Source of the DNA: Natronococcus occultus SP4
GTDB lineage: Archaea > Halobacteriota > Halobacteria > Halobacteriales > Natrialbaceae
Direction: 5' to 3'
Assembly (NCBI RefSeq): GCF_000328685.1
Contig: NC_019974.1
Coordinates: forward strand, 2,533,001 to 2,597,000
Length of the DNA: 64,000 bases
Under the pieces are notes generated by a model. It saw only the letters and a list, made by a program, of their open reading frames with translations. It had not been told where the DNA came from and searched no databases. This document shows positions 1 to 64,000 of this stretch, piece after piece. The translations under genes were made by a program, and so were the position numbers. The number at the start of each line of letters is the position of its first letter. Within the stretch, counting starts at the first letter, position 1.

Positions 1-1045
1 GTAGCAGCATGTTCAGTAGCGCTGCACCGCCACCGAACACCGGGATCAGCAACACGTTCAACCGCTGAGGTTCTCGCCGAGTCCGCAAAAGGGACCACTC
101 GGCAATATGCCGGGTCGGACCGGTGGTGAACGGGACACCGAGAGGACTGATGGCCCGCTCGAGGGCACGCTGGTCGTCCGCTATGCGGGTGGGGACAGCG
201 GCGTCGGTATCCGAAACGGTGATCGGCTCGTCGAACCAGAACGAGGCGGAGATCCGCTCGGCCAGCCAGCACCCACCGATGAGGAGCACGCCAACCGTAG
301 CCACCCCACCAAGAGCGTGTGTCGACGACCAGCCGATGGGTGTGCCGATCGCCAGCAGATCCGCGAGCCATCCAGTCGGAATCACCCCGAGCGTCGCCTG
401 GCTGATCGAAAACGGCAGCTGGGGCGTCTGGAACAGGAAGTAGATCCCGAAGAACAGCATCACGACCGTCCCACCCAACACGCCCTTGTGGCGAGCGACG
501 AACGGGACGGTGGCCACGAGCCATGCAGCACTGTACCCCAGCACGCGCCCGGTCGTGACCGCGCTGGCGACGTAGAGACCACCCACCAGTGGGACGGTCA
601 GCAGAGGCACCGGCGAACCGAAGGTGTACGCTTCGATGCTGGCAATGAGGAGGCCGAACGGGAGCGCATACGTCATCGTCCGCAAGGTCTCGGCGATAAT
701 GCCTCCAACGACGGCGGTTCTGGGTGAGACCGTCGTCAGCACGAACGCGTCGGCAACCGGTTTGCTGTGGGCTGCCGTCGTTCGCTGTGCGAGCATGAAC
801 ACCGCGAACACCCAGAGCATGGCGAACGTGCCTCTGACGACCTGGTTCATCGAGAACTTCGGGTCCGTTCCACGGAGTTCTGGCGCGGCCACGACGGCGA
901 GTGCCGCGATGACGAGCGTCGGGAACGCCACACCGGCAGCCATCAAGAGTAGCCGACCGGTATCGTCCCGAATCGCCCGGACAGAACGCCGGTAGTCGAA
1001 CCAGCCCATCCGAACGGCATGTCCGAGCCAGCCCGATTCAGCCAT
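1..1045 (-). CDS. ABC transporter permease, partial (C-terminus beyond window)
   Basis: The reverse strand is open from an ATG at 1043-1045 to the window edge, about 348 codons with no stop, so the 3' end is missing. The protein begins MAESGWLGHAVRMGWFDYRR and alternates hydrophobic spans with short loops. Examples are LLLMAAGVAFPTLVIAALAV near residues 32-51 and long Gly/Val/Leu-rich spans around residues 75-185. This is the pattern of a haloarchaeal ABC-2-type membrane subunit. Its start overlaps the stop of the ATPase gene (ATGGCTGA), so the two are probably translationally coupled and make one exporter. The substrate cannot be read from the sequence. Family assignment rests on the operon partner and topology, not on a diagnostic motif. 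Confidence 0.8.
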   Translation of the reverse strand, partial: MAESGWLGHAVRMGWFDYRRSVRAIRDDTGRLLLMAAGVAFPTLVIAALAVVAAPELRGTDPKFSMNQVVRGTFAMLWVFAVFMLAQRTTAAHSKPVADAFVLTTVSPRTAVVGGIIAETLRTMTYALPFGLLIASIEAYTFGSPVPLLTVPLVGGLYVASAVTTGRVLGYSAAWLVATVPFVARHKGVLGGTVVMLFFGIYFLFQTPQLPFSISQATLGVIPTGWLADLLAIGTPIGWSSTHALGGVATVGVLLIGGCWLAERISASFWFDEPITVSDTDAAVPTRIADDQRALERAISPLGVPFTTGPTRHIAEWSLLRTRREPQRLNVLLIPVFGGGAALLNMLL

Positions 1046-1862
1046 CGGTGTTCTCCTCGGCGATGCTCTGGGTGGCGCTGTCGGCGGGGCTGGTCTCATC
1101 GTCGGTCTCGTCTCCGATACTGCGTTCGTCGGTCGTAAGCTCGAGGAACGCATCCTCCAGCGAGCGCGTCTCTCCGGTCTCTGCACGGTGTTCGAGAGCA
1201 GCGGGCGGACCTTCTGCGACCAACTCTCCATCGTAGAGGATTCCGACCGTGTCGGCGACTTCTTCGACAACGGGGAGGATGTGCGTCGAGAGGAAAACGG
1301 TCGTCCCCGCGTCGGCGAGATCCGTAATCATCCCTCGGAGCGTCCGCGCAGCGCGTGGGTCCAGTCCGGACGTGGGTTCGTCGAGGAAAACGACGGTGGG
1401 TTCGTGGAGGACGGCCTGTATATAGGCGGTTTTCTGTCGCATCCCCTTCGAATACTCCGCGATCCGGGTGTCGGCATCTGCTGTGAGATCCAGTTCGTCG
1501 AGAAGCGTCTCGATTCGATCGCGTATCGCCTTCCCAGAGAGATCGCGGAGCCCGGCAGCGTATTCGAGCTGTTCGTACGCCGTCGCCTGATCGTACAGTG
1601 GTGGTTCTTCGGGCAAGTATCCGATCTGTGTCCGGAGGTCATCCCGATCCGTGATCGAGACGCCAGCGACGGAACCGGTCCCCCTGGTCGGTCGTGTCAG
1701 TCCAGTCAACAGCCGCATCGTCGTGGTTTTTCCCGCACCGTTTGGGCCGAGAAACCCGTAGACTGTTCCGCTCGGGATCGCGAGATCTAACTCGGCAATA
1801 GCGGTAGTGTCTCCATATCGTTTTGTTAATCCTTCAGCGAAGATAGCAGACCGATCAGTCAT
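1038..1862 (-). CDS. ABC transporter ATP-binding protein
   Basis: A 274-residue ATPase subunit that powers the neighbouring permease at the cytoplasmic face. Walker A is GPNGAGKTT (39-47), the Q-loop region is GYLPEE (81-86), the signature is YSKGM (137-141), Walker B is VVFLDEP (157-163) and the switch histidine is LSTH (191-194). All catalytic elements are intact. The C-terminal 60 residues are acidic and probably disordered, as often seen in CcmA/NatA-like haloarchaeal exporters. The stop overlaps the permease start by 8 nt. A TATA-like AATTAT lies about 25-30 nt upstream of the ATG on the reverse strand (near 1887-1892), which suits a leaderless transcript. The transported compound is unknown. 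Confidence 0.93.
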   Translation of the reverse strand: MTDRSAIFAEGLTKRYGDTTAIAELDLAIPSGTVYGFLGPNGAGKTTTMRLLTGLTRPTRGTGSVAGVSITDRDDLRTQIGYLPEEPPLYDQATAYEQLEYAAGLRDLSGKAIRDRIETLLDELDLTADADTRIAEYSKGMRQKTAYIQAVLHEPTVVFLDEPTSGLDPRAARTLRGMITDLADAGTTVFLSTHILPVVEEVADTVGILYDGELVAEGPPAALEHRAETGETRSLEDAFLELTTDERSIGDETDDETSPADSATQSIAEENTDG

Positions 1863-2053
1863 GAATGAGTGTCTCTATACACACATCATAATTCTTGTCA
1901 CCACAATATGTATTACAATCGTTACGACAGCGTACGATCCAGTTTCGCGTTTCACTGCGGCTGACCGCTACGTCCTCGATATGACAACAGTCGAGACTTC
2001 GTTTCCGCTCTGGATCTCACTGCACGCCCCGAAAACGGACGCTCTCCCGCCAG

Positions 2054-2737
2054 TTATCGACTCCCGCGAACGCGCTCGAGGACGGACAGCGTTCCGTCGG
2101 CGTGGGCGTCTTCGAGGACTTCGTCGGCGGCCTCGGTCGCGGCCCGGTCGGCGTTTGCCACCGCGAAACTCCGGTCGACGACTTCGAACGTCGAGACGTC
2201 GTTGATCGAGTCGCCGACGGCGACGCTCTCGGCGAGGTCGAAGCCGACGCGGTCGGCGATGGTCTCGACGCCGTCGCCCTTGTTCGGGTCGGCGTCCTTG
2301 ACGTGGTAGGCGTAGCCCGTGTCGACGACCTCGAGGCCGTACTCCGCGGCGATCTCCCGCAGCGGCTCGACGGGCTGGTCAAGGTTGATCGCAACCTCGG
2401 TCTCGCGCCAGCGGTTGACGGTGTCCTCGGCGCCCCAGCCGAGCTCGTACCCCGCACCCCGGTAGCGCTCGGCGACGGCCTGGGCTGCCTCCCGATCGGC
2501 GGTGAAGAAGACGTCCTCGCCGGTGTAGACGACGCCGCCGTTCTCGGCGACGACGAGTTCGGGAATCCCGGCGAAGTGACAGAGCGCGACAGGATAGGGG
2601 AAGGCCTTCCCGGTGGCGATCACGACCGGGGCCTCCCAGTCGCGGATGGGATCGAGGACACGCGGGTCAAGACCCCAGCTTTCGGGGCGGGTCAGCGTGC
2701 CGTCGATGTCGAGCACGAGCGGCGGGTCGGCGGTCAT
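2054..2737 (-). CDS. Phosphoglycolate phosphatase, archaeal HAD type
   Basis: A 227-residue HAD-superfamily phosphatase of the archaeal phosphoglycolate phosphatase/SPP-like group. It would hydrolyse 2-phosphoglycolate to glycolate in the cytoplasm. The nucleophile motif DIDGT is at 10-14 (Asp10 nucleophile, Asp12 acid/base). Motif II lies around VVIATGK (38-44), the conserved lysine is in PNKGDGV (151-157), and the metal site is GDSIND (175-180). The cap contains AENGG (65-69), typical of this group. Length matches the family. It stands alone between the ABC pair and the glycerol locus, so context adds nothing. A sugar-phosphate substrate cannot be excluded by sequence alone. Confidence 0.88.
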   Translation of the reverse strand: MTADPPLVLDIDGTLTRPESWGLDPRVLDPIRDWEAPVVIATGKAFPYPVALCHFAGIPELVVAENGGVVYTGEDVFFTADREAAQAVAERYRGAGYELGWGAEDTVNRWRETEVAINLDQPVEPLREIAAEYGLEVVDTGYAYHVKDADPNKGDGVETIADRVGFDLAESVAVGDSINDVSTFEVVDRSFAVANADRAATEAADEVLEDAHADGTLSVLERVRGSR

Positions 2738-2835
2738 ACCCGGATATCGGAGGTCGGGACGGTAAAGCGAACGGATTCGTCCGGGAAGTCGCGGCTCAGG
2801 TTCGCGCCGAAAACGGAGACGGGGTCAGCGAGCGA

Positions 2836-3951
2836 TCAGAACCACGGGACCCAGACCGTCGTCGGGAAGACCCCGAGGACGTACAGGATCGCGACGAGGA
2901 AGGTTCCGAAGACGATCCCCGCGGCGGGCGGGTCGACGTGGGTGTCGCCGTGAGCGAAGAACACCCGCTGGAAGAGTTCGCCGAACAGCGCGGCGAGCAC
3001 CCCGATAACGAGACCGACGATCAGGGCGACCTCGGTACCGGTTCCCGCAAGCAACGCGCCGCTGTCGTAAGCGACCGGAGCGCCTTCCGCGATCCCGCCG
3101 TCGGCGGGAACGTACACCGCAAGCGCGGCGGTCGCCGCCGGCAGCGTGATGTGGTGGGTTACCGGGATCTTCTCGACGCCGCAGTTGAGGAAGACCAGCG
3201 AGGCCGCGCTGATCCCGAATCCGAGGAAGGCGCTGCCGGTAACGACTCCGACGTAGGCGCCGAGGATCCCTGCGGCGAGCCCGAGCATGGCGACGTGACC
3301 CCACTTGTACTGGTGGGGGAGCCACGGCTCGACCTTGAGCCGTTCCTTCTGGGTCGCGGCGGCTTTCGCCTGCACCTCGCCACCGTCGGTCTCGATCCCG
3401 CCGTCGGTCGCGGATTCGCCGATGACGCGCATTTCTTCGCGTTCGAAGGGGCCCATATCCAGAATGTTCGCCCCCCGGACCTTGCCGATGATACTGTAGC
3501 CCAGGATCAGCCGGTGAGCAAACGCCGAGAGGACGACCCCCATCGCGATGGGGTCGTAGGGCATTCCGAGGCTCTCCGAGAGGACGACGAGCCAGTAGCC
3601 CAGGATGCCGAAGGCGCCACCGACCGCCAGCACGTCGGGTTTCGTCCCGAGCGCGTAGGAAATGTTTTTGGCCTCGTGGTAGTCGAAACCAGTGTCCATA
3701 TACCCTCGGCGAGCGGCGTAAGCCGTCGCCGCGACGCCGCCGGCGAAGCTAATAGCCGGCGAGAACGGCGGTCCGAACGCGACCTGATCGGTGATCGCAG
3801 CCGCGTCGGGATCGACCAGCGTCGCAGCCTCGCCCGCGATCACCATGAAGCCGGTGAAGATAAATGCCGGCAGCGGGCCGAGCGCGGCGCCGAACGCACC
3901 CCCGCCGAACGCGGCGATGATCTCGGCGAGGTCGAGGAGTGCGTCGAGCAT
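2836..3951 (-). CDS. GlpX-like putative glycerol-associated membrane protein
   Basis: A 371-residue polytopic membrane protein with roughly eight or nine hydrophobic spans. Examples are residues 9-45, a Gly-rich span VLAVGGAFGILGYWLVVL, HVAMLGLAAGILGAYVGVV, and a final VFGTFLVAILYVLGVF. Between the two halves is a charged loop of about 50 residues (VRGANILDMGPFEREEMRV...). It lies 2 nt downstream of the glpK stop on the same strand and is almost certainly cotranscribed with it. In Haloferax volcanii a membrane gene at the equivalent place beside glpK has been called glpX and proposed to help glycerol uptake. It is not the bacterial fructose-bisphosphatase GlpX and shows no aquaporin NPA motifs. 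Function is therefore inferred from the neighbourhood. Confidence 0.75.
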   Translation of the reverse strand: MLDALLDLAEIIAAFGGGAFGAALGPLPAFIFTGFMVIAGEAATLVDPDAAAITDQVAFGPPFSPAISFAGGVAATAYAARRGYMDTGFDYHEAKNISYALGTKPDVLAVGGAFGILGYWLVVLSESLGMPYDPIAMGVVLSAFAHRLILGYSIIGKVRGANILDMGPFEREEMRVIGESATDGGIETDGGEVQAKAAATQKERLKVEPWLPHQYKWGHVAMLGLAAGILGAYVGVVTGSAFLGFGISAASLVFLNCGVEKIPVTHHITLPAATAALAVYVPADGGIAEGAPVAYDSGALLAGTGTEVALIVGLVIGVLAALFGELFQRVFFAHGDTHVDPPAAGIVFGTFLVAILYVLGVFPTTVWVPWF

Positions 3952-3953
3952 CC

Positions 3954-5492
3954 TCAGTCACCGTCCCGGGCCCAGTCCCGTGCCCGATCGAGCGCGTCAC
4001 CCCACCGGTCGTACTTCCGGTCCGCTTCCGCGCGGGCCATCTCCGGCTCGAACTCACGGTCGATCTGCCAGTTGTCGCGCAGACCCTCGATGTCCTCCCA
4101 GTAGCCGACGGCCAGTCCGGCGGCGTAGGCCGAGCCCAACGCCGTCGTCTCGTCGACCTCCGGGCGGACGATCTTCGAGCCGATGATGTCGGACTGGAGC
4201 TGACAGAGGTAGTTGTTCTTGACCGCGCCGCCGTCGACCCGGAGGTTCGTCATCTCGATCCCCGAGTCGGCTTCCATCGCCTCGGCGACGTCGCGGGTCT
4301 GGTAGGCGATCGACTCCAGAGTCGCCCGGACGACGTGTTCCTTGCGGGTGCCCCGCGTCATTCCGACGATGGTGCCGCGGGCGCGCTGGTCCCAGTGGGG
4401 TGCGCCGAGGCCGGTGAAGGCGGGGACGACGTAGACGCCGTCGGTCGAGTCGACGCTACGGGCCAGTTCGGCGGTCTGGGCGGGGTTGTCGATCAGCGTC
4501 AGATCCTCGAGCCACTCGATGGCCGCACCGGTGACGAAGATCGATCCCTCGAGGGCATACTGGACCGACTCACCCGAGCGCTGGAAGCCGATCGTCGTCA
4601 GCAGGCCGTGGTCGCTCTCGACGGCCTCGTCGCCGGTGTTCATCAGGAAAAAAGAACCCGTCCCGTAGGTGTTCTTGGCCTCACCGGCGTTGAAACAGGT
4701 CTGGCCGAACAGCGCAGCCTGCTGGTCGCCAAGCGCCCCGGCGACGGGGATCTCGGCCTCGAGGAACCCGTCGGGATCAGTCGAGCCGTAGGTCGCGTCG
4801 TCGCTCGAGGGGCGGACCTCGGGGAGCATCTCTCGTGGAATGTTGAACTCCTCGAGGAGCTCGTCGTCCCACTCGAGGTCGTGGATGTTGTACAGCATCG
4901 TCCGCGAGGCGTTCGTGACCTCGGTCACGTGCTCGCCGGTGAGGTTGTAGATCAGCCAGCTGTCGATCGTCCCGAACAGGACGTCGCCCTCGGCCGCCCT
5001 GTCGTGGATGTCCGCGGGACGGGCCCGCTCCATCTTGATCGGATCGGCGTTCTCGAGGAGCCACTCGGCTTTCGTGGCCGAGAAGTAGGCGTCGGCCTCG
5101 AGTCCCGTCTTCTCGCGGACGGTGTCAACCAGCCCGTCGTCCTCGAGCTGTTCGACGCGGTCGGTCGTCCGTCGGTCCTGCCAGACGATGGCGTTGTGGA
5201 CCGGGCGCCCCGAATCCGCGTCCCACAGCAGCGTCGTCTCGCGCTGGTTCGTGACGCCGATCGCCTCGAGTTGGTCGGGGCTGATCCCCGCCTGGCCCAG
5301 CGCCGTCGTGATGACGTGTTTCGTGTTCTTCCAGATCTCCATCGGGTCGTGCTCGACCCAGCCCGGCTCCGGATAGATCTGCTCGTGTTTCTCGTAGGCG
5401 TTGGCGACGACCTCTCCGCCGTGGTCGAACACCATAAACCGCGTTCCTGTCGTTCCCTGATCGACTGCGCCGACGTACGTCTGTCCTGTCAT
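3954..5492 (-). CDS. glpK: Glycerol kinase
   Basis: A 512-residue FGGY-family kinase that phosphorylates glycerol to sn-glycerol 3-phosphate with ATP. The N-terminal ATP-binding motif DQGTTGTR is at 11-18. The family glycerol-site block TNQRETTLLWD and IVWQDRRT follow near residues 80-110. FGQTCFNAGEAKNTYGTG and GSIFVTGAAIEWL are in the second half, and VDGGAVKNNYLCQ is near the C-terminus. Length equals that of characterised glycerol kinases. The gene is divergent from glpABC across an AT-rich 307-bp spacer and is followed at 2 nt by the GlpX-like membrane gene. Its product is the direct substrate of GlpABC, so the arrangement is a complete glycerol-entry pathway. Confidence 0.98.
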   Translation of the reverse strand: MTGQTYVGAVDQGTTGTRFMVFDHGGEVVANAYEKHEQIYPEPGWVEHDPMEIWKNTKHVITTALGQAGISPDQLEAIGVTNQRETTLLWDADSGRPVHNAIVWQDRRTTDRVEQLEDDGLVDTVREKTGLEADAYFSATKAEWLLENADPIKMERARPADIHDRAAEGDVLFGTIDSWLIYNLTGEHVTEVTNASRTMLYNIHDLEWDDELLEEFNIPREMLPEVRPSSDDATYGSTDPDGFLEAEIPVAGALGDQQAALFGQTCFNAGEAKNTYGTGSFFLMNTGDEAVESDHGLLTTIGFQRSGESVQYALEGSIFVTGAAIEWLEDLTLIDNPAQTAELARSVDSTDGVYVVPAFTGLGAPHWDQRARGTIVGMTRGTRKEHVVRATLESIAYQTRDVAEAMEADSGIEMTNLRVDGGAVKNNYLCQLQSDIIGSKIVRPEVDETTALGSAYAAGLAVGYWEDIEGLRDNWQIDREFEPEMARAEADRKYDRWGDALDRARDWARDGD

Positions 5493-5799
5493 TGGTGGTC
5501 ACCCCATCTCGTCCCGAGCGATGTCTTTACTGACGATCGCATTCTACTGGTAAACATTTCCTACGATCATTATAAACGTTGCCAAAATTATAATATTATT
5601 GCCAGTTAGTCGACGAACAATATTTCCGGTGTGATCCGAATGGGCGAATTATTCGTTCAAACGTCGATATATTTCCCCTCTCGGCAGTAAGACGAACACC
5701 GGTCGATATCGTTCCGCTCGGCGAACTATCCCGGCCTTACTGGTGGTTCGAGGCCGTCGATAAAATAAAGGGAGAGGAGAGCGAGGTACGGACGAAGGG
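5493..5799. promoter_or_regulatory. Divergent glpK / glpA control region
   Basis: A 307-bp gene-free spacer between the two divergent glycerol operons, distinctly AT-richer than its surroundings. It carries TATA-like stretches facing glpK (TTTATAATG read on the reverse strand, around 5566-5574) and facing glpA (AAAATAAA, about 5762-5769). A perfect 11-bp palindrome CGAATTATTCG lies at 5645-5655, placed where one protein could act on both promoters. A purine-rich GGAGAGGAG near 5770-5780 may serve glpA. The palindrome as operator is inference; a GlpR-type or other regulator is not encoded in this window. Confidence 0.6.
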
Positions 5800-7512
5800 A
5801 TGGCACACGACACCGAGGTTCTCGTACTCGGGGGCGGCTCGACCGGCTGTGGTATCGCCAGAGATCTGGCGATGCGCGGCCTCGAGGTCACGCTCGTCGA
5901 GCGAGGCAATCTGACCGACGGAACGACCGGCCGAATGCACGGCCTGCTCCACAGCGGGGGACGGTACGCGGTTTCGGATCAGGCCAGCGCGGTCGAGTGT
6001 ATCGAGGAGAACGAGATCCTTCGGGATATCGCCGGCCACTGCGTGGAGCTGACCGGCGGGCTGTTCGTCCAGCGACCCGAGGACCCGGACGACTACTTCC
6101 GGGAGAAACTCGAGGGCTGTCGCGACTGCGACATTCCCGCGAAAGTGCTCTCGGGACGGGAGGCTCGCGAGGTCGAGCCCTACCTCGCGACGGACGTCAA
6201 ACGCGCGATCCAGGTGCCTGACGGGGCGATCGATCCGTTCCGTCTCTGCGTCGCGAACGCGCTCGACGCTGAGCGACACGGCGCCCGAGTCGAGACCCAC
6301 GCCGAGGTGATCGACCTGCTGCGGGAGGGCGACGACATCTACGGCGTGACGGTGCGCCACGACTCCGGACCGGGCAAGCGCACGCACAAGGCGCCGGGGA
6401 CGACCGAGGACATCACCGCCGACTACGTCGTCAACGCCACCGGTGCCTGGGCCGGCCAGATCGGCGCGATGGCCGACTTAGACGTCGAAGTCCGTCCCTC
6501 GAAGGGTGTGATGACGATCATGAACGTCCGCCAGGTCGACACCGTCATCAACCGCTGTCGACCGAAGGGCGACGCCGACATCATCGTCCCCCACGAGACG
6601 ACGGCGATTCTGGGCACCACGGACGAGGAGGTCGAGGACCCGGACGACTACCCCGAGGAGAAGTGGGAGGTCGACATGATGATCGACACGCTCTCGGAGC
6701 TCGTGCCGATCCTCGAGGAGTCCCGAACCATTCGCTCGTTCTGGGGCGTGCGGCCGCTGTACGAGCCCCCGGGCCGGGGCACCAAGGACCCCACCGACAT
6801 CACGCGCGATTTCTTCCTGCTCGATCACGAGGACCGGGACGGCGTCTCCGGGATGTCCAGCATCGTCGGCGGGAAGTTCACCACCTACCGGGCGATGGCC
6901 GAGGAGATCTCGAACCACGTCTGCGACCAGCTCGGAGTGCGGGCCTCCTGTCGGACCGCCGAGGAGGCCCTGCCGGGCAGCGAGAACCTCGCCGTCCTCG
7001 AGGACGGGATGGACGACTTCGGGCTGCGCTCGCCGATCGCTCGCCGGAGCAAGCAACGGTTGGGCAGCCGCTCGTCGGAGGTGCTCGAGACGGACGACCC
7101 AAACCCCGTCGTCTGTCAGTGCGAGGGTGTCACCCGAGCCGAAGTGCAGGACGCGATCGACCAATCCGGCTCGGACCTGAACGCCGTTCGCATCCGCACA
7201 CGGGCCTCGATGGGCAACTGTCAGGGCGGCTTCTGCTGTGCGAACATGGCCAACGAGCTCCACCCCGAGTACGACGAGGAGACGACCCGAGAGGCCCTGG
7301 ACGAACTCTTCCAGGAGCGCTGGAAGGGCGAACGCCACGCCCTCTGGGGCGAGCAGCTCTCTCAGGCGATGCTCAACTACGCCCTGCACGCGACGACGAT
7401 GAACCGGGACAACGACCCCGCGAGCCGTCCCGACGGCGTCGACTACGCCGCGTTCGATTCGGGCGACTCGAGCGCGCGGACCCCACAGCGGCGCCGATCC
7501 GGAGGTGACTGA
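5800..7512 (+). CDS. glpA: Anaerobic-type glycerol-3-phosphate dehydrogenase subunit A
   Basis: A 570-residue FAD-dependent catalytic subunit that oxidises glycerol 3-phosphate to dihydroxyacetone phosphate. The dinucleotide-binding motif is [16 protein letters not shown] (7-22). The DAO-family middle contains [13 protein letters not shown] and the substrate-region block [12 protein letters not shown]. The C-terminus carries a BFD-like [2Fe-2S] motif with Cys439 and Cys441 (VCQCEG), Cys474 and Cys479/480 (GNCQGGFCC), matching the GlpA-specific tail that plain GlpD lacks. It is first in the operon glpA-glpB-glpC, and its stop lies inside the ribosome-binding zone of glpB. Works with GlpB and membrane-anchoring GlpC to pass electrons to quinone. 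Confidence 0.97.
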
Positions 7513-7513
7513 G

Positions 7514-8797
7514 ATGGCGATCAGCGACGACGTCCTCGTGATCGGCGGCGGGATCGCCGGTGCGACCGCAGCTCTCGCCGCGGCCGAGGAGGGCGCCGAC
7601 GTCCGGCTGGTCACCCACAAACAGAGCACGCTCCGGAACGCCAGCGGGCTGATCGACGTGCTTGGGTACACCCACGAGGGCGAGGGTCCGATCGTCGATC
7701 CCTTCGAGCGCCTCGCGGAGCTCCCGACGGGCCATCCCTACGAACGGGTCGGCACCGAGGCGGTCAGGGAAGCGCTTGCGTTCTTCGACGAGGTCGCCGG
7801 CGACGCCTATACCGGCGACCACACCGACGCGAACGCCCTGGTGCCGACCCACGGTGGCACCGTCAAACCCACGGCCCGATACCCGGTCTCGACGGCCGAC
7901 GGACTCGCGAGCGACCCACGGGACACGCTGCTGGTCGGCTTCGAGACGCTGACCGACTTTGACGCGCCGCTGGCGGCCTCCCACCTCGAGGCGGCCGGCG
8001 CGCCGTTCTCGGCTCGCGGTATCACGCTGCAGTTCCCCGGCATCGTCCGGGACGACGCGAAACTCACGCGGTACGCCCACCTGCTCGACCACGAGGAGCG
8101 CGTCGAGACGGCCGCAGGCGAACAGTCCGCTCGCGAGGCGCTCGCTTTGGCCGTTGAGGCCCACCTCGAGGACGAGACCCGCGTCGGCTTCCCCGCACTG
8201 CTGGGCGACGAGTTCGCCGCGGAGGTCCGTGCGGATCTCGCGGACTCGCTGGGCGCCGACGTCTTCGAGGTGCCGATGGGGCCGCCCAGCCTCCCGGGGA
8301 TGCGCCTCGAGGACGTGCTGTACGAGGCCCTCGAGGACGCCGGCGTGCGTGTCGCCTCCGGCGTCCCGGTGGTCGACTACGAGACCGATGGCGACGCCGT
8401 CGACCACGTGCTGGTCGACCGCCACGGTCAGGAGATCCCCCACGAGGCGAGCCAGTACGTCCTCGCGACGGGCGGGCTCGTCGGTAAGGGCGTCCGCAGC
8501 GAACGCGAGCGCGTGTTCGAGCCGATCTTTGACTGTTTCGTTCCCCACGCCGACGACCGCTACGACTGGTTCGTCGACGACGTCTTCGGCGAGCAGCCCT
8601 ACGCCCGGTTCGGCGTCGTTCCCGACCGGGAGTTGCGGCCCCTCGACGCCGACGAGGAACCCGAGTTTTCGAATCTCCGGGCGGCTGGAGCGGTGCTTGG
8701 CGGGTACGACTACGCGGCCGAGAAATCCGGTGCTGGCGTCTCGCTGGCGACGGGGTACGTCGCTGGCGGTCGGGCCGGGACGGAGGCGAGCAGATGA
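7514..8797 (+). CDS. glpB: Anaerobic-type glycerol-3-phosphate dehydrogenase subunit B
   Basis: A 427-residue flavoprotein subunit of the GlpABC complex. FAD binding is shown by DVLVIGGGIAGATAALAAAE near the N-terminus. The C-terminal LATGGLVGKG and GAVLGGYD...SGAGVSLATGYVAGG are typical of GlpB. I place the start at ATG 7514 rather than at GTG 7505. A strong GGAGGTGA (7501-7508) precedes ATG 7514 at 5 nt, and the alternative GTG lies inside that sequence. The GGAGGTGA also spans the last codons of glpA (stop 7510-7512), so glpB is tightly coupled to glpA. About 80 bp separate it from glpC. Confidence 0.95.
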   Translation: MAISDDVLVIGGGIAGATAALAAAEEGADVRLVTHKQSTLRNASGLIDVLGYTHEGEGPIVDPFERLAELPTGHPYERVGTEAVREALAFFDEVAGDAYTGDHTDANALVPTHGGTVKPTARYPVSTADGLASDPRDTLLVGFETLTDFDAPLAASHLEAAGAPFSARGITLQFPGIVRDDAKLTRYAHLLDHEERVETAAGEQSAREALALAVEAHLEDETRVGFPALLGDEFAAEVRADLADSLGADVFEVPMGPPSLPGMRLEDVLYEALEDAGVRVASGVPVVDYETDGDAVDHVLVDRHGQEIPHEASQYVLATGGLVGKGVRSERERVFEPIFDCFVPHADDRYDWFVDDVFGEQPYARFGVVPDRELRPLDADEEPEFSNLRAAGAVLGGYDYAAEKSGAGVSLATGYVAGGRAGTEASR

Positions 8798-8879
8798 CTG
8801 TAAGGACGGTACCGACGAGAGCGACTGACACGGACTCGAGCGAACCGAACGAGCGAGCGCGATCTATTCAGGTGATTCG

Positions 8880-10241
8880 ATGAGTGACGCAGAGCAGCCG
8901 ATGGACGATCACGTACCGGGCGAGGAAGAGGGGTTCGAGCCGATCGAGGTGTTCCCCGAGGCCGAGGAGATGGACCTCCGGCCAGGGGCGGACAACTGTT
9001 ACAAGTGCTCGACCTGCGACACGAGCTGTCCCGTCGCCGAGGTCGACGACGAGTTCCCCGGGCCGAAGTTCCAGGGCCCCGAGCAGTGGCGGCTCAAGCG
9101 CCAGGAGGACCACGACATCGACGACTCGGTGATGAAGTGTTCGAACTGTATGCGCTGTGACAGCGCCTGTCCCTCCGAGGTCCCCCTCTCCCAGATGCAC
9201 AACACGGCTCGGGCCGAGTACGTCGAGCAAAACATGAGCAAGCTCTCCCGGGAGTACTGGCGCAACCGGATGCTCGCGAACTACCGGAAGCTGGCCCCGC
9301 TGGCGGCGACGTTCCCGCGGACCGCGAACTTCGTGACCGGACTGTCGGTGACGAAGTGGCTGGGCGAGAAGGTGATGGGGATCGCGGGCGAGCGCGACCT
9401 CCCCGAGTTCGCGACCCAGACGTTCCGGGAGTGGTGGACCGAACGCGGCGGCAACGAGACCTCACGGGAGCGAGCACGGGCGGCCCGGGCCGAGCGCGGC
9501 GAGGACGTCGAGAACCCTCACAAGCGCATCGCGTACTTCCACGGCTGTTACTCGAACTACAACACGCCGGAGGTCGCGAAGGCACTCGTCCGGGTGTACG
9601 AACACCTCGGCTACGAGATCATGGTTCCAGAGCAGGCCTGTTCGGGGACGCCGATGTTCGCCAACGGGATGCTCGAGGACGCCCGCCGGGACGCCGAGAC
9701 GAACGTCCGCGAGCTGGCCGACGCGATCGAGAACGGCGCCGACATCGTCGCCTCCTGTAGCTCGTGTTCGATGTCGATCCGCCAGGAGTACCCCGAGCTG
9801 TTCGACTTCGAGGGGACCGAGGAGGTCGCCGCCAACACCTGGGACGCTGTCGAGTACCTGCGGGTCCACGAGGACCTGAAAACGGAGCTCGAGGGAACCT
9901 CGGTCGACGCGAGCTTCGCCTACCACGCGCCGTGTCACGCCCGCAACCAGGGGCTGGCCGGCCAGACCGTCGAGGTTCTGGGGGTGATCGACGGGATCGA
10001 CGTCGAGGACGTCGGCGACTCCTGTTCGGGGATCTCGGGCACCTACGGCTGGAAGGAGGAGAACTACGACACCTCGATGAAGATCGGCGAGGAGATGTTC
10101 GAACACATGGAGTCGGCGGAGGCGACGACCGGGCTCACCGAGTGTCCGACCTGTTCGATGCAGATGGGCCACGGCACCGGGTACGAGATCACCCACACGC
10201 TGGAGGTGCTCGAGGCCGCGCTCGTCGGCACGGAACGATAA
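8880..10241 (+). CDS. glpC: Anaerobic-type glycerol-3-phosphate dehydrogenase subunit C (Fe-S)
   Basis: A 453-residue iron-sulfur subunit that links GlpAB to the membrane quinone pool. Two [4Fe-4S] motifs are complete: Cys40/43/46/50 (CYKCSTCDTSC) and Cys87/90/93/97 (CSNCMRCDSAC). Two CCG-type cysteine domains follow. The first has YFHGCYSNY, ACSGTP and CSSCSM; the second has YHAPCHARNQG, CSGISG and CPTCSM. This is the heterodisulfide-reductase-B-like fold used by GlpC. No long transmembrane helix is visible. The stop TAA overlaps the ATG of the next gene (TAATG), implying cotranslation with the Orc1/Cdc6-like protein. Confidence 0.96.
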   Translation: MSDAEQPMDDHVPGEEEGFEPIEVFPEAEEMDLRPGADNCYKCSTCDTSCPVAEVDDEFPGPKFQGPEQWRLKRQEDHDIDDSVMKCSNCMRCDSACPSEVPLSQMHNTARAEYVEQNMSKLSREYWRNRMLANYRKLAPLAATFPRTANFVTGLSVTKWLGEKVMGIAGERDLPEFATQTFREWWTERGGNETSRERARAARAERGEDVENPHKRIAYFHGCYSNYNTPEVAKALVRVYEHLGYEIMVPEQACSGTPMFANGMLEDARRDAETNVRELADAIENGADIVASCSSCSMSIRQEYPELFDFEGTEEVAANTWDAVEYLRVHEDLKTELEGTSVDASFAYHAPCHARNQGLAGQTVEVLGVIDGIDVEDVGDSCSGISGTYGWKEENYDTSMKIGEEMFEHMESAEATTGLTECPTCSMQMGHGTGYEITHTLEVLEAALVGTER

Positions 10242-11401
10242 TGAACCTCGCGGAGCGCATCGCACGGCGGCGATCCGCACACCGGACGAGCGGGATCGTC
10301 GTCAACCGCAACCACCTCAGCCCGGTCGTCCATCGCTCGGAGCCGGTCGGGCGGGGGCCCATCCTCGAGCAGCTGCTGGACGCGCTCGAGCCGGTGTTCG
10401 ACGACGAACTCCCTGAGTCCGCGGCGGTTGTCGGCTCCGCCGGCTCCGGTACGTCGGCGATCGTGACGGCGCTGTTCGACGCGCTGAACGAACGCCTCGG
10501 CGAATCCACGCGGACGATCGGGACGACGACCAGAGCCGGCAGCTCCGGCACCGTGACCTGGTTCGTCTACGTCGACGCGCGCCGGGTCGGGAGCCCCTTT
10601 TCGTTCTACCGGACCGTCCTCTCGATGATCTCGTCGGAATCGGTTCCCGAGAGCGGCGTCGGCACCGACGACCTGCGGGAACGGCTCCAGTCCCGGCTCT
10701 CGCGGCCCGACCGACGGGCCGTCGTCGCGATCGACCACCACGACGAGCCCGAGACGCTCGGCTACGACCGCGTTCGGGAGCTGCTCGACCCGGTCGACGA
10801 CGGCGTCGCGACGGTCGCCGTCGGCCAGACCGAACCCGCTGACTGGACGGGGACGACGGTGACGGTGCCGGCCTACCGTCACCACGAGCTCGCCGACGTC
10901 GTCACCGACCGCACCTCGACGGGGCTGACGGCGGGGACGCTCGATCACGATACCGTCCGGGAGATCGCGATCTGGGCGGACGGCAACGCTCACGACGCGC
11001 TCGCGGCGGTGTTTGCCGCAGCGGTGGCCGCCGTCGGGGACGACGCCGACCGGATCGAACGGACCCACCTCGAGACAGCGATGGACGACGTCCCCGACCG
11101 CGGCGTCCACGTCGATCGGGCGCTCTCGCTGTCGGAGACCCGCCAGCGGGTGCTGTGCAACCTGATTGACGTGGACGCCGCCGACCGCCCGATCCGGGAG
11201 GTCGCGACCGAGATCGCAGATCGATCGGAGCTAACCGCCGGAACGGTCAAGCGGTTCCTCTACGAGCTCGCCGAACGGGGCGTCATCGAACGGGTGCCGC
11301 TGGAGACCAACGGGAGCGGGCGCCGACCGAGTACGGTCGTCCCCCGGTTTCCGACGATCGCGTTCCGAGCGCTGGCCGCAACTGACGACGAGTCGTCGTA
11401 G
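10241..11401 (+). CDS. Orc1/Cdc6-like AAA ATPase, degenerate
   Basis: A 386-residue protein with the architecture of an Orc1/Cdc6 protein: an AAA region at about 35-290 and a C-terminal winged helix at about 300-375 (QRVLCNLID...TVKRFLYELAERGVIERVP). The P-loop reads GSAGSGTSA, with Thr where the catalytic Lys is expected. The Walker B position reads VVAIDHHDE, without the usual Asp-Glu pair directly after the hydrophobic strand. It may therefore bind nucleotide poorly or not hydrolyse it. Its ATG overlaps the glpC stop (TAATG), placing it as fourth gene of the glycerol operon, far from the origin near 30 kb. A longer open frame upstream (from 9764) runs antiparallel to no homology and simply shadows glpC. 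Role unknown; DNA binding is likely. Confidence 0.75.
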   Translation: MNLAERIARRRSAHRTSGIVVNRNHLSPVVHRSEPVGRGPILEQLLDALEPVFDDELPESAAVVGSAGSGTSAIVTALFDALNERLGESTRTIGTTTRAGSSGTVTWFVYVDARRVGSPFSFYRTVLSMISSESVPESGVGTDDLRERLQSRLSRPDRRAVVAIDHHDEPETLGYDRVRELLDPVDDGVATVAVGQTEPADWTGTTVTVPAYRHHELADVVTDRTSTGLTAGTLDHDTVREIAIWADGNAHDALAAVFAAAVAAVGDDADRIERTHLETAMDDVPDRGVHVDRALSLSETRQRVLCNLIDVDAADRPIREVATEIADRSELTAGTVKRFLYELAERGVIERVPLETNGSGRRPSTVVPRFPTIAFRALAATDDESS

Positions 11402-11402
11402 A

Positions 11403-11430
11403 CCGACTCGTCAGTCGGGAGCGGATTTTT
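11403..11430 (+). terminator. Hairpin plus T-run after the glp operon
   Basis: CCGACT at 11403-11408 pairs perfectly with AGTCGG at 11413-11418 across a 4-nt loop, followed 7 nt later by five T (11426-11430). It begins 2 nt after the stop of the last glp-operon gene, and the convergent aglB ends at 11461. The position suits transcript ends from the left. Haloarchaeal termination relies mostly on T-runs, so the hairpin may be secondary. Confidence 0.5.
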
Positions 11431-11460
11431 CGGAACTCGAGTGAGAGAAAACCGTCGGAT

Positions 11461-14415
11461 TCAGTCCGCGAGCCCGGCGGCCGGGGCGAGCGAGGACGCA
11501 GTATCGTCGGCGCCAGCGTCGTCTGCGCCTGCTTCGGCGTCCGCGTCGTTCGCTGCAGCGTCGTCAGCGTCCTCGTCGGCGGTTTCGGTGTCCGCTTCGG
11601 CAGCGTCCGCGTCGTCGCCGTCCGTTTCGTCCTCGGTCGCGCCGTCGTTCTCCGCGTCCTCGAGCTCCGTCTCCTCGAGCTCGACCTCGACGGTCTCGCC
11701 GTCGACGACCGCGCTCTCGGGAACCTCGAGGTCGCCCTCCTGGGGCGTCTCGCCCTCGACGGTTACGGTGTAGTCGTCGACGGCCTCGACGGCGCTTTCG
11801 GTGTAGCCGTCCTCGACGTCGAGCTCGTCGTCGGTCGCGTACGGCACCGTCAGCTCGAACTCCCCGTCAGCATCGACTTCGGTCTCTTGTTCGTACGTGA
11901 AGCTGCCGCGGTCGGTGCCGGAGTCGAGCTCCAGTTCGGCGGTCACGACGTCGCCCTCGTCGGCGTCGGCGTCGGCGGTGCCGACGATCGTCGCGCCTGC
12001 GACGCGCTCGTAGGTCTTGACTCCCGCCGTCTCGCGATCGTCGATGTACTCGACGTCGACGTCGGGGCTCTGCTCGAACTGCGAGAGCTGGACCTCCGCC
12101 TGCTGGAGTGGCTGGTTGAACGCGACCTGGTGCTGGCCGGTCTCGTCGGTGAGCACCTCGTCGGTCTCGGGATCGATCAGTGCGTAGCTGACGAACCCGG
12201 CGGTGCGCTCGTCGTTCTCGTGGACGAGCCGGTAGTGGTCCATCCCCGTTGCGTCGTCGAAGTAGAGGTCGGCGACCATCGTCTCCTCGTAGGGAACCTT
12301 GAGGCGGTCGTCGACGTCCTCGCGATCGATCGACTCGCCGGGCTCGACGTCTGGCGTGACGTAGTGGTCGTAGTCGGGCCCCGACCAGGCGGTCATCGCG
12401 CTGAACTTCCCGCCCGCCATCTGGTCGTCGATCATCACGTACCGCAGCTGTTCGTCGGCGTCGTCCTCGATCGCGGTCTCGAGTTCCTCGAGCGGACGCA
12501 CGTTGTCGTCGTCGTCCAGCGGGTCCTCGCCGGCCGCGATCGCCTCGAGGATCAGCTCGGCCTCCCGCTCGGACTCGGCGGTGAGATACGCCGAGGCGGT
12601 CTCGGCGTTCTGCTGGAACGGGTTCGAGTGGGGAATCCGCTCGGCCTGGGTCGTGATCAGGTGGCCGTAGTCCCACCACGACATGACGCCATAGGCCCCC
12701 GCAGGGTAGTCGAAGTCCCCGTCCTCGGGGTAGTCGTAGCTGCCGTAGTACTCGAGCTCATCGGCGTAGTCGGCGCCACCGTAGTTACCGGGTTCGGGCG
12801 TGTTCGCCTCGAGCCAGTGGGTCGACTCCTCCCAGACCATCGCGTCGGGGTGTGGCCCAGTCGCCTCGCCGCGCTCGACCGCCGTATCGCCGTCGGCGGC
12901 GACGACGGGAAGCAGCGGCGCGAACAGGAGGACGACGACGACGAACAGAATGATGATCTGGTAGGTCTCGATCCCGCGGAGCGCTTGCGTGCCTCGCTGG
13001 AGGTCGAGGTCGAACAGCCGCAGCACGTCGGCGACGAAGGCGGCGTTGACGACCGCGACTGCGAGGACGAGATAGTACGAGAAGCGGATCTGGGTCGCGG
13101 ACATGCTGAGCAGGAACAGCGACCAGACCAGGATCAGCGTGTACTCCGCACGGTGCTCGCGGCCGAGCAGCGGACGGGCGGCCAGCAGCACCAGTCCGGC
13201 GAGCATCGTGTAGAAGGCGGTACCGAACTCGTCGAAGACGTGTGCCGTGAAGTCCTCAGGAGGCTGGGCCTCCTGGATGGTCAGCGTCCCCGCGTCGGGA
13301 TCGAGCGGGATGATCCGACCGGTGAGGTTGCCGACGAGCGTGTCGTAGAACTCGGGCAGCACCAGCCACATGACCGCGAACGTACCGACGATGAGCGCGG
13401 CGATCGCGCCCGGGTAGAGCCGGCGATCGATCCCGCGGGCGTTCCACTGGCGGGCGAACCAGGCCATGAACAGACAGCCGACGGCGACCAGCGCCGCGGT
13501 TCCCGGCTGGAGGTAGCCAAAGCTCGTGACGCTCGTGCCGGGCTCCTCGATCAGCAGGGCCGTTGCGACCGCAGTCACGCCCAGGGAGACGGCGCCGACG
13601 AACGCGACGTGGTCGGGGGAGATCCCGCGGACGTAGTCGAGACAGAGCTGGATCGCGAAGAAGACGCCGAAGATCCCGATCAGAACGACGCCGGGGGGCC
13701 AGACCCAGATGTACAGCGCGAGCGCGACGCCCGCAAGGACACTGTAGAGCGTTGGCTCCCGGAGCGGGGCCCAGTTACGGTCGGCGGCAAGTTCGTAGAT
13801 CGGCTGCTCGCGCTCGGCGACCCGCAGCGCGACCGCCATCCCGAGGACGGCGAGCGCCATGAACAGCACCTCGGCGACGTGGTGTTGAAGCTGGCCCGCA
13901 GTGGTCCGAACGAGGAACTGGCCAGGCGCAAGCGCCAGCAACACGACGGCGACGAGTCCACCGACGGTTCCGCCCAGCCGCCGACCCAGGTAGAAGACGG
14001 GGATCGCGACCAGCGCCGCCATCGCCGGCACCGCGAACAAGGAGACGGTGTAGAGAGTGCTCGACGACGGATCGCCGAGGCCGACGATCATCGCGGCGGT
14101 GACGATCAGCTGGTCGAACAGGGTTCCGAACTGGCCGACGTAGTTCCCCGTCGGGAACCCAGTCCAGACCTCGTAGGGCATCGTCTGGGGGTAGTTCTCG
14201 GCGGTCCACTGGATCGTGCGCCAGTGGTACCAGGAGTCGATCCCCGCGAGCGCAGGGGTGCCGTCCTCGGTGAGGAACGCCTCGTAGGACTGGGTCCTGA
14301 CCCAGAACATAAACAGCATCACGGCCCCGACGACGGGGACGTGGTACCACTCCGCCCACGAGCCGAGGACGGACGACTCCGTCCGCTCCTCGGCGCGCTC
14401 GGTCTCCGTACTCAT
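11461..14415 (-). CDS. aglB: Oligosaccharyltransferase AglB (STT3 family)
   Basis: A 984-residue membrane enzyme that moves the glycan from dolichol phosphate to Asn in N-X-S/T sequons of S-layer and other exported proteins. About a dozen hydrophobic helices fill residues 25-540. The catalytic WWDYG motif is at 580-584, preceded by the extracellular YPAGAYGVMS, and the first-loop acidic motif is near GIDSWYHW. The C-terminal region contains beta-sandwich-like repeats and ends in an extremely acidic Asp/Glu/Ala-rich tail of about 70 residues. The start is ATG 14415 (MSTETERAEE), not the upstream codon, because a TTATTC TATA-like box lies about 30 nt before it. Divergent from an AglG-like transferase, as in other haloarchaeal agl loci. 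Confidence 0.96.
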   Translation of the reverse strand: MSTETERAEERTESSVLGSWAEWYHVPVVGAVMLFMFWVRTQSYEAFLTEDGTPALAGIDSWYHWRTIQWTAENYPQTMPYEVWTGFPTGNYVGQFGTLFDQLIVTAAMIVGLGDPSSSTLYTVSLFAVPAMAALVAIPVFYLGRRLGGTVGGLVAVVLLALAPGQFLVRTTAGQLQHHVAEVLFMALAVLGMAVALRVAEREQPIYELAADRNWAPLREPTLYSVLAGVALALYIWVWPPGVVLIGIFGVFFAIQLCLDYVRGISPDHVAFVGAVSLGVTAVATALLIEEPGTSVTSFGYLQPGTAALVAVGCLFMAWFARQWNARGIDRRLYPGAIAALIVGTFAVMWLVLPEFYDTLVGNLTGRIIPLDPDAGTLTIQEAQPPEDFTAHVFDEFGTAFYTMLAGLVLLAARPLLGREHRAEYTLILVWSLFLLSMSATQIRFSYYLVLAVAVVNAAFVADVLRLFDLDLQRGTQALRGIETYQIIILFVVVVLLFAPLLPVVAADGDTAVERGEATGPHPDAMVWEESTHWLEANTPEPGNYGGADYADELEYYGSYDYPEDGDFDYPAGAYGVMSWWDYGHLITTQAERIPHSNPFQQNAETASAYLTAESEREAELILEAIAAGEDPLDDDDNVRPLEELETAIEDDADEQLRYVMIDDQMAGGKFSAMTAWSGPDYDHYVTPDVEPGESIDREDVDDRLKVPYEETMVADLYFDDATGMDHYRLVHENDERTAGFVSYALIDPETDEVLTDETGQHQVAFNQPLQQAEVQLSQFEQSPDVDVEYIDDRETAGVKTYERVAGATIVGTADADADEGDVVTAELELDSGTDRGSFTYEQETEVDADGEFELTVPYATDDELDVEDGYTESAVEAVDDYTVTVEGETPQEGDLEVPESAVVDGETVEVELEETELEDAENDGATEDETDGDDADAAEADTETADEDADDAAANDADAEAGADDAGADDTASSLAPAAGLAD

Positions 14416-14560
14416 TAGGTGCCACGAGAGTGATGTGCCGAATAAGCTTTCCCATACCGTTCGGATTATTTTACTGTCATTGTTGATGGATTGTTCTCTC
14501 GGAACGCGGAGGCCGATCGACGACAAAGTTTATTCCGTCCAGATCGAAACCGGGCGTCCG
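14416..14560. promoter_or_regulatory. Divergent aglB / aglG-like promoters
   Basis: A 145-bp spacer with two opposed TATA-like elements. TTATTC on the reverse strand lies about 30 nt before the aglB start. TTTATT on the forward strand (about 14529-14534) lies about 28 nt before the glycosyltransferase start at 14561. Both spacings predict leaderless transcripts and were used to choose the two starts. Confidence 0.55.
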
Positions 14561-15520
14561 ATGAAGGTCTCCGCCGTCGTCTGCACGTACGCGATGGAGC
14601 GCTACGACGTCTTTTCGGAGTGTGTCGACAGCGTCCTCGGCCAGACCTACAACCCGCTCGAGGTCGTCGTCGTCGTCGACGGTAACGAGGCCGTCTTCGA
14701 GCGCGTTCGTGAGGAGTACGGTGACCACGAGGACGTCGTCCTTCACTGTAACGACGAGAACCGGGGGATCTCCTACAGCCGGACGCGAGGGGCCGAGATC
14801 GCGAGCGGCGAGGTCGTCGCCTTTATCGACGACGACGCGGTCGCCGAACCCGACTGGATCGCGGAGCTGGCCCGCGTCTACGAGGAGACCGACGCGATCG
14901 CCGTCGGTGGCCACGCGAAACCCGACTGGGTGACCGAGAAGCCCGACTTCTTCCCCGCGGAGTTCTACTGGCTCGTCGGCTGTGACGAACGGGGAATGGG
15001 CGAGCACATGGCGGAGCTGCGCAACACCTACGGCTCGAACATCTCCTTTCGCCGGGACGTCTTCCTCGCGGTCGGCGGCTACGACGAGAACACGGGTCGG
15101 AAGGGCGACCGCCACATCCAGGCCCACGAGGCCCCGGTCTGTATCCGGATGGCAAACAGGTACGGCAAGGGCGTGATCTACAACACCGACGCCGTCGTCC
15201 ACCACAAGCTGTTCGAGTACCGCGGCGAGTTCCGGTGGCTCGTCTTTCGCTCGTTCTGGCAAGGGTACTCCAAGCGGATCATGGACCTCCTGTTGCCCGA
15301 GGCCGCGGGCGACAAGAACGAGTATCTGAAGCAGTTACTGCTGGAGTTCGTCCCCTCGCGGCTCCGGGAGCTCGCCCGCGACCCCTCGAGCGCGAAAGTC
15401 AAGCAGCTCGTCTCCATTTTCGTTTTCACGGCTGCTGTCGGCTTCGGTTATCTTTACGGGTTCCTGCAGTCGGACGACGTCCTCGTCAGCGAGGACGCCG
15501 ACGGGACGTCGGCCGCCTGA
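14561..15520 (+). CDS. GT2 glycosyltransferase, AglG-like
   Basis: A 319-residue family-2 glycosyltransferase that would add a sugar from a nucleotide donor to a dolichol-phosphate glycan at the cytoplasmic face. The GT-A start MKVSAVVCTYAMERY, the EVVVVVDGN strand (34-42), GISYSRTRGAEIASG (69-83) and the metal-binding FIDDDAVAEPDW (89-100) are all present. A single hydrophobic segment near residues 283-303 (SIFVFTAAVGFGYLYGFL) probably anchors it. The start at 14561 leaves a TATA-like box about 28 nt upstream; the frame is open further back but lacks conservation-like sequence. Divergence from aglB resembles the aglB-aglG neighbourhood of Haloferax, where AglG is the second-position hexuronosyltransferase. 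The exact sugar here is not deducible. Confidence 0.85.
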   Translation: MKVSAVVCTYAMERYDVFSECVDSVLGQTYNPLEVVVVVDGNEAVFERVREEYGDHEDVVLHCNDENRGISYSRTRGAEIASGEVVAFIDDDAVAEPDWIAELARVYEETDAIAVGGHAKPDWVTEKPDFFPAEFYWLVGCDERGMGEHMAELRNTYGSNISFRRDVFLAVGGYDENTGRKGDRHIQAHEAPVCIRMANRYGKGVIYNTDAVVHHKLFEYRGEFRWLVFRSFWQGYSKRIMDLLLPEAAGDKNEYLKQLLLEFVPSRLRELARDPSSAKVKQLVSIFVFTAAVGFGYLYGFLQSDDVLVSEDADGTSAA

Positions 15521-15988
15521 GAGAAGTTCGGAACGGATCGACGTTCCCTATCATCAGCCAAATTCGGCATTCGATTCGTAGGGCGTGCGCACCTAACGCC
15601 GTCTCTTCCGGAAAATTCTTTGAGATGTTTGTTCGCACTACCTATACAGCCCTTGGTGTCTGCAGGGCTGTCTCAGCGAATCAACCACTCGCCGAATGGT
15701 TCTTCCGGTATTTTCCCCAAATAATCTGGTTCTAATACTCGTGGGCTTGTTCCACTACGTTACAGAAGAGCGACGGCAGATGTAGTCTATCGACTCCGAC
15801 AACTCAAGCATCATGTCCATGAACTCAAGGATACCGTGCCCTCGACCGGCGAAGCATCCGTGCGTTTGGTGGAGCTAATGTATTCGATTGCGTTGTTGCC
15901 TTCCTCCCAAACTCAAGCGTCCCGTGACGTGTGCTCCAAGCCTGTACGGTGTAGCTCACCGTTCACGTGTGATTTCAGAAACATCTAG
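15521..15988. other. Gene-poor, lower-GC spacer
   Basis: The 468-bp stretch after the AglG-like gene has clearly lower GC than the flanking core genes. It has no open frame with a haloarchaeal codon pattern, and I found no RNA gene or strong repeat in it. It may be decayed mobile DNA beside the two insertion sequences; nothing specific is recognisable. Confidence 0.5.
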
Positions 15989-16162
15989 TTAGTCAGATGA
16001 AAGGTGGTTGAGACCGATAGCAACGACTGTGATTAGTACACCCACCCAGATTAAGATGTAGGCGGGTCCCTCGGGGGTAGGGCCAATTTCCCGGAGTATC
16101 AGATCGATTCCAGCGACTATCGAAATTTGAAAGCCGAGTATCCCGAGTAATGTTTCGTCCAT
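15989..16162 (-). CDS. Small two-helix membrane protein, unknown
   Basis: A 57-residue frame from ATG 16162 to TAA 15989: an acidic start MDETLLG, a helix around ILGFQISIVAGIDLILREIG, a turn PTPEGP, then a second helix AYILIWVGVLITVVAIGL and the tail NHLSSD. Two spans joined by a short loop suggest a small hairpin membrane protein with both ends on the same side. The frame is open for another 77 codons upstream, but that part is not protein-like, so I use the internal ATG. It sits in lower-GC DNA directly beside an insertion sequence. No family recognised. Confidence 0.5.
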   Translation of the reverse strand: MDETLLGILGFQISIVAGIDLILREIGPTPEGPAYILIWVGVLITVVAIGLNHLSSD

Positions 16163-16306
16163 ATATGAATTACACAACCTCTTCATTAATATGTTCTTAT
16201 AATATGTGTGATGCCAAAGAGAATATTTCGAGTCCATTGTTGAGGTTTTCCACCTTGTTGTATCCTTCCTATGGGTCAAAATACATTCTTGAGAGCATAC
16301 CGAAAC

Positions 16307-17239
16307 TGCTCTATTGAAAACGGACGACAGCGGCGAGGCTAGGCTGTGCTTGGTAACAAGCTGAAGCCGAGGAAAGGAGATTATGGCGATCAACCTCCTC
16401 GACTTCGCTCAAAACTGTCGACGCCTGGCTAAACAAGCGTTTGGGTCACACGCGGGGAAACCTGCCTCCGGCGGGCTTCCCCGCTGGGTCCATGTCGTCG
16501 TGCACTGCTTACGAGTCGAAGAAGGCTGGACGTTTCCGGAAGTCATCGATCGGCTCCGCCTCATGCCAGGGATCTGCGAGCTACTGGATTTGTTACCGGA
16601 AACTCTGCCCGATCCAACGACGTTCTGGCATTCGTTCGATCGATACGCGATGCGCGTCTGGCGGGCGTTGCTGCGCGTCTCCGCGCAGCAACACCCGAAT
16701 TCTGGGCGCGTCGCTCTCGACAGCACGTTCTTCGAACGGGGACACGCCTCACACTACTACCTCAAACGCACCGATCGTACGATCCAGACGCTCAAAGTGA
16801 CGACATTGACGGATACGGAGTCGTTGGCAGTGCTCGACGTCCACTGTTCGGCCAAATGGCGTCACGACACGATACTTGGCCGGAAGCTTGTCCGTCGAAA
16901 TGCGGACGAGCTGGTCTCTGTGGCGGCTGATAAGGCGTTTCATAATTGGCCGATACGCTACGAATACATGGCTGAGAGCATCGAGCCACTTCTCTTGCGA
17001 AGTGGCTCGACGCTCGGCCCAGTTCTTCACAATACGTTGACCAGATCGAATGGATACACGCAACGGTGGATGGCTGAAACGTCGTACTCCTCGACAAAGC
17101 GGTCGTTGGGGTCTGAGCTACGCTCACTCGGTTGGTACAGACAGTTCCGTGAGATCGTCCTCATGTTTGCTGTTCACAACATCGAAAATCTCAGTGAAAC
17201 GCTCTAATTCCAGTGCCGTATGGCGTTTTCAATAGAGCA
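16307..17239 (+). mobile_element. IS5-family insertion sequence
   Basis: A 933-bp element bounded by a perfect 16-bp terminal inverted repeat: TGCTCTATTGAAAACG at 16307-16322 and its complement CGTTTTCAATAGAGCA at 17224-17239. It contains one complete transposase gene. The bases outside the two ends do not form a target duplication. The right end touches the first base of the ISH8-type element at 17240. Confidence 0.9.
16383..17207 (+). CDS. IS5-family transposase
   Basis: A 274-residue DDE transposase that fills the IS5-type element. The N-terminus (LLDFAQNCRRLAKQAF...GGLPRWVHVVVHCLRVEEG) and the block RVSAQQHPNSGRVALDSTFF carry the first catalytic Asp (VALDS). VSVAADKAF holds the second Asp. 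WMAETSYSSTKRSLG, near residue 236, holds the catalytic Glu with the family's S-x-x-KR signature. The C-terminus ends EIVLMFAVHNIENL, as in full-length haloarchaeal relatives. No frameshift or internal stop is seen, so the element may still be active. Confidence 0.93.
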   Translation: MAINLLDFAQNCRRLAKQAFGSHAGKPASGGLPRWVHVVVHCLRVEEGWTFPEVIDRLRLMPGICELLDLLPETLPDPTTFWHSFDRYAMRVWRALLRVSAQQHPNSGRVALDSTFFERGHASHYYLKRTDRTIQTLKVTTLTDTESLAVLDVHCSAKWRHDTILGRKLVRRNADELVSVAADKAFHNWPIRYEYMAESIEPLLLRSGSTLGPVLHNTLTRSNGYTQRWMAETSYSSTKRSLGSELRSLGWYRQFREIVLMFAVHNIENLSETL

Positions 17240-18628
17240 CTTTAGCTAAGCCTCAGCTGCCGGTTTGATGGCGGTAGCGAGTTGTTCCTGGAGAACCGGC
17301 CGTTGTTTGTGGATCTTCTGTGCGTCGGCGATCAGCCGATCAAGCAGTGGCGGTGGAGAATACCCAAGGTAGCCACTCAACCGGTAGAGAATGAGCTGGG
17401 CGTGCGACCGGAAGGTCGCCGCCCAGCGTTCCGGCGGAAACACGAGATCATCATCTGCGTGTTCGATGACCAGACTAAGCAACTCACGGCTCACAACCAA
17501 GGACAACAGCGCTGCGTACAGCAGAATCTCTACGACGTGCTTCTTCGTTGTATCGAACTCATCCAGTCTGTACTGCGTCTTCAGCTCCCGAAACAGCAGT
17601 TCTACTTCCCACCGGCACCGGTAGATCGTCGCTAGGTCCTCCGGCAGGAACTCTTCGCGCGAGAGATTCGTGATGTACAAATGGTAGTCGTCGGCGTCCT
17701 CGTTGCGGACGCCGACGACGCGGAACCGTTTCGTATCACGTGACTGCGTGCCCGCGTACTCTCTCCGGTCAAACTCGATCTCAACTTCGACGTCAATGTA
17801 CTTGCGACAGAGATCGTCCACGACGTCGAAAATTTTCTTCCCCTCCAAGGGAATGGCGCGGCCGCGCCATTCCCGAAATTCGTCGGTTACAACCGGGTTA
17901 GAGCTGCGTTTCAGTCGACTCACGAAGTAGCCGTCGTTCTCGTCGATCAACGCGAACCGCCGGTACTTGAAATAGGTCAGATCGAAGATCGCTAGCCGAC
18001 CTTCGAGCCACGATCCTGTCTCGAACTGCGTGCTGTCGTGTCTTTTCTCATCTGTGACGCTGAACCGGTCGATCGTCTGCTCAGTGACGTTGTGGAGCAG
18101 GTGGAGCCGTGCTTCAGCCTGCTCCTCACGGCGACCTTCGTACTCCTCAGAAAGCAACTCATGGAGCCGGAGAACCGTTCCATCTGCGATCATCACGTCT
18201 CTGAATCGGTTGAACTCCTCTGAGACGGTGTGAGGGACAGCAACCTCGTCGAGCCCGTACTCGACGAGGTCGCGGAGGTACTCTGTGAGAGTCGGCGTCA
18301 ATCGCTGATAGAAGCCTCCTGCGGACAATGTCTTGTCTGCAGTCGAGTTGTAGCTCCGTCTGAAGCTGGCGAGCGTTCGGCTTCGCCGGCGGCGCAAGCC
18401 GAACGCAAATGACCAGACGAGCGGTGGAATCTGCAGCTTCCGATCGCGCTCGACCACGCCGACGGCATCGGCGTGGTCTTCGAGCGCTTCAGATGGAAGG
18501 AAGTTAGTGAGATGGCGTTCCACTTCCTGTGAGGAGGGGTTAGAGTGCACATCTTCCGCCTCCTCATTCCTTCCGAAAAGTAACTCCGATAAGCCGCCGC
18601 TGTCGTGCGGTTTTGCGCCTAACTAAAG
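17240..18628 (-). mobile_element. ISH8-type (IS4 family) insertion sequence
   Basis: A 1389-bp element. Its ends form an imperfect inverted repeat: CTTTAGCTAAGC from 17240 and, reading inward from 18628 on the other strand, CTTTAGTTAGGC (10 of 12 match). The size is close to that of ISH8-group elements. It abuts the IS5-type element without a single base between them. The base sequence right of 18628 (ACGGATGC) is not repeated to the left of either element, so no target duplication remains. Confidence 0.82.
17246..18550 (-). CDS. IS4-family transposase, ISH8 group
   Basis: A 434-residue transposase starting at GTG 18550. DDE-type blocks are VMIADGTVLRL (first Asp), LAIFDLTYFKYRRFALID, and the IS4 'YREK'-type signature YRCRWEVELLFRELKTQY near residues 305-322 with the catalytic Glu. 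The frame is uninterrupted and the stop lies 6 nt inside the left element end. In-frame codons before the GTG (reading ...LLFGRNEEAED) look protein-like but have no start codon before a TAG. The true N-terminus could therefore have been damaged, or the GTG is correct. Confidence 0.9.
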   Translation of the reverse strand: MHSNPSSQEVERHLTNFLPSEALEDHADAVGVVERDRKLQIPPLVWSFAFGLRRRRSRTLASFRRSYNSTADKTLSAGGFYQRLTPTLTEYLRDLVEYGLDEVAVPHTVSEEFNRFRDVMIADGTVLRLHELLSEEYEGRREEQAEARLHLLHNVTEQTIDRFSVTDEKRHDSTQFETGSWLEGRLAIFDLTYFKYRRFALIDENDGYFVSRLKRSSNPVVTDEFREWRGRAIPLEGKKIFDVVDDLCRKYIDVEVEIEFDRREYAGTQSRDTKRFRVVGVRNEDADDYHLYITNLSREEFLPEDLATIYRCRWEVELLFRELKTQYRLDEFDTTKKHVVEILLYAALLSLVVSRELLSLVIEHADDDLVFPPERWAATFRSHAQLILYRLSGYLGYSPPPLLDRLIADAQKIHKQRPVLQEQLATAIKPAAEA

Positions 18629-18944
18629 ACGGATGCTTCCATCAGCTACTGGAGATGTTGAGAGGGCCGTGCTGAATCTACAGCGGGGATGTGGCCCCCT
18701 CCGGAAGTCGATTGCCACAGGACAGGAGCCGTTCAGTACAGCGCGTCAATATGTAAACGCGGTTGGCTTGTGCAACCCCTCCAATTATAGACGAGATTCA
18801 ATCGGCGGAAACTGCTCGCATCGGGAACGGCTCTTGGAGTGGCTGGACTGTTTGGGTCACTGTCAACGGCCGCGGACGAACACGGCGAAGAAGCGGAGAC
18901 GCAGGACGTTGAAGTTGAGTACGAGTATCGGCTCGAAGGGGAGG

Positions 18945-18992
18945 GAGATGATGAACAGCTCGAAGAACGACTCGAACTATCCTCGGGTGAGT
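18945..18992 (+). repeat. 48-bp direct repeat, copy 1
   Basis: Begins GAGATGATGAACAGCTCGAA and encodes GDDEQLEERLELSSGE. It matches the second copy at 19317-19364 with two base differences, and marks the first tandem unit of the repeat protein. Confidence 0.85.
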
Positions 18993-19316
18993 ACCATTAC
19001 AGCGGGGACGAGGATGAGCCGCAGAACTGCTACGTTACGTTCAGTGCCGAAAACGTGAGCGACGATGAAATCAGGGTTGACTTTTGGGCTACCGTGGATG
19101 ACCATAGTACGTGGGACACGCAGAGCCTACTCGACCCGGGCGAGTCCGGCGGTGCAAGGCTGGAGTCACTCAATCCCGATAACTGTCCCACCGATCCGGA
19201 TCAGGTTACGATCACTGCGCGATCCCCGTACATCGGGGACCCACACGAACCTCCCGAAGACGACGAAGGCGAAGACGGGGACGTTGAGTTCGAATATACG
19301 TATACAGTTGAGCAAG

Positions 19317-19364
19317 GAGATGACGAACAGCTCGAAGAACGACTCGAACTGTCCTCGGGTGAGT
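19317..19364 (+). repeat. 48-bp direct repeat, copy 2
   Basis: Begins GAGATGACGAACAGCTCGAA and encodes the same peptide as copy 1. The low divergence points to a recent internal duplication or to gene conversion. Confidence 0.85.
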
Positions 19365-20228
19365 TCGACTCTTGCACCGTCGAAGCGGATGTTGAAAACC
19401 TAAGTGATGATGAAGGAATCAGCTTCTACCGCTATGCTGTCGTAGATGGGAACCCGACGCACGAAAGTCAAACTTCACTTGATCCCGGTGAATCAGACTC
19501 CATAAGTATGGAGATAAATCAGGGTGTAGCGGATGAGTGTCCCGATGATCCGGATCAAGCAACGGTTCATACATGGGTGGCCAGCATCGGAGAATCAGAC
19601 GAACCCCCCGAGGACGACGAGGAGCCCGAAGACGAAGAGGAAGCTGACGACGATGAACCCAAGGACAAAGACGATCTCGACCTCTCGGTGTCCGCACCCG
19701 ATTCGATCCCGTACGAAGAAACGGCCGACCCGAGCGAGGACGCCGCCGACTTCTGCATCACGGTGACGAACCGCGGCGACGAAACGGTCTCGGTCGACGG
19801 TCAGTTCGAAATCGGCCCCATCGACGAACCGCTCCCGCTCGATCTAGAACCCGGCGAGACTGAGACCACCTATTACGGCGTCATGAGTCGAGACCTCGGT
19901 CCCGGCGATCACGAGTGGACGGTCACCGCGAACGGCGAAACCGAAACCGAAACCGGAACGCTAACCGTGACCGACGACGAGGAGTGCTGATCGGCTTCAG
20001 ACGCCGAATAGCGGGGATGGTATAAAACAAACGAACCCCGTGCTGAACGCATCTTCTGTCTTCTCTATCCAGCAGGATTTTCCTGGCAGCTATCGGCGGA
20101 CTCGATTGCTGCTCTGATACCTACATGGCCTGTTCCTAACACAAGTTTCAGATGAAATTCTGGATAACGAAACCACGTTGCTATCTACTGGGGAATTTGA
20201 ACGGGTTGTACGGAGAGAGTTCGCCAGC

Positions 20229-20312
20229 TATAGTAGTCACTGAAAGTCAGTGCACACTCGATCGCACGACCGCTGTGCGATCGGTGTGCAAACGGTTTCA
20301 GTTGTGACTATA
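20229..20312. repeat. 84-bp imperfect palindromic element
   Basis: A long inverted repeat in the 336-bp gene-free gap 19991-20326. The core CGATCGCAC (20259-20267) pairs with GTGCGATCG (20275-20283) around the loop GACCGCT. Next outward, TGCACAC (20251-20257) pairs with GTGTGCA (20284-20290). ACTGAAA pairs with TTTCAGT, and the outer arms TATAGTAGTCAC and GTGACTATA nearly match. Its extent and A/T-rich TATAGT ends suggest a MITE-like or REP-like element rather than a terminator. The rest of the gap (19991-20228) shows nothing recognisable. Confidence 0.7.
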
Positions 20313-20326
20313 ATGTGACCCATCAC

Positions 20327-20929
20327 TCACGTGATTTCGCCTACGGCGTCCGATAGATCGTCCTCGTCGTGCCAGTCGAGAACACGGTCTTCAGCCGCCT
20401 CTTCGAGAGCAGCCAAGTGGGATGCAGCCATTCCGTTATCGTACTTCTCGCGCGTTCGCTTCTCGCTCTCGTAGCTCCGTTTGAGCAACCAGAGAATGTC
20501 CCTCACGTGCATCTGGTGGTGGTACAGGTAGCCCAGTTCCCACACGTGCCCGCCATCGAAGTCCTCGAGAACCCCGACGATATGGGACGCCATCGCCGAG
20601 AGAACATCGAAGGCCGGTGCCCATAACTCGATCTCGTCGCTAGTGAAGCCGAAGTCCTCGAGACGGAACGCTGACGCCTCTCTGCGAGCGTCCAACTGCC
20701 GACAGACCTGCAACCGTCTCGATCCAGGTCCCTCCTCCCCACCGCGTCCGACGATCAAATACCTGCGCTCGGCTCGCTTGATTGCATCGAACTGGTCACT
20801 CCCATGCAATTTATTTTTTAACTGTGCGTGCTGGTGAGGAGTGAGCTGGAGCCGTTCCTCATCGACGATCTCGTTTGGGTCGATACCGTCGATGTACCCC
20901 GGTTCGTCAGCGTCCGAATCACCCGTCAT
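20327..20929 (-). CDS. Uncharacterised acidic protein, divergent partner of a wHTH regulator
   Basis: A 200-residue soluble protein from ATG 20929. An acidic start (MTGDSDADEPGYIDGIDPNE) is followed by a helical region with LTPHQHAQLKNKLHG and the tract RYLIVGRGGEEGPGSRRLQV. A middle block holds LEDFGFTSDEIELWAPAF. A long helical part with HHQMHVRDILWLLKRSYESEKRTREKYDNG and SHLAALEEAAEDRVLDWHDE follows. No catalytic motif or membrane span is visible and I recognise no family. It diverges from a winged-helix gene across a 128-bp spacer that contains palindromes, so the two are probably co-regulated and may act together. The lower-GC flank to the left suggests acquired DNA. Confidence 0.65.
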   Translation of the reverse strand: MTGDSDADEPGYIDGIDPNEIVDEERLQLTPHQHAQLKNKLHGSDQFDAIKRAERRYLIVGRGGEEGPGSRRLQVCRQLDARREASAFRLEDFGFTSDEIELWAPAFDVLSAMASHIVGVLEDFDGGHVWELGYLYHHQMHVRDILWLLKRSYESEKRTREKYDNGMAASHLAALEEAAEDRVLDWHDEDDLSDAVGEIT

Positions 20930-20970
20930 ACTGGCTGATGGATGATTTTCGGAATCAGTATACGTATAGG

Positions 20971-21055
20971 TTGTGGGACAATTTTGGGAAACAATTGAGG
21001 TAACAGTTGAGTCTATCGACCGAGTGTTTATGTCCGAGGGACACATTACTGTCCC
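20971..21055. promoter_or_regulatory. Operator-like palindromes between divergent genes
   Basis: GGGACA (21038-21043), CATTAC, TGTCCC (21050-21055) is a perfect inverted repeat ending 2 nt before the winged-helix start ATG 21058. Nearer the other gene, TTGT-GGG-ACAA (20971-20981) repeats the GGGACA half-site and is followed by CAATT copies. TTTATG at 21027-21032 fits a TATA position for a leaderless start at 21058. This resembles autoregulation by the encoded winged-helix protein, which is inference. Confidence 0.5.
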
Positions 21056-21057
21056 AT

Positions 21058-21495
21058 ATGCGCCCGGACGCAACGCAGCCTGGTGGTGCAAGTGGGCCGG
21101 AACGAGAGACGGATGAATTCAACACGTGGTTGGCCCTGCAGAAAGCCACCGACGAGCAGCGTGCGAATCTGCTCGCCGATATCGTCGGTCATCCCAGAGA
21201 AGCTCCGAGTGTAAGAGAACTCGACTACATGAACCCCCCTCTAGAGGAAGACGCGATTCGCCGTCATCTCCGTATCCTGCAGGCCGCGGGCGTGCTCGAG
21301 GAGTTGGTCGTCGAGCCCGGCGAACGCGTCCGTGGCTACCCGTACAAGTTTTATACGCTCACCGACGATGCCCGTGACCTGTTCGACCGAAACGACCTGT
21401 TTCCGAGGGAGGCGTGGCAGCGACAGTACGATCGCGTCCGGAAAACGGCCGAGATTCGAGAGATCGAGGCGATGCCACGTCCGGGCGACGACTGA
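21058..21495 (+). CDS. Winged-helix transcriptional regulator
   Basis: A 145-residue protein. After a short disordered start, residues 20-110 form a winged helix-turn-helix. They include TWLALQKATDEQRANLLADI, an HTH around SVRELDYMNPPLEEDAIRRHLRIL, and a wing with LVVEPGERVRGYPYKFYTLTD. A charged C-terminal helix follows (REAWQRQYDRVRKTAEIREIEAM). The ArsR/MarR-like order is typical of small haloarchaeal regulators. The ATG at 21058 is preferred to an in-frame GTG-type start 51 nt upstream, because a TATA-like box is 30 nt before it. Divergent from the uncharacterised gene at 20327-20929, with a GGGACA palindrome at its start. Confidence 0.8.
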   Translation: MRPDATQPGGASGPERETDEFNTWLALQKATDEQRANLLADIVGHPREAPSVRELDYMNPPLEEDAIRRHLRILQAAGVLEELVVEPGERVRGYPYKFYTLTDDARDLFDRNDLFPREAWQRQYDRVRKTAEIREIEAMPRPGDD

Positions 21496-21577
21496 TCGTC
21501 CGTTTCACCGACAGCGAACCCCAGGCGAACGGCCGTTTTACGGGCAACCCAGATACAAAACGTACCAACGAACGCCG

Positions 21578-21883
21578 TCATCCGGCGTCGCGCACCCGAT
21601 CACTCGTTCTGACCTGGATCTCGAGCTTGTTCGTTCCCCTGATCCAGTCGACGTACCCCTGCAGGCGGTCGGCCGATTGCAGCGCTTCGATCGTGTCGTA
21701 CGCCTCGCGGAGCTCCTCGTTCGTAAACAGGGCGTGAATCTGTTTGTGACAGGGGCGACACAGCATCACCGTCGGGCTCGTGGCCCGTTCCTCCGGCCGG
21801 AGGTGGTGTTCCTGGACGACCTGGGGATCGTCGATCCGCTCGTCGGGGACGACTCGTCGACAGAGCGCACACGTCGTCGGCAT
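21578..21883 (-). CDS. HNH endonuclease-like zinc protein
   Basis: A 101-residue protein with the layout of a small HNH nuclease. A first zinc pair is CALCRR near the N-terminus, then VQEHHLRPEER supplies the catalytic His-His, then VMLCRPCHKQIHALFTNEEL gives the second zinc pair and the final His. The remaining helix (EAYDTIEALQSADRLQGYVDWI) is a plausible dimer or DNA-contact region. It is a stand-alone gene, convergent with the winged-helix gene and divergent from the MFS gene. The open frame extends upstream to 22030, but the internal ATG gives the family-like length. Could be a housekeeping or mobile-element nuclease; no restriction partner is visible. Confidence 0.78.
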   Translation of the reverse strand: MPTTCALCRRVVPDERIDDPQVVQEHHLRPEERATSPTVMLCRPCHKQIHALFTNEELREAYDTIEALQSADRLQGYVDWIRGTNKLEIQVRTSDRVRDAG

Positions 21884-22035
21884 CGACCTGGATAGGGGTT
21901 CGTCGAGCAAAACGCCTCGGGTCGCCCCCACAGGCTTGCGCTCGAACGGGTCCGGAGGCTCCCTCGAGTCTCTCGCCTCGAGCGATCTCGCGCCGACTTC
22001 GGAACGTTTGAGACGACCCGTTAGAAACACCGACC

Positions 22036-23193
22036 GTGACTCGCGCCCGACTGTTCGCCTCGCTTTGCGGACTCGTCTTCCTGGTCAACCTCGCCAGGAT
22101 CGTCTTCGCGCCGCTGCTTGACGTCTTCATCGCCGAGTTCGGGATCGGCGAGGCGACCGCCGGCCTCATCGTGACCCTCGCCTGGATCGGCAGCGCCTCG
22201 CCGCGGCTTCCGACCGGGTGGATCCTCACGAAGGTCCCTCGCCACTACGTCGTCCTCGTGTCGGGGCTTGTCCTCGCGGGCTCCTCGGCGCTCGCCGCGA
22301 CCGCGACGACGGTCGAGCACCTCATGGTCGGGGCCTTCCTCATGGGGATCGCCTCCGGGATCTACTTCGTCTCGGCGAACCCGCTGTTGAGCGAGCTCTA
22401 CCCGACCCGCATCGGTCGGATCATCGGCATCCACGGCGCGGCCAGCCAGGTCGCCGCGGTGATCGCCGCACCGTTCGTCGCGCTCACGCTGCTGGTCGAC
22501 TGGCGGCTCTCGCTGTGGGCGATCGCGGTCGGCGCGGCGGCGATCACGATCTACACGTGGTTCGCGGCGAGAGACGCCGAACTCCCGACCGCTGGGGAAG
22601 CCGATCGGGACTTCGTCGCCGGCGCGCTCTCGGAGTGGAAGCTGATCGTGACCGCGCTGGCGATCGTCGGCGCGGCGTCGTTCGTCTGGCAGGGACTGTT
22701 CAACTTCTACGAGCTGTACATGCAGTCGAAGGGGCTCTCGGACTGGATGGCAGGGATGATGCTGACGATCATCTTCGCCGCGGGCGTCCCCGCCTTCTTC
22801 TTCGGGGGCGACCTGGCCGACAGGTTCCCCCACGTCCCGTACCTGCTCGGAATCGTCGGCGCGTTCGCCGGCAGCCTCTTCGTGCTGACGCGGGTGGAGG
22901 GGCTGCTCGGACTGATCGTCCTCTCGACCGTCATCGGGCTCGTCATCCACGCTCTCTTCCCCGCGATCGACACCTACCTCCTCGATACGCTACCGGACTC
23001 GACGCGGGGCAGCGCCTACGCCGTCTTCAGCTCCTCGTGGATGCTGATGCAGGCGCTTGGCTCGTCGGCCGTCGGCTCGCTCGTCGAGGCCGGGTTCGCG
23101 TACGACACCGTATTCGCCAGCGGCGCACTCGTGCTTGGCGCGACGGTCGTCGTCCTGATCGTCCTCGAGCGGGCGGGGCTGTTGCCCGGATAG
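22036..23193 (+). CDS. MFS transporter
   Basis: A 385-residue protein with about twelve hydrophobic spans in two halves of six, the layout of the major facilitator superfamily. The first span is LFASLCGLVFLVNLARIVFA. The loop between spans 2 and 3 reads GSASPRLPTGWILTK, corresponding to the family's G-x-x-x-D/R-R loop. The halves are separated by ARDAELPTAGEADRD. It starts at GTG 22036. Substrate is unknown; the YbfB/nitrate/oxalate-like antiporter groups are possible. Single gene; downstream is a convergent hypothetical. Confidence 0.88.
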   Translation: MTRARLFASLCGLVFLVNLARIVFAPLLDVFIAEFGIGEATAGLIVTLAWIGSASPRLPTGWILTKVPRHYVVLVSGLVLAGSSALAATATTVEHLMVGAFLMGIASGIYFVSANPLLSELYPTRIGRIIGIHGAASQVAAVIAAPFVALTLLVDWRLSLWAIAVGAAAITIYTWFAARDAELPTAGEADRDFVAGALSEWKLIVTALAIVGAASFVWQGLFNFYELYMQSKGLSDWMAGMMLTIIFAAGVPAFFFGGDLADRFPHVPYLLGIVGAFAGSLFVLTRVEGLLGLIVLSTVIGLVIHALFPAIDTYLLDTLPDSTRGSAYAVFSSSWMLMQALGSSAVGSLVEAGFAYDTVFASGALVLGATVVVLIVLERAGLLPG

Positions 23194-23266
23194 CGCTGCA
23201 CGGCACCGCGGTCGGGCGAGCCGAAGTGACGCCCCGACGGGTCGGACACGGCGTCGGCTCGCGTAC

Positions 23267-23755
23267 TCAGTCGCCCCCGCCGTACCGGACGTCGACCCAG
23301 GCTACCGCTTCGGTCTCCGGATCGGCGAGCGGGACCTCGTCGACGAGGCTCGTGCGGACACACTCCTCCCAGGCCTCGACGGCGGTCTCGTGGTACTCCG
23401 CGATGGTCGCCTCGTCGACCTCCTCGCCGCGGTCGCTGCGGGCGATCGAACGCGACTCCGCTCGCGATGGGGCCGGGATCAGGGTGTGCTCCGGGTCGTA
23501 CTCGCCGCGGACGTCGACGAACGCCGCCGGACCGAGATCGACCGTAGTGGGATCCGCGTCCGAGCGGTCCGCTCCGGTCATGGCGACCGACGGGATCGCC
23601 GTCATCCTCGCCTCGAACGGCGACGAGACGCGAAGGACGCCGCGCTCGTCGTCGCCGGCGTCGCGGTCGCGTTTGAACGCGTCGATAACGTCTTCGGGGT
23701 CGACGACGAGGGTCTCGATTCGTTCGACCGTCGATCGGGGCTCGGCGGTTGTCAT
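23267..23755 (-). CDS. Conserved-type haloarchaeal protein of unknown function
   Basis: A 162-residue very acidic soluble protein. It begins MTTAEPRSTVERIETLVVDP and contains VIDAFKRDRDAGDDERGVLRVSSPFEARMTA, a beta-rich middle (FVDVRGEYDPEHTLIP), and a helical C-terminal part (IAEYHETAVEAWEECVRTSLVDEV) ending AWVDVRYGGGD. The pattern of a short alpha/beta domain without Cys or His clusters gives no catalytic hint. Codon use matches the core genome. It precedes, on the same strand, nothing obvious; the glycosyltransferase to its right is also on the reverse strand, 99 bp away. Confidence 0.75.
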   Translation of the reverse strand: MTTAEPRSTVERIETLVVDPEDVIDAFKRDRDAGDDERGVLRVSSPFEARMTAIPSVAMTGADRSDADPTTVDLGPAAFVDVRGEYDPEHTLIPAPSRAESRSIARSDRGEEVDEATIAEYHETAVEAWEECVRTSLVDEVPLADPETEAVAWVDVRYGGGD

Positions 23756-23854
23756 CTATCACGAGACGCGTTCCGAAGCGAGTTATAGGCGTGGGTTGGC
23801 ACAGTTCCCGTCGCCGAGGACGCGGCCCGGACGTCTCGCCCCGAGCGCCGACGG

Positions 23855-24748
23855 TCAGTCCTCGAGGTCGGGGATCCCGCCCGACCCGCTCGTGCGGTCG
23901 CCCGCGAGGTACTCTCGGTAGTAGCCGACGCCGCGAACGCCGGTGAGCGCGGTCTCGAGGACGCGAAAGGCGCGTCGCTCTCGGGCGTCGAGGTCTGGGT
24001 CTGGCTGTTTGACGCCGGAGGGACGGGGCGGAACGCCGGGTCGGCCGTACCGGGCGGGGTGGTACCGCTGGAGCTGGCAGAGCCCCCGGCCGATGCGGAG
24101 GTCCTTCCGGACGAGCGCGCCGAGCGTGTCCCGGACGGGGTGAAACATCGTGACCTCGGGCGCGAAATGGAGGTCGTACCCCGCCTCGGCGACCCGGTTG
24201 CCGAACTCCTTGTCACCCCCGGAGGTGAGCCGATGATCGAAGAGCCCGACATCGGCGAAGACCTCGCGGCGAACGAACAGACAGCAGGTCGGCGCGAAGC
24301 GCTGGTGTTCGAGGTAGTGACCGACCGGAAACCCGGAGTGGTGGTCGTAGCGGGCCGCGAGCGAGGGATCGTCGGGAAGCGTGAGCTCGACGGCACAGCC
24401 CATGTAGTCGGCCTCCGCGACCCGGAAGGCGTCGAGGGAGTCCTCGAGCCACCCCTCGGATACGGTCATGTCCGCGTCGATGAACGCGAGGACGTCGCCG
24501 TCGCTGTGTCGCACGCCGGCATTACGGGCGGCGTAGGAGGACTGGATTCCGTCCTCGCACAGGACGGTGCCGCCGAGTCGGTCCGGAACGTAGCGCTTGG
24601 CGCGCTCGCGGGTGCCGTCGGTCGAGCCGTTGTCGACGACCGTGTGCTCCCAGTCGACGCTCGTCGAGAGGGTCGCGAGCGAGTCGACCGTCTCGCGGAG
24701 CCCCGGGAAGTCGTCGTAGACGGGCGTGATGATCGAGACGGTCGTCAT
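23855..24748 (-). CDS. GT2 family glycosyltransferase
   Basis: A 297-residue GT-A enzyme. The nucleotide-binding start is VSIITPVYDDFPGLRETVDS, then HTVVDNGSTDGTRERAKRY. SSYAARNAGVRHSDGDVLAF precedes the metal motif IDADM. CLFVRREVFADVGLFDHRL and GDKEFGNRVAEAGYDLHF form the acceptor and catalytic-base region, as in rhamnosyl- and galactosyl-type transferases. No membrane anchor is evident. Divergent from another GT2 gene 73 bp away and next to the ParB-like paralogues, so it likely builds a surface glycan. Donor and linkage cannot be told. Confidence 0.9.
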   Translation of the reverse strand: MTTVSIITPVYDDFPGLRETVDSLATLSTSVDWEHTVVDNGSTDGTRERAKRYVPDRLGGTVLCEDGIQSSYAARNAGVRHSDGDVLAFIDADMTVSEGWLEDSLDAFRVAEADYMGCAVELTLPDDPSLAARYDHHSGFPVGHYLEHQRFAPTCCLFVRREVFADVGLFDHRLTSGGDKEFGNRVAEAGYDLHFAPEVTMFHPVRDTLGALVRKDLRIGRGLCQLQRYHPARYGRPGVPPRPSGVKQPDPDLDARERRAFRVLETALTGVRGVGYYREYLAGDRTSGSGGIPDLED

Positions 24749-24821
24749 CGGGTTCGTTTAGCAGTACGTCCTGGCGATCAAAAGGGCTTTCATCTCGGGG
24801 CCGCGAGTGGGGGCAACGCAG

Positions 24822-25796
24822 ATGGCCGCGGTCAGCATCGTTATTCCGACGTACAACCGCGCCTCGGTCGTCGGCCGGGCGATCGACAGCGCGCTCGCAC
24901 AGACCTGCGACGACCTCGAGGTGATCGTGGTCGACGACGGTTCGACCGACGGAACCGCCGCGGTTCTGGAGTCGTACGGCGACGACCGGCTGGTGGTCCT
25001 CGAGACGGGCGCGAACAGCGGGGCGAACGCGGCCCGAAACCGCGGGATCGAACGCGCGAGCGGCGAGTTCGTCTCCTTTCTGGACTCGGACGACGAGCTG
25101 GCGCCGACCCACCTCGAGCGCGTCCTCGAGGCGTTCCGAACGGGATCGGACCGCGTCGGCGGCGTCTACACCTCCTACCGGAAGCGACGGGACGGAGAGG
25201 TCTACGACCTGATCCGCGCCCGGAACCGGGTGACGCTCGCCGATCTCGGCCGGGGAAACCCGATCGGGAGCTTCTCGGCGACGACGTTCCGGGCGGACGT
25301 CTTCGACGCTGTCGGCCCCCTCGACGAGGAGCTGCCCGCAGTACAGGACTACGAGTTCTACCTCCGCGTGCTCGCGTCGTCGGCGTTCGACGAGATCCGC
25401 GGCGTACCCGAGGTCCTCCTCGATCGACACACCGACGGCGAGCGGATCGGAACCGACCCCCGACGGAAGGTCGCGGGGTACCGCCGGGTCCTCGAGCGCC
25501 ACGGCGAGCACGTCGATCGGCGACGACGGGCCGAGTTCGCGGCCAACGTCGCGATCATCTACGCGGAGAACGGCCAGCGGAAGCCGGCGGCCGCCTACCT
25601 CAAGGGCGCGCTGGCGATCGATCCCGGGAACGTTCGCTACCACTGCTACTACTGGGCGGCGAGTATCAGCTGCGGAGCGTTGCTGGCCGTCCTCGGCGCG
25701 AAGAGCCGGCTCGCGGTGGTGGCGAACCGACTCGAGGGCTACCGCTTCAGGTTCTCGGGTCGTGACCGCTCGCCCGGAAAGAGCAGTTTCCGGTGA
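24822..25796 (+). CDS. GT2 family glycosyltransferase
   Basis: A 324-residue GT-A enzyme starting at ATG 24822 (MAAVSIVIPTYNRASVVGRA); an in-frame GTG 15 nt earlier is less likely. VIVVDDGSTDGTAAVL, NSGANAARNRGIERASGEFV and the metal-binding SFLDSDDELAPTHL are canonical. VGPLDEELPAVQDYEFYLRV carries the catalytic-base D-x-x-x-x-x-R region. The C-terminal part (AYLKGALAIDPGNVRYHCYY) resembles a TPR-like repeat followed by a hydrophobic stretch. It overlaps the tail of the convergent ParB-like gene (stop at 25739) by 58 bp, which is a long convergent overlap. Confidence 0.9.
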   Translation: MAAVSIVIPTYNRASVVGRAIDSALAQTCDDLEVIVVDDGSTDGTAAVLESYGDDRLVVLETGANSGANAARNRGIERASGEFVSFLDSDDELAPTHLERVLEAFRTGSDRVGGVYTSYRKRRDGEVYDLIRARNRVTLADLGRGNPIGSFSATTFRADVFDAVGPLDEELPAVQDYEFYLRVLASSAFDEIRGVPEVLLDRHTDGERIGTDPRRKVAGYRRVLERHGEHVDRRRRAEFAANVAIIYAENGQRKPAAAYLKGALAIDPGNVRYHCYYWAASISCGALLAVLGAKSRLAVVANRLEGYRFRFSGRDRSPGKSSFR

Positions 25797-26470
25797 CGGA
25801 CCGTGATCAGCACGGGCACCGACTCCAGTTCGAGCAGTTTCGCGATCGCGAGCCTGTGGCGGCCGTTCTCGTGCCACCGGAGCTCGCCGTTTCGTCCCGC
25901 GTAGACGACGATCTCGTTTAACGGGTGGCCGCCGAGCTCGCGCTGGGTGCTGTACCCCTCGGTCGCGATCGTCTCGTACAGCGCGTCGAACCGCTCGAGC
26001 TTGTTCAACAGCTTCCGCTCGCTCCAGTCAGACGCCGGCGAACGGCGGTGGCGCTCGACGAACGCCGTCTCGGCCCAGGGGACGTCCTCGCGGAAGTGTT
26101 GCTCGAACAGCCGGTACTCGGAGAGGTCGGTAAACGGCACGGCCGACAGATCCCACTCGCCGCCACGAACGGCGCCGATCCCGTCCCGCCCCTGTGTCGG
26201 AACGTTGGGCCGTTCGAAGTGGGAGTCGTCGGTCTCGTCGGGGACCAGCTCGGCGACGACGTACTCGATGTCGGCGGGATCAACCCACGTGAGCTGCAGC
26301 GGGTCGGCGTCGACGTGGCGGTTCCGGAGCTCGAGTTCGCGGGTTCGGATCGCCCCGTACGCGGCGGTCCGCTCGAGGCGCCATCGGAGGTGGGCGATCG
26401 CCTCGTCGGCGACGGCGCCCGCGCCGTCGCGCCGCCAGGTTTCTTTCACTCGCTCGAGGAGATATGACAT
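25739..26470 (-). CDS. ParB/sulfiredoxin-like protein, paralogue 1
   Basis: A 243-residue protein. An N-terminal amphipathic helix (LLERVKETWRRDG) leads to WVDPADIEYVV, GGEWD near residue 104, and a helical middle with FDALYETIATEGYSTQREL. A C-terminal block follows: YAGRNGELRWHENGRHRLAI, then AKLLELESVPVLITVRH. The G-x-HRL-x-IAK...VPV-x-V order is like the ParB-N/sulfiredoxin fold, where G-x-R/H-R-x-x-A-x and VPV surround the nucleotide site. Two further paralogues lie at 26495-27358 and 29037-29897. It lacks any HTH, unlike partition ParB. Set among glycosyltransferases it may act on a glycan precursor (phosphotransfer is one option known in this fold), which is inference. Confidence 0.7.
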   Translation of the reverse strand: MSYLLERVKETWRRDGAGAVADEAIAHLRWRLERTAAYGAIRTRELELRNRHVDADPLQLTWVDPADIEYVVAELVPDETDDSHFERPNVPTQGRDGIGAVRGGEWDLSAVPFTDLSEYRLFEQHFREDVPWAETAFVERHRRSPASDWSERKLLNKLERFDALYETIATEGYSTQRELGGHPLNEIVVYAGRNGELRWHENGRHRLAIAKLLELESVPVLITVRHRKLLFPGERSRPENLKR

Positions 26471-26494
26471 ACCGGAAGTTCCGAGCAGCGCCAG

Positions 26495-27358
26495 TTAATC
26501 GTACTGGGTTGATCGGGTCGGCTCCCGCCAACCCTCGGGGACGATGGTCCGAAGATCCGGGTGGTTGAGGTGAGATCGGGCCCGGTCGCTCAGCTCGTCG
26601 GGACTCGAGGTGGCACGGAGCTCGTCTCTGATCGCCTGCCAGTCGGCGTGTCTGACCCGCACTGTGACCGGGATCTCGTCGACCTCGAGGAGCTTCGCGA
26701 TCGCGAGCCGATGAAAGCCGGCCCCCTTCTTGACCAGCTCGCCGTCGCGGTAGACGTTGACGCCGACCTCCTGGACGGCCGGGTGGACCGCGTCGGTGTT
26801 CGCGTCGCGGGGGTCGGCGTCCTCGCTCGCGAGCAGCTCCCGCTGGGAGCGATACCCGTCCTCGGCGACCGTCTCGTAGAGCGCGTCGATCTCCCGAAAG
26901 TACACCTCGAGCTCGGCCTCGGTCGAACACCGCCAGTACGGATCGCCTCGCTCGAGACGGTCACGGTACTCGGCGTACAGCTCGGTCTCCCCCCAGTCGG
27001 CCCCCTCGAGAAATCGGGCCTCGAGCGAGCGGTAGACCGTCGTCTCCTCGAACCGTCCCTCTGGCTCGTCCCAGTCGCCGTCGAGGACGCGACCGAGCCG
27101 CCAGGGGTCATCGCTCCCGTGGTAGTACTCGATCTCGTCGGGATCGACCCGGATCGGCCGGGCCGGGTTCGCGTCGCTCATCCTCGACAACAGCCGACTG
27201 CGGACCTCGAACGCGAACTCGAGCGCCCACACCGGCAGCCACTGGACGAGCTCCCGGCGCCAGACGAGCGTCGTCCAGCCGAACCTGATCGAGCGCCACA
27301 GCAGCGACGAGAGACCGTCCTCGCGGAGTATCCGGCGAGACCTGCGTATGAGATTCAC
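26495..27358 (-). CDS. ParB/sulfiredoxin-like protein, paralogue 2
   Basis: A 287-residue paralogue 24 bp upstream of paralogue 1 on the same strand, so probably one transcript. Shared landmarks in the same order are a basic N-terminal helix (LIRRSRRILREDG) and IEYYHGSDDPWRLGRVLDGDWD. FEETTVYRSLEARFLEGADW, then IDALYETVAEDGYRSQREL, then VNVYRDGELVKKGAGFHRLA and IAKLLEVDEIPVTVRVRH, complete the set. After the fold a tail WQAIRDEL...RSHLNHPDLRTIVPEGW is present, which paralogue 1 lacks and paralogue 3 shares. Its 5' end faces the TnpB element. No catalytic residue set can be named with certainty beyond the HR pair. Confidence 0.7.
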   Translation of the reverse strand: MNLIRRSRRILREDGLSSLLWRSIRFGWTTLVWRRELVQWLPVWALEFAFEVRSRLLSRMSDANPARPIRVDPDEIEYYHGSDDPWRLGRVLDGDWDEPEGRFEETTVYRSLEARFLEGADWGETELYAEYRDRLERGDPYWRCSTEAELEVYFREIDALYETVAEDGYRSQRELLASEDADPRDANTDAVHPAVQEVGVNVYRDGELVKKGAGFHRLAIAKLLEVDEIPVTVRVRHADWQAIRDELRATSSPDELSDRARSHLNHPDLRTIVPEGWREPTRSTQYD

Positions 27359-27425
27359 GGTATCCGGTTTCCTCGCATATTAGTAATAGCGTCCTCACGT
27401 TAAATCAGTGGATCCGACGTCAACC

Positions 27426-27448
27426 GCCTCGGGGTCAAGCCCCGAGGC
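27426..27448. repeat. Right-end hairpin of the TnpB element
   Basis: A perfect 9-bp stem with a 5-nt loop, 20 nt beyond the tnpB stop. In IS605-type elements this end also encodes the guide (omega) RNA that overlaps the 3' end of tnpB, so an RNA here is plausible but unproven. Confidence 0.65.
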
Positions 27449-27467
27449 TTGTCAGTGGACTCCCGTT

Positions 27468-28739
27468 CTATCCGCGCAAGGCGGAAGGCGTGTACTCGCC
27501 GTTCACGTTCAACGTCCCTGACTCGAGGGCCAGTTGACTGGTGGCCCATCCACCGCGAGACTTCTGCCCGCGATGGATATACCCGCAGTATCGTTTCGCA
27601 ATGTTCTTCGCCGCGTTGTAATCCGCGTTCACCTCATACCCACAGTCCTGACACGCGAACTCTTTGTCGTCGCGGTTGTCCTCGTGGGTAAACCCACAGT
27701 GCGAACACCGCTGACTCGTGTACGCAGGATTCACCGTATCCACGAACAACGCCGTGGATTCAACCTTGTACTCCACGAGTTCCACGAACTTCGCATACGT
27801 CCACTGCTGGAACTTCGACTCGTTCGCAATGTTCTCGCGGATGTGGTCAAGGTTTTCAAAAATAATGCCGTCTACATCCGTGGCTTGGGCTTCCGCAATG
27901 AGGTCGTTGGCGCGGTTGTGGAGCCAGTCCAGCGACCAATCCGAGAACCGACTGCCGATGGACTGAATCGTGAGGTGAGCGGACCGTGTACCCGTCTGTT
28001 GCAGGCGGGCACGGCGTTTCTCGTACTGGTCGCGTTTGTGGGTGAGGTAGTCCGCACTGCCGATGAACTTTCCCGTGGAGGTGACGGCGAACGCGCCAGT
28101 CACGTTCAGGTCAACACCGAGAACCACTCCGTTCTCGGCACCATCATCGTCGTGACTGGCTTCTTGGCGTTCCGTTCTGTCAACCGTGTAGTCGGGGTTC
28201 TTCAGCGTGACGTGCAGGTAGAACGTGTCATCCTGCTCGTCATACTGGAGCGTGGCGCTCGACGCATCCCAGTCGTCACTCTCGTAATACCTGCCGAACG
28301 GCGTGTCTTCGCGTTCGTCCTCGGGTGGGAGGACGTACTCAGTGGTGACTCTGCCGTTCGGCGTGGACAGCGTGGCGTGATCATCGTTGAACGACGCAGA
28401 CCGTTTGTCGTAGACGACGCTCCACGAGTCAAACTCTGGTTGACTCGTCTGTTCGCCTTGCTGCAGTTTTTCGACGCCTGCATCGACGGCTTCGATGGCG
28501 CGGCGGATGCCTTTCTGGACGAGGTTGGCGGTGAGGTCGGTTTCCTCACGCAACTCGTCGTACAGGGAATTTTCGGCTTTGCTCTTGCTGGTGACACAGT
28601 AGTCGTCGTAGCGCCACGCCCACTCGCTGGTGCGGTTGGCGCAGTGCAGGAATTGGCTTTTGGTTTGATGGAGGTCGCCACGACGCTCTTCGGACACGTC
28701 GAGCTTGATTGGAATAGTGCGTCGTGGCGCGTCGTCCAT
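27468..28739 (-). CDS. tnpB: TnpB, IS605-type RNA-guided nuclease
   Basis: A 423-residue protein. The N-terminal part has a helix-turn-helix/WED-like region (LHQTKSQFLHCANRTSEWAW). The RuvC domain shows the catalytic Asp in VVLGVDLNVTGAF, the catalytic Glu in IIFENLDHIRE, and the final Asp in EVNADYNAAKNIAKRY. The target-nucleic-acid zinc finger is CSHCGF...CQDCG with four cysteines between them. Length and order fit full-length haloarchaeal TnpB (the IS1341 type, ancestor group of Cas12). The C-terminal 40 residues read toward the right-end hairpin. All three RuvC acidic residues are intact, so nuclease activity is expected. Confidence 0.95.
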   Translation of the reverse strand: MDDAPRRTIPIKLDVSEERRGDLHQTKSQFLHCANRTSEWAWRYDDYCVTSKSKAENSLYDELREETDLTANLVQKGIRRAIEAVDAGVEKLQQGEQTSQPEFDSWSVVYDKRSASFNDDHATLSTPNGRVTTEYVLPPEDEREDTPFGRYYESDDWDASSATLQYDEQDDTFYLHVTLKNPDYTVDRTERQEASHDDDGAENGVVLGVDLNVTGAFAVTSTGKFIGSADYLTHKRDQYEKRRARLQQTGTRSAHLTIQSIGSRFSDWSLDWLHNRANDLIAEAQATDVDGIIFENLDHIRENIANESKFQQWTYAKFVELVEYKVESTALFVDTVNPAYTSQRCSHCGFTHEDNRDDKEFACQDCGYEVNADYNAAKNIAKRYCGYIHRGQKSRGGWATSQLALESGTLNVNGEYTPSALRG

Positions 28740-28843
28740 CTATGGTTCACATTTACAATTGTTGTCTAATAAAAATTTACGTGTGGGGAGGGGAGTCGGC
28801 CCTGTCAGCGAGCGTGGTGGGTTTCATCGAGTGTCGGCTTCCT

Positions 28844-28864
28844 CCCCGACCTCAAGGATCGGGG
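28844..28864. repeat. Left-end hairpin of the TnpB element
   Basis: CCCCGA and TCGGGG form a 6-bp stem around CCTCAAGGA, about 105 bp upstream of the tnpB start, at the expected left end of an IS605-type element. The remaining sequence between 28740 and 29036 contains no other recognised feature. Confidence 0.6.
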
Positions 28865-29036
28865 CATCCGCCTCGTACTGCCTGTGAACGCTGTCATTGC
28901 GGAGCTGTTCGTGACGGGATCAGTCGTCGTCGACTCGCAGAGTCGGGCCGTAGCAACGGGAGCGACTGATGAGTTCGGTCTCGGATACCAGTTGCTCGGA
29001 TTTGCAGTTCTGACCGGTATCTGGCGAAAGATCCGG

Positions 29037-29897
29037 ATGCTCTATCAGTTCGGGGGAGTTCGGTGCGTCCTCGTGGAAACGTACAGCTACCTGGTCGACA
29101 ACGCGTTCGGCTACTGGTGGGCGATCCGTCACCGGGACGCGAGCGAGGAACCACGCGAGTCGGACTGTCCGACGATCGTCGAGATCGATCCCGACGACCT
29201 CCGCTACCAGTCGTCGTTTCGAAAGGCTCACTTTCCGACCAAGGACGGAGATACGACGCACTCGCCCGTCCACGACGAGCCGATCGTCGGCGTCCTCGGG
29301 GGTCGCTGGGACCGGTTCCGGACCGAGTGGTCGGAGACGCGGATTCACCGGTCGCTCGAGGCACGGTTCGCCGGCGGAAAATCCTGGACGGAGACGGCCA
29401 AGTACCAGTACGCGGTCTGCAAGATCGAGAACGGGCTCGAGGACTGGCGGTCGTCGTCGATCGACGACCTCGGGCAGCGGTGTGCCGACCTCGAAGCGCT
29501 GTACGAGTCGATGGCCGATGAGGGGTACGTCCCACAGACCGAACTGCTCGAGCGCGAGGACGCCGGCGAGCAACTGAAGACCGAAACGGCCGCGATGAAG
29601 CCGATCCACGGCACCGACTACCCACACGAGGCGCGCGTCGGGATCGGTCGGAACGGCGAGCTGATCCGGTTTGGCGCCGGCAAACACCGCCTCTCGATCG
29701 CGAAGCTGCTGGACCTCGACTCCGTGCCCGTCGTTGTGGTCGTTCGCCACGAACGGTGGGCGGCGATCCGCGAGTGCTTCGCGACGGCGGACTCGCTCGA
29801 GGACGTCCCCGAACGCTACCGCGAGTTCACAGACCATCCCGACGTTCGGTCGCTCGACGAACGGGAGCCGGCCCCCGGGATCGAGGCGAACCGATAG
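29037..29897 (+). CDS. ParB/sulfiredoxin-like protein, paralogue 3
   Basis: A 286-residue paralogue on the opposite strand. The landmarks are IVEIDPDDLRYQSSF, VLGGRWD, ETRIHRSLEARFAGGKSW, LEALYESMADEGYVPQTELL, IGRNGELIRFGAGKHRLSIA and KLLDLDSVPVVVVVRHERWA, followed by the tail REFTDHPDVRSL shared with paralogue 2. The frame is open upstream to GTG 28884. Aligning with paralogue 2, the natural start would fall about eight codons before ATG 29037, where there is no ATG, GTG or TTG. The TnpB element ends only about 170 bp before, so its insertion may have removed the native start and promoter. Confidence 0.68.
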   Translation: MLYQFGGVRCVLVETYSYLVDNAFGYWWAIRHRDASEEPRESDCPTIVEIDPDDLRYQSSFRKAHFPTKDGDTTHSPVHDEPIVGVLGGRWDRFRTEWSETRIHRSLEARFAGGKSWTETAKYQYAVCKIENGLEDWRSSSIDDLGQRCADLEALYESMADEGYVPQTELLEREDAGEQLKTETAAMKPIHGTDYPHEARVGIGRNGELIRFGAGKHRLSIAKLLDLDSVPVVVVVRHERWAAIRECFATADSLEDVPERYREFTDHPDVRSLDEREPAPGIEANR

Positions 29898-29960
29898 GGC
29901 CTCGCCGGGGACGTCCTCGTCGTCTCGACGGACCGATCGGAGTCGACCACTGGGACCGAA

Positions 29961-29988
29961 CACCCCCACACCGGATTTCAGATGAAAT
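29961..29988 (-). repeat. ORB 1
   Basis: Read on the minus strand: the TTTCATCTGAAA palindrome, then TCCGGTGT and a G-run (GGGGG, as CCCCC at 29963-29967). It is the leftmost box and is strongest in the G-run. Confidence 0.85.
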
Positions 29989-30039
29989 CGATCGAACGAG
30001 GGGTGGGGGAGAGGGTGGTGGCCTCGGCGGTCGAATGAG

Positions 30040-30185
30040 ACCAAACCGGCGCATAAACGAATTAGATGGACTTAGAGAGATTCTCGATGGTGCTGTACCT
30101 CTTACTGCTACGTTACTTTCTGAACTCTATTATATATCTTACTCTAGCAGTAATCTAGTAGTAGTAGTGTAGTGAGAGAATCCAT
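30040..30185. other. AT-rich duplex unwinding element
   Basis: An AT-rich tract between ORB 1 and ORB 2, with TCTATTATATATCTTACTCT near 30122 and a run of TAG/TAGT triplets (30150-30172). It contrasts sharply with the GC-rich flanks. No coding pattern. It is the likely site of helix opening. Confidence 0.75.
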
Positions 30186-30389
30186 CTTCAGGCTCCTGCA
30201 GGCACGAAGTGATATACCGCTGCCTTTCTCCTGGTATCTTTATATTAGACGCTGGCTGCCTGGCGTGAGAACGCAACCCACGACGCGTTCGGCTCGCTCG
30301 CGATCGATCCGATTCGCTCACGAGCGGGTCAGTTCGCTCACAGGGTACGTCGCGAAACCGATCACCCGCCGTCCTCGGTTTGCGGGCCG

Positions 30390-30410
30390 ACACCGGGTTT
30401 CAGATGAAAT
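30390..30410 (-). repeat. ORB 2
   Basis: Minus-strand copy with TTTCATCTGAAACCCGGTGT, one base different from the consensus and without a G-run after it. Same orientation as ORB 1. Confidence 0.8.
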
Positions 30411-30588
30411 CGATCTTTCAGACCCTGACGAACTCGATATCTATGGCCTGAGGTTCTTCTCCCGAATCGTTCCGCCCGGTTTGCAACTACCTACCTCTCT
30501 CGCTTCCGTCCGGTTTAGGACTGTTCGACCGCCCGGATCCGACCTCCTCCTCGCAGCGCTCGTCTCCCACCCTCCTCCCGTTTCGGGC

Positions 30589-30617
30589 ATTTCATCTGAA
30601 ATCCGGTGTGGGTGTGG
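30589..30617 (+). repeat. ORB 3
   Basis: Plus-strand copy: TTTCATCTGAAATCCGGTGT followed by GGGTGTGG. First of three close copies spaced at 54 and 46 bp. Confidence 0.88.
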
Positions 30618-30642
30618 TGGAGGTGGTGCCCTGCTCTCGCCC

Positions 30643-30671
30643 ATTTCATCTGAAATCCGGTGTGGGTGGGG
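30643..30671 (+). repeat. ORB 4
   Basis: Plus-strand copy identical to ORB 3 over TTTCATCTGAAATCCGGTGT, followed by the G-run GGGTGGGG. Confidence 0.88.
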
Positions 30672-30688
30672 ACGAACCGCGCTCACGC

Positions 30689-30710
30689 ATTTCATCTGAA
30701 ATCCGGTGTG
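30689..30710 (+). repeat. ORB 5
   Basis: Plus-strand copy with TTTCATCTGAAATCCGGTGT, followed by GAGAG instead of a G-run. Confidence 0.85.
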
Positions 30711-30801
30711 AGAGTCGCACCCAGTGTGCCGACGGCCCATCTCCAGCGGTCGGGACCACTCCCCGGTTACCCACCACTCGTGGAGGGAAAGACCTAAGGA
30801 A

Positions 30802-30822
30802 AATTCATCTGAAAGACGGTGT
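30802..30822 (+). repeat. ORB 6, degenerate, at the orc1 start
   Basis: AATTCATCTGAAAGACGGTGT, two or three changes from consensus, ending directly against the orc1 start codon at 30823. Its position could let Orc1 repress its own translation start or promoter. Confidence 0.65.
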
Positions 30823-32208
30823 ATGCCTTTGCACGCGGAGGGGACGGGGACGCTCGGCGAGTACGCCGCCGAGCACGGCGCGGTCGCCCACTCTCGCTCC
30901 AAGTCTCGCGACGATCCGCTCTCGGTGTTAGACGAAGAAGACCGGATCTTCGCGAACGAGGACCTGCTGCGGATCGACCACGTCCCCGACCAGAACAAGA
31001 TCGTCGGCCGGAACAACCAGATCGAGACCGTCGCCCGACGGCTCAAGCCGACGATCACCGGCGGAACGGGCAAGGGGACGTTGCTGCTCGGGAAGTCGGG
31101 CTCCGGAAAGACGCTGGTCACCCGCTACGTCAGCCGCGAGGTCGTCGGCCGCGGCCGGGAGAACGACGTCCGGATCGGGCGGGCGGTGATCGACTGCGCC
31201 CAGCGTCGCTCGGAGGTCCAGACCGTGATTCACCTCGCAAAGAGCCTGAACGAACCCGAGAAGACCGGGATCACGATCCCCCACTCCGGGATCGCAACGG
31301 GGGCGTACTACGATCGGCTTTGGTCGGTCATCGACGAACTGTACGACGCGATCATCGTGGTCTTAGACGAGATCGACCGCCTCGCACCCCCTGACGACGT
31401 CGAGAACGTCCCGCCCGAGGAGGCCGACGACAGCAAACTCCTCATGCAACTCTCACGGGCGGGCGAGGAGAACGACGTCGACGCGAGCATCACCGTCATC
31501 GGAATCAGCAACGACCTGAAGTACGGCGATCGGCTCGACACCCGCGTCGAGAGCTCCTTTTCGCCCGACGAGATCGTCTTCCCGGCCTACGACGCCAACC
31601 AGCTCGGTGACATCCTCGAGCGGCGCCGCGACGCCTACCGCGAGGACGTCCTGACCGACGACGTCATCCCACTGTGTTCGGCGTTTTCCGCCCAGGAACA
31701 CGGCGACGCGCGCCGGGCGATCGACCTCTTCCGGCTCGCCGGCGAGGTCGCAAGGGACAACGACGCCGCCCAGGTCACGGAGAATCACGTCCGGGTCGCG
31801 AACGACGACGCCGAGGTGACCCGGATCCAGGATCTCATTCGGGGCTGTCCCACGCAGGCGAAGATCGCGATCGCGGCGCTTGCGACCATGGACGAGTTCT
31901 CCGACCGCTCGGCGTTCAAGGCCACCGAGATGTATCGGGTCTACCGCGCGTTCGCCGAGGCGATCGACGCCAACGTCCTCGGAAAGAAACGCATCACCGA
32001 CCAGCTGCGGGAGTACGAGACGCTGAAGATCATCACTATGACCCGAACCAGCGACGGCTACCGCGAGGGGACCTACCTCCAGCTATCGCTGCTCGACGAT
32101 TCGAGTCTCCTGCTCCAGACGATCGGACTCGACGAACGCTGTGCGAACATTCCGATCGACGGACGGATGCGCCAACGGATCCGTTCGATCGTCGGATCGT
32201 CGCACTGA
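30823..32208 (+). CDS. Orc1/Cdc6 replication initiator
   Basis: A 461-residue initiator that binds ORBs and unwinds the origin. Walker A is GKSGSGKT (90-97), Walker B is VVLDEID (179-185) and sensor 1 is in VIGISND (about 236-242). The arginine-containing sensor 2 region is HGDARRAIDLFRLAGEVA. A C-terminal winged helix follows (LIRGCPTQAKIAIAALATMD ... RITDQLREYETLKII). All ATPase residues are intact, unlike the Orc1/Cdc6-like protein at 10.2-11.4 kb. I use ATG 30823 because the frame upstream runs through ORBs. It directly follows the origin, as initiator genes do in haloarchaea. Confidence 0.96.
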   Translation: MPLHAEGTGTLGEYAAEHGAVAHSRSKSRDDPLSVLDEEDRIFANEDLLRIDHVPDQNKIVGRNNQIETVARRLKPTITGGTGKGTLLLGKSGSGKTLVTRYVSREVVGRGRENDVRIGRAVIDCAQRRSEVQTVIHLAKSLNEPEKTGITIPHSGIATGAYYDRLWSVIDELYDAIIVVLDEIDRLAPPDDVENVPPEEADDSKLLMQLSRAGEENDVDASITVIGISNDLKYGDRLDTRVESSFSPDEIVFPAYDANQLGDILERRRDAYREDVLTDDVIPLCSAFSAQEHGDARRAIDLFRLAGEVARDNDAAQVTENHVRVANDDAEVTRIQDLIRGCPTQAKIAIAALATMDEFSDRSAFKATEMYRVYRAFAEAIDANVLGKKRITDQLREYETLKIITMTRTSDGYREGTYLQLSLLDDSSLLLQTIGLDERCANIPIDGRMRQRIRSIVGSSH

Positions 32209-32233
32209 CGGACTATTTTGAGACAAGAATGAC

Positions 32234-32246
32234 CGATATATTTTTC
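32234..32246 (+). promoter_or_regulatory. TATA-like box of aglJ
   Basis: GATATATTTTTC at 32235-32246 is centred about 30 nt before the aglJ start at 32272, in an AT-rich pocket of GC-rich DNA. This suits a leaderless transcript and supports the longer aglJ start. Confidence 0.55.
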
Positions 32247-32271
32247 ATAGACTGGAAGAAAAACTCTGGCA

Positions 32272-33276
32272 ATGGAGCATGACGGGGTCCGCGCGGAGAC
32301 GCTCGAGCGGGAGGGCGTCCTGTCGATGAGCGAGCGCACGCGCGATATTGCGGCCGAGGACGTCTGCGTGCTCATCCCGACGTTAAACGAGGCGGCGACG
32401 ATCGGTGACGTCATCGACGGCTTCCGCGAGCAGGGCTATTTCAACGTAGTCGTCGTCGACGGCGACTCCGACGACGAGACCCGGGAGATCGCCCGCGAGC
32501 ACGGAGCACAGGTGTTCACACAGGCGGGTAACGGGAAGGGACAGGCCGTTCGAGAGACCCTCGAGTACGTCTCCGTTCCGTACGTGTTGATGGTCGACGG
32601 CGACGGCACCTACGATCCGGCCGACGCCGACCGCATGCTGGAGCCCCTCTCCCGTGGGTACGAACACGTCATCGGGAACCGCTTCGCGGAGATGGACGAT
32701 GACGCGATGGCTGCCCTGAACGGGTTCGGGAACCGGCTAATCAACCGCTCGTTCCGGCTGATCCACGGTGCGGCCTACGAGGACATCCTCTCGGGGTACC
32801 GGGCGTTTACGACCGACTCGTTCGAGCGGCTCTCGCTCGATTCCGACGGGTTCACGATCGAGACCGAACTCGCCGTCGAGTGTGTGAAACACGGGATCGA
32901 CACGACCGTCGTTCCGATCAGCTACAGCGCCCGTCCCGAGGACTCGGAGACGAACCTCCACCCGCTGAAAGACGGCGGAACGATCGTGCTGGCGCTGTAC
33001 TCGCTGGCGAAGACGAACAACCCGCTGTTTTACTTCGGGAGTCTCGGTGCGGCGAGTATCGCCTCCGGCGGCGTCGTCGCGTCGTACGTCCTCTGGCAGT
33101 GGATCCAGTACCAGCAGGGCCACGAGATCCTGGCGGTCGTCTCGGCGGCGGCTATTCTGCTCGGGGTACAGCTGCTCATGTTCGGCGTGCTCTCGGATAT
33201 GCTCGTGACGCTGCATCGCGAACAGCGCCGACGGCTCGAGCAGATCACACGCGAAGAACGCAGACGCGACGACTAG
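32272..33276 (+). CDS. aglJ: Dolichyl-phosphate hexosyltransferase AglJ
   Basis: A 334-residue GT2 enzyme that adds the first hexose to dolichol phosphate for S-layer N-glycosylation. The nucleotide site is VCVLIPTLNEAATIGDVIDG, then VVVDGDSDDETREIA. The catalytic and metal region is YVLMVDGDGTYDP. The acceptor region EDILSGYRAFTTDSF is characteristic of the AglJ/DPM1-like branch, and two membrane helices follow in the C-terminal third (SIASGGVVASYVLWQWIQY and ILAVVSAAAILLGVQLLMF). Translation probably starts at ATG 32272, but ATG 32326 (MSERT) is a possible alternative. Beside the origin and about 17 kb from aglB, so the agl genes are not one cluster here. Confidence 0.92.
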   Translation: MEHDGVRAETLEREGVLSMSERTRDIAAEDVCVLIPTLNEAATIGDVIDGFREQGYFNVVVVDGDSDDETREIAREHGAQVFTQAGNGKGQAVRETLEYVSVPYVLMVDGDGTYDPADADRMLEPLSRGYEHVIGNRFAEMDDDAMAALNGFGNRLINRSFRLIHGAAYEDILSGYRAFTTDSFERLSLDSDGFTIETELAVECVKHGIDTTVVPISYSARPEDSETNLHPLKDGGTIVLALYSLAKTNNPLFYFGSLGAASIASGGVVASYVLWQWIQYQQGHEILAVVSAAAILLGVQLLMFGVLSDMLVTLHREQRRRLEQITREERRRDD

Positions 33277-33623
33277 AACGGAAGCATCGACCGGACCTGC
33301 TGGACGACGCCGTTCGAGTGCTGGCGGCGGTACTCCTCGAAGGGCTCGTGGAGCGCGTTCAGAAGCTGCTGGCGCGAGTCGAACTGCTCCTGGCTCGTCT
33401 CCGCGAGTATCTCTCCGAGAGGGACGTCGTTTCCGTGGACGTCGTACGGGATCCGCTCGTGGCCGAGCTCGGCGTTGACGTCGTCTTTGGTCGCCGGAAA
33501 CGTAAGCTCGGACTCTCGGAGGCGAGCGTCGAGGGCGGCGATGCCGAAATCGACGCTCTCCGGTTCGTCGTCGTCGTCGTTCGATGGTGGCCGGACTCCC
33601 ATACGCGGTACGTAGTACGCCAC
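33273..33623 (-). CDS. DUF5789 family protein
   Basis: A 116-residue haloarchaeal protein. Its core, VDFGIAALDARLRESELTFP followed by ATKDDVNAELGHERIPYDVHGN and VPLGEILAE, is the DUF5789 signature. The rest is a helix with FDSRQQLLNALHEPFEEYRR and the tail QVRSMLPF. No enzymatic motif. The stop overlaps the convergent aglJ stop by 4 nt. ATG 33602 (MGVRPPSNDD) is an equally likely start. Function of the family is not established. Confidence 0.82.
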   Translation of the reverse strand: MAYYVPRMGVRPPSNDDDDEPESVDFGIAALDARLRESELTFPATKDDVNAELGHERIPYDVHGNDVPLGEILAETSQEQFDSRQQLLNALHEPFEEYRRQHSNGVVQQVRSMLPF

Positions 33624-33802
33624 ATATCAAAACCGCTGCGGAGACGCTCGCCGAATCGCTCCGTGGTCTCGTCCGCGTGCCGATCCTCGACGAGCATACC
33701 GGAGGGCTGTGACGAGCCGCGGTCACCGTCCTCGACGGACTCCGGTGTTGCTTCCCCCGCCGGCGGCGATACGTCTTTGGGGCCCGCGCCGGAGTATTCG
33801 AT

Positions 33803-34012
33803 ATGGCCGAGTACACGACGGTTTCGATCCCGAAAGATCTGGCCGACCGCGTCGACGAGACGATCGAGGGGACGAGCTTCCAGAGCACCAGCGACCTGGT
33901 TCGGTTCCTGCTGCGCAGTATCGTCATCCAGCACCAGCGACAGGGCGAACTGACGGAGGCCGAGTTCGAGGAGATCACCGAACAGCTCCGCGGGCTGGGC
34001 TACCTCGAGTAG
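33803..34012 (+). CDS. Ribbon-helix-helix transcriptional regulator
   Basis: A 69-residue CopG/RHH-type DNA-binding protein. The beta strand is YTTVSIPKDLADRV, followed by helices DRVDETIEGTSFQSTSDLVRF and FLLRSIVIQHQRQGELTEAE. The length is complete for a stand-alone homodimer. No toxin-like gene directly follows: the next gene is convergent with it. Probably a general transcription factor rather than an antitoxin, though that is not excluded. Confidence 0.88.
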   Translation: MAEYTTVSIPKDLADRVDETIEGTSFQSTSDLVRFLLRSIVIQHQRQGELTEAEFEEITEQLRGLGYLE

Positions 34013-34014
34013 CG

Positions 34015-34458
34015 TTACTCCCGATCGCGGAGCGATCCCTCCGGCGCGCGGGCCTCGAGGATCTCGAGGGGCTGGCGTTCGCCGAAGCGATCGAAGGCGC
34101 CGAACGACGCCTCGTCGATCTCCCAGGGCGGGACCGCGACGAAGATCACTTCCGCGAGATCGTCGCGTTTGGTCACCTCCAGCTCCCTGACGGGGTGGGA
34201 GACGAACTGCCCCTGAGCCTGTCGAGCGGGCGTCGAGAGGTCGACGCCGAACACCGAGTTGACCGCGTTCCCGGGATCAGGGAGGAAAAAGTCCGTGAAG
34301 ACCGGCGTCTCGGGGGGAAGCCCCGTGTCGCCGTCGAGCTCTCCTGCAGGCGTCACCGAGACGCCGGTTCGAACCCGGTCCGGATCGGCGTCGCTGGCCA
34401 GCTCGAGCAACACCTCGACCAGGGCGCGGGTAGCGTAGACCACGTTACCAGTACGCAC
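34015..34458 (-). CDS. Uncharacterised haloarchaeal protein
   Basis: A 147-residue soluble protein with MRTGNVVYATRALVEVLLEL at the start, VRTGVSVTPAGELDG, and FTDFFLPDPGNAVNSVFGVD. VSHPVRELEVTKRDDLAEVI and FVAVPPWEIDEASFGAFDRF follow. The mix of beta strands with a hydrophobic middle suggests an alpha/beta fold related to proteasome-associated or JAB-like single domains. I see no catalytic HxH motif, so I do not assign it. Convergent with the RHH gene 3 nt away. Codon use is of the core type. Confidence 0.75.
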   Translation of the reverse strand: MRTGNVVYATRALVEVLLELASDADPDRVRTGVSVTPAGELDGDTGLPPETPVFTDFFLPDPGNAVNSVFGVDLSTPARQAQGQFVSHPVRELEVTKRDDLAEVIFVAVPPWEIDEASFGAFDRFGERQPLEILEARAPEGSLRDRE

Positions 34459-34489
34459 GCCCGATAGTTAGCTGTATGCCCTGGCAGTA

Positions 34490-35173
34490 CTAGAACGGCA
34501 ACAGCTTTCGGCCCGCCTTGGCGTACAACAGCGGCGCCCGAGTTCGCGACCGAGAGAGGGCCGTTTCGAGGGCCGTCGTCGCGTCGGTCATGACACCACG
34601 GCCGTGGCCGACCAGCACTCGATCGGGGGCGAGGTCGTCCAGGGCGTCCCGGGGCGGTATCGCCCGCCGCATCGGGTGGACGCCGAGGCGCTCGCCCCCG
34701 GCGAGAAAGTAGTCGGCGGTGCCGACGGATTCGGGAACGACCAGCGTCCCGCCGTCGGGGTCGTAGAGCGCGACCTCCTGCCAGAACCGGCTATCGACGA
34801 CCGTTCGAGCCGTGACCCCCGTATCGGCGAGCTCGTCGCCGAACCGAACGACTGGCGCCTCGAGCTCCTCGGAGACCCCATCGAAAAAGGCGGGGAGGTA
34901 GACCGGGACGTCGTGGCGGTCGGCGACGTCCGCGGCGTCGCGTTTGTGCCGATCGAGCGCGACGACGACGCCCCGAACCTCGCCCAGCTCCGCGAACAGA
35001 TCGTCGATTCCGGGTGCGTCGACGGGGTCGATCACCCAGAGCTCGCCGTCCAACTCGAGGACGTGGCTGGCCCGCTGCATCTCCTCGTCGGGGTGGGCGA
35101 TCCAGCCGACGCCGCCGTCGAACCGGTCGATCTCGGCGAACTCGGTCGCGCGCTCGTCGACGCGAAATGGCAT
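34490..35173 (-). CDS. Metallo-beta-lactamase-fold-like protein, motif-poor
   Basis: A 227-residue protein from ATG 35173 (MPFRVDERA). The sheet-rich arrangement resembles MBL-fold proteins: RASHVLELDGELWVIDPVD, then VRGVVVALDRHKRDAADVAD, and YDPDGGTLVVPESVG. Near the C-terminus LAPDRVLVGHGRGVMTDATT has the G-H-G element. The usual HxHxDH cluster is not present; only RHKRD appears at the matching position, so zinc catalysis is doubtful. Longer starts to 35299 or 35200 are possible. The nearby DUF4336 gene at 41145 is another member of this general fold. Confidence 0.68.
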   Translation of the reverse strand: MPFRVDERATEFAEIDRFDGGVGWIAHPDEEMQRASHVLELDGELWVIDPVDAPGIDDLFAELGEVRGVVVALDRHKRDAADVADRHDVPVYLPAFFDGVSEELEAPVVRFGDELADTGVTARTVVDSRFWQEVALYDPDGGTLVVPESVGTADYFLAGGERLGVHPMRRAIPPRDALDDLAPDRVLVGHGRGVMTDATTALETALSRSRTRAPLLYAKAGRKLLPF

Positions 35174-35342
35174 ACCCGAGGGTACGATCGCTCCGCTCAT
35201 AAACCTGGACGAACCCGCCGATTCCGCCGGTTCGACGCCGCGCTCGCCGACGGGTCGACTCTCGGACAGCCGACCCGTCGCGCTCACGTCGCTACCCACC
35301 TACGGCGACGCTTCTATGCTCTCGCCCCGAGTATGAGCACCC

Positions 35343-36047
35343 ATGCTCACCGGCCTCTCCCGGCTCGCGCTCGAGGTCAAGTACCTCGAGCCCGCACGGC
35401 AGTTCTACGCCGAGACGCTGTCGCTTCCCGTCCGCGAGGACGGCGCCGACGAGTGCGTCCTCGCCGCGGGCGAGACCGGCCTCGTGCTCCGGCGTCCCGA
35501 GTCGGTACCCCGCGGCGGGCTTCACACCCACTACGCGCTCTCGATCCCCGCCGCGGAGTACGACGAGTGGTGGGACCGATTGAGCGCCGACTACGACCTC
35601 GAGGAGGCCCGGTTCGGCCCCTCGCGATCGCTGTACCTCTACGACCCCGACGGCAACTGCGTCGAGCTCGGCCAGCGCGACGTCGCTGGACCGGGGATCG
35701 ACGGGCTCTTCGAGGTCGTTCTCGAGGTCGAGTCGATCGACCGCGCCCGGGAGTTCTACGAGGCGCTCGGCTTCCGAACCGTCGACGTCGGCGACGACCG
35801 CAAGCGGGTTCGGCTGGACGGCCCGATGGCCCTCGAGCTGTGGGAGCCCCACCTCGGGATCGCCGACGGCCGCGGCGGCGTCCACGTCGACCTCGGGTTT
35901 GAAACCGAGGACCCGGCTGCGGTCCGCGAGGCGATCGGCGACCGCGTCGACCGGGTCGAGCGCGAGACCGACGACGAGCTCGTGGTCCGGGACCCCGACT
36001 GTCACTGGCTGACGTTCCGCCGGTCCGGGCCTGCAGCTGAACGGTGA
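35343..36047 (+). CDS. VOC family protein with two domains
   Basis: A 234-residue protein of two vicinal-oxygen-chelate modules, each a beta-alpha-beta-beta-beta unit. The first begins LSRLALEVKYLEPARQFYAE and contains LYLYDPDGNCVELGQ. The second begins GLFEVVLEVESIDRAREFYE and contains VRDPDCHWLTFRRSG. The metal-ligand positions (His/Glu/Gln-type) are partly visible as YDPDGN...E and DPDCH. The fold is used by glyoxalase I, dioxygenases and antibiotic-binding proteins, so no activity is named. Intergenic spacing does not suggest an operon. Confidence 0.85.
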   Translation: MLTGLSRLALEVKYLEPARQFYAETLSLPVREDGADECVLAAGETGLVLRRPESVPRGGLHTHYALSIPAAEYDEWWDRLSADYDLEEARFGPSRSLYLYDPDGNCVELGQRDVAGPGIDGLFEVVLEVESIDRAREFYEALGFRTVDVGDDRKRVRLDGPMALELWEPHLGIADGRGGVHVDLGFETEDPAAVREAIGDRVDRVERETDDELVVRDPDCHWLTFRRSGPAAER

Positions 36048-36081
36048 AGTTCCTTCGTTCCGGTCGTCGGAGCACTCGAGT

Positions 36082-36372
36082 ATGCCCGATCGACCACGAG
36101 GCGAGGACGGCGACGTCGTCTACCGAACGTTCGACGTCGACGAGGCGGATCCGAACGTGAGCGTCGCCCGGACCGTCGCCGAGCTCGAGGACGTCGATAC
36201 CAACGACCTGCCGCCGCTGTACGACTGCATCGACCACGTCCTCGAACACATCTTCTCCGATCCACCCGCCCCTGCTGCGGAGACCGAGATCACCTTCTCC
36301 TACGAGGGGTACCGGATCACCGTCGAGCAGGACGGCAGCGCCGTCTTCAGAAAGCAAGGGAAACGGGAGTAG
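36082..36372 (+). CDS. HalOD1 output-domain protein, first copy
   Basis: A 96-residue protein that consists of essentially one HalOD1 domain. VARTVAELEDVDTNDLPPLY, then DCIDHVLEHIFSDPP and EITFSYEGYRITVEQDGSA make the halophile-specific signalling output fold. The N-terminal 30 residues are acidic. It is monocistronic, 34 bp after the VOC gene. A second single-domain copy is at 57937-58215. Likely an interaction partner in a two-component or other signalling path; the binding target is unknown. Confidence 0.85.
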   Translation: MPDRPRGEDGDVVYRTFDVDEADPNVSVARTVAELEDVDTNDLPPLYDCIDHVLEHIFSDPPAPAAETEITFSYEGYRITVEQDGSAVFRKQGKRE

Positions 36373-36448
36373 CGTCCCCGATTCGGCCGCGGCCGATCGC
36401 TTGCCGTCCGATGAACAACCCTTAGTCGAGGGCCGCGAACACTCCCGT

Positions 36449-37642
36449 ATGGAGACGACAGCCGCCTTCACCGGCCTCGAGTGCGTCGACTGCGGCGCGA
36501 CCGCCGACGCCGACGCGGAGAGCCATCGGTGTCCGGACTGCGGAGGGATCCTCGATCCGAGCTACGACTACGACGCCGTCGACCTCGACCACGACGTCCT
36601 CGGCGCGCGGCCGTTCGACTCGCTGTGGCGCTACGAGGAGCTGCTCCCGTTTTCCCGAGAGTCGGCCGTAACGATGGACGAGGGGGCGACGCCGCTGGTC
36701 GAATGTCCGACTCTGGCCGACGAGCTTGGGGTCGGCCGACTGCTGATCAAAGACGAGGGACGGAACCCGACGGGGACGTTCAAGGACCGAGGACAGACCG
36801 TTGCCGTGACGGCTGCCGACGGGCACGGCGCGAGCGAGGTGGCGCTGGCCTCGGCGGGCAACGCGGGCCAGGCCGCCGCAGCGTACGCCGGACGGGCGGG
36901 GATGGAGTCCCACGTTTACGTCCCTTCCCGATCGGGCTTTACGAACAAGGCGATGATCAACGTCCACGGCGGCGACATGAACGTCGTCGGCGGACGGATC
37001 GGCGAGGCCGTCGCGGCCTTCGAGGAAGGCCTTGCGGAGCACGACGACTGGTACTCTCTCCAGACGTTCGCCACACCCTACCGCCACGAGGGGAAGAAGA
37101 CGATGTTCTACGAGATCGCCGAACAGCTCGAGTGGGAGAGCCCCGACGTGATCTCGTATCCCACGGGTGGCGGGGTCGGACTCGTCGGAATGTACAAGGC
37201 CGCCCGCGAGTTCGAGCGCCTCGGCCTGACCGACGCGGTGCCGTCCTTTTACGCCGCCCAGGCGTCGGGCTGTGCGCCGATCGTCGACGCCTTCGAGGAC
37301 GGGCGGGACGTCCACGAGCCGGTCGAACACCCGGACACGATCTGCGGCGGCATCGAGATCCCCGACCCCGGCGCGAGCCCGTGGATCCTCGAGGCGATCC
37401 GCGAGAGCGACGGGGGCGCCGTCGCGACCGACGATCCCGAAATCCTCGAGGCCGCTATCGCGGTGGCCAAGCGGGAGGGCCTCGAGATGGCGCCGACCTG
37501 TGCCGCGGCGGTCAGCGGCCTCTTCGAACTCGCCGATCGGGGCGCCTTCGACGGCGACGAGACGGTCGTCGCGGTCAACACCGGGACGGGGAACAAGGAG
37601 GCCGACGTCCTTCGCAGCCACCTGATGAGCAAGGGCGTCTGA
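36449..37642 (+). CDS. thrC: Threonine synthase
   Basis: A 397-residue PLP enzyme that converts O-phosphohomoserine to threonine. It has the N-terminal zinc-ribbon found in archaeal ThrC (CVDCGATADADAESHRCPDC). The Schiff-base lysine is Lys112 in GTFKDRGQT, the phosphate-binding loop is SYPTGGGVGLVG, and the glycine-rich SAGNAGQAAAAYAGRAG is next to it. The start is ATG 36449, since the longer frame from 36401 has no conservation and lacks the zinc ribbon's usual start. Length is complete. Confidence 0.95.
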   Translation: METTAAFTGLECVDCGATADADAESHRCPDCGGILDPSYDYDAVDLDHDVLGARPFDSLWRYEELLPFSRESAVTMDEGATPLVECPTLADELGVGRLLIKDEGRNPTGTFKDRGQTVAVTAADGHGASEVALASAGNAGQAAAAYAGRAGMESHVYVPSRSGFTNKAMINVHGGDMNVVGGRIGEAVAAFEEGLAEHDDWYSLQTFATPYRHEGKKTMFYEIAEQLEWESPDVISYPTGGGVGLVGMYKAAREFERLGLTDAVPSFYAAQASGCAPIVDAFEDGRDVHEPVEHPDTICGGIEIPDPGASPWILEAIRESDGGAVATDDPEILEAAIAVAKREGLEMAPTCAAAVSGLFELADRGAFDGDETVVAVNTGTGNKEADVLRSHLMSKGV

Positions 37643-37669
37643 ACGCCTGCCGGCACCGTTCTGGGACCC

Positions 37670-40291
37670 TCACGTCTCGTCGACGGCGGGCAACGTAAAG
37701 GTAAACGTCGACCCCTTCCCGGGCTCGGAGTCGGCCCACATCTCCCCGCCGTGGCGCTCGACGATCCGTCGACACAGCGCCAGCCCGATCCCCGAGCCCG
37801 CGTACTCCTCGTGGGTGTGCAGGCGGTGGAACACCTCGAAGATGCGCTCGGTCTCCTCGGGATCGATTCCGATCCCCTCGTCGTGGACCGAGATCCGCCA
37901 CTGCGCCCCGTGGCGTTCGCTCGAAACCCGCACCTCCGGCGTGCCCTCCCGGGAGTAGGTGAACGCGTTCGAGAGAACGTTCCGGAACAGCTGCCGGAGC
38001 TGTTGACGATCGCCTTCGACGCGGGGCAGCGGCTCCGCGTCGATCTCGGCGCCGCTCTCTTTGATTCGACCGCGAAGTTCGCTGCAGGCGTCGTCGAGGA
38101 CGTCCCCGAGGTCGACGGGCTCGAGGGGTTCGCCCGCGGTCTCGATCCGGGAGTACGCCAGCAGGCCGTCGATCATCTCGCGCATCCGGTCGGCGCCGTC
38201 GACGGCGTACGCGAGGAACTCCTCGCCGTCCTCGTCGAGCCGATCGCCGTAGCGCTGGTCGATCAGCCGGAGGTAGCTCGAGACCATCCGCAGGGGCTCC
38301 TGGAGGTCGTGGCTGGCGGCGTAGGCGAACTGCTCGAGCCGTTCGTTGGAGGTCTCGAGTTTCTCGATGGTCTCCTCGAGCTTGCGCTGGTACTCGCGGC
38401 GCTCGGTGACGTCGGTCTGGGTCACCACGCCGCGGCTGATCTCGCCTCGTTCGTTCCTGACGGGCATCCCGTGGCTCATGACGATCCGACGGTCGCCGTC
38501 GGCCGTCTCGATCTCGTGAACGTCGGGATCGGTAACCTCCTCGCCCTCGAGGACGCGGGCGAGGGTCCACTCCTCGGGTTCGATCGGCTCGCCGGTGTCG
38601 GCCCACCAGCCGTCGTAACGGTCGTACTCCGCGACCGACTCGGCGTCGAAGACGTCGCCACCCCACAGCTCCCGGGCAGTCTCGTTCGCCTCGATGAGCC
38701 GGCCGTCGGCGTCGGCGACGACGACTCCGACCGGCAGCAGCTCGAACAGCGTCTCGAGCTGGCGCTTGTGGGTCGCGAGCTGGCGCTCGGCGCGCTTGCG
38801 GTCGGTGATGTCGGCGACTGCTCCGGGAAACGTCAGCGGCGTTCCGTCGTCGTCACACTCGACGTGGCCGCGGGCGACGATCCAGCGCAACTCGCCGTCG
38901 GCGTCGCGGACGCGGTACTCCTCCTCGTACTCCCCGCAGCTCTCGAGGGCCGCCTCGATGCTCCGTTCGACGCGGTCGCGGTCCGCCGGGTGGATCGAGG
39001 AAACGAACCGCTCGAGGGAGACGCCCTCGCGAGCGTCCTCGGGATCGACGCCGAACGTCTTGGCGAAGGCGGCGCCGGCGACGAACCGATCCTCCTGGAC
39101 GTGCCACTCCCAGGTGCCGACCGCGCCGGCTTCCGTCGCGGCCTCGAGCTGGGCGTTCGCGTCCCGGAGGGTGCGCTCGCGTTCTTTCTGTCCAGTGATA
39201 TCCTGGGCCATCGTCAGCCCGGCAGCCACGTTCCCGTCGTCGTCGGTGATCGGCGCCACGCGGACGAGCCACGTTCGGCCCGCCTGCTCGAATTCGGTCC
39301 GTCGTTCCGCTCCCTCGAGCGCCCGCTGGTAGACGGGACCGAGCGTCGACGCGACCGATTCCTCCCAGACCTCCCGGTAGTGAGTTCCCTCGAGGTCGTC
39401 CGGCTCGACGGGGAGCCGATCGAACCCCCGTCCCGCGGCCAGTGTGTACTCGCCGTCGTGATCGAACAGGGCGACGATCCCGTTCGGGAACTGCTCGGCG
39501 AGGCTGCGGTACCGACGTTCGGATGCCGCCAGTTTGCGCTCGCGCTCGACCTGTTCGGTGACGTCCCGGAAGTACACCGACAGCCCCGCCTCGGTCGGGT
39601 AGACGTCCATCTGGGCCCAGATGCCAAGCGCCTCGGAGTAGCGCTCGAACGAGAGCGGTTTCTTCGTCGCCATCACGGTCCGGAACCGCTCCTCGAGATG
39701 GGAGTCGACGAGCTCCGGAAACGCCTCCCAGATCGACGACCCGAACAGTTCGTCGTCGGTCCGACCGAGCAGCTCGGCGGCACGGTCGTTGACGTACGTG
39801 AACCGCCAGTCCGAATCGAGGGCGTAGAAGGCGTCCGACACCCGTTCGAACACCGCGTCGAGCTCTGCCGAGAGCTGATCGACCTGCCGTTCGAGCCGCC
39901 GATCACGGCTCGAGCCGCCGTCGTCGAACGCGGCGTCGGTCGGGAGCCGAACGATACAGACCGCGCCGCGATCCTCACCGTCCTCGACCAGCGTCTCGAG
40001 GCGAACGGCACAGTCGACGGTTCGTCCGTCGGTCGTCTCGATCGCGGTCGGCCGTTCCGAGTCGTCTCCCCACTCACGGACGTCCTCGCCGTCGGCGAAC
40101 AGCGCGGACGCGGAAGTCTCGAGCAGACGGCCCCGCGAGTAGCCGGTGATCTCGAGGACGTCGTCGGTGACCGCGACGATCCGATCCGCGGCGTCGAGCT
40201 GGATGACGCCACCGTCGAGGGCGTCGGCGACCGCCCGAAGTCGCTGTCGTTTGAGGGTCGCGTCCTCGGTCGATTCGACCCGATCGCTCAT
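37670..40291 (-). CDS. Multi-PAS sensor histidine kinase
   Basis: An 873-residue soluble kinase. Five PAS regions in order begin near [60 protein letters not shown], a PAS/PAC with [20 protein letters not shown], and [20 protein letters not shown]. HisKA carries His661 in [11 protein letters not shown]. The HATPase has [10 protein letters not shown] (N box), [10 protein letters not shown] and [20 protein letters not shown] (G boxes). No membrane span is seen, so it senses a cytoplasmic signal. No response regulator lies next to it. Convergent with thrC and divergent from GGGP synthase. Confidence 0.93.
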
Positions 40292-40438
40292 ACGGTGGTC
40301 ACCGTCCCCCAGGGAGAAAACAACCGCGATGCCAGACATGCGCTTTCGGTCCGCGAACGGCTTCCTCGACCAGTTGTCGGATCGCCGTCTCGTGGCCGTT
40401 TCGTAGCGTTTTTGCTGGTTGTCGGGAAACGGGGCGGT

Positions 40439-41137
40439 ATGACTGCGCCCTGGACCGATTGGAACCACGTCCTCAAGCTCGACCCCGACAAGGAACTCCC
40501 CGAGGGGGTCACGTTCGGCGACCTCTGTGCGACCGGGACCGACGCGATCGAGATCGGGGGGACGATGGGGATGACCGAGGAGAACATGACGGCGGTGATC
40601 GAGGCCTGCGCCGAGCACGACGTTCCGCTCTACCAGGAGCCAGCCAACCCCAGCGTCGTCGTCGAGAACGACGCCCTCGACGGCTATCTCATCCCGACGG
40701 TGTTCAACGCCGGCTCGCCGTTCTGGATCACCGAGGCCCACAAGGAGTGGGTCCGGATCGGCGATATCGACTGGGAGCGGACGACGACCGAGGCCTACAT
40801 CGTGATGAACCCCGAGGCCGACGTGGCGACGCTGACCGAAGCCGACTGCGACCTTGGAGCCGACGACGTCGAGGCCTACGCGAAAGTCGCCGAGCGGATG
40901 TTCGGCCAGGAGATCGTCTACCTCGAGTACTCCGGAACCCTCGGCGAGGAGTCGATCGTTGAGGCCGCCGGCGAGGGCGTCGAGGACGCGACGCTGTTCT
41001 ACGGCGGCGGGATCCACGACTACGACTCCGCGTACGCGATGGCCCAGTACGCCGACGTGATCGTCGTCGGCGACCTTGCTCACGACGAGGGCGTCGACGC
41101 GCTCCGGGAGACCGTCGGGGCGGCCAACGACGCCTGA
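40439..41137 (+). CDS. Geranylgeranylglyceryl phosphate synthase
   Basis: A 232-residue TIM-barrel prenyltransferase that joins geranylgeranyl diphosphate to sn-glycerol 1-phosphate, the first committed step of archaeal ether lipids. [54 protein letters not shown] and [11 protein letters not shown] mark the substrate sites, and [13 protein letters not shown] marks the phosphate-binding loop. Length matches the haloarchaeal PcrB/GGGPS group. Start ATG 40439 follows the short divergent spacer with the kinase gene. Confidence 0.95.
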
Positions 41138-41144
41138 TCGGCGG

Positions 41145-41825
41145 CTAGAGTATCCAGTCGAACCCCTCCGCCACGGCCCGTTTGCCGCCCGACTCGACGA
41201 TCGCTCCGTGACCCGGGATCACCCGGTCGAACTCCCAGGCGAGGACGTCCCGGATCGATCGCCGGAATGTCGCCTCGTTGGCGATCGTGAGCCGAAACTC
41301 GATGGGCGGTCCGATCCGCCCGTAGACGCACAGGAGTCGCGCGACGAGCCGCGTCTGCAGCGGGCTGCGCTCGTCGATATGGAAGCCGACGTCGCCGAGG
41401 ATCACCGTTTCGCTCGGGCGGTGGTAGAACGCGAGCTCGGTGAGCCAGCGGTGGCCCGTGATCGCGACCTGATCGATATCGGCGCTCCAGCGGGGGTCGG
41501 GCACGTCGCCGAGCGTTCCGTCGAACCGCAGATCGGGTCGGCGGGCCGCGAGCCCGGGCGCGGCGAGCAACTCGGCGTCGGGGTAGGCCTCGCGGTACTG
41601 TTCCATGTACAGGTGGCCGTGGAGCTTGCTCGCGGGCGCGACGAACCGGACGTCGCCGAGCTCGTCGAGGGCCGCCCGCAGCTCCGCCGTGAGCTCGGCG
41701 GGCGACTGGACGAACAGCCCGCCCGTCGAGAGTTCGATAACCGTCATGATGCGGCCGAGTTCCATGCCGAGAAACGCCAGCGGCTCCTCGTCGGTCCACA
41801 GCCGATCGTCCCGTTCGGTGAGCAT
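41145..41825 (-). CDS. DUF4336 family MBL-fold-like protein
   Basis: A 226-residue protein with PLAFLGMELGRIMTVIELST, VRFVAPASKLHGHLYMEQYR, the region FYHRPSETVILGDVGFHIDE, and the C-terminal FDRVIPGHGAIVESGGKRAV. The order of strands and the final GHG fit the DUF4336 family, which is related to metallo-beta-lactamases. The classical HxHxDH site is reduced to HGHLYMEQ, so catalysis is uncertain. Convergent with GGGP synthase 7 nt away. No function is established. Confidence 0.82.
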   Translation of the reverse strand: MLTERDDRLWTDEEPLAFLGMELGRIMTVIELSTGGLFVQSPAELTAELRAALDELGDVRFVAPASKLHGHLYMEQYREAYPDAELLAAPGLAARRPDLRFDGTLGDVPDPRWSADIDQVAITGHRWLTELAFYHRPSETVILGDVGFHIDERSPLQTRLVARLLCVYGRIGPPIEFRLTIANEATFRRSIRDVLAWEFDRVIPGHGAIVESGGKRAVAEGFDWIL

Positions 41826-41940
41826 CCGGGACGGCTACGACGGACGCCGTCATCAAACTCGGCCCCTCCGGCCCGATCGTTCCGACAGCTGATATCAAAC
41901 AGCCGATAGGTTCTTGATCGAATCCGTTCAAGACCGACGC

Positions 41941-42387
41941 ATGGAGGAACGATCCGACGCCGTCCGCTTCGGGATCGCCTTCGCGTTCGGCCTGCTCGTC
42001 CCCGCTGGACTAGCTGCGCTGCCCGCAGGCGGCGTCCCCGACGCGCTGGCGCCGCTGCTCTCGCTTGGCTGGTTCGTGGCGATTGGGATCGGCGCGGCGG
42101 CGCTGGGAAGCGTCCTCGGGCTGCCGACCGACGCCGTGGTGGGCGGGGGCGTCCTCGGATCGCTCGTCGGCTTCCGGGCGTTCGCGGCCCTGGTCGGCTG
42201 GAGCTTCGTCATGTTCGCGGTCGCGCCCCTCGCGATCCTGGCGCTGGTAGCGGGCGCGTGGCTCTCCTACGAGCGGGCCCGTCGGCGCGGCGACGCCACG
42301 GAGCCGACCTACGGGAGCTGGCGAGGGGTGTTCGCTGCGATCGCGTTCTGTCTGCTCGCGGTGTCGCTGCTGGTACTCGTCGCCTGA
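41941..42387 (+). CDS. Four-helix membrane protein, unknown
   Basis: A 148-residue protein with four hydrophobic segments: GIAFAFGLLVPAGLAALPAG, LLSLGWFVAIGIGAAALGSVLG, AFAALVGWSFVMFAVAPLAI with LALVAGAWLS, and WRGVFAAIAFCLLAVSLLVLV at the C-terminus. The basic loop YERARRRGD sits before the last helix, which predicts this side in the cytoplasm. The start is ATG 41941. No family recognised. Divergent from the DUF4336 gene. Confidence 0.75.
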   Translation: MEERSDAVRFGIAFAFGLLVPAGLAALPAGGVPDALAPLLSLGWFVAIGIGAAALGSVLGLPTDAVVGGGVLGSLVGFRAFAALVGWSFVMFAVAPLAILALVAGAWLSYERARRRGDATEPTYGSWRGVFAAIAFCLLAVSLLVLVA

Positions 42388-42436
42388 CCGCTCGCGGCGC
42401 GGCCCGCGACGACGGCGGTTTCGACCGACCGACGGG

Positions 42437-43228
42437 CTACCCCTCGATCAGCTCCCGCAGCCGCGGTAACGCCTCGGCGACGTCCTCGCGGTGGACGACG
42501 GCAGCTGCCTCGTCACAGGACGTCGACTCGAGGTTGACGATACCGAGGGTCGCCCCGCTCGAGGACGCCTGCCGCGGCAGGGACGCTGCGGGCTCGACGG
42601 CCAGCGAGGATCCGATCGCCAGGAAGGCGTCGCTCTCGCGGGCCAGGGACCGGGCGCGCTGGATGACGGCGCCCGGCAGCTGTTCGCCGAAGAGGACGAC
42701 GTCGGGTTTGAAGACGCCGCCGCAGCCACAGGTCGGCGGGAGCTCGCCGTCGGCGGCCCGCTCGAAGATCGGGTCGGCCTCGCGACGGCGTCCGCAGTCC
42801 GTACACCTGACACGACGCGCGTTGCCGTGGAGCTCGAGGACCGACTCCGCGGCCTCGACGCTCGGCTCGTCGACGTCGGCGTCCCGGACCACTGCGGCCG
42901 CGTCGGCGTGGAGCCCATCAGTGTTCTGGGTGCAGATCGCCTCGAGGTGGCCGTCCCGCTCGAGCGCGGCCAGGGCCTCGTGGCCCGCATTGGGCTCGTA
43001 GTCGCCGCCGAACATGGCCTCCTGGAGCTCGAGGCGATCCGCCCAGAACCCCTCAGGATCGCTCCGGAAGCGACCGTAGGTGAACTGTCCCTCGTCGAAG
43101 CGGTCCCAGACGCCGTCCTCGCCGCGGAAGGTCGGTATTCCCGACGGCGCCGAGATACCGGCGCCCGTGAGCGCGGCCGCGGTGTCGGCGTTCCGGATCG
43201 CCTCGGCGAGCGTCTCGATGTCGTCCAT
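42437..43228 (-). CDS. Sir2 family NAD-dependent protein deacylase
   Basis: A 263-residue sirtuin that removes acyl groups from lysines with NAD. The NAD-binding GAGISAPSGIPTFRG is at 22-36. ICTQNTDGLHADA gives the nicotinamide region. The general base His lies in LELHGNARRVRC. The zinc site is CTDC plus the C-G-C motif (CGCGGVFKPDVVLFGE), and the substrate loop AIGSSLAVEPAASLP closes the set. Size fits the CobB/SirT5-like archaeal group. Targets such as Alba or acetyl-CoA synthetase are family knowledge, not shown here. Confidence 0.95.
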   Translation of the reverse strand: MDDIETLAEAIRNADTAAALTGAGISAPSGIPTFRGEDGVWDRFDEGQFTYGRFRSDPEGFWADRLELQEAMFGGDYEPNAGHEALAALERDGHLEAICTQNTDGLHADAAAVVRDADVDEPSVEAAESVLELHGNARRVRCTDCGRRREADPIFERAADGELPPTCGCGGVFKPDVVLFGEQLPGAVIQRARSLARESDAFLAIGSSLAVEPAASLPRQASSSGATLGIVNLESTSCDEAAAVVHREDVAEALPRLRELIEG

Positions 43229-43327
43229 ATAGGAGGAAGGGAGCGGATCGACAAAAGCGAGACGGGGCAGGGGTGACGAGTATCGGATACAAAGATAGGG
43301 GCCTTCGGCCCATCGGTCGAACTACTG

Positions 43328-44677
43328 ATGCGAAACGACAGTTCCGCGACCGCCGACGGTCGTCCACCCGGCCCCGACGGTCTCCCCCTCGTCGGGAACC
43401 AGCTCGCCTTCCTCCGCGATCCGTACGGCTTCATGACCGAGAACGCCCGCGAGTACGGCGACATCGCCTACTGGGAGGACCCGATGGGTCCGGTTTACCA
43501 GCTCAACCACCCCGACTACATCGAGCAGGTGCTGGTCGGGAACAACCAGCACTACGTCAAGGGTGACCAGTTCCAGCACGTCCTCAGACCGATCACCGGA
43601 AACGGTATCCTCAACAGCGAGGGCGCGGTCTGGCGGCGGAACCGACACCTCATCCAGCCGGCGTTCAACCCCGACCGGATCGAGGAGTACGCCGGAATGA
43701 TGGCCGCGTTCACCGAGGACGCGCTCGAGTCGTGGGCCGACGGGCAGACCCGACACTTCCACGAAGACATGATGGAGCTCACGCTGCGGATCGTTGCCCG
43801 GGCGCTGTTCGGGATCGACGTCGACGACCACGTCGACACGATCGGCGAGGCCCTCGAGGAGTTCATGCTCGCGAGCGAGAGCCTCTCGCACCTCGTCCTT
43901 CCCTCGGGGGTGCCGACGCCCTCTCGACGGCGGATCCGTCGCGCGCGCGAGAAGCTCGACGGCGTCATTTATCCGATGATCGAGGAACGACGGTCGAACC
44001 CGACCGAGCGGGACGTCATCTCGAAGCTGCTCGAGGTCACCGACGAGCGGGGGAACGGCCTCTCCGACGAGCAGATCCGCGACGAGGTCACGACGCTGCT
44101 GCTCGCGGGCCACGAGACGACCGCCCTGTCACTGACGTTTACCGCCCACCTGCTCGCGCGGAACCCGGCCGTCGAGGAGCGCCTCGTAGAGGAACTCGAA
44201 ACCGAACTCGGCGGCGAGACGCCGACGATGGCCGACCTCCCGGATCTCACGTACACCGAGCGGGTGGTCACGGAGTCGATGCGGCTCTACCCGCCGGTTC
44301 CGGGAATCGTCCGCGAACCGGTCAAGCCCGACATCATCGGCGGCTACGAGATCCAGCCTGGGGCGACCGTTCAGATGCACCAGTGGGTCGTCCACCGCGA
44401 CCCGCGCTGGTACGACGATCCGCTCGCCTTCCGTCCCGAGCGCTGGACCGACGAGATGGAGGCCGATCTACCGAAGCTGGCGTACTTCCCGTTCGCCGCG
44501 GGGCCCCGGCGGTGTATCGGCGATCGCTTCGCCACCCTCGAGGCCCGGCTCGTCCTCGCGACGATCTACCAGAACTACCACCTCGAACTCGTCCCCGGGA
44601 CCGAGCAGCTGGACCTCATGGCGACGATCACCGCCCGTCCGAAACACGAGATCCCGATGACCGTCCGCGAGCGGTAG
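43328..44677 (+). CDS. Cytochrome P450
   Basis: A 449-residue soluble haem monooxygenase. The I-helix AGHETT is at 260-265 (the proton-delivery Thr). ExxR is in VVTESMRLYPPVPG, and the meander has PLAFRPERWTDE. Haem-ligand Cys396 lies in FPFAAGPRRCIGDRFAT. All conserved elements are intact. No ferredoxin or reductase gene is adjacent, so redox partners must come from elsewhere. Substrate is unknown; the family in halophiles is often linked to lipid or terpenoid oxidation. No N-terminal membrane anchor. Confidence 0.95.
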   Translation: MRNDSSATADGRPPGPDGLPLVGNQLAFLRDPYGFMTENAREYGDIAYWEDPMGPVYQLNHPDYIEQVLVGNNQHYVKGDQFQHVLRPITGNGILNSEGAVWRRNRHLIQPAFNPDRIEEYAGMMAAFTEDALESWADGQTRHFHEDMMELTLRIVARALFGIDVDDHVDTIGEALEEFMLASESLSHLVLPSGVPTPSRRRIRRAREKLDGVIYPMIEERRSNPTERDVISKLLEVTDERGNGLSDEQIRDEVTTLLLAGHETTALSLTFTAHLLARNPAVEERLVEELETELGGETPTMADLPDLTYTERVVTESMRLYPPVPGIVREPVKPDIIGGYEIQPGATVQMHQWVVHRDPRWYDDPLAFRPERWTDEMEADLPKLAYFPFAAGPRRCIGDRFATLEARLVLATIYQNYHLELVPGTEQLDLMATITARPKHEIPMTVRER

Positions 44678-44821
44678 GGCGATCCCGATTCCGGAGCCCC
44701 GACTCTCGAACCCGTCGCTGCAACGCGGCCGACGATCGGATCGGAAGCGCGGTACTGACCGTACCCGAACCGCCGATCCGGAACGATTGCGCTTAAGTTC
44801 CGGCGACCGGAATCGGGTGGT

Positions 44822-46126
44822 ATGCAGGACAGAACCTACACTGCCGACGCCGAGCCGGGCTCGGACGCGACGGTCGCCGGCTGGGTCCACGAGATCCGCG
44901 ATCTCGGCGGGATCGCCTTCCTGATTCTCCGGGATACGACCGGAAAGATCCAGATCAAGTTCGAGAAAGACGAGATGGACGACGAGCTCGTCGAGACCGG
45001 GCTGGACGTCTCCCGCGAGAGCGTCGTGAAGGTATCCGGCGCCGTCGAGGAGGAACCCCGCGCGCCGACCGGCGTCGAGGTCACGCCGGAGTCGCTCGAG
45101 GTGCTGGCTCCCGCCGACCCCGAGCTGCCGCTTGACCCCTCGGGGAAGGTCGACGCCGACCTCTCGACGCGGCTGGACAACCGCACGCTCGACCTTCGGA
45201 AGGACGAGGTCCAGGCGATCTTCGAGATCCGTTCGGAGATCCTGCGTGCGGCCCGCGAGGCGTTCCGCGAGTTCCGCTGTACGGAGATCACGACGCCGAA
45301 GATCGTCGCCACCGGGACCGAGGGCGGCACCGAGCTGTTCCCGATCACGTACTTCGGCGAGGAGGCCTTCATGAACCAGTCCCCGCAGCTGTTCAAGCAG
45401 CTGATCGCGGGCTCGAACGTCGAGCGTGTCTTCGAGATCGGCCCGATCTTCCGCGCCGAGGAACACAACACGCCCCGCCACTTAAACGAGGCGACCTCGA
45501 TCGACTTCGAGGGCGCGTTCTGTGACGAACACGACGCGATGGACGTCGCCGAGGGCGTCGTCACGGCTGCCTACGAGGCCGTCGCCGAGAACTGCAGCGA
45601 GGAGCTCGAGGCGCTCGGTCTCGAGGAGTCCTTCGAGGTGCCCGACGGCGAGTTCCCGCGGCTCAGCTACGAGGAGGCCATCGAGCGCATCAACGCGACC
45701 GGCGAGCTCGACGAGCAGCTCGTCTGGGGCGACGACCTGCCGACCGAGGGCGAGAAGGCCCTGGGCGACGACGTCGGCGGCCACTACTTCATCACCGACT
45801 GGCCAAGCGAGATCAAGCCGTTCTACATCCAGGACCACGACGACGACGAGGGGCTCTCGACGGGCTTCGACCTGATGCACCCGCGCATGGAGCTGGTCTC
45901 GGGCGGCCAGCGTGAACACCGCTACGAGCAGCTCATCGAAGGGTTCGAACAGCAGGGCCTCGATCCCGAGCAGTTCGACTACTACACGAAGATGTTCAAG
46001 TACGGGATGCCGCCCCACGCCGGCTTCGGGCTTGGCGGCGAGCGCCTGATCATGACGATCCTGGGTCTCGAGAACATTCGGGAGGCTGTGCTGTTCCCGC
46101 GAGACCGGCAGCGACTCTCGCCGTAG
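44822..46126 (+). CDS. aspS: Aspartyl-tRNA synthetase, archaeal
   Basis: A 434-residue class II synthetase that charges tRNA(Asp), and in many halophiles possibly tRNA(Asn) as well. The anticodon-binding OB fold occupies residues 1-110 ([20 protein letters not shown]). Motif 2 is [20 protein letters not shown], the aspartate and ATP regions are QSPQLFKQ and PFYIQDHDD, and motif 3 is [11 protein letters not shown]. Length is that of the archaeal/eukaryotic type, without the bacterial insertion domain. Monocistronic, with a start at ATG 44822. Confidence 0.97.
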
Positions 46127-46380
46127 GCGAGGTCGCCGTTCGTCGATCGGGAACTCGTCGGGCGAGCAGTGCGAGTCCGACGGTGTTCCCGCGAGATCGC
46201 CAACGTCTGAGCCCATAAGGGCGAAGACTTGGCGAGCCGATGACTGGCTGAAGTACGATCTCGAGCAGAGGGAACTTCGATTTCGAGCCTCGATCACTCC
46301 CGGTCTCGTACCCGTGGTGAACCCGCTCGGAACGCTCTCACAGACGATTGTTCCACCGGCGTGGGGCTCGCGGAGGCCGG

Positions 46381-48021
46381 TCAGTGAGCGACCCGGTCCG
46401 GAGTGACGGTCTCTTCGAACCGTTCGATGGCGTCCTCGCTTCCGCCGGCGATGAGGATATCGTCCTCTTGAACGACGAAATCGGCGGTGAGATCGGTTCG
46501 AAGCTCGCCGTCCCGCTCGACGCCGATCACGGTACAGCCCGTTCGGGCGCGCAGATCCGCGTCGCTGAGACTCATCCCGACGAGCGACGGCGCCGCCGAG
46601 CGGACGAACTCGAACTGGACCTGCGGCGTGACGATCTCGACTTCCTCGATCAGGTGTGAGGCCAGGATCTCGCCCGTCACCGTCGGCAGGGAGAGAACGT
46701 AGTCGGCGCCCGCGTTGTACAGCTTCCAGACGGTGTCCGGGTCGTCCGCGCGGGCGATGATCTCGACGTCGGGATCGATCTCCCTGATGACCAGCGTCGC
46801 GTAGATCGTGGTCGTATCGTCGTCTAACGCGAGGACGATGGTCTCGGCGTCCTCGACGTCGACGTTCTCGTAGGTGTCCGGATCGGTCGCGTCGCCGACG
46901 ACGTCGACGCCCTCCCGCTCCACGTGGTCGACGACGGTAGTGTCGATGTCCGCGTCCCGCAGCGTCTCGGTCACCGACCAGCCGACCGTACCGTACCCGC
47001 AGACGACGACGCGGGACGGGTGGTGGTGGGTCGGGATCGATCTGGCGGTGACGTCCTTGAACCCGCCGTGGCCGCCCGCGACGAGGAGGATGGTGTTCTC
47101 CTCGAGGACGGTGTCGGGATCGGGGGAGATAACGAACTTGCCGCCGAGCCAGACGCCGACGATCGTGATCCCCTTCCGATCGAAGATTTCGGCTTCCCTG
47201 ATCGTGCGGCCGGCGAGGTCGCTGCCCTCCTCGATCAGCAGCTCGGTGATCTCGTAGTCGTTCTCGACCTCGATCACGCTCCGAAGTTTCTCGGCGAAGG
47301 AGATCGTCGCCCGCATGCCGAACGCCTCGCCGAGCTGCTGGCGGGCCAGCACGACCTCGTCGGCGCCGGAGTACTCGTGGTACGTCGCCGTCTTGTAGTC
47401 TCGGACGACGCTGATGATCCGCATCTCGGGGTCGATCCGGAGCGCCGACAGGATGATCGTCGGGTTCGCCTCGTCGTCGACGTCCGCGACGAGACCGCGC
47501 GCCTCCGCGGCGTTGGCGTCCCGAAGCGTCTGGATCTCCTCCGGATCCCCGTGAACGGCGTTGATACCTCGATCCGCGAGCTCCGAGACCAGCTCCGGGT
47601 CGGGGTCGACGAAGAGGTAGGGGATCCCGACCTCGTCGAGCTCCTTTCGCAACACGTCGTCGAGCGCCGAGTGACCGCAGATGATCACGTGATCGGTCAG
47701 ATCGCTGGTCGTCGGCGGTCCCGACTCGAGGGCCTGTCGAAGCAGCGGGATCGCGAACAGCGGCAGTCCAAGAAAGACGAGCAGGACGCCGGTGAGATTC
47801 ATCCCGATCACAAGAAGGTTCAACACCGCGCTCTCCCACGGCGCGTGGCCGCCGAATCCGGCGGTCGTGAGCGACTCGATGACGACCTGTACGGCCTTGT
47901 AAAAGGGAATTTCACGACCCTCGAAGGTCAGCATCGCCCACTGATACACCGTCGCGTAGACGACGATGATCGCGGCGACCGTCAGAAGCGCGTATCCGAT
48001 TCGGCGTCGCCAGTCCTCCAT
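46381..48021 (-). CDS. Potassium channel with two RCK (TrkA) modules
   Basis: A 546-residue ion channel. Residues 8-27 (IGYALLTVAAIIVVYATVY) and about 65-93 form two membrane helices around a pore with TTAGFG at 52-57, the K+ selectivity position. Two cytoplasmic RCK units follow, each with an NAD-type Rossmann part and a TrkA-C part: first HVIICGHSALDDVLRKELDE with TELLIEEGSDLAGRTIREA, second RVVVCGYGTVGWSVTETLRD with SLVGMSLSDADLRARTGC. Such duplicated RCK channels assemble in rings and are gated by nucleotides or ions. Divergent from the Lrp/TrkA-C regulator gene. Confidence 0.93.
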   Translation of the reverse strand: MEDWRRRIGYALLTVAAIIVVYATVYQWAMLTFEGREIPFYKAVQVVIESLTTAGFGGHAPWESAVLNLLVIGMNLTGVLLVFLGLPLFAIPLLRQALESGPPTTSDLTDHVIICGHSALDDVLRKELDEVGIPYLFVDPDPELVSELADRGINAVHGDPEEIQTLRDANAAEARGLVADVDDEANPTIILSALRIDPEMRIISVVRDYKTATYHEYSGADEVVLARQQLGEAFGMRATISFAEKLRSVIEVENDYEITELLIEEGSDLAGRTIREAEIFDRKGITIVGVWLGGKFVISPDPDTVLEENTILLVAGGHGGFKDVTARSIPTHHHPSRVVVCGYGTVGWSVTETLRDADIDTTVVDHVEREGVDVVGDATDPDTYENVDVEDAETIVLALDDDTTTIYATLVIREIDPDVEIIARADDPDTVWKLYNAGADYVLSLPTVTGEILASHLIEEVEIVTPQVQFEFVRSAAPSLVGMSLSDADLRARTGCTVIGVERDGELRTDLTADFVVQEDDILIAGGSEDAIERFEETVTPDRVAH

Positions 48022-48208
48022 CGGGTTCTAGTATCAAACCGCCGTTAATAGTCCTTCCGTAACTCTCCTCAAATATTATCAGCATCCCCAAAATATTGGA
48101 GATATATTTACGGATTCAGTATCGACCGGTGTCGGAGACCGTATCGATCGCTAAAGACGGCGGCGACCGAAAGTGAGGAACCGTCCCGTCCCGTCGGTTC
48201 TCCCAGAT

Positions 48209-48952
48209 ATGGGCATTCGTCTCGACGACGTTAACAAGCGGATCATCCACGCGCTGATGCAGGACGCACGGAACACCTCCGCCCCGATGATCGCCGAGGA
48301 CGTGGGCGTCTCCCCTGCGACGATTCGAAACCGGATCGATCAGCTGGAGAACGCGGGCGTTATCCGGGGTTATCACGCGAACGTCGACTTCGAAGCGGCG
48401 GACGAGATGCTGACGACGCTGTATACGGCGACGGCTTCGGTCGAGGAGCGACCGCGACTTGCCCAGCAGGCGCGGACGATCACCGGCGTCGTCAACGTCC
48501 GCGAGTTCATGGCAGGCGAGGAGAACCTCCACGTCCTCGCGGTCGGGCCGGACGTCGAGGCGCTGAACGACGTCGCCCGCGAGCTGACGAAACTCGGCCT
48601 CGAGATCGACGACGAGAAGCTCGTCCGGACCGAACAGTTTCAGGCCTACCACGCCTTCGGTCCTGCTGAAACCCACCAGCAGTTCTCGGACTACATCAGC
48701 CTCGCGGGCGGGAACGAGGTCGTCGAGATCACCGTCGACGACGACGCGCCGATCGTCGGCAAGTCCTTAGAGCAGGCCGACGGCGAGGGACTGCTCGAAG
48801 ACGACACGCTCGTGGTCTCGATCGAGCGCACCGACGATGTCCTGACGCCGACGGGCGGCACCGAGGTTCGTGCCGGCGACATCCTGACGGTCCTCTCTCG
48901 CAGCGACTTCGATACGTCGATGCTTCGGGCGTTCCAATCCGACGACGGGTAA
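48209..48952 (+). CDS. Lrp/AsnC-type regulator with TrkA-C domain
   Basis: A 247-residue transcription regulator. Residues 1-60 form an Lrp-type helix-turn-helix (VNKRIIHALMQDARNTSAPM and SPATIRNRIDQLENAGVI). Residues 65-150 resemble the Lrp effector fold. Residues 165-247 match TrkA-C/RCK-C (GNEVVEITVDDDAPIVGKSL and VRAGDILTVLSRSD). The fusion suggests a regulator that senses a nucleotide or ion through the same domain that gates K+ transporters. Start is ATG 48209. Divergent from the K+ channel, and its stop TAA (48950-48952) is followed in the same frame by TrkH sequence. Confidence 0.92.
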   Translation: MGIRLDDVNKRIIHALMQDARNTSAPMIAEDVGVSPATIRNRIDQLENAGVIRGYHANVDFEAADEMLTTLYTATASVEERPRLAQQARTITGVVNVREFMAGEENLHVLAVGPDVEALNDVARELTKLGLEIDDEKLVRTEQFQAYHAFGPAETHQQFSDYISLAGGNEVVEITVDDDAPIVGKSLEQADGEGLLEDDTLVVSIERTDDVLTPTGGTEVRAGDILTVLSRSDFDTSMLRAFQSDDG

Positions 48953-49429
48953 GATATCCTCCTGATCGCGATGTTCGTCGGCGGTTCGACCGGGTCGACC
49001 GGCGGCGGGATCAAGGTCCTTCGATGGCTGATCATCTTCAAGTCGCTCCGGCGAGAGGTGTTCACGACGATCCATCCGGAAGCGGTTCGGCCAGTACGGA
49101 TGAACGGACAGGTCCTCAACGAGGACGCGATCCGCGGGATCTACGCGTTCACGCTGCTGTACCTCGTCATCTTCTTCGTCGGCGTCGGTCTGTTCGCGGC
49201 CGACGCTGCCCGCGTCGGCTTCGAGATCGGGCTGCTCGACCTGTTGAGCGCCTCGATCGCGACGCTCGGAAACATCGGTCCGGGGCTCGGCCCGGTCACC
49301 GGGCCGATGGGCGGCTACGTCGACTTTCCCACCAGCTCGAAGCTGCTGATGATCCTCTACATGTGGATCGGACGGCTCGAGATCTTCCCCGTCCTCGTGC
49401 TCCTGACTAAGGCCTACTGGCGGAGCTGA
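48953..49429 (+). pseudogene. TrkH C-terminal remnant
   Basis: The frame continues directly after the Lrp gene's stop: DILLIA, then MFVGGSTGSTGGGIKVLRWL from ATG 48971, through YAFTLLYLVIFFVGVGLFAA, ATLGNIGPGLGPVTGPMGGY and LYMWIGRLEIFPVLVLLTK to a stop at 49427-49429. These are the last pore repeat and final helix of a Trk-type K+ uptake subunit. Only about 158 residues remain of the roughly 500 expected, and the first three pore repeats are absent, so it cannot work alone. The fragment is probably left by a deletion that joined the regulator to the trkH tail. Confidence 0.88.
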
Positions 49430-49508
49430 ACGGAGCGTCGAGGACTCGACTCATGTTCCGGCATCGGTAACAGGATTAATAGTGATGTATGCGTAACGTA
49501 GAAATGGG

Positions 49509-49649
49509 ATGGGGGTACTCGACGCATTACGCAAGAGTGGCGGCAGGACCGAGCTGTACGAGTGCCGAAACTGCGGCTTGGAGCTCGCCGACGACGGCAA
49601 GGAGTGCCCCCACTGCGGCTCGGAGGAGATTGCGCACTACGTATTTTGA
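49509..49649 (+). CDS. 46-residue zinc-ribbon protein
   Basis: A very short gene starting at ATG 49509 (MGVLDALRKSGGRTELYECR), encoding 46 residues and ending IAHYVF at the TGA 49647-49649. Two knuckles, CRNC and CPHC, are 11 residues apart, the spacing of a rubredoxin-type or zinc-ribbon site. The DNA also reads in another frame, but only this frame has the four cysteines in CxxC pairs. It lies 51 bp before the UspA gene on the same strand. The role is unknown; such small zinc proteins are common in halophiles. Confidence 0.78.
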   Translation: MGVLDALRKSGGRTELYECRNCGLELADDGKECPHCGSEEIAHYVF

Positions 49650-49700
49650 GGGTGAGCGTCTCGGGAGAACGTTCTTGTACCGAGTTCTCGAAGTCGTCAC

Positions 49701-50132
49701 ATGGGTCTTTTTCAGCATCTCCTCGTTCCAATCGCGACCGAATCGGACGTGCGGACGACGTGTGCCGCGCTCGAACCGTACCTCGAGGACCTAGAGCGCG
49801 TTACGGTCGTCCACGTTATCGAGAAGGCTGGCGGCGCACCCGATAAGGCGCCCCTCGAGAAGCGCCGCGAGGACGCAGCGGAGTTTCTCGCGACCGCGGA
49901 GACGATGCTCGGCGAGTTCGTCGCCGTCGACACGCGGACGGTTTTCGCGACCGACGTCGTTCCAGCGTTCTTCGCGGCGGCCGACGAGGCGGGCGCGGAC
50001 GCGATCGCGTTTCGGGCCCGCGGCGGCAGCCGGATCAGGCGTATCCTCGCCGGCGACATCACGACGAACCTCGTTACCGATCCCGAACTTCCGGTAATTT
50101 CCCTGCCGAACCCCGAAACGAACGCCAGGTAG
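49701..50132 (+). CDS. Universal stress protein, UspA family
   Basis: A 143-residue alpha/beta protein. FQHLLVPIATESDVRTTCAA begins the first strand and helix, VTVVHVIEKAGG is the second strand, and DAIAFRARGGSRIRRILAGD with TTNLVTDPELPVISL is the region of the ATP-binding loop (G-x2-G-x9-G-S/T type). The glycine pattern is partly altered (RARGGSRIRRILAGD), so ATP binding is not certain. It sits between the Trk remnant and two antiporters, in line with UspA proteins that often accompany halophile transporters. Confidence 0.9.
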   Translation: MGLFQHLLVPIATESDVRTTCAALEPYLEDLERVTVVHVIEKAGGAPDKAPLEKRREDAAEFLATAETMLGEFVAVDTRTVFATDVVPAFFAAADEAGADAIAFRARGGSRIRRILAGDITTNLVTDPELPVISLPNPETNAR

Positions 50133-50165
50133 CGACCGAGCGAGGGGACGACGGATCAGTGGACG

Positions 50166-51845
50166 TTACCGGAGCCGTTCGACGTCGCTCGGGCCGTACT
50201 CGACGGCGCGCTCGAGCCGCTCCTCGCCGTGGTCTCTGAGGTCCTCCAGGGAGGTGTCGCCGATCAGCACCGACTCGATCTGCTCGGCGAGCTGCTCGGC
50301 GGCCAACTCGTCCGGGATAGCCACGAAGAGCGCTCCCTGCTCGAGCAGCTCCGAGCCCGATTCGACGTCAACGGCACGAACGATGACGTCGGCGTCGATA
50401 TCGAGCGCGAGGATCTGTTCGGCCCACGACTCTCGGGCGACGGTGCCGACGATTAGCGTCGCTTCGTCGACGTTCGCGACGGTCCAGGCCGATTCGGTCA
50501 TGACGTCGCCGAGGACGTAGTTCTCGCAGTGCTCTCTGGCCGCGTCCTCGCGATGGGGGTCGCTCTCGATGACGACGTAGGGCTGGTCGACCCGTTCGCA
50601 GGCTTCGACGACCTGTTGGCCCTCGCGGTCGTACTCGGTGATGATGACGTGGTTTCGGATGTCGTCGCTGACCTGGCTCTGCTCCCGCACCCGCTCGAGG
50701 CCCGTCTCGAATACGCCGCGGTCGACGAGCCGCTGGAACCCCGTCTCGGCGTACCGGCTCGTGAGCGTCGAGCCGAGCATCGTGATGATCGCTGCGAGGA
50801 CGATCGCGTCGAACAGCTCCGGGACGAGCACGCCGGCGGCGAGCGCTTCGATCGCGATGATGAGCGCGAACTCGCTGATCTGATCAAGGTTGTAGCCGGC
50901 CAGCGTCGCTGTTCGCGAGTCGTACGACCGCCAGCGAAGCACCAGATAGGTGACCAGCGGGTTGAGGACGAAGACGGCGACCACCAGCAGAGCGCCGACG
51001 CCGAGCGTCTCGAGCGTCGGGATCGAGACGAGCGCGCCGAGCGTGATGAAGAAGATCGGCGTGAAGAAGTCCTCGAGGTAGCCGATCGCGTCGACCATCT
51101 CGACGTCGTGGGGGTACTCGGATGCGACCGCGAGTCCGGCCGCGAAGGCGCCGACGACGATCGAGACGCCGGCCAGTTCCGAGATCGCGATGAAGCCGAT
51201 GATCAGCGAGACCCCGGTGAGCATGAGAATCTCGACGTCGCTCTCGGCAGCCATCACGAACCGCTCGAACAGGAAGTGACGGAACGCCAGGGCACCGGCG
51301 ATCATGGCGATCCCGGCGCCAAGCGGGGCGAGGCTGCTGTCGGTGTAGACGAACGCCGACAGCAACAGGACCGCGACGATCGCGACCACGTCCTCGACGA
51401 AGTGGATCGACTCGGCCATCCGCTCCTGTAGGCTGCGGAGCCTGACTCGCCGCTCGAGCAGGCTCAGCGCCACCAGCGACGAACTGAGCGTCGCGGCGAG
51501 CGTGAAATACAGTGCGTTGAGCCCGTCGAACCCGAGTCCGAGTCCGACCCCAAACATGATGAATCCGGTCACGAGGAGCTGCAGGATCGAGACGATAAGG
51601 CTATCCCGTCGCAGCTGTTTCCCCTCGAGGGGTTCGAGTTCGACGGCGAACGCGAACACGAGGAAGGCGATCCCCCACTGGGCGAGATCGAGGAGCTGTC
51701 CCTCGTCGACGACGAGGCCGATACCGACACCCGCAATGAGATAGAAGGGGACGGCCGGCAACGAGAGGCGGGTCGCGGTAATTAGCAGAACCGCCGCGAC
51801 GACGAAGATTAGCGTAAGCGCCGCGATGAACTCGAGCTCGCTCAT
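50166..51845 (-). CDS. CPA2-type cation/proton antiporter with RCK domain, second gene
   Basis: A 559-residue protein. The membrane part (about residues 5-375) has 11-13 helices, with the CPA2 exchange motifs GVGIGLVVDEGQL near the start and VAFAAGLAVASEYPHDVEMV in the middle. The C-terminal part (about 385-500) is a TrkA-N Rossmann domain with NHVIITEYDREGQQVVEACE, YVVIESDP and VDEATLIVG. This is a Kef/NapA-like architecture gated by a nucleotide. Its ATG overlaps the previous antiporter's stop (ATGA), so both are made from one transcript. Na+ or K+ as substrate is not decided. Confidence 0.92.
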   Translation of the reverse strand: MSELEFIAALTLIFVVAAVLLITATRLSLPAVPFYLIAGVGIGLVVDEGQLLDLAQWGIAFLVFAFAVELEPLEGKQLRRDSLIVSILQLLVTGFIMFGVGLGLGFDGLNALYFTLAATLSSSLVALSLLERRVRLRSLQERMAESIHFVEDVVAIVAVLLLSAFVYTDSSLAPLGAGIAMIAGALAFRHFLFERFVMAAESDVEILMLTGVSLIIGFIAISELAGVSIVVGAFAAGLAVASEYPHDVEMVDAIGYLEDFFTPIFFITLGALVSIPTLETLGVGALLVVAVFVLNPLVTYLVLRWRSYDSRTATLAGYNLDQISEFALIIAIEALAAGVLVPELFDAIVLAAIITMLGSTLTSRYAETGFQRLVDRGVFETGLERVREQSQVSDDIRNHVIITEYDREGQQVVEACERVDQPYVVIESDPHREDAAREHCENYVLGDVMTESAWTVANVDEATLIVGTVARESWAEQILALDIDADVIVRAVDVESGSELLEQGALFVAIPDELAAEQLAEQIESVLIGDTSLEDLRDHGEERLERAVEYGPSDVERLR

Positions 51846-53590
51846 TCGCCGTCACCTCCGCTGACGTCAGCGGCGGTTCCGGCGCCCTCTCGGGGCGGTT
51901 CGGGCGGAACGGTTCCCCGTTCGCGGATCCGGTCCATCGACTCCCGGACCGACTCTCGGAACCGATCCCGGTCCTCGGCGAACGTCTCGATGTATTCGCC
52001 GAGCAGTTCACCGGCCATCACCTCCTTGAGCGCGACGTAGTCGGCGCCCAGCTCGTAGAGATCTTCTGCCTCGTTGACATGCTCCGCGGCGGCGACGACG
52101 AATGTATCCTCGGCCGTCTCCTCAACGAGTTGTCTGTTCACTGAAGGAGGACGAGCCATCGAGAGGACGAACGCAGCGTGCTCGAGGTCGACCTGCTCGC
52201 GGATCTCGCCGTGTCGGATGTCGCCGTAGCGGAAGTCGACGTCCCTCGACTCCAGCTCGTCGACGTTATCGACCGAACGGTCGACGACGATTACGTCCTC
52301 GAACGCCTCCCGTACCACCGGCAGCGTCTCGCGAACGACCGGGTCGTAGCCGACCACCACCGCGTGATCCTCAGTGATCGAGAGCGAGGCGTCGCGCTGG
52401 TCCTCATCCTCGAAGCGCTCGAGGTAGGGCGCGGCCTGCTCGTAGATCCAATCGTTGTAGATGATGATGTACGTCGATATCGTCATCGTGACCAGCGCCA
52501 TCACACTGAGATACCCCAGAATCGGCTCGTCGACGAGTCCTTCCGTGACCGCGAGCGCACCGACGACGAGCGAGAACTCACTGACCTGAACCATGTTGAT
52601 GCTTCCGAGGAACGACGTCTCCGGCGCGAAGTTTTCGCGGTTGATGAGGTAGAACATGATGAGGAAGTTGCCGACCATCAGCACGGCCGAGGCGACGAGC
52701 GCCTCCTGCCAGTACGCGAGCAGGTAGTCAGCCTCGAGCTGGAGCCCGATGCTCGTGAAGAAGACCACGAGAAAGAAGTCGGTCACCGGTCGCATTCGCT
52801 CCTTGAGCTCGGTGCTGTAGGGAAGCTGTGCGAGACTGAGGCCGGCGATGAACGCCCCAACCTCGACCGAGAGTTCGAGAGCCTCTGCGACGAAAATAAA
52901 GAGGAACGCCCACGCTAGTCCGACGACGAACAGGACGTTCCGGTCGCTCGCGACCGACTCGAGCAGTGTCGGCAACACGTACTGGTAGGCGACGTAGGAG
53001 GCGGCCCCCATCGCCGCCATCAGTCCGAGGATCCAGGCGACGTCGAAGAGGATCTCACCAGCCGTCCCCTCGAGCCCCGCGCCGACCAGCGCGAGGACGA
53101 TCACGAGGTAGATGTCCTGGACGATGAGGACGCCGATGTCGATCCGTCCCGGGAGGCTCTTCAGATCTCCCTTCTCGTCGAGCAGCTTGACGATGATCGG
53201 CGTCGCGCCGAAGACGGTCGCGAGCGCGATGATGAACACGTCCATCCCGCGGAAGCCGAGCAGGAACGCGATCCCGAACGCGGCGGCGGTCTGGAGGATC
53301 GTCTGTCCGATCGCGATGTTGACGATCGGCCTGAGGATACCTTTGATCCGCTCGAATCGCATCTCGATCCCGAGCACGAAAAGCAGGAAGCCGAGTCCGA
53401 GTTCGGCCATCACTTCGATGAGCTGTTCTTCGGTCACGACGCCGAGCAATACGGGACCGAGAACGATCCCGGTCAGGATGTATGCGACGAGCGTCGGCTG
53501 TCCGGTCCGTCGGGCGGCGTAGCTCAGCACCGTCGCTGCGACGATGACGATGGCGAAGTCGGCCGCGAGTGCAATTCCTCCGAGTGGCAT
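51842..53590 (-). CDS. CPA2-type cation/proton antiporter with RCK domain, first gene
   Basis: A 582-residue antiporter starting at ATG 53590 (MPLGGIALAADFAIVIVAAT). Helices include LVAYILTGIVLGPVLLGVVT and the exchange region SVEVGAFIAGLSLAQLPYST. A TrkA-N Rossmann domain follows (EDHAVVVGYDPVVRETLPVV and FVLSMARPPSVNRQLVEETA). The last 60 residues are acidic and Pro-rich. The DNA is open 183 nt further upstream, but those codons are not hydrophobic and overlap the promoter, so I use the internal start. Cotranscribed with the second CPA2 gene. Confidence 0.92.
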   Translation of the reverse strand: MPLGGIALAADFAIVIVAATVLSYAARRTGQPTLVAYILTGIVLGPVLLGVVTEEQLIEVMAELGLGFLLFVLGIEMRFERIKGILRPIVNIAIGQTILQTAAAFGIAFLLGFRGMDVFIIALATVFGATPIIVKLLDEKGDLKSLPGRIDIGVLIVQDIYLVIVLALVGAGLEGTAGEILFDVAWILGLMAAMGAASYVAYQYVLPTLLESVASDRNVLFVVGLAWAFLFIFVAEALELSVEVGAFIAGLSLAQLPYSTELKERMRPVTDFFLVVFFTSIGLQLEADYLLAYWQEALVASAVLMVGNFLIMFYLINRENFAPETSFLGSINMVQVSEFSLVVGALAVTEGLVDEPILGYLSVMALVTMTISTYIIIYNDWIYEQAAPYLERFEDEDQRDASLSITEDHAVVVGYDPVVRETLPVVREAFEDVIVVDRSVDNVDELESRDVDFRYGDIRHGEIREQVDLEHAAFVLSMARPPSVNRQLVEETAEDTFVVAAAEHVNEAEDLYELGADYVALKEVMAGELLGEYIETFAEDRDRFRESVRESMDRIRERGTVPPEPPREGAGTAADVSGGDGE

Positions 53591-53782
53591 CTTATCTCGT
53601 TTCGTAGCGACAACGACGTTGCGCGCCGGGGATCGACGCGCCGGCGGCATCGGGACCGAGCGGACCGCCACTGGCGTTCTCGAGGCGCCGTTCTCGGCAG
53701 TTTCGTGTGTTCGTTGTTCCTGACGACGCCGTCCTCCAGATCGAGGACCCGCTCGCATCGACGGCGACGGCACGAGCCGCGA

Positions 53783-55285
<1,503 letters not shown>

Positions 55286-55288
55286 CGC

Positions 55289-55375
55289 TCAGTTCCACCC
55301 GTCCTCGAGGATCGAGCTCTCGTCGTCGCTGCCGGCTACGGAGTCGACGGACCGCGACGAGGACTGTTCGCTCAT
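55289..55375 (-). CDS. 28-residue acidic micro-protein
   Basis: A very short frame: ATG at 55373-55375 and TGA at 55289-55291, MSEQSSSRSVDSVAGSDDES ending ILEDGWN. It is acidic and Ser-rich and ends 3 nt before the propeller gene's ATG, so it could be a cotranslated partner or a leader peptide. Coding is suggested by the tight spacing and acidic composition only. It could be a chance frame. Confidence 0.4.
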   Translation of the reverse strand: MSEQSSSRSVDSVAGSDDESSILEDGWN

Positions 55376-55480
55376 CGCGCGTTCCTTGATGCTCCGAACG
55401 GAAAAGGCGGGAGCATGAACCGGCCAGAGATCGTCTTCGAACCTGCAACGTTATACCGGGCCAGCGGTAATCGAAGGGTG

Positions 55481-56308
55481 ATGCGAGAGGAGGCGACGGC
55501 GTTCGTCCCGGGTCACGTAACCGGGTTCTTCAGTGCGCATCCGGACGACGACCCAACGAAGGCCGGCTCACGGGGGGCAGGGCTGACGCTGACCGACGGC
55601 GTCGAGGTAACGGTCGAACCGGCGGCCGAGCGGACGGTCGTCCTCGACGGCGAACCGATCGCGATCGACCCGGTAGTCGACGTCCTCGAGGCGCTCGAGG
55701 CGCCGGCCCGGGTCGAAGCCGTCTCGGAGCTCCCGCTGGGGGCCGGCTTCGGCGTCTCGGGAGCGATGGCGCTTGGCACGGCGTTCGCGGCGAACCGGGT
55801 CTTCGAGCGACACCGTTCGCGAAACGAGCTGGTCGCGATCGCCCACGCAGCGGAGGTGCGGGCCGGCACCGGGCTGGGCGACGTCGTCGCCCAGGCCCAG
55901 GGTGGGATCCCGATCCGGCTCGAACCCGGCGGGCCGGCGGTCAACGAACTCGACGCAGTCCCCGCCCGGAGCCGCGTCGAGTACGTCCCGTTCGGCGAGC
56001 TGTCGACGGCCGACGTCCTCGCGGGCGAGACCGCACAGCTCTCGCGGGCCGGCGAGGCGGCGCTGTCGCGGATCGTCGAGGAGCCCACGCTCGAGGCGTT
56101 CATGGACGCCTCCGAGCGGTTCGCACGCGACGCCGAGCTGTTGACGCCGCCCCTCGAGGCGGCGATCGAGGACGTAACGGCCGTCGACGGACAGGCGTCG
56201 ATGGCGATGCTCGGCGAGACGGTCTTCGCGCTCGGGACCGGGCTGTCCGACGCGGGCTACGAGCCGTCGGTGTGTACGACCCATCCTGCCGGCGCGGTGC
56301 TGAAGTAA
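55481..56308 (+). CDS. Pantoate kinase (archaeal CoA pathway)
   Basis: A 275-residue GHMP-family kinase that phosphorylates pantoate to 4-phosphopantoate in archaeal CoA biosynthesis. FVPGHVTGFFSAH begins the fold. The GHMP ATP-site motif is ELPLGAGFGVSGAMALGTAF, a second motif is RAGTGLGDVVAQAQGGIPI, and CTTHPAGAV closes it. A TATA-like GTTATACC is about 27 nt before ATG 55481, so the start is confidently placed even though the frame is open further upstream. Followed at 50 bp by the next enzyme of the same pathway. Confidence 0.95.
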   Translation: MREEATAFVPGHVTGFFSAHPDDDPTKAGSRGAGLTLTDGVEVTVEPAAERTVVLDGEPIAIDPVVDVLEALEAPARVEAVSELPLGAGFGVSGAMALGTAFAANRVFERHRSRNELVAIAHAAEVRAGTGLGDVVAQAQGGIPIRLEPGGPAVNELDAVPARSRVEYVPFGELSTADVLAGETAQLSRAGEAALSRIVEEPTLEAFMDASERFARDAELLTPPLEAAIEDVTAVDGQASMAMLGETVFALGTGLSDAGYEPSVCTTHPAGAVLK

Positions 56309-56358
56309 CGATCGCGGGTATCGGTCGGCTTTTCATTGACGGTCGCGAGCTATCGTTC

Positions 56359-57138
56359 GTGACCGATTACGACACCGTCTCCGCCGACGTCGACGACGAG
56401 GAGGAGATTCCGGAGGACCACCCCAGATACCAGGACCTGCTCACCCGCCACCGGATCGAGCAGGGCGTCGAGAAGGGGATCACCCACCTACAGGGGATGC
56501 ACGCCGAGGGACGGGGTAGCGCCTTCGACTACCTGCTCGGCGAGGAGACGATCCCCAGCGCCGACGAGGCCGAACGGGCCGCCGCAGCCCACCTGCTGCT
56601 CGCCGAGCGACCGGTGCTGTCGATCAACGGCAACGTCGCGGCGCTCGTTCCCGGAGAGATGGTCGAGCTCGCCGACACCGTCGACGCCGATCTCGAGGTC
56701 AACCTCTTCAACCGCACGCCCGAGCGGATCGAAGCGATCGCCGATCACCTGCGGGCACACGGCGCCGAGGACGTGAAGGGACTCGAGGCCGACGCCCGGA
56801 TCCCGAACCTCGACCACCAGCGCGCGAAGGTCGACGCCGACGGCATCCACGCGGCCGACGTCGTGGTCGTCCCGCTCGAGGACGGCGACCGTGCGGAGGC
56901 CCTCGAAGCGATGGGTAAGACCGAGATCGTGATCGACCTCAACCCGCTCTCGCGGTCGCCCCAGGTCGCGGAGGTCCCGATCGTCGACAACATCATCCGC
57001 GCGGTGCCGAACGTCACCGCCCACGCCCGGACACTGGCCGACGCTGACGAGTCGGAGCTGCGCGGGATCGTCGAGGGGTTCGACCGGGAGGAAGCGCTCC
57101 GAGCGGCCGAGGAACGGATCCGTAGCGGCGAGCTCTAG
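56359..57138 (+). CDS. 4-phosphopantoate-beta-alanine ligase
   Basis: A 259-residue enzyme that joins 4-phosphopantoate and beta-alanine to phosphopantothenate, the second archaea-specific CoA step. EIPEDHPRYQDLLTRHRIEQ starts the conserved core. RGSAFDYLLGEETIPSADEA, then NGNVAALVPGEMVELAD, LEVNLFNRTPERIEAIADHL and IVIDLNPLSRSPQVAEV are its landmarks. I choose GTG 56359 because the open frame to 56272 overlaps pantoate kinase and lacks the family's start. The pair gives a complete route from pantoate to phosphopantothenate. Confidence 0.92.
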   Translation: MTDYDTVSADVDDEEEIPEDHPRYQDLLTRHRIEQGVEKGITHLQGMHAEGRGSAFDYLLGEETIPSADEAERAAAAHLLLAERPVLSINGNVAALVPGEMVELADTVDADLEVNLFNRTPERIEAIADHLRAHGAEDVKGLEADARIPNLDHQRAKVDADGIHAADVVVVPLEDGDRAEALEAMGKTEIVIDLNPLSRSPQVAEVPIVDNIIRAVPNVTAHARTLADADESELRGIVEGFDREEALRAAEERIRSGEL

Positions 57139-57797
57139 AACTCGTCGGTGATACGGGGCGAGACAGCCGTGCGACCGTTCTCTCGGTCGATGATGTGACC
57201 GTCGTCGTCGGGGTCGACCAGGGGGACTCGGGACGTGACCGACGCCGAAAGCTCCTTGACCCGGTAGTACGACAGCGCGAAGTACTCACTGGCCCGGCGG
57301 CTGACCGAGTCATCGATCTCGTAGCGGATGTCGCAGTCCTCGCCCCGTAGCGTCTCGCCGTCGTCGTCGACGAGCCAGCGCTGGGTCAGTTCGACGCCTT
57401 TCTCGGCGTCGTACCCCCGCGCCACGTAGTGTTTGTAGGGGTGGCGGATCCAGGAACATTCCCAGTGGGCGTAGACGTCGACACCGTCGGGACCGTCGAG
57501 ATCGTGGAGGACGACGTGAAGCTGGGGTGACGCGAGCGGCGAGGGTCGCCAGACCCACGATCCCTCGGCGGTGTTGCCGTCCATCCGGACCTTCACTGCG
57601 GAGATCGGGTTGCGCGAGAAGCCGAGATCGGACAGCAACGACTCGATCTCCTCCTCCGAGCAGTGCGCGGTGAGCGCGTACTCGTCGGCGGTGGTGTGGG
57701 TAACGGCGTAGCCGCCGAACGTCCCCCGGAGGAGGTAGTGGATCTGTGGGTAGATCGTTCGGCGCGCGGCGTTGACGGCGTCCTCTCGAAAGCCCAT
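57135..57797 (-). CDS. Uncharacterised haloarchaeal protein
   Basis: A 220-residue soluble protein from ATG 57797 (MGFREDAVNAARRTIYPQIH). Short strands and helices alternate: YLLRGTFGGYAVTHTTADEY, SAVKVRMDGNTAEGSWVWRP, LHVVLHDLDGPDGVDVYAHW, then KHYVARGYDAEKGVELTQRW and SVSRRASEYFALSYYRVKEL. The regular two-layer pattern and lack of Cys/His suggest a compact alpha/beta domain. The stop overlaps the convergent ligase stop by 4 nt. No family recognised. Confidence 0.72.
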   Translation of the reverse strand: MGFREDAVNAARRTIYPQIHYLLRGTFGGYAVTHTTADEYALTAHCSEEEIESLLSDLGFSRNPISAVKVRMDGNTAEGSWVWRPSPLASPQLHVVLHDLDGPDGVDVYAHWECSWIRHPYKHYVARGYDAEKGVELTQRWLVDDDGETLRGEDCDIRYEIDDSVSRRASEYFALSYYRVKELSASVTSRVPLVDPDDDGHIIDRENGRTAVSPRITDEF

Positions 57798-57936
57798 ACG
57801 ACCGATGGATGCCCCGATACGGACAAGTATCTTCGGCAGGCAATGGCCGCGGTTCGCGAATCGACGGCCGGCGGGCGTGTATGCACACGCCGGTAGAACC
57901 GTTACGAAGGTACCCGTCGGTAGTCCGCACACTCAG

Positions 57937-58215
57937 ATGAACGCGACAGATAACGGAGACGTCATCACCAGACGAACACTCAACACCGATCGAGAGGAGC
58001 CGACAGCCCAGATTCCCGAGATCGTCGCCGAGTTCGAGGGTCGGGATCCCACCGATCTGCCGCCGGTGTACTACAGCGTCGACGAGTTGCTCTCGAGTCT
58101 CTTCTCGTCGCCCCCGCGAGCGAGCGCCGACGCCGCGGTCGAGTTTACCTACCAGGAGTACCGGTTCCGGGTTCGCCAGGACGGGACGACGACGGTAACT
58201 CGCGCCGAGGGCTGA
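57937..58215 (+). CDS. HalOD1 output-domain protein, second copy
   Basis: A 92-residue stand-alone HalOD1 domain: IPEIVAEFEGRDPTDLPPVY, SVDELLSSLFSSPP and VEFTYQEYRFRVRQDGTTTV. The same three blocks occur in the protein at 36082-36372, though spacing and N-terminus differ, so they are paralogues rather than copies of one gene. Monocistronic with a start at ATG 57937. Probably a signalling adaptor. Confidence 0.83.
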   Translation: MNATDNGDVITRRTLNTDREEPTAQIPEIVAEFEGRDPTDLPPVYYSVDELLSSLFSSPPRASADAAVEFTYQEYRFRVRQDGTTTVTRAEG

Positions 58216-58279
58216 TCGGCCGCGTCGCAACCGCGGGTCGGTTACTATAAAACCGTTCGCCGGGTGCGATGAGATAGAG

Positions 58280-59260
58280 ATGGACGCCTACGAGTTGATC
58301 ACGCGAAACGCCGACGAGGTCGTAACCGACGAGGAGGTGCGCGAACTCGCGGAGGATCCCGCGGGCAAGCGCGTCTACGTCGGCTACGAACCCTCCGGCG
58401 TGCTCCACCTGGGACACCTGTTGACGGCCAACAAGCTGATCGACCTCCAGAACGCCGGGATGGAGGTCGTCGTACTGCTCGCGGACGTCCACGCCTACCT
58501 CAACGGGAAGGGCAGCTTCGAGGAGATCCGCGAGACCGCAGAACAGATGCAGGCACAGTTTACCGCCTACGGCCTCGAGGAGGAAAACACCGAGTTCGTC
58601 TACGGTTCGGAGTTCCAGCTCGACGAGGAGTACACCCTCGACCTCCACGAGCTCGAGCTCTCGACGACGATGAACCGCGCCCAGCGCGCGATGGCCGAGC
58701 TACAGAGCGGGGAGACCGCGAAGGTCAGTCACCTCGTCTACCCGCTAATGCAGGCCCTGGACATCGAGTACCTCGATCTGGATCTGGCCGTCGGCGGCTT
58801 GGACCAGCGCAAGGTCCACATGCTCGCCCGCGAGGAGCTTCCCGAACTGGAGTACGAGGCCCGTCCCTGTCTGCACACGCCGATCGTCGCTGACCTCACC
58901 AGTGGCGAAGGGAAGATGTCCTCGAGCGAGGGCGTCACGATCTCGATGGAGGACTCGACAGAAGACATCGAGGAGAAGGTCAACTCGGCCTTTTGCCCGC
59001 CCACGCGCGATCCGGAGGGCGACCTCGAGAACCCCGTCCTCGAGCTGTTCGAGTACCACGTCTTCCCGCGCTTCGATGAGGTCATCGTCGAGCGCCCCGA
59101 GAAGTACGGCGGGGATCTGACCTACGAGGAGTACGAGACTCTCGCCGCGGACCTCGAGTCCGGCGAGCTCCACCCCGCCGACGCGAAGGGCACCCTCGCG
59201 AGCTACCTCGACGAGCTGATCGCGCCGGGCCGCGAGAAGCTTCGCGAACTGCGAAGCTGA
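58280..59260 (+). CDS. tyrS: Tyrosyl-tRNA synthetase
   Basis: A 326-residue class I synthetase of the archaeal/eukaryotic type. HLGHLL (43-48) is the HIGH motif and KMSSS is at 212-216. The tyrosine-binding region YVGYEPSGVLHLGHL, QMQAQFTAYGLEEENTEFVY and LAVGGLDQRKVHMLAREELP are present. The compact C-terminal helical domain ends REKLRELRS. Full length; monocistronic. Confidence 0.97.
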   Translation: MDAYELITRNADEVVTDEEVRELAEDPAGKRVYVGYEPSGVLHLGHLLTANKLIDLQNAGMEVVVLLADVHAYLNGKGSFEEIRETAEQMQAQFTAYGLEEENTEFVYGSEFQLDEEYTLDLHELELSTTMNRAQRAMAELQSGETAKVSHLVYPLMQALDIEYLDLDLAVGGLDQRKVHMLAREELPELEYEARPCLHTPIVADLTSGEGKMSSSEGVTISMEDSTEDIEEKVNSAFCPPTRDPEGDLENPVLELFEYHVFPRFDEVIVERPEKYGGDLTYEEYETLAADLESGELHPADAKGTLASYLDELIAPGREKLRELRS

Positions 59261-59331
59261 GACCCAGCGGTGCTGGATCCTCGGTTCAGCAGACGCCGAG
59301 CGGAACAGCCGTCGCGACGATCCCGCTCGGG

Positions 59332-59502
59332 TCAGAACTCGACCGCACCGATCCACGGCTCGTCGCCGCAGTACTGACACTCGAAGCTCGTTTCGTACTC
59401 CTCGCAAGGCTCGTGGACCCCGCGCCCACACGTCTCACAGGTCGTGATCTCGCTCTCGTCGGGCCGCGTGCCGCAGGTCGTACAGCGCGTACCGATTTTC
59501 AT
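59332..59502 (-). CDS. 56-residue zinc-finger protein
   Basis: From ATG 59502 to TGA 59332: MKIGTRCTTCGTRPDESEIT, followed by TCETCGRGVHEPCEEYETSF and ECQYCGDEPW, ending IGAVEF. CTTC, CETC, HEPC and CQYC give seven cysteines and one histidine in four knuckles, enough for two zinc ions in a treble-clef or RING-like fold. It is convergent with tyrS, 72 bp away. No family function known; its conserved shape and strict CxxC spacing make it a real gene. Confidence 0.82.
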   Translation of the reverse strand: MKIGTRCTTCGTRPDESEITTCETCGRGVHEPCEEYETSFECQYCGDEPWIGAVEF

Positions 59503-59638
59503 GTGTCGTGCTAACTCACCTCATGTATTCGACGCTCCGAGAGCGGGCCACAAAAACCTCCGGATCGGACGGACGAGCGACCGGTCAGGACGGGAGCCGA
59601 TCCAGCCGATTCAAGTGCGATCGCCGCCCACCTCCGGT

Positions 59639-60577
59639 ATGAACGAGACGCGGCGAGCGATCCTCGAGGCGATCGGCGACGGCCCCGTATCGGGCCCCGA
59701 GATCGCCGAGGAACTCGACATCTCGCGGGCGGCCGTCTGGAAGCAGATCGACGCGCTGCGCGAGGCCGGCTTCGAGATCGAGGGCGGGACGTCGGGGTAC
59801 GAACTGACCGCTGTCACCGCCTACAACGGCCCCGCGGTCGAGTACGGGCTCGAGGCACCCTTTTCGATCGAGTACCACGACGCGATCGGCAGCACCAACG
59901 ACCGCGCCCGGGAGCTGGCAACTGACGGAGCCAGCGACGTCGGCGTCCTCGCCGACGAACAGACCGGCGGCCGAGGACGGCTCGAGCGTGCGTGGACGGC
60001 TCCCTCGGGCGGGGTCTGGCTGAGCCTCGTCACCCGCCCGTCGGTCGCCCCGGCCCGGGCGCCGCTGTACACGCTCGCGGCCTCGGTCGCGACCGCGCGG
60101 GCGGCCCGGGAGGCCGGCGTCGATGCCCGGATCAAGTGGCCCAACGACGTCGTCGTTCCCGTCGGCGACGACGGGGGATACCGCAAGCTGGCGGGGATTC
60201 TCACGGAGATGGAGGGCGAAACTGACCGGATCGCGTGGCTCGTCGTCGGGATCGGGGTCAACGCCAACGTCGACGCCGACGCCCTCCCGCCGGAGGCGAC
60301 CTCGATCCGCGCCGAGGCGGGCGACGTCGACCGGCGCGCGTTCGTCCAGCGACTGCTCGAGGAGTTCGACCGCTTCCGGACCGATCTCGAGGACGTCGTT
60401 CCGGCCTGGCGCGAGCTGGCGCTGACGCTTGGCCAGCGCGTCCGGGTCGAGCGCCCAACCGACGAACTCGTCGGCGAGGCCGTCGACGTCACCGAGAGCG
60501 GGGCGCTGGTCGTCGAGACCGATGACGGCCGGGAGACGGTCTCGGCCGGCGACTGCGAGCACCTGCGGCCGCGCTAG
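59639..60577 (+). CDS. birA: Biotin-protein ligase with repressor domain (BirA)
   Basis: A 312-residue bifunctional protein. The N-terminal helix-turn-helix is ISRAAVWKQIDALREAGFEI (about residues 28-50). The catalytic domain has DAIGSTNDRARELA, the GRGRLERAWTAPSGGVWLSL loop that binds biotinyl-AMP, IKWPNDVVVP, and KLAGILTEMEGE. A small SH3-like C-terminal domain ends GDCEHLRPR. Start ATG 59639 is preferred to earlier ones in a frame that runs through the micro-protein region. It biotinylates carboxylase carrier domains and may repress biotin genes. Its stop overlaps the convergent UspA stop by 4 nt. Confidence 0.93.
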   Translation: MNETRRAILEAIGDGPVSGPEIAEELDISRAAVWKQIDALREAGFEIEGGTSGYELTAVTAYNGPAVEYGLEAPFSIEYHDAIGSTNDRARELATDGASDVGVLADEQTGGRGRLERAWTAPSGGVWLSLVTRPSVAPARAPLYTLAASVATARAAREAGVDARIKWPNDVVVPVGDDGGYRKLAGILTEMEGETDRIAWLVVGIGVNANVDADALPPEATSIRAEAGDVDRRAFVQRLLEEFDRFRTDLEDVVPAWRELALTLGQRVRVERPTDELVGEAVDVTESGALVVETDDGRETVSAGDCEHLRPR

Positions 60578-61077
60578 ACGTCGGAGGGTTCGGGGGTCTC
60601 GCCCTCCGCGGTCTCGGGCTGGCGCTCGGTGTCGGCGTCCGTCCCGTCCTCGCCGAGTCGAACCGTCAGCACGGGTATCGGCGACTGTCTGACGACCCGT
60701 TCGGCGACGCTGCCCAGAAGCAGTCGGTCGATCCCGCCGCGGCCGTGGGTGCCCATGACCACGAGATCGCAGCTATCGGGGGTCGCCTCGCGGACGATCA
60801 CCTGGCTCGGCGACCCCTCGTGGATCTCCGTCTCGACCTCGACGTCCGGGGGAGCGAGCTCTTCGACTCGCGCGAGTGCACCCTGTCCCTCCGAGCGAAG
60901 CGCCTCGCCGATCCCTTCCCAGGCGGTCTCCATCGGCAGCCCACCGTAGCTGGCGACGTTGGCGACGTAGATCGCCCTGACCGTCGCGTCGTGAGTGCGC
61001 GCGAGCTCGAAGGCGTACTCGAGCGCGCGCTCGCCCTCCGGCGAGCCGTCGGTCGGGACCAGAATGCAGTCGTACAT
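60574..61077 (-). CDS. Universal stress protein, UspA family
   Basis: A 167-residue UspA protein: YDCILVPTDGSPEGERALEY, RAIYVANVASYGGLPM, the nucleotide-binding loop VVMGTHGRGGIDRLLLGSVA with E-R-V-V-R-Q-S following, and PIPVLTVRLGED. The complete G-x2-G-x9-G-S pattern suggests it binds ATP, unlike the one at 49701-50132. The C-terminal 20 residues are acidic. Convergent with birA. Confidence 0.94.
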   Translation of the reverse strand: MYDCILVPTDGSPEGERALEYAFELARTHDATVRAIYVANVASYGGLPMETAWEGIGEALRSEGQGALARVEELAPPDVEVETEIHEGSPSQVIVREATPDSCDLVVMGTHGRGGIDRLLLGSVAERVVRQSPIPVLTVRLGEDGTDADTERQPETAEGETPEPSDV

Positions 61078-61261
61078 CTGTTACCACGTGGCATAATACG
61101 TCGTCGGTAATAACGTTGTGGTAGTATCGAGCGATTCCCACACGAATACTGACAGGCCGCTCGCGAGACGGGTCAGTCGGCCCGAGCAGGCGACGGACGA
61201 GGACGCAGCTCGGGAACGAACCTGCGAACGAGCAAAAACGGTACCGACGCGGACGGAGAAC

Positions 61262-62968
61262 TCAGAGTCGCTTGCTCACGTAGGGGCCGTCCTGGTGGTA
61301 GCCCAGCTTGTTCCGGTAGTACTCCCGCGCGCCGATCCCGGAGATGACGCTGATCTTGTCGTAGCCGGCGTCGGCCGCGAGTTCCTCGGCGCGCTCCATC
61401 AGCCGGCGGCCGTACCCCTTGTGCTGGTGCTGTCCGGTTTCGCCCTCGTCGCCCATGGCGACCTCGCTTCCGTAAACGTGCAGTTCGCGGACGAGGGCGG
61501 CGTTCTCGAGCTCCGGCCGGAGTCGATCGCCGTTCGCGGCGGCTGCCGCGGTGCGGTCCGCGGGTCCGTCGCCGTGAGGGAATCGGAGTCGACAGAACCC
61601 GACCAGGAGATCCTTCTCGAAGTCCTCGAACGAGATGAACTGCTCCGTCCCGCCGCAGGCGTCGTAGCTCATTACGTCGAGCTCGACGTCCTCGGGCTCC
61701 TCGTCGTGGTGGCCGGCCTCCCGACAGCGGATACAGTCACAGGACCAGCCGTGCTCGTCCATCCGCTTCCGGGCGAGCTGTCGCAGGTTCGACTTCCAGA
61801 CGCCGGCGTCGATGAAGTCCGCGGGGATGTCTCGCTGGACCCGCTGGAGGCGCGTGTAGCAGGGAATCATGTCTTTGATCTCGGCGACCAGCTCCGCGGC
61901 CTCCTCGTTGTCGAGCGGGTCGAACTCCCCCTTGTGCCACCAGTCGTAGGTCGCGGTCCCCCGAACGATCAGGGTCGGGTAGATCTTTAGGTAGTCGGGC
62001 TTCCACTGTTCCTGCTCGAACAGCCGGCGGAAGTCCTCGAGACACATCTCCTTGCTCATCCCCGGCTGGCCCGGCATCATGTGGAAACCGACCTTGAACC
62101 CCGCGTTCCGGAGCCGGCGGTTGGCGTCGATCGACGCCTGGGCGCCGTGGCCGCGGTGCATCTCGCGGTTGATCCGCTCGTAGGTCGTCTGGACGCCGAC
62201 CTCGACTTTCGTCCCGCCCAGCTCGAGCATCCGATCGATCTGCTCGGGGTCACACCAGTCGGGCTTGGTCTCGAAGGTCGTCCCGATGTTCCTGATCTCG
62301 TTCGTCTCGTTTTCCGCGATGACGTCCTCGAGGTACTTGAACTCGTACTCCTCGGGATCCTCCGCGAAGCTGACGCCCTCGGCAGGTTCGGGCTCCTTGT
62401 CGACGTCGTAGTCGTTCATCGCCTCCAGGGCGCGTTTGACGAACCACTCCTGGTAGTCGTGACTGCGGGCGGTCATCGTCCCGCCCATCAGGATCAGCTC
62501 GACCTTGTCGACCGGGTGACCGATCTCCCGGAGCTGTTCGAGCCGCAGGGTCACCTGGCCGTAGGGGTCGTAGTCGTTCTGGACGCCCCGCGCCGCCGCG
62601 GGCTCCTCGCCCGTGTAGCTCTGGGAGCTCGAGAACTCCGAGTCGGGGCCGCCGGGACAGTAGAGACACTTCCCGTGGGGACACCGCTCGGGCGAGGTCA
62701 TGATCGCGACCGGGGAGACGCCCGAGGCGGTCCGGACCGGTTTGCGCTGGAGCACCGCCTCCAGATCCTCGCGGTACTCCTGGGGCGCGTGATCAAGCAG
62801 CTCGGAGTTTTTCGGCACCTTCGGCGCCGAGTGTTCCGAACACGCCTCGAGTTTGGCCTTTTCGACCTCGTCGCGGTCGATCTCGCCGTCGAGGATCCGC
62901 TCGACGAGCGTCTCGCAAACCTTCTCGAACGCGTCGGTTTCGGTCGGTTCGGGCGTCTCGGTACTCAC
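61262..62968 (-). CDS. elp3: Elp3, tRNA uridine(34) carboxymethyl-forming acetyltransferase
   Basis: A 568-residue radical-SAM/acetyltransferase fusion that modifies U34 in tRNA anticodons. The [4Fe-4S] cysteines are Cys96, Cys101 and Cys104 (ERCPHGKCLYCPGGP). YPTLIVRGTATYDWWHKGEF and VQTTYERINREMHRGHG are Elp3 landmarks. Residues 330-420 hold the zinc-linked CDCIRCREAGHH region. The GNAT domain has HKGYGRRLMERAEELAADAG. The start is GTG 62968 (VSTETPEP), with a TTATTC TATA-like box 30 nt upstream; a longer frame to 63988 crosses another gene. No other Elongator subunit is encoded here, as expected in archaea. Confidence 0.95.
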   Translation of the reverse strand: MSTETPEPTETDAFEKVCETLVERILDGEIDRDEVEKAKLEACSEHSAPKVPKNSELLDHAPQEYREDLEAVLQRKPVRTASGVSPVAIMTSPERCPHGKCLYCPGGPDSEFSSSQSYTGEEPAAARGVQNDYDPYGQVTLRLEQLREIGHPVDKVELILMGGTMTARSHDYQEWFVKRALEAMNDYDVDKEPEPAEGVSFAEDPEEYEFKYLEDVIAENETNEIRNIGTTFETKPDWCDPEQIDRMLELGGTKVEVGVQTTYERINREMHRGHGAQASIDANRRLRNAGFKVGFHMMPGQPGMSKEMCLEDFRRLFEQEQWKPDYLKIYPTLIVRGTATYDWWHKGEFDPLDNEEAAELVAEIKDMIPCYTRLQRVQRDIPADFIDAGVWKSNLRQLARKRMDEHGWSCDCIRCREAGHHDEEPEDVELDVMSYDACGGTEQFISFEDFEKDLLVGFCRLRFPHGDGPADRTAAAAANGDRLRPELENAALVRELHVYGSEVAMGDEGETGQHQHKGYGRRLMERAEELAADAGYDKISVISGIGAREYYRNKLGYHQDGPYVSKRL

Positions 62969-63070
62969 TATACGGAGTTGGTCCCGGAGCGTGAATAAGC
63001 GTGTCGGACTCGCTACTCTTCCGCTCGGGAGCAGTACGGCTTTGACCGCTCGCCCGCAACGGTAGCCTGA

Positions 63071-63508
63071 ATGCGCGAGATCGAGCTCTCGTACACCGTC
63101 GAGCCGCCGGCCGAGCAACTCCGTGAGCGACTGACGCCGCGTTCGATCCTCGAGTACGCGGACGTCTACGAGGTTCGAGCCTGCGAGCCGACCGACGACG
63201 GGGCCGAAGCCACGGTCGCGATCGACGGATCCGAGATGACGGTGCAGTTTTCGGCGCTCGAGGACGGGTACGAGTACCGCTTCGTCGACGGCGAGATGTT
63301 CGCGGAACGCTACTCGCGGCTCACCGTCGAGGACGGCGAGGAGACACGCGTCACGGCGACGGCCCGGTACACGTTCGACTCGATCTGGTCGTTCGTCCTC
63401 GATCGACTCGGCGCGAAAACGGTGCGCCGGGAGCTCGAACTGACGATCACGAACCTGCTCGAGGACGTCAAGCGGGCCGAAGCGAACGACCCACCCCGGG
63501 AGGAGTGA
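63071..63508 (+). CDS. SRPBCC-like protein
   Basis: A 145-residue protein with a helix-grip pattern: REIELSYTVEPPAEQLRERL, then YADVYEVRACEPTDDGAEAT, YEYRFVDGEMFAERYSRLTV, and ATARYTFDSIWSFVLDRLGA followed by a long C-terminal helix. This is the layout of the START/SRPBCC fold that often binds lipids or other hydrophobic ligands. Divergent from elp3. Ligand not known. Confidence 0.75.
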   Translation: MREIELSYTVEPPAEQLRERLTPRSILEYADVYEVRACEPTDDGAEATVAIDGSEMTVQFSALEDGYEYRFVDGEMFAERYSRLTVEDGEETRVTATARYTFDSIWSFVLDRLGAKTVRRELELTITNLLEDVKRAEANDPPREE

Positions 63509-63594
63509 GCGGCTCAGACGGCCGCCGTCCCCGCGTCCCGGCGGGTCCGCGTTCGGGGTGTAGCCGTGTCGGAACTGACGAACGGCGACCCGCC

Positions 63595-64000
63595 TCAGAC
63601 CTCGACGTACTCGAAGACGGCTCCCGATTTCTCGAACGCGGCGATCGACAGCGGTCCGTCGCCGGGCGGCCCCATCCCCGGAGAGTGCTGGGGCATCCCC
63701 GGCGCCGCGATGCCGAGAACGTCCGGTTCGTCCGCGAACAGTTCCTCGACGGCCTCGAGGGGGACGTGTCCCTCCACGAGGTAGTCGCCGAACTCGATCG
63801 TGTGGCAGCTCCAGGCGTCCTCGGGAACCGACAGCTCGCGTTTGACACCCTCGAGGTCGTCGGTCTCGTTGACCTCGACGTCGAACCCGTGGTCGTCGAG
63901 GTAGTCGACGTACGCCTCGCAGCAGCCACAGTCGGGGTCGTGGTGCTGGACGACGTGCTCGACCGGGAGCGAGCCCGACCACGTCCACTCGTCGCTCCCG
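63595..64000 (-). CDS. DUF411-family metal-binding protein, partial (5' end beyond window)
   Basis: The reverse-strand frame enters from the right edge and stops at 63595-63597, giving 134 codons without a start. VVQHHDPDCGCCEAYVDYLD holds the C-G-C-C metal site, and the rest includes DYLVEGHVPLEAVEELFADE and GIAAPGMPQHSPGMGPPGDG. The CGCC motif followed by a ~90-residue domain ending in a Met/Pro/Gly segment is the DUF411 signature, a family linked to copper handling. The N-terminus is not visible, so a signal peptide cannot be judged. Confidence 0.85.
   Translation of the reverse strand, partial: GSDEWTWSGSLPVEHVVQHHDPDCGCCEAYVDYLDDHGFDVEVNETDDLEGVKRELSVPEDAWSCHTIEFGDYLVEGHVPLEAVEELFADEPDVLGIAAPGMPQHSPGMGPPGDGPLSIAAFEKSGAVFEYVEV

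Follow-up and report, generated by a model that had tools for sequence, protein, structure and literature searches.

Gene disruption in haloarchaea has been described in PMC4500146, where the causes named include small indels and larger deletions that truncate gene ends. The gene reported here resembles the disrupted genes of that account in having lost its start through a 5′ lesion, with the remainder of the frame preserved, and in having insertion sequences nearby. It differs from them in the very small size of the lesion (net 26 nt), which is confined to the start codon and the upstream DNA next to it and leaves a frame that otherwise looks complete. In Haloferax volcanii, 72% of the protein-coding transcripts were reported to be leaderless, with about 80% of these beginning exactly at the start codon (PMC4983044). 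Concerning the codons used, AUG, GUG and UUG are described as all being active on leadered haloarchaeal mRNAs (PMC3986360), and the later H. volcanii study gives 118 natural leaderless GUG mRNAs (PMC4983044).

The window, a stretch of 64,000 nt (G000:C1:2533001-2597000), belongs to a 4.0-Mb contig of a 4.3-Mb, three-contig Natronococcus genome. On its forward strand, translation revealed a stop-free frame at 18791-19990, which comprises 399 codons from ACG 18791 to the stop codon at 19988-19990 and whose N-terminus reads TRFNRRKLLASGTALGVAGLFGSLSTAA (opening residues TRFNRRKLLASGTALGVAGL). A Tat signal is recognised by a pair of arginines close to the N-terminus and a hydrophobic segment behind them. 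By eye and with a simple pattern, we found such a signal, NRRKLLASGTALGVAGLFGSLSTAA, encoded at 18791-18874 (forward strand) without any start codon in front of it. Instead, an in-frame TAG (18788-18790) directly precedes ACG 18791, and the first ATG, GTG or TTG that follows in the frame is GTG 18839-18841, which corresponds to V17, lies past the twin arginines and is located inside the former signal peptide; the earliest in-frame ATG is at 19508. The original prediction had read the same Tat signal back from 18839 in a frame open to 19990, and had pointed out that a start at this GTG loses the twin arginines. The translation and two congeners that share the signal bear out the former, and the in-frame scan from the TAG confirms the latter. 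This is relevant for annotation, as gene calling from the earliest ATG, GTG or TTG places the start at GTG 18839 and returns an 'intact' cytoplasmic protein; the program-made list of open reading frames for the window does exactly this.

To place the frame among its relatives, we compared it with the genus. A protein search returned some match in all nine Natronococcus genomes, most of them limited to the C-terminal part, and matches starting at residue 2 came from two relatives, Natronococcus sp. A-GB1 (G005:C12) and N. amylolyticus DSM 10524 (G001:C33). When 18680-18900 was used as a DNA query, three of the nine genomes gave a match, the window's own among them, and the N. amylolyticus match began at the coding part. 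In scans of named genomes, no relative was present among 241 candidate stretches with the whole protein, and the N-terminal alignment recovered solely the two known congeners (2 of 237); in a scan of viral contigs, there was no relative among 30 candidates. The Tat signal is conserved in both congeners, with 78% and 80% identity over the first 40 codons, which argues against a chance frame. The A-GB1 homologue (655 aa) shares with the window gene the Tat signal, the C-terminal domain, about 145 bp of upstream and about 160 bp of downstream DNA, whereas it differs in having a start codon and an extra PQQ-type beta-propeller (PF13360) after the signal. The N. amylolyticus homologue likewise carries the Tat signal and the C-terminal domain, and differs in possessing a start codon and in being shorter (317 aa with its start).

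In A-GB1 the region reads ...CCTCCAATT, 27 nt and GTG CCG AGA TTC AAC CGG CGG, and in N. amylolyticus ...CATCCATTT, 27 nt and ATG AGG ACA TTC AAC CGC CGA, while the window has ...CCTCCAATT, ATAG and ACG AGA TTC AAT CGG CGG. At the junction (18787-18790, forward strand), ATAG hence takes the place of a start codon and the 27 nt upstream of it in both congeners, which leaves the window with a net 26 nt less than either of them. The codon slot at position −5 from the first arginine, in which A-GB1 starts with GTG and N. amylolyticus with ATG, is occupied by TAG in the window. The original prediction had suggested looking for ATGACG in homologues: neither has it (GTGCCG in A-GB1, ATGAGG in N. amylolyticus), nor does either begin at the downstream GTG without a Tat signal, since both start in the slot of the TAG and carry the full signal. 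Upstream, the window and A-GB1 can be aligned from 18641 to the indel (18641-18786, forward strand), and 18641-18888 is 79% identical, gap included; the upstream alignment with N. amylolyticus is weak and its anchor short. How the shortage is distributed depends on the alignment. With MAFFT, the window received a single gap of 26 nt; in pairwise alignments, this was split into three gaps against A-GB1 and became a 27-nt gap plus one extra A, the base singled out by the original prediction, against N. amylolyticus. Ungapped models against A-GB1 were equally cheap for deletions of 26, 27 and 28 nt with fillers of 0–2 nt (eight best models): substitutions accompany the 26-nt deletion, one extra base (this A included) the 27-nt deletion and two extra bases the 28-nt deletion.

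Two side observations concern the organisation of the A-GB1 homologue. The unit shared between window 18641-20150 and A-GB1 (L056 5470-7773) comprises the gene and its flanks, beyond which the neighbours differ; those on the two sides in A-GB1 are frames for an ArsA-like ATPase and a DNA-ligase-like protein (named from sequence). It looks as if the unit had moved or its neighbourhood had been rearranged. Moreover, A-GB1 carries the PQQ-type beta-propeller between the Tat signal and the repeat/C-terminal part (L056 5644-7611), and it is absent from the window gene and from N. amylolyticus; this presence or absence is domain shuffling within one family.

We then tabulated start codons across the family, using 47 locus rows in which the open frame was read back and the Tat arginines were sought. 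Set aside were ten rows that lacked a convincing Tat motif (L005, L019, L026, L027, L028, L029, L048, L050, L051 and L052), three duplicates (L004, L014 and L018) and the window's own row; matches without a locus, as well as L022, L023, L025 and L031, whose genes were already counted, were kept out of the table. All 33 other distinct Tat-bearing relatives, many of which are connected to the window gene through the C-terminal domain only, have a start codon four to five codons before the arginines (31 ATG, 2 GTG), including L030, L047 and L053, in which the Tat motif lies beyond the first 120 residues of the frame and an ATG is present at −4 or −5. Among the genes tabulated, the window gene alone lacks such a start codon. 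Separately, three C-terminal-domain relatives (L011, L013 and L024, in G006, G004 and G005:C7, respectively) contain one internal stop codon each, and judging from these sequences other family members may be decaying too.

Synonymous divergence (dS) between the window and A-GB1 was 0.18, compared to 0.46 and 0.37 for distances to N. amylolyticus, which is therefore the outgroup. As this outgroup shares the longer form with A-GB1, the loss of the start appears to be derived in the window lineage, the ancestral state being read from these two comparison sequences. For counts per branch, we used 132 unambiguous codons, namely 30 N-terminal codons and the C-terminal domain, and excluded the middle of the gene because the correspondence of repeats is uncertain there. 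Two non-silent and ten silent changes fell on the window branch (10/12 silent), four and four on the A-GB1 branch, and 20 and 22 on the N. amylolyticus branch. Assuming a neutral non-silent share of 0.72, two or fewer non-silent changes out of 12 have a probability of about 1e-4. These 132 codons thus gave no sign of relaxed constraint after the loss on the window branch (2 non-silent to 10 silent), and the bias towards silent changes implies that the frame was constrained for most of its separate history. A recent loss of the start and a gene that is still in use would fit the stop-free frame and the silent bias equally well. The unrelaxed constraint lowers the probability that the gene has long been dead, but does not speak against a gene that died recently.

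Taken together, these comparisons make it probable that a small, lineage-specific deletion or complex indel removed the start codon and the adjoining upstream DNA, and that the window gene is a recent start-loss pseudogene. Ancestrally, it would have been a normal Natronococcus gene, whose product was an acidic protein of several domains, exported via Tat and either secreted or located at the surface. A deletion or complex indel of net 26 nt at about 18786-18791 would then have taken the start codon and the bases just 5′ of it. In a leaderless gene, the TATA region or core promoter would sit within the roughly 27 nt ahead of the start codon. Because transcription and translation start at the same position in most haloarchaeal mRNAs, this event very likely took with it the transcription start and a portion of the core promoter. 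Initiation at the ancestral site would be impossible, because the slot now reads TAG, and any remaining product would be at most weak and cytoplasmic, made from GTG 18839 or a later start without the twin arginines. An exported product is unlikely, as start codon, transcription start and core promoter sequence would have gone together. In this respect the original prediction, which had offered fresh inactivation as one possibility, is supported, except for the route: rather than a lone A, the loss would comprise about 26–30 nt, including the start codon and its upstream neighbour. Such a pseudogene, belonging to a variable family of exported proteins, would be a case of ordinary decay and would call for no new mode of initiation.

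Several other explanations have to be weighed against a recent start-loss pseudogene. The original prediction had attributed the lesion to one A inserted into ATG, and indeed AT(A)G ACG reads as a plausible start once the A is removed; a 27-nt deletion with a one-base filler is also among the equally cheap models, and the pairwise alignment with N. amylolyticus picks it. As the sole event, however, a lone A is refuted by the net 26 nt that are missing at the same place relative to both congeners, which require at least one larger event, so that we find this reading barely credible; a single inserted A could still be a second, minor component beside the larger event. The possibility of a sequencing error, which had likewise been raised, fares little better. 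Even though the junction is known from one assembled strain of the species, a one-base error cannot account for 26 missing bases, the extra A lies outside any homopolymer run (AATTATAGACG), the junction occurs just once in the genome, and the contig measures 4.0 Mb in a three-contig assembly. A sequence or assembly error at 18787-18790 is consequently very unlikely.

The same low probability applies to a non-standard start, by which the gene would still be expressed from ACG 18791 with its Tat signal restored. ACG differs from ATG by one base, the frame contains no stop and ten of the 12 changes on its branch are silent, all of which would suit a gene in use. Yet leaderless initiation strictly needs AUG according to PMC3986360, PMC8211752 limits the demonstrated non-canonical events of archaea to elongation and termination, the 33 relatives all manage without such a start, and the upstream DNA adjoining the start is missing as well. 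We would put natural non-canonical initiation in the full sense, with a Tat-bearing product made from ACG 18791 behind the TAG and kept under selection after the loss of the start, at a slightly lower probability still; the finding of a Tat-bearing product would make this locus a test of natural ACG initiation by archaeal ribosomes. Somewhat less improbable, albeit unlikely, is a cytoplasmic product whose translation begins at GTG 18839 or at an in-frame start further on. This GTG is in frame, and transcription entering from the upstream insertion sequences is conceivable, but the codon sits within the former signal peptide, and the start codon precedes the arginines in both close homologues as well as in the 31 other relatives. 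Two further routes were considered and rejected, i.e. an upstream start at GTG 18770 with readthrough of the TAG and a frameshift entry from an overlapping frame beginning at ATG 18633; the frames exist in both cases, without support for their use, and the relatives have no need of either.

We also characterised the protein that the frame at 18791-19990 would encode. Translation, a repeat search and structure modelling described it as acidic and beta-rich, with internal repeats (110 bases at 78% between two parts of the gene) and a C-terminal beta-sandwich domain. At an E-value of 1e-6, 26 of 125 genomes of the family gave some match to the query. Searches of Pfam returned no family at E-values up to 0.01 (one insignificant match at 0.24), and NCBIfam none at 0.1. 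The model computed from the single sequence was poor (mean pLDDT 48.8), and a 20-row model was confident for the C-terminal beta-sandwich, with block-mean pLDDT values of 79–95 from residue 301, and nowhere else. With Foldseek, TM-scores did not exceed 0.34 throughout the best 50 of 1784 matches (E-values up to 10), leaving no informative structural relative among them. An acidic, exported, modular surface protein is a sensible predicted label.

Upstream of the gene, the window contains two insertion sequences. The nearer one (17240-18635, reverse strand; left end approximate) encodes a DDE transposase (frame 17246-18550) and was delimited through PF01609, plasmid matches and its end sequences; its right end, at about 18635, lies about 155 bp before the gene. 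Three plasmid records match the insertion-sequence end only, with 18600-18635 in two haloarchaeal records and 18600-18634 in the third (97%). The second one (16307-17239, forward strand; DDE transposase frame 16383-17207) was recognised by PF01609 and by perfect 16-nt terminal inverted repeats at 16307-16322 and 17224-17239. The two elements abut (window 17224-17260), as the right repeat of one ends at 17239 and the left end of the other, apparently shortened, begins there. In A-GB1, DNA resembling 18641-18786 precedes the gene without either insertion sequence, so these elements are not the source of the start-adjacent segment; nearness, and nothing else, links them to the lesion.

Between the nearer insertion sequence and the gene, we noticed a short element at 18636-18677 (CTTCCATCAGCTA...ATGTTG...GCCGTGCTGAAT), which recurs at 2874824-2874865 and 3606248-3606295 of the same contig (G000:C1). 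Its core pattern occurred at eight places in five of the nine Natronococcus genomes, compared to none for a reversed control pattern. By eye, no transposase was evident beside it in the frames of six loci. Its copies apparently lie between unrelated genes, and the element may represent the end of an insertion sequence, or else a small dispersed repeat.

Follow-up and report, generated by a model that had tools for sequence, protein, structure and literature searches.

The finding of ORB-like repeats beside an orc1/cdc6 gene in Natronococcus occultus SP4 raises the question of whether this locus is a replication origin, and of which kind. The contig that carries the locus is 4.01 Mb long and is regarded as the chromosome; the window, that is, the whole 64-kb stretch of DNA that was analysed, covers its 2.53-2.60 Mb portion. 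Our best explanation, with a probability of about 0.85, is that the locus is a secondary chromosomal replicator-initiator cassette with an ORB in the predicted promoter of its initiator gene. What was seen directly for this explanation are the sequence elements, the conserved layout, the domain content and the family distribution.

Anatomy of the locus

As shown in Table 1, a 20-bp box, TTTCATCTGAAATCCGGTGT, is present six times at positions 29968-30822, with 0-3 mismatches in each copy. The number of copies expected by chance was 0.00 (100 shuffles of the window), and outside the locus the 4.31-Mb genome holds a single match, with three mismatches, near another orc gene. The six ORB-like repeats described in an earlier note on this DNA, two on the minus and four on the plus strand, were borne out, with the strands as stated there and far above chance. 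Several ORBs, at least two of them inverted, are found at the locus, as in origins of the orc1/cdc6-associated class.

Table 1. Features of the locus, with positions in the window. For the ORBs, the presence of the halophile G-string at the end of the box is also given.
Feature	Position	Strand	Description
ORB1	29968..29987	-	exact copy; G-string GGGGGTG outward of the box, kept in nearly all relatives
G-rich tract just inside ORB1	29999..30021	+	inverted repeat I1
AT-rich tract, putative duplex-unwinding element	~30050-30245		38-43% GC; between ORB1 and ORB2
ORB2	30390..30409	-	1 mismatch; weak G-string
C-rich tract just inside ORB3	30564..30579	+	inverted repeat I1, complementary to the ORB1-side tract
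ORB3	30590..30609	+	exact copy; with G-string
ORB4	30644..30663	+	exact copy; with G-string
ORB5	30690..30709	+	exact copy
Conserved block, putative BRE/TATA of the orc1 promoter	30784..30798	+	family consensus GGGGAAAGAACTAAG
ORB6	30803..30822	+	3 mismatches; no G-string; -20 to -1 of the orc1 start codon, between the promoter block and the ATG
orc1/cdc6 initiator gene	30823..32208	+	461 aa; AAA+, lid and winged-helix domains

The Orc1 protein is encoded by an intact ORF with a Walker A (GKSGSGKT) and a Walker B (VVLDEIDRL) motif, scored 381 bits against TIGR02928 and could be aligned, for the greater part of its sequence, with the archaeal initiators of solved structure 2V1U and 2QBY. Its closest homologues, 96-98% identical, are nearly all from Natronococcus. 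ORF, motifs and TIGR02928 match confirm the intact orc1/cdc6 gene with Walker motifs claimed before, and that such a gene, whose product has both the AAA+ and the winged-helix domains, lies right beside the ORBs is a further trait of the origin class. The start of the gene had been placed just past the sixth copy, and the gene does adjoin ORB6, but there is no gap between them, ORB6 ending at 30822 and the ATG starting at 30823. An upstream GTG start (30724) was rejected because the relatives retain GGTGT immediately before the ATG, and beyond around -40 the upstream sequence is unconserved.

Within the AT-rich tract, the least stable 150 bp (30052-30201) rank as the second least stable 150-bp stretch in the window. 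In each of the 22 loci compared, ours among them, the 100 bases richest in AT within the interval from ORB1 to the gene were located between ORB1 and the next box, and the ORB2-ORB3 interval is not notably AT-rich. The locus thus has an AT-rich region flanked by ORBs (ORB1 and ORB2), as in other origins of the class; since the tract sits between these two minus-strand copies, its earlier description as flanked by two copies on the left and four on the right was wrong. The functional pair is likely made up of ORB1 and, on the opposite side, ORB3/ORB4, because the AT tract adjoins ORB1 and because ORB2, in addition to its weak G-string, was not detected in 5 of the 22 loci of the layout comparison.

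The inner G-rich/C-rich inverted pair (I1 in Table 1) had been overlooked. Its tracts are placed like the G-rich inverted repeat of Haloarcula hispanica oriC1, an element that enhances that origin (PMC3936714). In the relatives, the tract inside ORB1 is C-rich on the ORB strand (mean C fraction 0.42), and the ORB3-side half is clear mainly in Natronococcus and often missing elsewhere, in such a way that the inner repeat is incomplete outside this genus, unlike that of H. hispanica oriC1 (PMC3936714). The latter is also similar in its outward G-strings with an AT tract between them, but its ORB sequence and Orc1 family are different and it has two ORBs instead of the six found here (PMC3936714).

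Distribution in relatives and plasmids

Around 30 relatives from several families keep the same layout, with ORB1 on the minus strand, the AT tract, ORB3-5 on the plus strand, ORB6 and the ATG. Together with the locus-specific ORBs and the occurrence on plasmids, this layout strongly supports that the locus belongs to the class of orc1/cdc6-associated origins, as had been proposed. A close homologue was found in 12 of 61 related genomes: the nine members of the genus, counting this genome, and three further genomes in which the identity is 74-92%. Most genera of the family do not have the cassette. In relatives from Natronococcus, Natrialba and Halopiger it lies 5' of aglJ; eight other genomes of the family have aglJ without the cassette, and in seven of these the downstream neighbours are also the same.

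Plasmids of Haloferax, Haladaptatus, Halalkalicoccus, Haloarcula and Halorussus carry Orc1 homologues that are 79-86% identical, with ParA genes near the homologue on five of seven plasmids; on the 114-kb plasmid of Haloarcula halophila, the family homologue is the only full-length Orc1/Cdc6. Two copies from Halobaculum are more distant (62% identical). We infer from these comparisons that a plasmid-type origin may have spread and been captured by (or lost from) chromosomes. The haloarchaeal orc/cdc6 origin families, in the sections of Wu et al. (2012, PMC3528665) considered here, also have an adjacent orc1, family-specific and inverted ORBs with G-strings, an AT tract, a patchy distribution and links to plasmids. 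Unlike those families as described in these sections, the present one has an ORB that directly abuts the start codon.

Some peculiarities were seen at and around the cassette. In a Haloarchaeobius locus (L035) one ORB is amplified as five 63-bp tandem units, at -473 to -221 of the orc start, and in Natrialba taiwanensis a UDP-sugar dehydrogenase-like gene, identified by eye, lies between orc1 and aglJ (L025:7486-8820). In the window itself, a TnpB-family RNA-guided nuclease gene (27468-28739, minus strand) separates two genes that are direct neighbours in relatives from Natronococcus (L019, L021), and is probably an insertion. The region around 14000-21000 has a GC content of 0.54-0.60, clearly below the rest of the window, and is possibly acquired.

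Relation to the other candidate origins of the genome

The genome contains 18 Orc1-like matches, and the same contig has ORB-like repeats at around six further orc genes. A classical oriC1-like site is located ahead of an orc gene at C1:314-661 (L058:314-661); its CTCCAGTTGAAACGAAGGGG boxes are inverted and enclose a G-rich inverted repeat. Identity of our locus with oriC1 was rejected, given its different ORB, its patchy distribution and the position of the oriC1-like site; the oriC1-type Orc1 and ORB common to all haloarchaea are not those found here. Because of the oriC1-like site and of the other ORB-bearing orc genes on the contig, the locus is a secondary origin cassette, one candidate origin among many, and is not ancestral. 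Its complete anatomy and intact initiator would suit the main active origin of the chromosome, but this role is very improbable for a cassette missing from most genera of the family, in a genome where the classical oriC1, with ORBs and inner repeat, is present elsewhere.

Two of the other orc loci show particular arrangements of repeats. The orc gene of L004 has ORBs (TTTCACCGGAAACGTGGTGT) both upstream and downstream, resembling the titration layout of H. hispanica oriC2. In the upstream region of L013, AACAGCGGAAA is present nine times on the minus strand and once on the plus strand, with a spacing of mostly 42 bases; this repeat set resembles a titration array, and the orc gene that follows it has a TGA within its matched frame.

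All the parts considered necessary are intact at our locus, which makes it likely, as judged from its sequence, that it is competent as an origin. The GC skew, sampled coarsely at 40 points of 20 kb, was flat and noisy, with no trend. In other haloarchaea some predicted origins fire and others are dormant or inactive (PMC4595724, and the sections considered of PMC3528665), and such an origin can become inactive when the cdc6 promoter is lost (PMC4441112). It is quite conceivable, at somewhat less than an even chance, that the cassette is a dormant backup, intact and competent but normally unfired since oriC1 and other origins dominate. Its secondary location, its plasmid-type relatives and the many further origin candidates of the chromosome fit such a state, and so does the precedent of dormant origins with the same anatomy in Haloferax mediterranei, where oriC4-cdc6H and oriP1-cdc6L are also secondary, orc-linked and probably acquired (PMC4595724). 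However, all the genomes of the genus that were searched have kept the cassette intact, which suggests use, or at least selection.

The ORB at the start codon of orc1

ORB6 occupies positions -20 to -1 of the ATG in 32 of 32 family members aligned. Among 22 less redundant loci, its distance to the ATG had a standard deviation of 0.0, compared with 38-101 for ORB1-ORB4. Its columns average 1.67 bits versus 0.14 upstream, in a test built on related sequences, in which conservation partly reflects descent. Upstream of ORB6, a promoter-like block, GAAAGAACTAAG, is conserved, with around 1-1.8 bits per column in its core versus a mean of 0.14 just upstream. A strong TATA match is absent from this conserved -39/-25 block, which has CTAAG and not TTWT. 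The usual block is missing from the loci L031, L044 and L104, and in L044 the orc1 match is also split, suggesting that this locus is decaying.

An ORB at a conserved position inside a predicted core promoter region is the arrangement expected for autoregulation. In Haloferax volcanii, 72% of the protein-coding transcripts have no leader, and BRE and TATA elements, the classes used for the block in Table 1, precede the start (PMC4983044). The orc1 promoter is, from its sequence, probably leaderless too. As the start region of such a promoter would be the Orc1 site itself, we propose, at about even odds, that Orc1 may repress its own promoter through ORB6. A second orc family of the same genome (L004) has a similar GAAA...CAAG block, followed after around 15 nt by its own last ORB, which stands a few bases more distant from the ATG there than ORB6 does from that of orc1; most other orc genes in the genome have no ORB at the start codon. 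In the literature, nothing direct was found on ORB-mediated autoregulation in haloarchaea, which does not prove its absence.

ORB6 could also be conserved solely through promoter and start-codon constraint, with no regulatory binding. The box overlaps the core promoter region and two of its positions deviate in Natronococcus (AAAGACGG), but its invariant columns are the ORB core (TTCAT-TGAAA, GGTGT), which is no known promoter element, and we consider this explanation rather unlikely. Hardly probable at all is a former origin whose Orc1 is kept as a transcription regulator, with the boxes as operator or titration sites. The position of ORB6 within the promoter region of the gene would agree with it, as would the precedent of Sulfolobus islandicus Orc1-2, a non-initiator that binds its own promoter (PMC9738581). 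Against it, other promoters of the genome carry no boxes, the AT tract and its flanking outward boxes are conserved, and plasmid-borne relatives exist.

For the replicator-initiator cassette we propose the following working, in which the initiation steps are modelled on known haloarchaeal origins and the autorepression is inferred here only. Orc1 from the adjoining gene would bind ORB1 on one flank and ORB3, ORB4 and ORB5 on the opposite flank, all of which face outward; the AT tract, located between ORB1 and ORB2, would open, and MCM would be loaded there. Orc1 on ORB6 would block its own, probably leaderless, transcription, in such a way that the initiator level would be capped. The locus is ordinary in kind and complete in anatomy, and belongs to a known origin class. 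That it represents a widespread, plasmid-related origin family with built-in negative feedback, in which an ORB locked at -20 to -1 lets Orc1 silence its own promoter, is a tentative proposal that falls just short of even odds.

In bacterial oriC-dnaA regions, DnaA boxes are found in the dnaA promoter. The likeness, initiator sites in the own promoter of the initiator, is an analogy only, as the DNA sites are unrelated and the initiator is different. If true, the ORB6 feedback would parallel, in archaea, the autoregulation of dnaA or the copy control of plasmids, and would make it easier for these cassettes to reside in chromosomes without over-initiating. The control of each initiator in haloarchaea with many orc genes is poorly understood, and a promoter ORB that is base-exact across genera would offer a specific and easily tested control element, with plasmid homologues in the genetically tractable Haloferax.
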